From the IMG/VR virus record IMGVR_UViG_3300003873_000064, positions 1 through 23,749 of that record: a stretch of 23,749 bases of DNA; one strand, given 5' to 3'. Positions 1 through 23,749 of this stretch are shown here, in pieces (position 1 is the first letter of the stretch; each line of letters opens with the position of its first letter). The notes beneath the pieces are model-generated. The model worked only from the letters and a program-made list of their open reading frames with translations. It searched no databases and was not told the DNA's origin. A program made the translations under genes and the position numbers. The stretch comes from a virus.

Positions 1-1426
1 GTTTATCGTATTGGTATTTGTAATTTGCACAAGCGACCAAGAACATATTATTCATGTTAGCTGAGCCGTTTTTACGCCAATTAATCAAGTTACCCACAGC
101 GATTGCTGCTTTTTGTCCAACGACATCGCCATAATTAGCACCAATGAATCCGATGCAATCTGAGCGTGTTGTGCACAAGTTCGTTGCTGAAACACCAGCA
201 TCTAGTTCATTTGCAATAACAATATCAATATCCAACTGTTCTTTATTAGAAAACAAGTCGTATGCCAAAAGCAAATCATCTGTTTGAATTGGTGAATCTG
301 TGCCTTGTGACATTACCATGACGCCAGGATTGGTCGCTACCAAAGCAGCAGCATTTACAGCAGCTGTAACGGTAACAGCGCCACCAACCACAGTATCATT
401 AGCACCCATAACAGCGACATAATCTTGAATGGTTGTAGCATTAGCGGTATTATCTTTGCAGTACACGTACTGAGACAATGAATTAATAACATCTTCGATG
501 TATTTCGATTTATTATTGTGGTCTTTTGCATTGATATTAAAATCACCAATCCACGTTTCCACAATTACGCCATTTTCGCGGATGATCACGCCGACTTCAG
601 TACCGATTGGCGCATATTCAAACAACCCGTCCAATGGAATACCAGGAAAAGCTTCGGTTGGAACTGTTAATCCGAACGCAGTCGGTGTAGCGATTGCTGT
701 TTCGATGTTGTTTGCCCATGCACCAGGGTTACGAGCAATCAATTTCAATTTAGATGTTGCTGAACTAAACGCAATTGATAATTCTTTGGCGAGATAATCT
801 GAATCGTTTTCCACCAACATATTATTTGCAAACAACAATGTTGGAGTAATAGCTAAACCAGAACTAACAGCTTCGACCAATGAGTTCATAACTCGTTGAA
901 CTGTATAAATTTTTGCGCCTGCTGGGATAGCAACACTCACAGGAGAACTCAATGTGATTGTTCCAACAGCAGAAGCACTTACGCGGTATACATTATTCAT
1001 GTCCGCACCAGCACCAACGGTCGTTTCGAATGCAACTGCTGTAACATTTGCTGTAAACACTGTAGAATTCGTTACCGCGATAGCAGCGATTGAACCAACT
1101 GCTGCTGCCGTTGCTCCTACTACAACAGGAACGACTCCAGCAACTGCTGGCGTTGCAAGACCGTTTGAGTTAGCTGCGCGTGCAACTAGTAATTTATTAC
1201 CATAGTTTAAGAAATTATATGCTTGATAGAAGTCATTATAATTGAAGTTTGTTGGATTACCATAAAAGTTAATCAACTCAGCGACAGTTGTAATGAGCGT
1301 GTACGCTCCAACTGGGCCTTTTACAAAATCACCACCAAATACACCAACGCTTGAAGACACGGTTGGTACAATTGTAGATGCGTTAATTTCGGTGACAAAT
1401 ACACCTGGGCTTAACATTTCAGCCAT
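1..1426 (-). CDS. 18: Tail sheath protein (gp18-like), C-terminus beyond window
   Basis: About 475 residues are visible; the gene runs off the left edge (T4 gp18 has 659). The N-terminus MAEMLSPGVFVTEI matches the LLSPGV start of T4-like sheath proteins, followed by a GxFGGDFVKGPVG segment and YQAYNFLNYGNKLLVARA, which parallels T4 MNFLQYGNDLRVVRA. The last visible residues, NYKYQYDK, match the NYKYQYDKY of the gp18 core. The protein forms the contractile sheath around the tail tube and drives DNA delivery. The start at 1426 is set by AGGAG 6 nt upstream. An exact late promoter lies about 200 bp upstream (1623-1630), as expected for a virion gene. Family identity rests on remembered motifs, not on a search. 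Confidence 0.93.
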   Translation of the reverse strand, partial: MAEMLSPGVFVTEINASTIVPTVSSSVGVFGGDFVKGPVGAYTLITTVAELINFYGNPTNFNYNDFYQAYNFLNYGNKLLVARAANSNGLATPAVAGVVPVVVGATAAAVGSIAAIAVTNSTVFTANVTAVAFETTVGAGADMNNVYRVSASAVGTITLSSPVSVAIPAGAKIYTVQRVMNSLVEAVSSGLAITPTLLFANNMLVENDSDYLAKELSIAFSSATSKLKLIARNPGAWANNIETAIATPTAFGLTVPTEAFPGIPLDGLFEYAPIGTEVGVIIRENGVIVETWIGDFNINAKDHNNKSKYIEDVINSLSQYVYCKDNTANATTIQDYVAVMGANDTVVGGAVTVTAAVNAAALVATNPGVMVMSQGTDSPIQTDDLLLAYDLFSNKEQLDIDIVIANELDAGVSATNLCTTRSDCIGFIGANYGDVVGQKAAIAVGNLINWRKNGSANMNNMFLVACANYKYQYDK

Positions 1427-1477
1427 TTCATACTCCTATTTGATTTACATGATGAGGTTTAAAAAAACTTCGTTCTT

Positions 1478-1606
1478 TTAATTCAGCAAAACCATTGTAA
1501 TATATTCACCATCGTAAGATTGTGAAATCCGGCAGGACGAACCATTCCGGCAATACGTGGAATCAATAAAATTAGTTTTAATGACATTTCGGTCAAATTT
1601 TGGCAT
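1478..1606 (-). CDS. Small hypothetical protein (42 aa) upstream of sheath gene
   Basis: A 42-codon frame beginning MPKFDRNVIKTNF and ending ITMVLLN. It holds two Cys (STYCRNGSSCR). It lies between the late promoter core and the sheath gene, so it would be the first gene of the late transcript. An in-frame ATG at 1618 would add four residues but falls almost on the expected transcription start. No clear Shine-Dalgarno sequence is seen for either start. The composition looks protein-like, but the frame may instead be sheath leader. I do not recognise it. Confidence 0.35.
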   Translation of the reverse strand: MPKFDRNVIKTNFIDSTYCRNGSSCRISQSYDGEYITMVLLN

Positions 1607-1622
1607 TAGTAATACCATAAGT

Positions 1623-1630
1623 TATTTATA
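1623..1630 (-). promoter_or_regulatory. T4-type late promoter (TATAAATA) for sheath gene
   Basis: Reverse complement reads TATAAATA exactly, the core bound by the T4 late sigma gp55 with the gp45 clamp. It faces leftward into the sheath gene, a late virion gene, so context and motif agree. Confidence 0.75.
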
Positions 1631-1679
1631 TTATTTTAATGAATGGTTTTAATTTCATGACCGGTTTAATCGTATTGTT

Positions 1680-2575
1680 TATAGAATTCAACGATTTAGA
1701 TTATTTTGAATTAATCGTGACGAAGTTCATGAAATTTATTTAACCTAATTAACTCGCTTATTCTGAATTGTTCTATATAGAATTCAACGATTTAAATTAT
1801 TTTGAATTAATCGTGACGAAGTTCATGAAATTTATTTAACCTAATTAACTCGCTTATTTTGAATTGTTCTATATAGAATTCAACGATTTAGATTATTTTG
1901 AATTAATCGTTGATGAAGTTCATGAAATTTATTTAACCTAATTAACTCGCTTATTCTGAATTGTTCTATATAGAATTCAACGATTTAGATTATTTTGAAT
2001 TAACCGTTGATTACAGTACTTCTTGAAATTTATTTAACCTAATTGTTCTATATAGAGATTAACGATTTAAATTATTTTGAATTAATTGTTGACGCGATTA
2101 AAGTACTTCATGAAATTTATTTAACCTAATTGTTCTATATAGAATTCAACGATTTAAATTATTTTGAATTAATCGTTGATGAAGTTCATGAAATTTATTT
2201 AACCTAATTGTTCTATATAGAGATTAACGATTTAGATTATTTTGAATTAATCGTTGATGAAGTTCATGAAATTTATTTAACCTAATTGTTCTATATAGAG
2301 ATTAACGATTTAAATTATTTTGAATTAATCGTTGACGAAGTTCTTGAAATTTATTTAACTACTTATTCTGAATTGTTTTATATAGAGATTAACGATTTAA
2401 ATTATTTTGAATTAATCGTTGATGAAGTTCTTGAAATTTATTTAACTACTTATTCTGAATTGTTTTATATAGAGATTAACGGTTTAAATTATTTTGAATT
2501 AATCGTTGAGCATATTCATGAAATTTATTTAACTACTTATTCTGAATTGTTCTATATAGAGATTAACGATTAATT
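1680..2575. repeat. Array of eleven AT-rich tandem repeats with internal inverted repeats
   Basis: Eleven copies share the core ACGATTTAAATTATTTTGAA. Successive cores are spaced about 96, 96, 97, 82, 88, 77, 78, 87, 87 and 87 bp. Length classes differ by presence or loss of a spacer (AACTCGCTTATTCTG type). Each unit holds an inverted repeat, CAACGATT...AATCGTTG, around a 16-18 nt AT loop, usually followed by GTTCATGAAATTTATTTAAC. No convincing gene lies here; a 95-codon rightward frame over the last units merely follows the 87-bp (29-codon) period and lacks a ribosome site. The array could be an iteron-type origin, a recombination site or a protein-binding region; which is not decidable from sequence alone. 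Confidence 0.9.
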
Positions 2576-2599
2576 TAAAATACCGCACAGTTAAAACAC

Positions 2600-2637
2600 A
2601 AAAAACCCAGGTTAACATAAGCTAACCTGGGTTTTTT
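2600..2637. terminator. Strong bidirectional rho-independent terminator
   Basis: A perfect 9-bp stem CCCAGGTTA / TAACCTGGG with an 8-nt loop is flanked by A6 on the left and T6 on the right, so it can end transcription in both directions. It closes the leftward operon that begins near 5015 and separates it from the repeat array. Confidence 0.92.
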
Positions 2638-2676
2638 CCGTTCAGAAACAATTAATTCAAAATACGCAATGTGTAT

Positions 2677-2712
2677 TCACAGATTTTCTTTTAAAAAGTT
2701 TTTGAAACTCAT
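2677..2712 (-). CDS. Eleven-residue ORF MSFKNFLKENL with strong ribosome site
   Basis: ATG is preceded by AGGAG at good spacing; the frame is MSFKNFLKENL then TGA. It is the last frame before the terminator. The sequence resembles the capsid-targeting-like N-termini of late genes elsewhere in the window (FRxYL..E) and contains an L-x-E triplet. It may be the leftover 5' end of a deleted gene, or a real micropeptide. The ribosome site is the main support. Confidence 0.35.
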   Translation of the reverse strand: MSFKNFLKENL

Positions 2713-2738
2713 GTTGTTCTCCTATTTAATAACCTTAT

Positions 2739-3131
2739 TTATGCTTTAACGACACCAATGTTATTAACAACCGAATTCGTTGCAATTTGGTATTTCTCAG
2801 TGCCTGTCATTCTCGATAGCGTTGATACACCGAATGTACACACATCGGAATCTAACATGGTTCGTAACGACTCACCTGCTTGTGTATCATGAATTGTAAC
2901 GGTTGCAGTCATTTGACCATCATTTATTTGAAGTTCTGACACAGTATGCGAAATCTTCGATGGTTCCTTTTTGGTCTTTTCGATGTCTGATTCATATAAT
3001 GTACACATCATTGGAGATTTGTTTTCATTAAAATCGTCGACTAATGATTTGAGCGTATCTGTTGAATATATAACGTTATTCGCGTTTGGGACATCACCTT
3101 TTGGTAATTGAATGTTTAATTGTTCAGACAT
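2739..3131 (-). CDS. Prohead-protease-like fold protein, probably inactive (130 aa)
   Basis: The order of segments resembles the T4 gp21-type prohead protease core: NVIYSTDTLKSLVDDFNEN (compare NGxIYPxxxLxxxVxxYN), MMCTLYESD (compare G.LDHPE), KISHTVSEL (compare VSHII.EL), TATVTIHDTQAGESLRTML (compare G.A.IL.TPxG..+..LL) and TFGVSTLSR (compare GVSSRG). The His of the LDHP motif is replaced by Tyr here, though a Ser remains in GVS. Its 130 residues are shorter than gp21 (212). The start MSEQLNIQLPKG follows the upstream stop as TAGTATG, so it is translationally coupled. This fold assignment is inference; it may be a structural relative rather than an enzyme. Confidence 0.55.
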   Translation of the reverse strand: MSEQLNIQLPKGDVPNANNVIYSTDTLKSLVDDFNENKSPMMCTLYESDIEKTKKEPSKISHTVSELQINDGQMTATVTIHDTQAGESLRTMLDSDVCTFGVSTLSRMTGTEKYQIATNSVVNNIGVVKA

Positions 3132-3132
3132 A

Positions 3133-3432
3133 CTATAAAATGATGCCTGATTTTGGTTGGACCAGTACTGAAGTTGCAGCTTTATATTTTTCGAGTACCT
3201 GCGGGAATTCGTCAAGTGGCACTGTCCACAAGATATTCATTGGGTGAATTTGGATTGCACCCGGCGCAGATGCCATAATATCAGCCATATACGGCATGAT
3301 TCCAGCTGGTTTTGCGCAGAACGGCGTTTTAATTAACACTTCAGCCGCATTTTCTGTATACACGGTTTCGCATTCTCCGAAAATAGTTTCTCCATTCACG
3401 AGTTTAATAACCCGTAGCATTTTGTCTGTCAT
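3133..3432 (-). CDS. Conserved-type phage hypothetical protein (99 aa)
   Basis: Begins MTDKMLRVIKLVNGETIFGE and continues with alternating beta-prone stretches (AAEVLIKTPF, GAIQIHPMNILWTVP) and a C-terminal helix ending in EKYKAATSVLVQP. The pattern RVIKLxNGExIxGE is typical of small phage proteins that some annotations relate to an Sm-like beta barrel; I hold that only loosely. ATG at 3432 has AGGAG 8 nt upstream. It overlaps nothing but touches the next gene (TAGTATG). Confidence 0.7.
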   Translation of the reverse strand: MTDKMLRVIKLVNGETIFGECETVYTENAAEVLIKTPFCAKPAGIMPYMADIMASAPGAIQIHPMNILWTVPLDEFPQVLEKYKAATSVLVQPKSGIIL

Positions 3433-3452
3433 ATAATATCTCCTGTTTGATA

Positions 3453-3460
3453 TATTTATT
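3453..3460 (-). promoter_or_regulatory. Possible late promoter (AATAAATA) before the 99-aa gene
   Basis: Reverse complement reads AATAAATA, one mismatch from TATAAATA, 20 bp upstream of the ATG at 3432 and just above its AGGAG. It would give late expression to the gp21-like gene. One mismatch in AT-rich DNA is weak evidence. Confidence 0.3.
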
Positions 3461-3488
3461 TAAAGCATCAATTTAAAATTTTCTGAAC

Positions 3489-3620
3489 TTAGAATGTTAT
3501 GGCTGCCCAAACAGCGAACAACGCACAGAACACTAATAACATAACGAATCTTGCGCCGTCAACTTCATCATCATCGTAATGTTTAATAGTTTTCTCGAAC
3601 ACCGGTCGATTTAATAACAC
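3489..3620 (-). CDS. Small single-pass membrane protein (43 aa), GTG start
   Basis: The frame reads MLLNRPVFEKTIKHYDDDEV, then a hydrophobic segment of about 17 residues (FVMLLVFCALFAVWAAITF) to the stop. An acidic DDDEVDG stretch precedes the membrane helix. The GTG start lies inside the last codons of the upstream membrane protein gene (ATGTG), giving a short overlap; no clear ribosome site is seen, so coupled translation is assumed. It would place a short acidic N-terminus in the cytoplasm. I do not recognise the family. Confidence 0.5.
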   Translation of the reverse strand: MLLNRPVFEKTIKHYDDDEVDGARFVMLLVFCALFAVWAAITF

Positions 3621-4054
3621 ATTTTTCGAAAGAAATACACCCATACCGGAAATACACCAAAAAAGATTAGAGCAGAACCGATGATTGTTGAAAATTCATC
3701 GCCCATCAGTTTCACGACAAGAATTACGGTTGCGATGGTACCAACCGGTGATTCGATAAACTTCATCATTGGCGTGCCTACTGCTTTTGCTAAACCCGCC
3801 AATTCTGTACCTATGATTGTGCCTGTTCCTACCCATGATTTTACATCTGTCGCATTAATAAGCGGGTCCGTGTGCGTATTTTGTTTGGCTTCATTGATTG
3901 CTTTCAAGATTTTAAGTTTATCTGTTTGTGACAAATCACTAAAATCTGACGAAATTGTGTTCAATGTTATATCTGCAACCGCGTTTACTGGTACCGTAGT
4001 CAGTGGCAAACACAACATAACTGCGAACACTATGTACTTTAGTTTAAATTTCAT
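3611..4054 (-). CDS. Exported/membrane protein with signal peptide (147 aa)
   Basis: The N-terminus is basic then hydrophobic (MKFKLKYIVFAVMLCLPL) with a possible signal peptidase site after VNA/VA near residue 25. The middle part is polar (SDLSQTDKLKILKAINEAKQ). Two further hydrophobic segments follow (about 103-113 and 122-140), the last ending in VYFFRKMCY. It starts with ATG overlapping the upstream stop (ATGA), with AAAGGG just before, so it is translationally coupled to the 98-aa exported protein. Envelope location is likely; the role is unknown. The run of three neighbouring envelope proteins could be a host-envelope or lysis-related module, which is only a guess. Confidence 0.7.
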   Translation of the reverse strand: MKFKLKYIVFAVMLCLPLTTVPVNAVADITLNTISSDFSDLSQTDKLKILKAINEAKQNTHTDPLINATDVKSWVGTGTIIGTELAGLAKAVGTPMMKFIESPVGTIATVILVVKLMGDEFSTIIGSALIFFGVFPVWVYFFRKMCY

Positions 4055-4347
4055 TTTCCCTTTGTTTTAATATTGTAACAAGCGACGCCTGAAGAATTTT
4101 CGTTACCTGCAACAAATACACATCGTACATCTTTATTATGCTTTGGTGTGAATTCATATACACGAACGTCGAAATTCATCACATTCAACTTATAGTGTTC
4201 TGTGGTTTTCGTGTCCCAACCTGACGAACGCAAAGCACTAAACATTCCTGCTTCTGCTTGATTGGAACCCGTCATGACTGTTGCCGTTGTAATTGCTGTA
4301 AATAACAATATTGTCTTCATTGTTTTCATTGTTTTCATTGTTCTCAT
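4051..4347 (-). CDS. Small exported protein with signal peptide (98 aa)
   Basis: Starts MRTMKTMKTMKT, from a 9-nt tandem repeat (ATGAAAACA), then a hydrophobic core ILLFTAITTATVMTG and a signal-peptidase-like site NQAEA/G near residue 33. The mature part of about 65 residues has two Cys (RCVFVAG and GVACYN) that could form a disulfide, and a YEFTPKHNKDVRCVFVAG motif. The start at 4347 has AGGAG close upstream; because the repeat supplies several in-frame ATGs, the exact start is uncertain by up to 12 codons. It is probably periplasmic. I do not know its function. Confidence 0.72.
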   Translation of the reverse strand: MRTMKTMKTMKTILLFTAITTATVMTGSNQAEAGMFSALRSSGWDTKTTEHYKLNVMNFDVRVYEFTPKHNKDVRCVFVAGNENSSGVACYNIKTKGK

Positions 4348-4359
4348 TGTTCTCTCCTT

Positions 4360-4533
4360 TTAAACGAAATTCTCAGGGAACTGAGATTTAAGAATTTTTC
4401 TAACTGTTTCAAGCGGTACTCCGCCAAGGTGAGCATCGACAAACATTTCTTCGGTGTAAATCGTTGCGCCTTTCATAATATCGCTTTTGTGTTTTTTTTA
4501 AAAATCTGGGTCAGAAAATGGGTTAACCGCCAT
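4360..4533 (-). CDS. Small hypothetical protein (57 aa), paralogue decayed at 8624-8740
   Basis: The frame begins MAVNPFSDPDFLKKHKSD and ends ETVRKILKSQFPENFV. AGGAT lies 6 nt upstream of the ATG. It sits 9 bp downstream of the 70-aa membrane protein gene in the same leftward operon. A broken relative exists at 8624-8740, where EEILG and SDIETVIALLKSKYPEKFV appear in two frames; conservation at the protein level with that remnant supports this as a true gene. Function unknown. Confidence 0.65.
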
Positions 4534-4542
4534 GTTATCATC

Positions 4543-4755
4543 CTATTCACACGTAAATACGAATTCCAATTCATCATTTTTATTCAATTGGAACTTACCA
4601 ATACCTTGGTTTGCTAATTTGTATTGGTATTCTAATACTCCTGCTGATTTACATCTTGGGAATACTATAAGTTCATTAAATACGAGGACGGTGATAAGCA
4701 CGCACGCAATCATCAAAGCTGACCAATTAATGTACTTACCTTTGTAGAATAACAC
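4543..4755 (-). CDS. Small single-pass membrane protein (70 aa), GTG start
   Basis: After MLFYKGKYINW comes a hydrophobic segment (ALMIACVLITVLVF), then a soluble part containing IVFPRC and LANQGIGKFQLNKNDELEF. GTG starts 2 nt after the stop of the 85-aa gene, which suggests coupling. A broken relative at 8513-8623 keeps VIFPRC and NQGICKLNHKDELIFVF in different frames, so the soluble part has been conserved as protein. Topology suggests N-in with a small exported C-terminus. Function unknown. Confidence 0.65.
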   Translation of the reverse strand: MLFYKGKYINWSALMIACVLITVLVFNELIVFPRCKSAGVLEYQYKLANQGIGKFQLNKNDELEFVFTCE

Positions 4756-4757
4756 GA

Positions 4758-5015
4758 TTAAATTTCGCCAACTGGACGAAACGTGAAATAAGTTCTTGCA
4801 TGGTGCTCATTTGCTTTATCACCAACGGCGTTCGTTTGAACGAAGTTTAAATGTTTTAACGCTTCTGACAATGTGTCATAATAATCGATGTCCGTTGATA
4901 ATGCCTCAGAAGTAATATTTGCATAAAACATATCGTTTGTAATGATTTCGTCACCAGTAGCACAGTACACGTGATTCTTATAACCAAAAAGTTTTGCTTT
5001 TCCTAAATACGCCAT
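4758..5015 (-). CDS. Hypothetical early protein (85 aa)
   Basis: Begins MAYLGKAKLFGYKNHVYCA and ends TYFTFRPVGEI; a mixed alpha/beta composition with no membrane segment. GGAG lies 7 nt before the ATG. It is the first gene behind the early promoter at 5129-5156, after a leader of about 105 nt in which I see no riboswitch-like structure. It leads the operon that runs to the terminator at 2600. I do not recognise it. Confidence 0.7.
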   Translation of the reverse strand: MAYLGKAKLFGYKNHVYCATGDEIITNDMFYANITSEALSTDIDYYDTLSEALKHLNFVQTNAVGDKANEHHARTYFTFRPVGEI

Positions 5016-5128
5016 TCAAGTTCTCCAGAATAGATTGTTTTCTAGTAAATTTCATTTAAAATGAACTAATGATACGGTTGAATCTAGCGAAATTCGTTTG
5101 TCCCTCAAGCACTAGTTTCAATACGATA

Positions 5129-5156
5129 ATTATATACCAATTAAACTAGTTGTCAA
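5129..5156 (-). promoter_or_regulatory. Early sigma70-type promoter driving 5015 to 2677
   Basis: On the minus strand TTGACA (5151-5156), a 16-bp spacer and TATAAT (5129-5134), followed by TATCGTATTGAAAC, the same downstream block seen at the other early promoters of the window. It faces the 85-aa gene. Confidence 0.85.
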
Positions 5157-5196
5157 CATTTATATCAATCATCGAAATAAAATAACGGCCACATTT

Positions 5197-5598
5197 TTAA
5201 AAGTGTTCATCTGAATCGCAAGATTCATCATTTGAACGTACTGACGTGATTGGTTTATTTCGGTTTGTTGCGAGGGATTTTACAAATTGTTTGTGGTATG
5301 CTTCAATTTGAGAATTACTTTCAGCGGTCACCTGTTCAGTATATTCTGCGCCGTTGCGAACCAGCACAATGTTCAGTGTTGGGTTGTGCCAACAAAGTTC
5401 GTCATGTGTTACAATCTTGTATTTGTTTGGCACAGAATTAAAAAAATTTAAAATCCGTTTACATAAACTTTCTGTTGCTTCTGGTTTGCGGCAGTTGCCG
5501 GCCCTGCAAAATCTCCCGCCATGAACAATTTTAAAAGTCACAACATCGTCCAAATCGATCGTGGTTTTACCTCGAGTGCGTAAGTTAATGATTGTCAT
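5197..5598 (-). CDS. Hypothetical protein (133 aa)
   Basis: Begins MTIINLRTRGKTTIDLDDVV and includes GGRFCRAGNCRKPEATESLCK, a Cys cluster that might bind metal, then a polar C-terminus ending SCDSDEHF. The ATG at 5598 has AAGGAAGG upstream and the gene overlaps the end of the preceding frame by 14 nt. It is the last gene of the leftward block that includes the RNA ligase. No family recognised. Confidence 0.65.
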   Translation of the reverse strand: MTIINLRTRGKTTIDLDDVVTFKIVHGGRFCRAGNCRKPEATESLCKRILNFFNSVPNKYKIVTHDELCWHNPTLNIVLVRNGAEYTEQVTAESNSQIEAYHKQFVKSLATNRNKPITSVRSNDESCDSDEHF

Positions 5599-5885
5599 TT
5601 GTTGTCCTTCCTTTAATGCGTGTTTGTGCGTTTTTATAACAGTTTCGATTGTTTATGACTCTCAATTTCGAGTAATAAATGTCGCAAACCATCGTAGCGT
5701 ACTCTATTGACTCTTTGAATTTCTGGTGTTCTTGAATCGTGTATGATGATTCGCCAAACCAACCTTCTGAAGGATCTGCGAGGCGAACTGCTCTCATTGC
5801 GCAACTTCTTACATTGTTAAGTCGCTGTGCACTTAACGATTCAAGAACACCTTTTGTTAATCGTACATGTATTTTTTTTACTCAT
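5585..5885 (-). pseudogene. Small gene with A8-run frameshift near its start
   Basis: The stop of the RNA ligase and an ATG overlap as ATGA (5882-5885), the usual start arrangement here. From that ATG the frame is MSKK, then an A8 run (5872-5879), after which it stops after 14 codons. One base fewer in the run would open a frame MSKKIHVRLTKGVLESL continuing without break through RAVRLADPSEGWFGE to the stop at 5585, about 99 residues. The shorter frame from the internal ATG at 5797 (70 aa) lacks a ribosome site. The gene may be broken, rescued by transcriptional slippage on A8, or affected by a base-calling error. Function unknown. Confidence 0.6.
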
Positions 5886-6904
5886 ACTTCATCCGTTTTC
5901 CGGAACCAAAAAGGTCGGGCTGCATTCGAAATAGCACCACCAACATCTTTTGCACACAATCCATTACCAGTAAGAACATCAAGTTCTTCACTAAGGATAT
6001 CTGAGTATACCCATCTTAAATAATCTGCTGTGCTTTTTCTTGTAATTGGTAACCCGCGTTCCTTGAGAACTTCGATTCCTTGTTCCAATCGTTGTTGTGT
6101 AACAGTCATTTCAACGAATTCGTGCACGGTATTGATTTTTTCAATATCTACAGCAGCAAGTGTTTTAACTTTTGAAACACTGTGCAAACGCCCTTTAACT
6201 TTGAATTTGAATTCGCTTGAAGTGTCTTCTGCATTATGCCAAACAATACCTTCCCCGGTTCCTGACACATTGAAGAACTTGCCAACTGGGCATTCCTTTT
6301 CAACCATTTCGGTATATTCTGCAAGTTTTTGTTGAGCAAGTTCGGGTCGATTAAAATCGATGTCAATCGAAAACGATGGGAACTGATTGATATAAAACAC
6401 GCTATGTTCGTTCAGTTTATCAAAATATTTGCTGTTGCTTGAAATTGCTTCTTCGTATGACGATTTAATATCGATGAATTTGCCGGTACTTAAATCTTTA
6501 ACAGCAAAAATAACAAACATTTTATCGAGTTCGTTAATTGCGACATTTTTCTGGATTCCTTTTCCACAGTATTCGCCAAACACCGCAATATTTTTCAGAG
6601 AATCTGATAATAATTCCTTGGGCAATCCAGCAACAAATGCGGCAAATCCAGCATTATCGTTTTGAACTGTGATAATACGAGAACGGCTTTGTACATGAAT
6701 TTTACCATCTTCATCGAAAACGATTGCAGCGTTGGTTCCATGGAGTTTTACAGTACCGTTGAATCGGATAATAGGATAATCCTTATTGTGTTCATAAATG
6801 GCTTTGCCGGCTGCATCAAGACCTTTAAAGTCACATGTTGATTTAACGTGTTTTACGACGTCTCGGTATTGTCTAATCTTAGGGAATTTAATAAATTCTG
6901 TCAT
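5882..6904 (-). CDS. RNA ligase, Rnl2-type nucleotidyltransferase fold (340 aa)
   Basis: All core motifs of the covalent nucleotidyltransferase superfamily are visible: motif I KLHGTN with the lysine to be adenylylated at about K53, motif III FGEYCGKGIQ (about 109-118), motif IV GEGIVWH (about 217-223) and motif V KFKVKG (about 233-238). The KxHGTN form and the 340-residue length fit the RNA_ligase family of T4 Rnl2 (gp24.1, 334 aa), which seals 3'-OH/5'-PO4 nicks in RNA and helps repair RNA damaged by host defence nucleases. ATG at 6904 has AGGAG upstream. It follows a BspA-like gene by 19 nt, so it is probably expressed early from 7473-7501. Substrate specificity is not deducible. Confidence 0.92.
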   Translation of the reverse strand: MTEFIKFPKIRQYRDVVKHVKSTCDFKGLDAAGKAIYEHNKDYPIIRFNGTVKLHGTNAAIVFDEDGKIHVQSRSRIITVQNDNAGFAAFVAGLPKELLSDSLKNIAVFGEYCGKGIQKNVAINELDKMFVIFAVKDLSTGKFIDIKSSYEEAISSNSKYFDKLNEHSVFYINQFPSFSIDIDFNRPELAQQKLAEYTEMVEKECPVGKFFNVSGTGEGIVWHNAEDTSSEFKFKVKGRLHSVSKVKTLAAVDIEKINTVHEFVEMTVTQQRLEQGIEVLKERGLPITRKSTADYLRWVYSDILSEELDVLTGNGLCAKDVGGAISNAARPFWFRKTDEV

Positions 6905-6923
6905 GAGGTTTCTCCTGGTAAAT

Positions 6924-7442
6924 TCAAGCTGATTGAGAAGTTTGGTTCATTTGAACGTTTGAAAGTTTAAACATATTCCACGTATCTGCGTTGTTAGGAA
7001 TGTTGAATTCAGGAACTGCCAATGACAAGCATCCACAAAGCATGCTGCTCATGTTTTTCACTTTTACAGTACAGAATTCTGGAACATTGACCAGTGATTG
7101 GCAATCACAAAACATCCGTGACATATTGTCAACTTTTGAAGTATCAAAACATGGTACTGATTTTAATGCATGACAACCATAAAACATAACACTCATATCA
7201 GTCACTTTCGACGTATCGAATTTTGGCACGACTGTTAATGATTCACAGAATTCAAACATTCCGGTCATACAAACAACATTCGATGTGTCAAGTTCAGGCA
7301 CGGTTTTTAATAATTTCGCACCAGTTAGTAAATAACGCATATCAGTAACATGTGAATAATCGTAATTGTCATTTAAATCCTTAGTACTGATTCCTGACAA
7401 AATAAGTTCGCGTAATTCTCTTTTCAAAATAACCTGTTTCAT
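6924..7442 (-). CDS. BspA-like (DUF285) repeat protein, shorter copy
   Basis: 172 residues. It starts MKQVILKRELRELILSGIST and then shows about five 23-residue repeats of the type FDTSKVTDMSVMFYGCHALK, the DUF285/BspA-like leucine-rich repeat. The C-terminal repeat is degenerate. There is no signal peptide, so it is cytoplasmic or carried by another route. The start at 7442 is chosen because GGAG lies 7 nt upstream (GGAGATTGATATG). It has its own early promoter. It is a tandem paralogue of the next upstream gene, with which it shares the N-terminal 30 residues closely. Such repeats mediate protein binding in bacteria and protists; the target here is unknown. Confidence 0.88.
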   Translation of the reverse strand: MKQVILKRELRELILSGISTKDLNDNYDYSHVTDMRYLLTGAKLLKTVPELDTSNVVCMTGMFEFCESLTVVPKFDTSKVTDMSVMFYGCHALKSVPCFDTSKVDNMSRMFCDCQSLVNVPEFCTVKVKNMSSMLCGCLSLAVPEFNIPNNADTWNMFKLSNVQMNQTSQSA

Positions 7443-7472
7443 ATCAATCTCCTTCAACGTTTCAATACGATA

Positions 7473-7501
7473 ATTATATACTAAACAAAGCGAGTTGTCA
7501 A
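7473..7501 (-). promoter_or_regulatory. Early sigma70-type promoter before short BspA-like gene
   Basis: Minus strand TTGACA (7496-7501), 17-bp spacer, TATAAT (7473-7478): consensus in both boxes. Downstream block TATCGTATTGAAACGTTG and GGAGATTGAT are shared with other early units. The -35 box touches the 3' end of the upstream BspA-like gene. Confidence 0.9.
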
Positions 7502-7506
7502 CAACT

Positions 7507-8238
7507 TTAAATGTATACTTCTGGATACTGTTCTTTTAAATAATCGTTATCCAAAACAGAAAAATCATAATCTTTAAAATTGTGAACATCTATATTTTCT
7601 AATGAAGAACAAAGTTCGAACGCCCGGTGCATATTAGTCACGTTCTTCGTATCGAATTTGGGTACAGATCTTAATGATTTGCATCCATAAAACATACCGC
7701 CCATACCAGTTACTTTTGATGTATCGAATAATGGTACAGCTTCTAACGAAGAACAAAGTTCGAACGCCCGGTGCATATTGGGTACATTTGATGTATCGAA
7801 TAACGGTACAGATTCTAATGATGTGCAATTTCTAAACATACCACGCATGTCGGTTACATTGGATGTATCAAAAAGCGGTACAGACTTTAATGATTTGCAA
7901 TTACTGAACATCCGGCTCATATTAGTTACTTTTGATGTACAGAATAATGACACAGATTCCAATGATGAACAATTTTCAAACATCCTGTGCATATCTGTTA
8001 CATTTGATGTACAGAATAATGGTGCAGATTCCAATGATGAACAATTTTCAAACATCTTATTCATATTAGTTACTTTTGATGTATCGAATAACGGTACAGA
8101 TTTTAATGATGAACTGTTTTCGAACATTTGAGACATGTCAGTAATACCAGAATAATCATAGTTTTCATTCAAATCATCGGTACTGATTTCAGCTAAAACA
8201 AGGTCCCGCAATTCGTTTTTCAAGATAATCTGTTTCAT
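7507..8238 (-). CDS. BspA-like (DUF285) repeat protein, long copy (243 aa)
   Basis: Starts MKQIILKNELRDLVLAEIST and carries eight tandem repeats of about 23 residues with the signature LFDTSKVTNM..MFENCSSLE (69 bp per unit, with high identity at DNA level). The C-terminus is an SSLENIDVHNFKDY helix and DYLKEQYPEVYI. No signal peptide or membrane segment is present. ATG at 8238 follows GGAGATTGAT, as in the paralogue at 7442. The near-identical DNA repeats make repeat-number change by recombination likely. BspA-like repeats are known protein-interaction surfaces; in a phage, roles such as host-factor binding are inference. Confidence 0.9.
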   Translation of the reverse strand: MKQIILKNELRDLVLAEISTDDLNENYDYSGITDMSQMFENSSSLKSVPLFDTSKVTNMNKMFENCSSLESAPLFCTSNVTDMHRMFENCSSLESVSLFCTSKVTNMSRMFSNCKSLKSVPLFDTSNVTDMRGMFRNCTSLESVPLFDTSNVPNMHRAFELCSSLEAVPLFDTSKVTGMGGMFYGCKSLRSVPKFDTKNVTNMHRAFELCSSLENIDVHNFKDYDFSVLDNDYLKEQYPEVYI

Positions 8239-8239
8239 A

Positions 8240-8464
8240 TCAATCTCCGGTATACACTTCAGTGTTGTCTCTCAAATAGAAAGTCATATTGTTTGTTATT
8301 TTTGACTCGCCAAATGCCGATTTATTGTAACTTGTTGATTTATAAAGCATTTGTTCGTTTAAAGATTTATTGTAACTTGTTGATTTATAAAGGAATTTCA
8401 TTTTCAGTAACAACGTGCTGATATAACTATCACAAACACGTCCGTTTTTGGGTATTATAAACAA
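8240..8464 (-). CDS. Doubtful small ORF built on a duplicated segment
   Basis: An open frame of 74 codons (TTG start) or 53 codons (ATG at 8401). It contains the decapeptide LYKSTSYNKS twice because of a 29-bp direct repeat. Its stop (TGA) is followed after one base by the ATG of the BspA-like gene, a coupling arrangement that favours translation, but no ribosome site precedes either start. Given the decayed genes just upstream, this could be a remnant. Confidence 0.3.
   Translation of the reverse strand: MFIIPKNGRVCDSYISTLLLKMKFLYKSTSYNKSLNEQMLYKSTSYNKSAFGESKITNNMTFYLRDNTEVYTGD
8319..8392. repeat. Perfect 29-bp direct repeat, 45 bp apart
   Basis: The 29-bp segment starting GATTTATTGTAACTTG and ending TTTATAAAG occurs at 8319-8347 and again at 8364-8392 without mismatch. 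It gives the duplicated LYKSTSYNKS in the overlapping frame and looks like a recent local duplication. Confidence 0.9.
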
Positions 8465-8512
8465 TGACCGGAAACCGTAAGCTTTACTGTGTTAATAACA
8501 CAAAATCAACCT

Positions 8513-8623
8513 TCATAATGAAGAGTCATTAAACACGAATATTAATTCATCTTTGTGATTTAATTTGCAGATTCCTTGGTTTCTTCGCATCTTGGGAAGA
8601 TCACAACGATAACCGGTGGTTCA
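8513..8623 (-). pseudogene. Decayed paralogue of the 70-aa membrane protein gene
   Basis: One frame reads NEPPVIVVIFPRC and then stops; another frame, overlapping it, reads NQGICKLNHKDELIFVFNDSSL to a stop at 8513. Together they parallel IVFPRC and NQGIGKFQLNKNDELEFVF of the intact gene at 4543-4755, with a deletion and frameshift between them and loss of the membrane segment. Confidence 0.65.
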
Positions 8624-8740
8624 TTAGACGAATTTTTCTGGATATTTTGATTTCAACAGTGCTATAACAGTTTCAATGTCACTACGCCTAATATTTCTTC
8701 GACGAATCTAGGTTCTATATATTGTTTTGACGTAATCCAT
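8624..8740 (-). pseudogene. Decayed paralogue of the 57-aa gene
   Basis: One frame carries QYIEPRFVEEILG, and after a frameshift another carries RSDIETVIALLKSKYPEKFV followed by a stop at 8624. These match IYTEEMFVDAHLGG and LETVRKILKSQFPENFV of the intact gene at 4360-4533. The order of the two remnants is reversed relative to the intact pair, so this is not a simple segmental copy. Confidence 0.62.
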
Positions 8741-8886
8741 ATACACCTGATTGTTTGAATCGTTTCAACCTAATATTGTGTGCTATCATTTACAAAGTAA
8801 TGTCCGCTGCGGTATTGTTCGTTTTTAAATTAAATTTCATCATGAAAGTTACAGAGTTACAGTGTTACAGTGTTACAGTGTTACAG
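8741..8886. other. Gene-free stretch with remnants
   Basis: No intact gene. On the minus strand a short frame MMKFNLKTNN stops after 17 codons, and an overlapping frame reads EQYRSGHYFVNDSTQY then stop, which looks like the end of another lost gene. The right part is an octamer repeat (listed separately). Confidence 0.5.
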
Positions 8887-8888
8887 TT
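8848..8888. repeat. Octamer tandem repeat (GTTACAGT)
   Basis: Five copies of GTTACAGT, the first with one mismatch, directly follow the stop of the frameshifted gene at 8887. Origin by slippage is likely. Confidence 0.9.
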
Positions 8889-9089
8889 ATTTGCCGAACA
8901 AATCTAAACAATCAGTAAACAGGATTTGAGAATTTTTGGTGTATGTCGCCATGTGTTCTTCACTCAACGAATAAACCATTATAATGTCTGCTTGAACGAG
9001 GAATTCGTAATTTTGCGCCATTTTTTGAAATCATCATAAGAATATCGGACTTCGTTAGTAAAACAACGGACTTGACACATTTCATTCAT
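8887..9089 (-). pseudogene. Small gene with one-base frameshift in an A6 run
   Basis: AGGAG sits 7 nt before ATG at 9089. The frame starts MNEMCQVRCFTNEVRYSYDD but stops early; the overlapping frame reads MAQNYEFLVQADIIMVYSLS and ends CLDLFGK. The two join at an A6 run (around 9021-9026): one extra A, or a -1 slip there, gives a continuous product of 67 residues. The span of 203 nt is one base short of a whole number of codons. It could be a true break, slippage-dependent expression or a read error. Function unknown. Confidence 0.6.
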
Positions 9090-9101
9090 ATTAAAACTCC
9101 T

Positions 9102-9286
9102 TCAATCTTTAATTATTGTTTTCTTAATGTTCCCACAAATCGAGCACCGACATACGTATATGACTTTGCTAGGCTTAGTTTCACCGGCTGGCACCACCGT
9201 TACAGTTTCAAATGGCTTTTCGTAAGAACAAACATGTAAATCGCCAGTAAATAAGAACGTTATTAGAACGTTATTAATCTTTTCAT
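9102..9286 (-). pseudogene. Cys-containing small gene broken by an 11-bp tandem duplication
   Basis: ATG at 9286 follows AAGGG and the early promoter at 9313-9341. After MKRLITF the frame hits TAA inside an exact 11-bp tandem duplication (AGAACGTTATT at 9254-9264 and 9265-9275, plus strand). Removing one copy restores a 57-residue frame MKRLITFLFTGDLHVC continuing to CRCSICGNIKKTIIKD, which has a C-x-C-x2-C metal-binding-like cluster. The span of 185 nt minus 11 is exactly 58 codons. This is a clear recent inactivation. Confidence 0.85.
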
Positions 9287-9312
9287 ATCAAACCCTTCAC
9301 CGTTCTACGATA

Positions 9313-9341
9313 ATTATATACTATTCAACTCGGTTCGTCAA
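9313..9341 (-). promoter_or_regulatory. Early sigma70-type promoter for the decayed gene block
   Basis: Minus strand TTGACG (9336-9341), 17-bp spacer, TATAAT (9313-9318), then TATCGTAGAACG. The promoter lies within the 3' end of the acidic protein gene and drives the small genes at 9286 and below, which are now mostly broken. Confidence 0.82.
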
Positions 9342-9644
9342 AGTTTCTTTAATTTCGTCCGGGTCCCAATCAACAACTCCAAGCGTACCATCTTCGTACA
9401 ATTCCCATGTGATTCCTTCATAAACCCAAATGTACGTACCATCCAAGGATTGTTCATTACCATCTTCGTCATCTTCTTTAATGTCTTTAAAGAATTGTGC
9501 AACTTCTGATTTATTATACTCTACAGCCATAAGGTCTTCAATTTCGTGACCTTCATATACACTGAATTCGCATTCGACCGTAATTGCTTCTAATTCGAAT
9601 GTTTCAGTATAAATTAAAATTTCCAAATCTGTTGATGCACTCAT
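9321..9644 (-). CDS. Strongly acidic small early protein (107 aa)
   Basis: 31 of 107 residues are Asp or Glu and only five are Lys or Arg, a net charge near -26. Segments such as KDIKEDDEDGNEQ and VDWDPDEIKE are dense in acid. No signal peptide or membrane segment is seen. ATG at 9644 follows AAGGAGACAC. It has its own early promoter (9676-9703). Strong acidity and early expression are features of phage DNA-mimic proteins that block host DNA-binding enzymes; that is only an inference, and no family was recognised. Confidence 0.75.
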   Translation of the reverse strand: MSASTDLEILIYTETFELEAITVECEFSVYEGHEIEDLMAVEYNKSEVAQFFKDIKEDDEDGNEQSLDGTYIWVYEGITWELYEDGTLGVVDWDPDEIKETLTNRVE

Positions 9645-9675
9645 AATGTGTCTCCTTTAACGTTTCAATACGATA

Positions 9676-9703
9676 ATTATATATTAAATAAACGCTTGGT
9701 CAA
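9676..9703 (-). promoter_or_regulatory. Early sigma70-type promoter for acidic protein gene
   Basis: Minus strand TTGACC (9698-9703), 16-bp spacer, TATAAT (9676-9681), then the shared TATCGTATTGAAACG block and an AAGGAG ribosome site. Confidence 0.85.
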
Positions 9704-9708
9704 CTACT

Positions 9709-9936
9709 TTATTTTCGCAATTCATACCATGCGATTCTTTGATAATCTGAAATCTGTTTCAAATCGTCTATTTCGTTTTGTAAGCTAGATCTTAGTTCAA
9801 GAACTTCTGCTTCCAATGAATCAATAGTTTGTACTTGTTGCGTGTGTAATTGATTCAACATTTCAATTTGACGTGTGTTTAACGGCTTCTCTGCGTTGGT
9901 CAAATTATTAAATATTTCAGTTTGTGCTTTGTTCAT
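9709..9936 (-). CDS. Small coiled-coil early protein (75 aa)
   Basis: Begins MNKAQTEIFNNLTNAEK and continues as an almost wholly helical sequence with heptad spacing of hydrophobics (MLNQLHTQQVQTIDSLEAEV then LELRSSLQNEIDDLKQI), ending in WYELRK. The start at 9936 is chosen because GGAG lies 7 nt upstream (GGAGATTGATATG); an upstream TTG would put the ribosome site inside the gene. It has its own early promoter. A dimeric coiled coil is likely; the role is unknown. Confidence 0.75.
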   Translation of the reverse strand: MNKAQTEIFNNLTNAEKPLNTRQIEMLNQLHTQQVQTIDSLEAEVLELRSSLQNEIDDLKQISDYQRIAWYELRK

Positions 9937-9966
9937 ATCAATCTCCTTCAACGTTTCAATACGGCA

Positions 9967-9995
9967 ATTATATACTAAAATAATCAGTTTGTCAA
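9967..9995 (-). promoter_or_regulatory. Early sigma70-type promoter for coiled-coil gene
   Basis: Minus strand TTGACA (9990-9995), 17-bp spacer, TATAAT (9967-9972), then the shared TGCCGTATTGAAACGTTG block. The -35 box overlaps the last codons of the upstream late gene. Confidence 0.88.
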
Positions 9996-10342
9996 CGGGT
10001 TTGTTCCCACGTAATCAAGCTATTCATGGCTTCTTCTGATATGTTTGGTACAGCATGCTTGATGTAATTTTCTGCTTGTTCTTTTGATACGAAACGTTTT
10101 CTGAACCAGCGATCTTCGTTTTCTAAATCTTCAACAAAATAAGTTCTCATTGTTCCTTCAATGACATCACATTGACTAATCGGTTTCAAATGTTTTTTAT
10201 CATATTGTTTATTAAACGAACTAAGATAATCGAAGTTTCGTTTAACGCTAAATAGTGAAGTGTCAACGGAAGCAACATCTCCCGCTGACGTAGTTTCTTT
10301 AATGTTTTGCAAGTACTCTCTAAACCCCGATTTAAAACTCAT
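9992..10342 (-). CDS. Hypothetical late protein with capsid-targeting-like N-terminus (116 aa)
   Basis: Starts MSFKSGFREYLQNIKE, an amphipathic stretch with I-K-E, then a polar body (DTSLFSVKRNFDYLSS, EDRWFRKRFVSKEQAENYI). The N-terminus is very like those of the next two upstream genes, and the I-x-E triplet fits the T4 prohead protease cleavage rule (after L/I-x-E). ATG at 10342 overlaps the end of the 474-aa gene by 11 nt. It is the last gene of the late operon. A packaged or injected protein is plausible by analogy; its function is unknown. Confidence 0.7.
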   Translation of the reverse strand: MSFKSGFREYLQNIKETTSAGDVASVDTSLFSVKRNFDYLSSFNKQYDKKHLKPISQCDVIEGTMRTYFVEDLENEDRWFRKRFVSKEQAENYIKHAVPNISEEAMNSLITWEQTR

Positions 10343-11756
10343 ATGATATATCTGCCTTGGCTGTTTGACCAAATGTTTTAAGTAAAACAGTAAAGCTCGA
10401 TTTGATTTTATCAATAATCTTCTTAACCCAAGATTTTACGAAACTTAATAGTTTGTTTCCCATGAGTTTAACTTTATCTAAAATGCCTTCATTTAGTTCA
10501 TATTCGTTGAGGCATTCGATAAAAGTTTCTTCTAATAACGAGTCATTCAACAAATCACTTTGAGATTCTCTAACTACTCCTTTCATTGCTACCCAAGCAT
10601 CACCATCAGATGCTTTAAACGAGATATCGAATCTTGTTTTGTTTGCTACATTTGAAACGAATGCAGGATCAATTTTTTGAACTTTGCTATCACCGATTTC
10701 ATTGAATACCATCAAGTAATCTGCTTTTGAATCGTAATCCGAAAATTTATTATCCCCAGTCATAGCTTCTTTAACTATTGAAGATTTGAACTCTGAACTT
10801 GAAGTCAGCTTGCGTAACGCTGTACTCATTTCATTATTCTTTCTGATTTGCTTATCAATATCGTTAATTAACTTTGATTTCTTGCCAGCCTTAATGTCTT
10901 TCTTAATATCATTAATTGTACCGATCTTAGTATAACGTTTAAATGATTCCGAAATTTCGTCGGTCAATTCGTCAAATGCTGACTGGAACACGTCATTTTT
11001 AACATAATCGGGAGTATTAGCGAATGCAAATGCAAGAGTGGCTAATGATTCAGCTTTACCACCAGACATTAATTGAGAACCACCTTCCTTTTTAAGACTA
11101 TAGTGGATATTTTTTGAATAAAAGTCAGTCTTTGGTGTTTTTGTGGCTGATTTAGCTGGTTTGCCAGTCATATCAATAAAATATTGTTCCCATTCTGATG
11201 TCAATCTTGAGGAACCTGAACCGTAATGAACAAACTTGGAATTATCAATCGTGTGCAAGTTTTTAGCAATGTCGTAACCACCCAAATCTAACAAGTTATC
11301 CAATTTTTCTGCCCAACTTACTTGACCCATTTTAATTGCGGCTTCTTTAGTTGAATCAAATTCTAACATGTTGTGTGCAACAACAATAACTTTTTCCCAA
11401 TCAGCTGCTGTGATATTCGATCCAGCATTCCCTGATTTTTTAGAACTAATAAACCGGATGGTACAACTATCAAATTTAATCGTTACTTTCCCAGATTTGT
11501 AGTCAGCATTGAAGTAGTTGACAATCTTTTTAATGTTTAGCTCGTCCGTTTTAACCTGAATATTATACATTGTATTCGGTGTATACTTCGGAGTGCTCCC
11601 ATAAAACGTAGACGTGTTAATTTTTGCTTTTTTTAGTGCATCAATAACATCTTTAGGGTATTGCTTAGTTGCTTCTTTGAAGTCCAAAATAAATCTAGGA
11701 CCAGAACTGCCTTTCGCTTCGCCTAAAATGTTTAAATAATCTCTGAAATTACGCAT
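10332..11756 (-). CDS. Large hypothetical late protein with capsid-targeting-like N-terminus (474 aa)
   Basis: Starts MRNFRDYLNILGEAKGSSG, containing L-G-E/A, a fit to the L-x-E cleavage rule. The start at 11756 is chosen because GGAG is 5 nt upstream and because it overlaps the upstream stop by 8 nt. The middle has NIHYSLKKEGGSQLMSGG, a SxK-x4-GSQL pattern that recalls restriction-type nuclease cores but is too weak to name. The last 60 residues are amphipathic and basic (KLLSFVKSWVKKIIDKIKSS), possibly membrane- or DNA-binding. It lies between the ligase fusion and another motif-bearing gene in a late operon, so a virion-carried protein is a reasonable inference. Confidence 0.75.
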   Translation of the reverse strand: MRNFRDYLNILGEAKGSSGPRFILDFKEATKQYPKDVIDALKKAKINTSTFYGSTPKYTPNTMYNIQVKTDELNIKKIVNYFNADYKSGKVTIKFDSCTIRFISSKKSGNAGSNITAADWEKVIVVAHNMLEFDSTKEAAIKMGQVSWAEKLDNLLDLGGYDIAKNLHTIDNSKFVHYGSGSSRLTSEWEQYFIDMTGKPAKSATKTPKTDFYSKNIHYSLKKEGGSQLMSGGKAESLATLAFAFANTPDYVKNDVFQSAFDELTDEISESFKRYTKIGTINDIKKDIKAGKKSKLINDIDKQIRKNNEMSTALRKLTSSSEFKSSIVKEAMTGDNKFSDYDSKADYLMVFNEIGDSKVQKIDPAFVSNVANKTRFDISFKASDGDAWVAMKGVVRESQSDLLNDSLLEETFIECLNEYELNEGILDKVKLMGNKLLSFVKSWVKKIIDKIKSSFTVLLKTFGQTAKADISYEF

Positions 11757-13269
11757 AAGTGCTCCGGATTTCTTCGTACATCGAATGTATTTCTTTTGGT
11801 GTACTTGCTTTAAAATATTTTTCGTCGTTAATGTTTTCGATAACTTTAGATGCGGATATATCGGTATCCACACGCGGCATTTCTTTAACGGATGTACCAA
11901 CCATTTTCTTTAACAGTTCGCGATAGGATTGAACTCTATCAGACCCAGCATATACAACATTAATGTTTACTGGTGACTTGCCAAAAATTCGAATTAAGTT
12001 GCCATTCGAACTGTGAATAATGTCAGTACCTGGGAATGTTTTCTTTAACATCTTTTCACGCAGTTCTTTTGTGTCTTTTGTGTCTTTAGAGGTAACTAAA
12101 TCAATTACAACGTTATCATATAATTTTAATGCACGTTTGATCATTTTAACGTGTCCGTCTTTGGTCAATACTCTAAATTTGCCCAAAATCAACGCGTTAT
12201 TATTGCCTTTCATTGATTTGATTAATAAATTTTTCGCGTTTAATTGAATGTCGTCTTTGATGATTGCTGGTGTTTTCTTTGAATGCGCAAATGTTAATTT
12301 GTACCTACGCAAATCTAATGACAATTCATCAAGTACGTCATCAAGCGAACGGCTTTTCACAGTAATACTATCAGCTAATTCTCTTGCGACTGCTTTAACG
12401 TTGTCCCAATATGCGGTTTCTACAATCGGATTGGTTTCGCGATATTTTAGCTTAATTGCCAACCGTGCGGTCTGGTCCAATTGATAATCTTGTTGAAATT
12501 TTAACAGTTTATCTTCATAAGAAATCACAACGCCTTCTTCTTTTCCACCATATTTCGAATCGATGCGCAAAAATAATTGACGAATATCGTCTAACAGAAT
12601 TTCAGGTGTTCTCCAATTCATTGACCGTTTTGCTGTAGTGAATTCTTTGTTGAGAGCATTGTGTTTGATACCAGCACTAAACGATTGTTCATTACCAAGA
12701 ACCCCATCAAATAATACTACTGGCACATCAATTTTTAATTCGCTAGCATACGAATCGCGATTAACGATGTTGAACCCAGAATTAGATGTTTTCAATTTGC
12801 CGAATTTCGTAGTATACGATGATTTAGAATGACCGATTAGAACCATTTTGTGTGTTTTTGTATAATTAGAACTCAATGTTGGTTTATTCATTAAGTACTC
12901 AATGAATAATTCAGTGCCGATTGGTACGTTGTTTTTAGGTAACTGGCTGAAGTGCTTTAGAACTAATTTAAACTGTGATGCACCAATTGATTCAGACTTA
13001 ACTTTCGTATCTGGCTGATAATTGTATTCCTTAGAATACAGTATGTTACCTTTATACGCAATAATGTAATCAGATAATTTTCCATCATTTGCTTGTTTAA
13101 TGATAGTTAATTTCACGCCATCAGTTTTTTGAGTTACATGAACATTAGCTCCCAAGAATTCAGTAATTCGTTTTTCTGATGTAAGGTATTTTCCCGCAGC
13201 TTGAATAGAAATATCGAGTTGTTCTTTTGCTTCATTAATGAATGACCTGAAGTTTACATTTGCGTTCAT
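11749..13269 (-). CDS. ATP-dependent ligase domain fused to a nucleotide adenylyltransferase-like domain (506 aa)
   Basis: Residues 1-16 (MNANVNFRSFINEAKE) resemble a capsid-targeting sequence with I-N-E/A. Residues about 45-280 show ligase superfamily motifs: KTDG (K48, adenylylated lysine), GTELFIEYL (118-126), EEGVVISY (244-251) and AIKLKY (271-276). Residues about 355-480 show an HIGH-type nucleotidyltransferase: LILGKFRVLTKDGHVKMI (360-377, GxFxxxxxGH) and ISASKV (471-476), like NMN or cytidylyl transferases. The two could link nucleic acid sealing to nucleotide or NAD-type chemistry. The gene starts with ATG inside the end of the HNH gene (35-nt overlap). Ligase substrate (DNA or RNA) is not deducible. 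Confidence 0.82.
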   Translation of the reverse strand: MNANVNFRSFINEAKEQLDISIQAAGKYLTSEKRITEFLGANVHVTQKTDGVKLTIIKQANDGKLSDYIIAYKGNILYSKEYNYQPDTKVKSESIGASQFKLVLKHFSQLPKNNVPIGTELFIEYLMNKPTLSSNYTKTHKMVLIGHSKSSYTTKFGKLKTSNSGFNIVNRDSYASELKIDVPVVLFDGVLGNEQSFSAGIKHNALNKEFTTAKRSMNWRTPEILLDDIRQLFLRIDSKYGGKEEGVVISYEDKLLKFQQDYQLDQTARLAIKLKYRETNPIVETAYWDNVKAVARELADSITVKSRSLDDVLDELSLDLRRYKLTFAHSKKTPAIIKDDIQLNAKNLLIKSMKGNNNALILGKFRVLTKDGHVKMIKRALKLYDNVVIDLVTSKDTKDTKELREKMLKKTFPGTDIIHSSNGNLIRIFGKSPVNINVVYAGSDRVQSYRELLKKMVGTSVKEMPRVDTDISASKVIENINDEKYFKASTPKEIHSMYEEIRSTYA

Positions 13270-14134
13270 GTTGTTGTATTCCTTTTGACGTGAATTCTTT
13301 ATTACAGTATTTACAATTTATAATTTCGAGTGATTTGCACGTTTTCTTGTTTTTGTTATTTTTACAATAATAGTTCTCATGTCGAGTTATTATGTTTAAT
13401 TGACCGTCAAGTCCACAAAATTTACATACCGATTTTTTCATATTGTGTTTTCGGTGAGTACTATCAGGATTCTTTTTACATGCGCGTTCATGGTCGAGTA
13501 CTTGGGTTTTGTTCATTGACATTCCACAAAACGAACATGACAATTTAAAAGTGTTCGGGTGTTGCAATCGCTCGCCATGAACGCAAAAATATTTCTGATG
13601 TTGTGAAAAATTAAGTTTACCTTTAATGGTTGTACTGCACGAATCACAAATATAGTCGTCGGTGAGATATTTTTTGCCTGTATTTACACCAATATAATTA
13701 GAAGTTTCGTTAAATTCATGTTGCAGTACCCGTTTATATGTTCCATCTGTTATATCTATACAAGAAACGTATCCGGAATTTTTCTCTGAAATCATTTTAT
13801 ATATTTTGCGTTTGTGACCGATATAATCGTTTGAATTACCGTACCGATTCATAACTTGGTTTAACCCAAACATTATTTCTGGTAATTCGTCAAACATTTT
13901 AAATAATAGTAAATGAGCTAAATAATGTTCCTTTAATGTTAACGGAAAAATATTCATCTCATCGTGTTTGTTTTTGAAATAGATACCGAGAACATTCATA
14001 ATTTGTCGTTTGTATTTAGAATAATATAATGATTTCGGTACAAAATGATGAAATTCCATTTCAGACTGCAATTTATATTTGCCGCGTGCCGCAGCTTTAT
14101 CATACAGCCGTTTATATGTGTTTGCATAATTCAA
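13235..14134 (-). CDS. HNH homing endonuclease with four C-terminal zinc fingers (299 aa)
   Basis: Starts MNYANTYKRLYDKAAARGK, a typical opening of phage HNH endonucleases, then the nuclease core FHHFVPKSLYY and NIFPLTLKEHYLAHLLLFKM (about 28-100). The C-terminal half has four Cys/His modules: CDSCSTTIKG..H..YFC, CSFCGMSMNK..DHERAC, CKFCGLDGQ..RHENYYC and CKYCNKEFTS..QQHERKC, probably DNA-recognition fingers. Start is TTG, with no close ribosome site; a seven-codon ORF with AAGGAG lies upstream (14164) and ends 12 nt before it. It sits between two unrelated late genes, as selfish endonuclease genes do, and overlaps the ligase gene by 35 nt. Confidence 0.9.
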   Translation of the reverse strand: MNYANTYKRLYDKAAARGKYKLQSEMEFHHFVPKSLYYSKYKRQIMNVLGIYFKNKHDEMNIFPLTLKEHYLAHLLLFKMFDELPEIMFGLNQVMNRYGNSNDYIGHKRKIYKMISEKNSGYVSCIDITDGTYKRVLQHEFNETSNYIGVNTGKKYLTDDYICDSCSTTIKGKLNFSQHQKYFCVHGERLQHPNTFKLSCSFCGMSMNKTQVLDHERACKKNPDSTHRKHNMKKSVCKFCGLDGQLNIITRHENYYCKNNKNKKTCKSLEIINCKYCNKEFTSKGIQQHERKCKLQVIH

Positions 14135-14173
14135 CGGTTATTAAATGCCTTTGCCTTCGTTCATATGAACTCC

Positions 14174-14620
14174 TTAAATTAACAGTTCTGGATGTTTATC
14201 CATCCAGGAAACCAATGGCTTAATAATTTTGTTCAACTGCGAACTTTCATAAACAGCATGATTTAAACTGTTCACGATTATATCAGATGAACGTTGTGAA
14301 CCCATACAATGATTATATTCGATAACAAATGTTACACCATTATAATGATCGTACTCAGAATTAAAATGATACAAACAATCTCGCAATTCGCCTAACGATT
14401 TAAATGCGTGCCGTTTGGATATTGCTGACGAATCGCGTGGGTCGACATAATCTACAACAAATGCAAATGATGTAACTTCAACATTACCAATAATGGAATA
14501 TGGTGATTTTGACTGAATGACGCGATAAGTCTTAATTTCTTTAAATTTTGGTTTGAAATTCGGCTCATCTAACAATTCCATCAAAATCGAACGAATGTAT
14601 TGTTTAATCCATTTACGCAT
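14174..14620 (-). CDS. Hypothetical late protein (148 aa)
   Basis: Begins MRKWIKQYIRSILMELLDEP, a basic amphipathic helix, then mixed alpha/beta (YSIIGNVEVTSFAFVVDYVD) and ends WMDKHPELLI. It starts 3 nt after the nucleotidyltransferase gene stop, inside the late operon. The MELLDE stretch contains an L-x-E triplet near the N-terminus, which may or may not relate to the motif of its neighbours. No family recognised. Confidence 0.65.
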   Translation of the reverse strand: MRKWIKQYIRSILMELLDEPNFKPKFKEIKTYRVIQSKSPYSIIGNVEVTSFAFVVDYVDPRDSSAISKRHAFKSLGELRDCLYHFNSEYDHYNGVTFVIEYNHCMGSQRSSDIIVNSLNHAVYESSQLNKIIKPLVSWMDKHPELLI

Positions 14621-14623
14621 TAA

Positions 14624-15832
14624 TTAAAATCCGTATGATTCCAATAATGACCTAAACGACTCACGTACACGGCCGCGTTGACCATATTTCGCGTAGTATT
14701 CGTTGACTTGTTTTTCTGATTTATCTGGCAACCCGAATTCTTTAATAAAACGTTGGTACCCAGCATTTTTAACTTGGAAATCCAATTCAGCATTGTCTAC
14801 TTCGAGTTCCTGACCACGGGCACCTTTTGTTCCCCACAATAATTCTATATAACGGTCATGAGTATCCTTAATCTGAGATTTCGTTAAATATTCTTTCATT
14901 AAATCCAATACACCAACGAATGAATCAAATTTCTTAATGTCTTTAGGATGAGAATCCAATCTACCGAATGCTAGTTTATAAATGTTTTCAATTACAGTTT
15001 CGAAAGAACTGTTTTTACTAGGAATTTCTTTATATACTTGTTTGCCGTCAATTGTGATAACATTGCCATCGTGGTCAAACATTGGTTCATATGCAATTCG
15101 GATTCCACGGACAACTGAAAACTTCAACATTCGCGGTAATGCGTGTACTTTTGATTTTGATAACGTGATTTTTTCAGGTGTGCTTTTACCAGTAGCGATA
15201 ACAATATCATCTCGAACTGACGCACCGCCAACTAAAGCGCGGATTAAGAATTTATGGTTTACGGCTTTTACACCGGCACGTGCATCTTCAAATGATGAGC
15301 TATGACTGAATTTTGCCCATGCTGTTGGATGGGAATCCTCAAATGGTAAAAACTCAAAATCAACTTGACAATATGCAACAGTTCCATTCTCAAAATGAAC
15401 AACAATAACAGAATTGATTTGGTCACCAATAGATGATTTAGTGTGTTTGTTTGAACCGAAATAAGTCGCGCCAGGAATAATCTCTTGGCCTTCAATCGAG
15501 TCTAAGTAATCCCACATATCATCTTTTAATGATTCTTCCACAGTAATGTCCAAATCGCCGGCTGATGGTTTGTACTTAATAATATCAGAATCTGAATAAT
15601 CTGGATTCATGATAAATGATGTACTGCCATTAAACGCAATACCGTTTGCGAGAATCTTCTCATCGACCCAAATCTTTCTATGATACTTTGATTCAAATGA
15701 TTTGTTCATCTTCTTAAAGATTGCTACAAATGTTTTAACGAACTCTTGCCGGCCAATTGCTCGCAAATCGATCTTTTCTGCTCTGGCTGTTTCGCCAGTG
15801 CGCTTGTTAGTTGCTGTTACATTTCCACCGAT
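14624..15832 (-). CDS. Nucleotidyltransferase-fold late protein, apparent ATC start (402 aa)
   Basis: The Pol-beta-type signature is clear: FNGSTSFIM, then AGDLDITVEE with the DxD pair, and a third acidic site in YCQVDFEFLP. A TTG at 15766 is a possible start, but upstream residues (I)GGNVTATNKRTGETARAEK stay open and look like the GGNV opening I recall for phage relatives. AGGAG (15840-15844) lies 7 nt before ATC (15832), and an exact late promoter lies just upstream (15864-15871), so I prefer ATC; no ATG, GTG or TTG fits. The C-terminus is RVRESFRSLLESYGF, which resembles the capsid-targeting-like motif. It heads the late operon. The nucleotide and acceptor are unknown. Confidence 0.75.
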   Translation of the reverse strand: MGGNVTATNKRTGETARAEKIDLRAIGRQEFVKTFVAIFKKMNKSFESKYHRKIWVDEKILANGIAFNGSTSFIMNPDYSDSDIIKYKPSAGDLDITVEESLKDDMWDYLDSIEGQEIIPGATYFGSNKHTKSSIGDQINSVIVVHFENGTVAYCQVDFEFLPFEDSHPTAWAKFSHSSSFEDARAGVKAVNHKFLIRALVGGASVRDDIVIATGKSTPEKITLSKSKVHALPRMLKFSVVRGIRIAYEPMFDHDGNVITIDGKQVYKEIPSKNSSFETVIENIYKLAFGRLDSHPKDIKKFDSFVGVLDLMKEYLTKSQIKDTHDRYIELLWGTKGARGQELEVDNAELDFQVKNAGYQRFIKEFGLPDKSEKQVNEYYAKYGQRGRVRESFRSLLESYGF

Positions 15833-15863
15833 AAGTCATCTCCTGATAATTCTAATTTGTTGT

Positions 15864-15871
15864 TATTTATA
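15864..15871 (-). promoter_or_regulatory. T4-type late promoter (TATAAATA) for the 15832-9992 operon
   Basis: Reverse complement reads TATAAATA exactly, about 30 bp above the ATC start and 20 bp above AGGAG. It lies at the very 3' end of the upstream early Cys-rich gene and marks the boundary between early and late gene blocks. Confidence 0.75.
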
Positions 15872-16127
15872 TCTTTCGTTCAAAGTTTCTTGCGCTTTCT
15901 AAGCAACAATTGGTAAACAATCGCAGTATGAAATCATCGCCAGTTCTTGAGTCTTCACATAACATGTGGGAATATTCGACTTCGCCGGTTACCTGATTGA
16001 GTACACTAGTTGTTGTTTTATGACATTTGCACAAATTTTGACCGTTAATGTGTTTAAAGAATTTGCAATCTCTGCAAAATTTTGAATTATGTTTATTGCG
16101 TTTATCGTGTTCGTTATTTTGCTTCAA
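15867..16127 (-). CDS. Cys-rich small protein (86 aa), TTG start
   Basis: Begins MKQNNEHDKRNKHNSKFCRDCKFF, with a metal-site-like pattern CRDC..LCKC..MLC..NCC, and ends ESARNFERKI. It is a paralogue of the C-terminal half of the next upstream protein, which has CKDCNFC and ends TRGRNFEAK. TTG starts inside the end of that gene (14-nt overlap), preceded by a GGGG run. A zinc-binding fold is likely; function unknown. Confidence 0.62.
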   Translation of the reverse strand: MKQNNEHDKRNKHNSKFCRDCKFFKHINGQNLCKCHKTTTSVLNQVTGEVEYSHMLCEDSRTGDDFILRLFTNCCLESARNFERKI

Positions 16128-16560
16128 AATTTCTACCCCTTGTTAAGCACTCGCTTGTAATTAAAGCGGATATGAAATCGTCATTAGCTCGTTGAATTGC
16201 GCAAAAATCACGTCTTGTGCTGGTTATACCATAAACGACGTCAGCTGTTATATGCGAAGCGCTCGGGTGTGAACACTCAGGTATGGTCGATAGTTCTTGA
16301 CAGAAGTTACAATCTTTACATGGTTTCATTTCTGGTTGTCCTAATTCGTAAATTTCCTTAATCTGTTTGGACGTGAACCAAAGTATTACGCACATTCCCA
16401 ACGAACCAAATGCGTATCGAACAAACACATAATTAATGGATAAATATAAGATTGTGAATATTGTACATAAAATTAATGTAGATATTAACCCTGCAACTAA
16501 TTCAATATGATTATACGACCATGGCTTTAAACCAGCTTTAATATTTTGAAAGAACTTCAT
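16114..16560 (-). CDS. Two-helix membrane protein with Cys-rich domain (148 aa)
   Basis: MKFFQNIKAGLKPWSYN precedes two hydrophobic segments (about 22-46 and 48-64), then KQIKEIYELGQPEMKPC leads to a soluble Cys module CKDCNFC..EC..FC..EC ending TRGRNFEAK. The N-terminal half is a paralogue of the 79-aa protein upstream; the C-terminal half is a paralogue of the protein downstream, so this looks like the fused form of both. Inner membrane with a cytoplasmic metal-binding tail is likely. Function unknown. Confidence 0.68.
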   Translation of the reverse strand: MKFFQNIKAGLKPWSYNHIELVAGLISTLILCTIFTILYLSINYVFVRYAFGSLGMCVILWFTSKQIKEIYELGQPEMKPCKDCNFCQELSTIPECSHPSASHITADVVYGITSTRRDFCAIQRANDDFISALITSECLTRGRNFEAK

Positions 16561-16602
16561 TTTAAATATCCTTTGAGTTAACGTTTGTTGTATGTTTTCA
16601 AA

Positions 16603-16842
16603 TCACTGATTGTTAGTTTTTCCGAGGTTGTACATTCGTTTTGCTTGTTTATATAGAAACACAAGCAAAACACAAAACAATAATAATACCAAGCACCAAA
16701 GCCCAAAAGTGTAAGTAACCATCACAAAAATAAATCCATACAGTAACAGTAGCACAATTGGCAAAACTATAAAAGCAAAAAACAGCATTGTAGCAATTAT
16801 TACGGTAGTTTCATCGGTATTGTTTCGCCAAGGTTTAAACAC
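16603..16842 (-). CDS. Two-helix membrane protein (79 aa), GTG start
   Basis: MFKPWRNNTDETTV is followed by two long hydrophobic segments (about 15-44 and 46-63) and KQAKRMYNLGKTNNQ. KPW..N, the FG between helices and KQ..K..Y.LG are shared with the 148-aa protein at 16114-16560. GTG at 16842 directly follows a TGA in frame and has no obvious ribosome site, so translation may depend on coupling to the upstream (broken) coiled-coil gene, which ends 21 nt before. Confidence 0.55.
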   Translation of the reverse strand: MFKPWRNNTDETTVIIATMLFFAFIVLPIVLLLLYGFIFVMVTYTFGLWCLVLLLFCVLLVFLYKQAKRMYNLGKTNNQ

Positions 16843-16863
16843 GCGTCAAATTATTGAACACAT

Positions 16864-17066
16864 TCATTCCTGTCTCCCGAGGTTGTACAATTCATTGATA
16901 CGTTCGTATGCTTCATTCCTGAGTAGCTCAACTTCACGGCGAGTTTCGTCAATCACATCTTCCATTTCTTCAATTTGTGATTCTTTTATATAAATCCGTG
17001 TTGACAATTCTGAAAGAATTACGTCTTTACGACGAATAAGTTCTTTATTGTTTGTTGATTATTCAT
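16864..17066 (-). pseudogene. Frameshifted paralogue of the coiled-coil protein at 17269-17529
   Basis: ATG at 17066 opens MNNQQTIKN and stops after 15 codons; the overlapping frame reads KELIRRKDVILSELS, then IYIKESQIEEMEDVIDE and ends NELYNLGRQE. This second frame matches KELIRREDEIRAK and IYIKESQIEEMEDVIDE of the intact neighbour but has no start codon. The span of 203 nt is one base short of a whole number of codons, so one base was lost near the start. It may be translated only if a rare start is used. Confidence 0.68.
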
Positions 17067-17086
17067 AGTTTGCGCCTGAAATTATT

Positions 17087-17272
17087 TTATTTGTTTTCAC
17101 TCTTGTACCATACAGTAAACAACGAAAATGGTGGGAATAACCCAATGCCATGAATAATTTCACATTTATATGGTGATTCGAAATCGCACTCTGTTAATTT
17201 TTTGATGTTAATGCCGAAAGCAGTTAACGTGATTAAAAAAGTTACCGCATAAATAATTAATACATATTTCAT
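17087..17272 (-). CDS. Small membrane-anchored protein (61 aa)
   Basis: MKYVLIIYAVTFLITLTAFGI forms one N-terminal membrane helix, followed by a short soluble part with two Cys (LTECDFESPYKCEIIHG) and FPPFSLFTVWYKSENK. ATG overlaps the upstream stop as ATGA (17269-17272) with GGAG 7 nt before, showing coupling to the coiled-coil gene. The two Cys could form a disulfide if exported. Function unknown. Confidence 0.65.
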   Translation of the reverse strand: MKYVLIIYAVTFLITLTAFGINIKKLTECDFESPYKCEIIHGIGLFPPFSLFTVWYKSENK

Positions 17273-17529
17273 TTTAAATCTCCTGTATATTCGTCGTATA
17301 ATGCTTTGATTTGTTTACCTGCTTCATCGCGAATCCGTTCAATTTCACGTTCTTCTTCGTCAATAACATCTTCCATTTCTTCAATTTGTGATTCTTTAAT
17401 ATATATTCGAGTTTCTGCTTTTGCACGGATTTCGTCTTCACGACGAATAAGTTCTTTCCTAGTTTCTTCGTTCAATTTGAAATTTTGAATGCTTAACTCC
17501 TTTTGATAATTATGCGATGCTTGCGGCAT
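17269..17529 (-). CDS. Charged coiled-coil protein (86 aa, or 74 from an ATT start)
   Basis: Almost entirely helical and charged: RKELIRREDEIRAKAETRIY, KESQIEEMEDVIDEEEREIE, RIRDEAGKQIKALYDEY. Two starts compete. ATG at 17529 overlaps the upstream gene by 20 nt with only a weak GAAG before it. AAGGAG (17497-17502), just after that gene's stop, is 6 nt from ATT at 17490, which would give a 74-residue product beginning after the overlap. A broken paralogue lies at 16864-17066. A homodimeric rod is likely; function unknown. Confidence 0.68.
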   Translation of the reverse strand: MPQASHNYQKELSIQNFKLNEETRKELIRREDEIRAKAETRIYIKESQIEEMEDVIDEEEREIERIRDEAGKQIKALYDEYTGDLK

Positions 17530-17797
17530 ATTCTTCTGGTGCGTATTTCATAATCATTGATTGGTCACATCTATAAGAAGTTCCGTTATTAATGTGAAAC
17601 AACACAGTACGGCGATTGCTTTCAAAATCTTTGCGAGTTTGTTCTTCAGCATCAAATTCGTCAAATGTATCAGGATTATTAATGCAATTGCAATCAGATT
17701 TATGGTTCCATTCCCAATGCAATTCATCAAATACTGGTTTGCATGTGCAATTCTTTGAATTCCTGTTTGAATTACGGATCATGTTTGATTTTTTCAT
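17510..17797 (-). CDS. Cys-containing hypothetical early protein (95 aa)
   Basis: Begins MKKSNMIRNSNRNSKNCTCK, with further Cys in HKSDCNC and YRCDQ, and ends KYAPEEYAASIA. A polar, probably soluble protein; CTC and CNC pairs could bind zinc. The start at 17797 is fixed by AAGGAG 7 nt upstream; the early promoter at 17837-17865 is about 40 bp above. First gene of the cluster running down to 15867. No family recognised. Confidence 0.7.
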   Translation of the reverse strand: MKKSNMIRNSNRNSKNCTCKPVFDELHWEWNHKSDCNCINNPDTFDEFDAEEQTRKDFESNRRTVLFHINNGTSYRCDQSMIMKYAPEEYAASIA

Positions 17798-17836
17798 TTT
17801 AATATCTCCTTCAGTCTCTAATGTTTCAATACGATA

Positions 17837-17865
17837 ATTATATACTAATAGAACGGGTTTGTCAA
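17837..17865 (-). promoter_or_regulatory. Early sigma70-type promoter for 17797 to 15867
   Basis: Minus strand TTGACA (17860-17865), 17-bp spacer, TATAAT (17837-17842), then TATCGTATTGAAACATTAG and GAAGGAG. The -35 box overlaps the stop region of the upstream small gene. Confidence 0.88.
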
Positions 17866-18053
17866 CTGTTATTAATTTCAGCAGTGACGATTTCATCTTT
17901 ATAGTACTCTGGGAAGTTGCCGTTCATATCTATGTTGAAATCTTCATTAACCCGAAACGTGTAAAACTTTGCATTAAAGTCAAGGACTGTGATAACGCCG
18001 GTTCCTTGAGTACTCATTATAAAGTTATCAAATACATTTTTAATAGTTTTCAT
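17862..18053 (-). CDS. Hypothetical early protein (63 aa)
   Basis: Begins MKTIKNVFDNFIMSTQGTG and has beta-prone stretches GVITVLDFNAKFYTFRV and acidic DFNIDMNGNFPEYYKDE. GGAAAG lies 7 nt upstream of the ATG at 18053, and the preceding small gene ends one base before (TAATATG), so translation is coupled. An ATG at 18068 would add five residues but has no ribosome site. Function unknown. Confidence 0.6.
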   Translation of the reverse strand: MKTIKNVFDNFIMSTQGTGVITVLDFNAKFYTFRVNEDFNIDMNGNFPEYYKDEIVTAEINNS

Positions 18054-18054
18054 A

Positions 18055-18141
18055 TTATATCTTTCCATTATTCAACAATTTAATAACGCTGTCATTCATA
18101 CACTCATCAATCTTTTTAATAATCTTGTTAATCAGTACCAT
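18055..18141 (-). CDS. 28-residue peptide gene behind an early promoter
   Basis: MVLINKIIKKIDECMNDSVI, ending LLNNGKI: a basic/amphipathic helix-like peptide. AGGAG is 6 nt before the ATG and a consensus early promoter lies 40 bp upstream. It ends one base before the next ATG. The strong expression signals support translation, though it could act mainly as a leader for the 63-aa gene. Confidence 0.5.
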   Translation of the reverse strand: MVLINKIIKKIDECMNDSVIKLLNNGKI

Positions 18142-18178
18142 ATCTTTCTCCTTCAGTCTCTAATGTTTCAATACGATA

Positions 18179-18207
18179 ATTATATACTAATACAATCGCT
18201 ATGTCAA
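18179..18207 (-). promoter_or_regulatory. Early sigma70-type promoter for 18141 to 17862
   Basis: Minus strand TTGACA (18202-18207), 17-bp spacer, TATAAT (18179-18184), then TATCGTATTGAAACATTAG and GAAGGAG: nearly a copy of the promoter at 17837-17865, including the transcribed leader. Confidence 0.88.
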
Positions 18208-18812
18208 CTAAAATCTTCACCCGAGTACCGTTTAAAATAATCAATAATTTCAATGCCATGTAACTCTTGTGGGTAAAAATTATTAGGTTCGTAGTCGACA
18301 CACACGTTCATTCTATTGTAATTATCGTTGTACGTGTCAGGACTTTTATTATGAATATGCCCATGAATTATATTTGTACAATTCGTTTTCTTTAATTGAT
18401 TAATCAACCAAGGTTCTCTACCTTTGGACCATTTATCTTTATGACATGGATAATGACATACGAACGTATTTCCGATTTTTAAGTATTCAGTAACCGCGAT
18501 GAACCCAGCATTAATATAGAATTCGTCATCGCAATGATCATGGTTTCCTTTAATCAATATTTTTTTACCGTTTAACGCACCGATGATTTGTTTAAACATG
18601 TCATACCGGTTTCTCAAGCCAGCAGACAGATCACCAACGATTAGCACGTAATCGTCATCTGATATGACTTCGTTATGTCTTTCAATCATTAGTTTGGCAT
18701 TATCTTTAACACAATTCACATCATTTATATCAAATGGTCTATTTGCATATTTAATTATGTTTCGTTATCGGTGAAAAAAGTGGTGGTCTGACGTTGCAAA
18801 CACTTTAATCAT
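18204..18812 (-). pseudogene. Calcineurin-like metallophosphoesterase interrupted by an in-frame TAA
   Basis: AGGAGG precedes ATG at 18812. The frame reads MIKVFATSDHHFFHR, then TAA, then RNIIKYANRPFDIND in the same frame and on to the end. Motifs are those of phage phosphoesterases: DxH in SDHHF, GDLS, GNHDH and HGHIHN, so all metal ligands exist if the stop is ignored. Relatives read HFGHRNIIK, so TAACGA looks like a 6-bp insertion. A restart at GTG 18719 (171 aa) would lose the DxH metal site and probably be inactive. The product, if made, would cleave phosphodiesters or phosphomonoesters; the substrate is unknown. Confidence 0.8.
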
Positions 18813-18896
18813 GGTACCTCCTGTGTTACATTTTAGTAATTATAACTTGTGTTGTTTTAATTATTTACGTGTTATTGTATATTTATGTGCGTAGTA

Positions 18897-18904
18897 TATA
18901 AATA
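18897..18904 (+). promoter_or_regulatory. T4-type late promoter (TATAAATA) for terL
   Basis: Exact TATAAATA 40 bp upstream of the first terL ATG, in the intergenic space between the divergent phosphoesterase gene and terL. Packaging genes are late genes in T4, which fits. Confidence 0.78.
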
Positions 18905-18943
18905 ATTTAAACAATAATTTAATTAGCGAGTTAGTGAACATTT

Positions 18944-19531
18944 ATGACAAAACAGACAGAAAAGAAGTTATCAGACATTTTTACTAAAGATGTAATAGAA
19001 GAACTTAAAACAGACAAATCGTTAATATCGTCGGAGTTGTTGTCAAAGATTCGTTCATACGGGAACAGTGGGAAGAAGTTAGCACTTGAAATTTTAGATA
19101 TAGAAAAAGATGAAGAACAGTACTATTTGGATGCGTTTGGTAACAGGATTTCGTGCAACGGCAATCGGTTATTGAAGAAACGGTTTACTAAAATAGACAT
19201 GGCAGACATTCATATTGACGAAATGAGAAAATGCAAGAATGACATTCATTACTTTAAAGAAAATTATATAAAAATCAAAACAAGACAAGGCGTGAATTTT
19301 CCTGACCTTCGTCCGTATCAAGATGATTTCATTAATGATATGGTTCCAGACGAAAACGAAGGCGTAATTGGTCTGATGGGTCGCCAATGCTGTACAGGTG
19401 CAACCATGTTAGATATTATTAAAGACGATACGCAAGCAACGATGACATTCGAGGATTTATTTAATGAATGCAAGAACGATAATAGTGCACTTACAAACTG
19501 TAATATCAATAAAACATTTGGTGATGAATAG
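18944..19531 (+). CDS. 17: Terminase large subunit, N-terminal part, fused to split intein 1 N-half
   Basis: Residues 1-148 are TerL extein: a charged N-terminus, then EMRKCKNDIHYFKENYIKIK and LRPYQDDFINDM, the adenine-binding region upstream of the P-loop in gp17 (compare T4 WKKCRDDIVYFAETYC and LRDYQRDML). The extein ends GLMGRQ, the first half of the Walker A motif; T4 reads SRQLGKT. The remaining 47 residues begin CCTGATMLDI, an intein block A (C-x-T-G-x-T), and end FGDE at TAG, followed in frame by TGA TGA. No strong ribosome site is seen at the ATG. The product must be joined by trans-splicing to the next ORF to form the packaging ATPase. Confidence 0.92.
   Translation: MTKQTEKKLSDIFTKDVIEELKTDKSLISSELLSKIRSYGNSGKKLALEILDIEKDEEQYYLDAFGNRISCNGNRLLKKRFTKIDMADIHIDEMRKCKNDIHYFKENYIKIKTRQGVNFPDLRPYQDDFINDMVPDENEGVIGLMGRQCCTGATMLDIIKDDTQATMTFEDLFNECKNDNSALTNCNINKTFGDE
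19388..19528 (+). other. Split intein 1, N-terminal half (47 aa)
   Basis: Starts at the first Cys of QCCTGAT; this choice makes GRQ + SGKT equal in length to T4 SRQLGKT and aligns C-x-T-G-x-T with the other two inteins here (CLSGNS, CVTGTS). Only block A is present; block B lies on the next ORF, so the split point is between A and B. Confidence 0.88.
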
Positions 19532-19540
19532 TGATGAATA
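19521..19540 (+). repeat. 10-bp tandem repeat at the intein 1 break
   Basis: GTGATGAATA twice in a row, supplying the stops TAG TGA TGA at the end of the first terL ORF. The two terL ORFs lie in the same reading frame across it. Confidence 0.85.
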
Positions 19541-19555
19541 GTAATGAAGGATTTT

Positions 19556-19927
19556 ATGAAACTTCAGAAACTGTCTAAATTAACAACAAGAAAATTTATT
19601 GAATCTTACCCTGGTAATGGCAGAAAAATAAGAACGCCAACTGGATATGTAGAAATTCTCGAAGTCCATAAAACTGTACCATATAAAAAATGCAAAGTTT
19701 CTCTAGCAAATGGTTTGGTACTTGAGTGCGCGCATAACCATGTAGTGATTGACGAATGCGGAAACGAACATTACGCATGTAACTCCGGTAATGCAGTACT
19801 TCAAACCGTGTATGGCAACTCAAGTGTTAAAAGCGTTGAAGATTTGAACGTTGAAGAATCAATGTTCGATATTTCCATTGATTCTACTGAAGAAGTTTAT
19901 TACAGTAATGGTGTTTTGAGTCACAAT
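19556..19927 (+). other. Split intein 1, C-terminal half (124 aa)
   Basis: Contains block B-like ECAHNH (usual Thr replaced by Ala), block F-like MFDISIDSTEEVYYSNG and block G VLSHN; the +1 extein residue is Ser of SGKT. There is no endonuclease domain. Class 1 intein with C1, penultimate His and terminal Asn. Confidence 0.87.
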
Positions 19928-20290
19928 TCAGGCAAAACAATTTCCACTGGTATATATTTAACGCATTTATACAATTTTAATAAAGACATTAACATTGGTA
20001 TTGTTGCGAATAAGGGCCCAATGGCTCGAGAATTTTTAGCAAACGTTAAAAACATGTTTTCTGAATTACCTATATGGATGCAACAAGGTACTACAACGTG
20101 GAATAAAGGCTCAATCGAAAGTGAATCGATGACTAGGATATTAACAGACGTCCCAACTCAGGACGCTTTCAGGGGATTTACGATTTCTTGTCTTTCTGGA
20201 AATTCTGAAGTCAACGTATATGATAAGATAGATAAAAAATATAAAACAATTACTTTTGCAGAATTGTATGAAACATGCGATAAGGTTTAG
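19556..20290 (+). CDS. 17: Intein 1 C-half, TerL middle part (ATPase), intein 2 N-half
   Basis: Three parts in 244 residues. First, intein 1 C-half with block B-like LECAHNHVVI and the C-terminal block VLSHN. Second, 87 residues of TerL extein from SGKTISTGIYLTH (rest of Walker A) through GIVANKGPMAREFL and TTTWNKGSIESES to TQDAFRGFTIS, closely following T4 gp17 order (GILAHKGSM, EWNKGSIEL, PDAVRGNSF). Third, the 33-residue N-half of intein 2 from CLSGNSEVNV. Start 19556 is chosen over ATG 19544 because AAGGA lies right before it. A free fragment like this has no use without trans-splicing at both ends. Confidence 0.9.
   Translation: MKLQKLSKLTTRKFIESYPGNGRKIRTPTGYVEILEVHKTVPYKKCKVSLANGLVLECAHNHVVIDECGNEHYACNSGNAVLQTVYGNSSVKSVEDLNVEESMFDISIDSTEEVYYSNGVLSHNSGKTISTGIYLTHLYNFNKDINIGIVANKGPMAREFLANVKNMFSELPIWMQQGTTTWNKGSIESESMTRILTDVPTQDAFRGFTISCLSGNSEVNVYDKIDKKYKTITFAELYETCDKV
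20189..20287 (+). other. Split intein 2, N-terminal half (33 aa)
   Basis: CLSGNSEVNVYDKIDKKYKT to DKV and TAG. Block A only. Very short N-half, as in the atypical split intein AceL-TerL (25 residues by recall). Confidence 0.88.
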
Positions 20291-20294
20291 AAAC

Positions 20295-21434
20295 ATGAAA
20301 AATGATATAAAACAGTTTATAACCGATAATAACATATTAAATCCACCATATAATGCAAACGTGTCTCGTGAAAGGTTCTGGCAAAATGTAAACCCAGAAT
20401 GGCATAATTTTTTATTTACTAAATATAAAAAGTATAATGAAACGTATCCGATAAAATTTATTGATTTTTTAAAGTTATTCTTATTTGATGATAACAATGT
20501 GACTTATTATACTAGCGCACACGATTTTTTATTAAACACAAAACAAAGAAATATTAACATCGGTACAAAAAATTATAATTTATTTTTTGAAAATGCGAAG
20601 AAATTGTTTGATTTTGAACCAAGCGGTTTTAACGAAATGCGGTATTTAATTACGCATAATTTAAAAAAACCGCCAAAATGCAAAAACTGTGAGGCGTTAA
20701 CATCGTTTATTAATTTTAATCAAGGATACCGTTTATTTTGTTCACAACGGTGTCAAATGGATTATAACAACTCATTCAAAGAACCAAATTTAACAGATAA
20801 ACAAATTATTGAGCGTTTAAAAAAAATACCATTAGACAGACTAAATTTAACGAACAAACGTGTCGCTGACTATTACATTAACATATTAAACTTCACAAAA
20901 CATATACGTGATTTATCGGCAAAAGAAAGAATATATATATTTATTCAACGATTATCTGAAAATGACATATTATGTCCGCATTGTAAATCTCGCAAAAAAT
21001 TTAAAAGTCATGGGGTTGGTTACACAAACACTTGTTGTCGAACAACGTGCATTAACATGACGCGATATGGTGAAAAATTTTATAAAGAACATTCAATAAA
21101 TTTAAACACTTGTGCCGGCGGTAGCAGCTACAATTCTGGTTTTTTATATGTACTAAGAAGTGAAGATACAAAATCATACAAAATTGGTATATCTCAAAAC
21201 CCGATAACCAGACTAACGGATCTTAAAAAACATGTACCGGACCTAACTATAACAATATGTACATTTATCACCAATGGATTAACAAAGCTCGAAAAAACTC
21301 TTCACCATCGATTTTCGTCACAACGCGTTATATTTGATGATGCCAATGACATGGTTGATGGATACACGGAATATTTTCATTTGTCATGCGATGATTTAAG
21401 TGAAATAAGGAAAGTATTGTATGAAAATCAATAG
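20295..21434 (+). CDS. Free-standing GIY-YIG-type (MUG113/T5orf172-like) homing endonuclease inside split intein 2
   Basis: 379 residues. Zinc-finger-like modules occur at about 129-153 (CKNC...FNQGYRLFCSQRC) and 227-252 (CPHC...TNTCCRTTC), probable DNA-recognition parts. The C-terminal domain (about 282-350) reads GFLYVLRSEDTKSYKIGIS, then KLEKTLHHRF, with the YVL/KIG strands, Arg in ITRL and Glu of LEK, the pattern of MUG113/T5orf172 GIY-YIG nucleases. ATG at 20295 has AAGG 9 nt upstream and lies 4 nt after the stop of the middle terL ORF; its end overlaps the next terL ORF by 14 nt. It would cut intein-free terL alleles and spread the split intein. Codon use is more AT-rich than terL. Confidence 0.85.
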   Translation: MKNDIKQFITDNNILNPPYNANVSRERFWQNVNPEWHNFLFTKYKKYNETYPIKFIDFLKLFLFDDNNVTYYTSAHDFLLNTKQRNINIGTKNYNLFFENAKKLFDFEPSGFNEMRYLITHNLKKPPKCKNCEALTSFINFNQGYRLFCSQRCQMDYNNSFKEPNLTDKQIIERLKKIPLDRLNLTNKRVADYYINILNFTKHIRDLSAKERIYIFIQRLSENDILCPHCKSRKKFKSHGVGYTNTCCRTTCINMTRYGEKFYKEHSINLNTCAGGSSYNSGFLYVLRSEDTKSYKIGISQNPITRLTDLKKHVPDLTITICTFITNGLTKLEKTLHHRFSSQRVIFDDANDMVDGYTEYFHLSCDDLSEIRKVLYENQ

Positions 21435-21729
21435 TCGGTACTTAATTGAAACACCTGATGGATATAAAGATTTCGTTGGTATTAAAGAATCAATCAGTAC
21501 AGGTTTAGTTATTGAACATACCGGTGGGACAACTAAATGTACGAATGAACATTTAATACGCATCGATGACACAAAATTCGTGCAAGCAAACACATTACAA
21601 ACGGGTCAAAAAATTGGTGAACATGTCATTACAAAGATTACGTGTGACCATGAAAAAACAAAATATTATGATCCGGTGCATGTCGATGGAAAACATGAGT
21701 ATATCTCTGGGAACGTTGTTCACCATAAT
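21421..21729 (+). other. Split intein 2, C-terminal half (103 aa)
   Basis: MKINSRYLIETPDG, block B KCTNEHLIRI (T-x-x-H), block F YYDPVHVDGKHEYISGN, block G VVHHN, +1 residue Cys of CLVIDE. 33 + 103 residues make a complete mini-intein. Confidence 0.88.
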
Positions 21730-23280
21730 TGTCTAGTTATAGATGAATGTGCATTTATTAATCCAAACGTTTGGAAAGAATTTGCTGATTCGATTTTCCC
21801 ATCTCAGTCTGGTTTGTCTTGGAAAAAGAATATCATTTTAAGTACGTCAAAAGGAATGAACCATTTTTATGAACTCGTAAAAGGCGCAAGAGAAGATTCA
21901 AACGGATTCAAAGTATTTGAAGTAGATTGGAAAGATGTTCCTAGATATAAATCTGACGGTAGTTTGATGTCTAATGATGAGTTTAAGAATGGTATTGTTA
22001 AAAAACATGGAATGATTTACTTTAATCAGAATTATGGTTGCGTAACTGGTACAAGTGCTATAAACATTTATGATAACCGTATTAACGAATACTATGATAC
22101 CGAAATAGAAGAATTTGAACGAGCACTTAATTCCCAAAAAACGAACGGAGACAAACACGAAGTACAAAACAGATACAGCATTTTAACAAAACACGGGTAT
22201 TCGAAGTTTGATGGAATTATTGATACAGGTTATAACGATACATTGAAGTTTATTTTATCAAACGGTACAAATATCGAAGTAACAACGAATCACCGATTTG
22301 TTATTAACAACAAAGAGGTTCTAGCTAAAAATATTAAAATCGGTGATGTACTCGAGACAAAGAAACGCAACATCGAAACAATTGACATTATCGAAGGCAA
22401 ATCTAGAACTTATGATGTACTTGAGACAAACGACCACACGTACTATGCAAACGGTGTACTTAACCACAACTGTGAGTTTTTAGGTTCTTCAAATACGTTG
22501 ATTAGCGCAGAAAAATTAAAGAATATGGTACCAGCGGTTTGTGAAGAAATTCGAGATGGCAAATTAAACATTTATAAGTACCCGGAAGAGCACCGTAAAT
22601 ATATAATGACGATTGACGCAGCGAAAGATGGCAACGATTCATTCGCGATGCAAATTGTTGATATTACTGATTTTGAGATGGTGCAAGTCGCAACCGCGAA
22701 ATTACAAATCGATTATTTGTTAATGCCTGAGTTTATTTATGAATACGCTTTATTTTATAACAAACCATATTTAATTATTGAAAACAATGAAGGTGCCGGA
22801 CAATCAATCGCAGACCAATTATATCAAGATTATGATTACGACAACATTCATTTCGATAAAACATTAAATAAGCGGAAAACGTACCCTGGATTTAGAACAA
22901 CATCAAAAACAAGACGTCAGATTCTTCAAACAATGAAGCTGTTTATCGAAAACGATAAACTTGTGATTAATGATGGGCCGACAATAAGTGAATTCATGCA
23001 ATTTATACTATTAAACGGTAAATACCAAGCTGATTCCGGTAAACACGATGATTTGATTATGTCATTAGCTATGGTTTTTGTGCCTTTTTGTAATACTAAA
23101 AATTTTGAAGATATGAAACTTCTGATTAAAACACTATATAGCGATGTGGTTACGGAGGACGAACCGTTGAACCTAGCTGATATGCTAACAGTGTGTGCAT
23201 TCGATGATGGTACAGATTTCGAACAAGCGATAGATGATGAAACGAACAACCTGGATTTTAACAGCACTGAATTTTTCTAA
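21421..23280 (+). CDS. 17: Intein 2 C-half, TerL C-terminal part (ATPase end and nuclease) with cis-splicing intein 3
   Basis: 619 residues: intein 2 C-half (1-103), TerL extein (104-206) starting CLVIDECAFI (Walker B), with ILSTSKGMNHFYE (coupling motif), intein 3 (207-350), then TerL extein (351-619) from CEFLGSSNTLISA. The RNase H-type nuclease residues are all present: TIDAAKDGNDSF (Asp, T4 D401), YLIIENNEGAGQS (Glu, T4 E458) and KHDDLIMSLAM (Asp, T4 D542). The spliced TerL totals 148+87+103+269 = 607 residues against 610 for T4 gp17. ATG overlaps the endonuclease gene by 14 nt, with AAGGA upstream. Confidence 0.92.
   Translation: MKINSRYLIETPDGYKDFVGIKESISTGLVIEHTGGTTKCTNEHLIRIDDTKFVQANTLQTGQKIGEHVITKITCDHEKTKYYDPVHVDGKHEYISGNVVHHNCLVIDECAFINPNVWKEFADSIFPSQSGLSWKKNIILSTSKGMNHFYELVKGAREDSNGFKVFEVDWKDVPRYKSDGSLMSNDEFKNGIVKKHGMIYFNQNYGCVTGTSAINIYDNRINEYYDTEIEEFERALNSQKTNGDKHEVQNRYSILTKHGYSKFDGIIDTGYNDTLKFILSNGTNIEVTTNHRFVINNKEVLAKNIKIGDVLETKKRNIETIDIIEGKSRTYDVLETNDHTYYANGVLNHNCEFLGSSNTLISAEKLKNMVPAVCEEIRDGKLNIYKYPEEHRKYIMTIDAAKDGNDSFAMQIVDITDFEMVQVATAKLQIDYLLMPEFIYEYALFYNKPYLIIENNEGAGQSIADQLYQDYDYDNIHFDKTLNKRKTYPGFRTTSKTRRQILQTMKLFIENDKLVINDGPTISEFMQFILLNGKYQADSGKHDDLIMSLAMVFVPFCNTKNFEDMKLLIKTLYSDVVTEDEPLNLADMLTVCAFDDGTDFEQAIDDETNNLDFNSTEFF
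22039..22470 (+). other. Intein 3, contiguous mini-intein (144 aa)
   Basis: Block A CVTGTSAINIYD, block B VTTNHRFVIN, block F TYDVLETNDHTYYANG, block G VLNHN, +1 Cys of CEFLG. No endonuclease domain. Inserted between FNQNYG and CEFLGSS; T4 gp17 has the matching [20 protein letters not shown] without an insert. Confidence 0.92.
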
Positions 23281-23330
23281 GAACCGTATGGATTTTGACA
23301 AATCATGCTGTTGTGTTTCTGGATGCTGGT

Positions 23331-23338
23331 TATAAATA
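23331..23338 (+). promoter_or_regulatory. T4-type late promoter (TATAAATA) downstream of terL
   Basis: Exact TATAAATA 21 bp upstream of the ATG at 23359, just above its AAGGAG. Confidence 0.72.
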
Positions 23339-23358
23339 ATCAAAAAAAGGAGATTTTT

Positions 23359-23721
23359 ATGGCATATAGTAATAAAAAACGAAATAATAAACGGCCAATT
23401 GCAAAAAAGGCTGAAACCGTTGAAGCAACTGAAACCGTTGAAGCAACTGAAACCGTTGAAGCAACTGAAACCGTTGAAGCAACTGAAACTGTTGAAGCAA
23501 TTATTGATACCGTTGAAGCAACTGAAACCGTTGAAGCAACTGAAACTGTTGAAGCAATTATTGATACCACTGTTGGCCCAATGAAAAAAAGTGAATTAGA
23601 GATTAAAACGAATACATTTGAAACAGACAATCATTCTTATTTTTGTGAAGAATACCGTGTAATCGGTACATCGGATGTGGTTCGCCACGATGTGACGCCA
23701 ACAGAATTAATCAAAGACTAA
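23359..23721 (+). CDS. Small acidic repeat-containing late protein (120 aa)
   Basis: Starts MAYSNKKRNNKRPIAKK, strongly basic, followed by about 51 residues of ETVEAT/ETVEAIID repeats and a C-terminal unique part (PMKKSELEIKTNTFET, YFCEEYRVIGTSDVVRHD). The start at 23359 is set by AAGGAG 7 nt upstream; upstream in-frame codons lack a ribosome site. It has its own late promoter. A basic head, acidic repeat linker and folded tail suggest a virion or scaffold-like accessory protein, but I do not recognise it. Confidence 0.75.
   Translation: MAYSNKKRNNKRPIAKKAETVEATETVEATETVEATETVEATETVEAIIDTVEATETVEATETVEAIIDTTVGPMKKSELEIKTNTFETDNHSYFCEEYRVIGTSDVVRHDVTPTELIKD
23413..23565 (+). repeat. 18-bp in-frame tandem repeat (ETVEAT units)
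   Basis: Units GAAACCGTTGAAGCAACT repeat in tandem, with two variants carrying ATTATTGAT (IID). In-frame, so unit number can change without breaking the gene. Confidence 0.92.
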
Positions 23722-23749
23722 TTAGCGAATGTTTTAATATATAACATCA

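Follow-up and report, generated by a model that had tools for sequence, protein, structure and literature searches.

The window analysed here is an entire IMG/VR virus record of 23,749 bases, which is itself a genome fragment. Since it has a tail-sheath-like gene (1-1426, minus strand), a terminase gene interrupted by intein-like domains (18944-23280, plus strand) and T4-type late promoters, we regard the fragment as T4-like. On the minus strand there is an operon that encodes, in this order, a nucleotidyltransferase-like protein of family phrog_19290 (14624-15832, with an apparent ATC start codon at 15830-15832), a small gene, a homing endonuclease, and three proteins that we call P3 (11749-13269, 506 aa), P2 (10332-11756, 474 aa) and P1 (9992-10342, 116 aa). 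An earlier note on this DNA had proposed that the operon is headed by a late promoter, and the predicted T4-type late promoter TATAAATA does lie at 15864-15871 on the minus strand, 39 nt upstream of the first gene. It is the position of this word that supports the claim, and not its number. The word occurs four times in the window, and since the reversed word, used as a control, is equally frequent, the copy number is no evidence; the position is, since in relatives the word is often found 25-47 nt upstream of late starts. For example, in the contig nearest to the window, L009, it lies 31 nt upstream of the homologue of the nucleotidyltransferase-like gene, and contig L010 has a similar arrangement. 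Late transcription is expected of T4-type cargo with a capsid-targeting sequence (CTS), and judging by its predicted promoter the operon of P1, P2 and P3 would share it.

The three proteins begin alike, as the earlier note had observed: P3 starts with MNANVNFRSFINEAKEQLDISI (ATG at 13269), P2 with MRNFRDYLNILGEAKG (ATG at 11756) and P1 with MSFKSGFREYLQNIKETTSAGD (ATG at 10342), all on the minus strand. The putative tag would consist of an aromatic residue, any two residues, an aromatic residue or L, then L or I, any residue and E, near residues 4-10; it is found in full in P3, and with a displaced (L/I)-x-E in P2 and P1. The capsid-targeting-like N-terminus of P3, MNANVNFRSFINE followed by A (13231-13269, minus strand), has the pattern and spacing of the T4 internal proteins IPII and IPIII, MKTYQEFIAE/A (here and below a slash is set after the E), shifted three residues inward. 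The T4 start had been quoted in the earlier note, and the T4 record shows it to be correct for both proteins; the same record gives MKTFKEFTSTTTPVSTITEA for IPI, MELITELFDE for Alt and MLKEQLIAEA for gp22. In T4 IPIII, residues 4 and 7 serve targeting and residues 8 and 10 cleavage, and the protease gp21 cuts after (L/I)-x-E (PMC9026906). The tag stretch of P3, MNANVNFRSFINEA, contains F7, F10 and E13. In P2 (MRNFRDYLNILGE followed by A, 11718-11756, minus strand) and P1 (MSFKSGFREYLQNIKE followed by T, 10295-10342, minus strand) we see F-R-(D/E)-Y-L, and (L/I)-x-E only later. This displacement of the predicted cleavage site is shared with T4 IPI, and it is one of the weaker parts of the case.

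A motif search had been suggested together with these observations, and we ran it on the 34 genes of the fragment, using the strict pattern [FYW]xx[FYLIMW][LI]xE within the first 24 residues and estimating chance from shuffled N-termini. Three of the 34 genes match (P2, P3 and an 11-codon ORF), compared with 0.12 expected from the shuffles; a relaxed pattern that allows the displaced form adds P1 (four of 34, 0.24 expected). Internal stretches of proteins match the pattern at 0.6%. Because the residue classes were chosen after the sequences had been seen, the shuffle figure alone is mildly optimistic; the tag is tested independently by its homologues and by the scans of collections described below. 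The 11-codon ORF, MSFKNFLKENL (2677-2712, minus strand), has a ribosome-binding site and is followed by a terminator-like hairpin. A further copy of the pattern is found at the C-terminus of the nucleotidyltransferase-like protein, which ends in VRESFRSLLESYGF (tag-like portion ESFRSLLESYGF). Both of these had been pointed out before and are present in the window; as tags they are only suggestive.

Next to its tag, P3 (phrog_27149, 8e-123) has a ligase-like domain and a C-terminal domain of adenylyltransferase fold (residues ~355-506). With the structure model of the latter, Foldseek found PPAT (E 1e-5) and also matched NadM and NadR. The domain contains GKFRVLTKDGH, that is GKFxxxTxxGH (a G-x-F...G-H motif), and P3 matches the NMNAT family phrog_3462 at 4.5e-5. 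We predict a nucleotidylyltransferase fold of the NMNAT/PPAT kind for this part of the protein. The N-terminal half has KTDG near residue 48, EEGVV and LKFQQ, in the order of the ligase motifs and largely conserved; its structure model is of low confidence, and we were not able to find a Pfam match for it, and we call it ligase-like at the level of motifs only. Of the ligase fusion that had been counted among the tagged enzymes, the ligase half is seen by its motifs, and the Foldseek matches add the adenylyltransferase fold; P3 is probably a fusion of the two.

Homologues of P3 in Vibrio phage Va1 (53% identity) and Campylobacter phage CP220 (43%) are similar to it over 96-97% of the protein, but they have untagged starts, MSKQHLDISI and MQKDQIDISI. 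On the other hand, the homologues in L009 (MNFETYLSE/SRDQLDISI), L010 (MKKYSDLIFE/AANKTKLDISI) and L011 (...ENILE/AKMLDISI) have a segment up to an E, which in L009 and L010 is another tag with this pattern, and all three share the E with P3 when aligned. The domain is conserved throughout, and the segment up to E is present, different or missing. Since the tag has been carried or lost independently of the conserved domain, we regard it as an add-on that is separable from its cargo.

P2 belongs to the phrog_22045 family and contains the residues TPKTD...SLK. Its AlphaFold2 model is poor (mean pLDDT 42), so we call it nuclease-like by the D...S-L-K motif only. Its homologue in the Methylophilales phage Melnitz starts with MQGFKTFLSE/A; a pattern scan of IMG/VR found no relatives of P2. 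P1, in which MSFKSGFREYLQNIKE is followed by TTSAGDVASVDT, is a member of a small protein family. We were not able to find a match for it in the phage collection with tblastn; its relatives were found by the motif instead, in Va1 (GFKKFLEEETVSGDIATVDTKL) and in L374 and L378 (MKFKKYLKSISE, then VTTSGDIATVDTKL). The spacing in L374, MKFKKYLKSISE/V, is the same as in P1. Conservation in this family runs past the proposed cut, through GD(I/V)A(T/S)VDT. PADLOC found nothing in P1, P2 or P3.

L009 has five consecutive, unrelated tagged genes. These are a protein of 265 aa (MKFVDFLNE/K) that is metalloprotease-like by its HELNH motif, a P-loop kinase with the Pfam domain AAA_33 (MLNIKFKDFLIE, then S), a protein starting with MRYKEYLSE/S, the P3 homologue (MNFETYLSE/S) and a member of phrog_12709 (MMGFKKFLCE/Q). 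A sixth match in L009, a thymidylate synthase, is a false positive. L010 has MKFKDYLNE/K and two copies of MQKFSEYIQE/G, the first of them 27 nt downstream of TATAAATA. In IMG/VR, the pattern MK-x-F-x-x-F-(L/F)-x-E-A is found in at least 120 stretches, compared with 103 for a respaced control, and MKTFxxFLxEA at an ATG in at least 120, compared with 7 for its respaced control. Among the matches listed there are about 60 unrelated protein clusters with the tag, such as a cyanophage cytidylyltransferase (93 members), DUF6267, adenylate kinase, GNAT, HAD, methyltransferase, glucosaminidase and many unknown proteins.

Do proteins with such starts occur in virions? According to the respective papers, the cytidylyltransferase T4-GC190 was detected in purified virions of cyanophage S-SM1 (PMC3037559), an NMNAT in those of S-SCSM1 (PMC9602691) and a cytidylyltransferase in those of S-SZBM1 (PMC9146016), and 52 virion proteins are listed for S-CREM2 (PMC10665884). 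The first three start with MKKFSAFLNE/A (the sole convincing match among 225 S-SM1 genes scanned), MKSFLQFLKE/A and MRFRQFIIE/A, respectively. The virion proteins of S-CREM2 include a SAM hydrolase (MKDFDSFLEE), a kinase (MKRFDAFLTE), a cytidylyltransferase (MKNFSSFLTE/A), gp13 (MKDLHSFLTE) and a Cas9-like protein (RFASFMAE/A). Among the 215 genes of S-CREM2, the strict pattern matches three virion proteins and one other (Fisher p = 0.045; p = 0.010 if the comparison is between non-structural virion proteins and genes without virion detection), which on its own is a modest result; a looser pattern also matched four non-virion genes, and the match in gp102 was judged a false positive.

Furthermore, both strands of all four genomes were scanned for M-x-x-(F/Y)-x-x-(F/Y)-(L/F)-x-E. 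Five of the six gene starts with T4 spacing belong to proteins detected in virions, at a base rate of 17.5% (p ~ 8e-4). The NMNAT cases are not independent, since they come from one family; if this family is counted once, three of four are virion-detected (p = 0.019). One further match lies inside the S-CREM2 nrdA gene, and the tagged SSZBM1_191 was not found among the S-SZBM1 virion proteins in the accessible part of that paper. In the available text, the authors discuss both carriage and contamination for the NMNAT-like enzymes, kinases and Cas9-like protein in purified virions and leave the matter undecided, and no targeting signal is named. A T4-type targeting tag on these same proteins would provide a mechanism.

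Phage Va1, which has a P3 homologue, encodes gp21 (Pfam, 1e-25); its scaffold contains several (L/I)-x-E sites (IIAE/A, FLNE/K) and its major capsid protein LVNE/G. In the window fragment we saw neither a scaffold nor a major capsid protein. There is a protease-like gene (2739-3120) with a weak match to phrog_207, for which we found no Pfam (including S77) or PDB match and no relative in five genomes. With the catalytic His of GELNHP not seen, we do not claim it as gp21, and the case for an active gp21 is not convincing.

The likeness of the three starts could also be due to coincidence or to gene duplication. The motif is short and degenerate, and false positives do occur, as with the thymidylate synthase and gp102. 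However, P1, P2 and P3 are in different families or in none, tagged genes stand five in a row in L009, and the excess over the respaced control and the unrelated clusters among the matches listed are hard to reconcile with this explanation, which we strongly disfavour and consider extremely improbable. It is also rather unlikely, in our view, that the N-terminus stays in place and attaches the proteins to a different late structure (tail, baseplate, membrane or portal), its likeness to the T4 CTS being convergent. The tag is a short amphipathic helix-like sequence, the cyanophage proteomics was done on whole virions with head and tail not separated, and two tagged genes of CP220 adjoin a baseplate gene, all of which would fit such binding. 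Yet the tag consistently ends in (L/I)-x-E followed by A, S, K or T, for which a protease site is the best explanation, the same FLNE/K is found in the Va1 scaffold, and the untagged homologues lack the segment up to E.

Potentially, the tags are real on P3 and P2, and P1, a small late protein of the ordinary kind, has a conserved N-terminus that is alike for another reason. The displaced site and the conservation of the P1 family beyond the proposed cut point in this direction; on the other hand, the relatives in L374 and Va1 keep F-x-x-(Y/F)-L and (L/I)-x-E, and the site of T4 IPI is displaced too. We find this account doubtful, if less so than the other two.

Taken together, the match to the T4 residues, the modularity, the spacing preference over the control and the tagged enzymes found by mass spectrometry in other T4-like virions support the capsid-targeting reading. 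We consider it quite probable that P3, P2 and P1 each begin with a T4-type capsid-targeting sequence of 10-16 residues, and that the proteins travel in the head, are cut by a gp21-type protease and are injected with the DNA. As the same tag is found on enzymes inside purified relatives, the enzymes of the window are probably virion-carried as well. Like IPI, IPII, IPIII and Alt of T4, they have the N-terminal pattern, the spacing, the predicted (L/I)-x-E cut site and one tag on unrelated proteins, and since the tag would act as the T4 CTS does, we see them as further cases of this known cargo. Alt is an ADP-ribosyltransferase. The T4 internal proteins are small and inhibit type IV restriction enzymes, and in T-even phages genes for internal proteins have already been recognised by the signal sequence that they encode (PMC12373910). 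Unlike these, P3 would be a ligase-like/adenylyltransferase fusion, and its neighbours in relatives resemble a kinase and a metalloprotease. Head proteins of phiKZ and SPN3US have N-terminal propeptides, which the prohead protease cuts off and which are believed to direct the proteins into the head (PMC5694885); these propeptides are much longer, and phiKZ cut sites are of the S/A-x-E type, unlike (L/I)-x-E here.

In cyanophages, GC71, a KxDG protein (DUF6267 in relatives), lies next to an adenylyltransferase, both matching the long profile phrog_455, and the pair adjoins GC1453, a member of phrog_22045, the family of P2. The window resembles this cytidylyltransferase/NMNAT locus (T4-GC190, phrog_395, with GC71, phrog_455, and GC1453) in that an adenylyltransferase, a KxDG ligase-like protein and a phrog_22045 protein are encoded together. 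A tag on the adenylyltransferase is shared too, and the cyanophage enzyme is virion-detected. In the window, however, both domains are in one protein of a different PHROG family, 27149. Comparing the profiles of P3 and the GC71/DUF6267 family gave no homology, and we do not claim that the fusion is derived from such a pair.

For the window phage, we infer packaging, cleavage and injection, with the enzymes acting as infection starts. Late in infection, the tag would keep each protein in the prohead core, where the gp21-type prohead protease would cut after the E. The mature fusion, the phrog_22045 protein and the small protein would stay with the packaged DNA, enter the next host alongside it and act at once. 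The likeliest role seems to be early chemistry on nucleotides, NAD or nucleic-acid ends as the DNA enters, perhaps directed against NAD-depleting or nucleic-acid-cutting defences. The breadth of tagged enzymes and the agreement with virion proteomes appear to be unreported in the open-access literature that we searched. Marine and environmental T4-like phages may widely use the tag as a portable enzyme address (for adenylyltransferases, ligase-like proteins, kinases, SAM hydrolase and a Cas9-like protein), with a C-terminal version, and the window operon as a dedicated, swappable cargo locus; the chances of this broader picture seem to us about even. If the reading is true, the operon would deliver a nucleic-acid- and NAD-related set of enzymes at the moment of infection. 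In many T4-like phages that are uncultured, the tag may make head cargo predictable from the sequence alone, and through it one can test directly which enzymes phages inject.

Degenerate direct repeats were observed in the window in a long array (about 1660-2590), which lies between the protease-like gene and the sheath gene. In T4-like phages, the scaffold and major capsid protein genes are expected at the protease-sheath interval; neither was seen in the 23,749-nt window. Intein (Hint) domains break up the terminase large subunit (18944-23280, plus strand), as do ORFs resembling endonucleases, and the terminase of the Campylobacter phage CP220 likewise has an annotated Hint domain. The minus strand encodes an RNA ligase (5882-6904; Pfam RNA_ligase, 1e-14; phrog_548, 6e-57) and two neighbouring proteins built of FDTSKVTNMSRMF-type repeats (6924-8238), which by eye are BspA/DUF285-like.

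The nucleotidyltransferase-like NT6 (14624-15832, minus strand) apparently starts with ATC (15830-15832), preceded by a good ribosome-binding site. Its homologues start with ATG-GGC/GGT-GG.-AA., the ATC occupying the matching codon; either NT6 uses an uncommon start codon, or the codon was mutated or misread in sequencing.

An F-x-x-(F/L)-(L/I)-like pattern recurs at the C-termini of several proteins, namely NT6 of the window (ESFRSLLESYGF) and of the related contigs L009 (ESFRGLLENITI) and L010 (FANFINEFINR), a protein of L110 (KSFRDFLGDIYNSH), and two virion-detected cyanophage proteins, S-SCSM1 ORF93 (L358:8508-8717; RTFKEFLEYIE) and S-CREM2 gp12 (L359:4705-7314; KTFRDFLN). The latter, annotated as a Cas9-type endonuclease, also carries a tag-like RFASFMAE/A (proposed cut after E) at about residues 19-25 and is a candidate injected Cas9-like protein. 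The C-terminal pattern is possibly a targeting tag.
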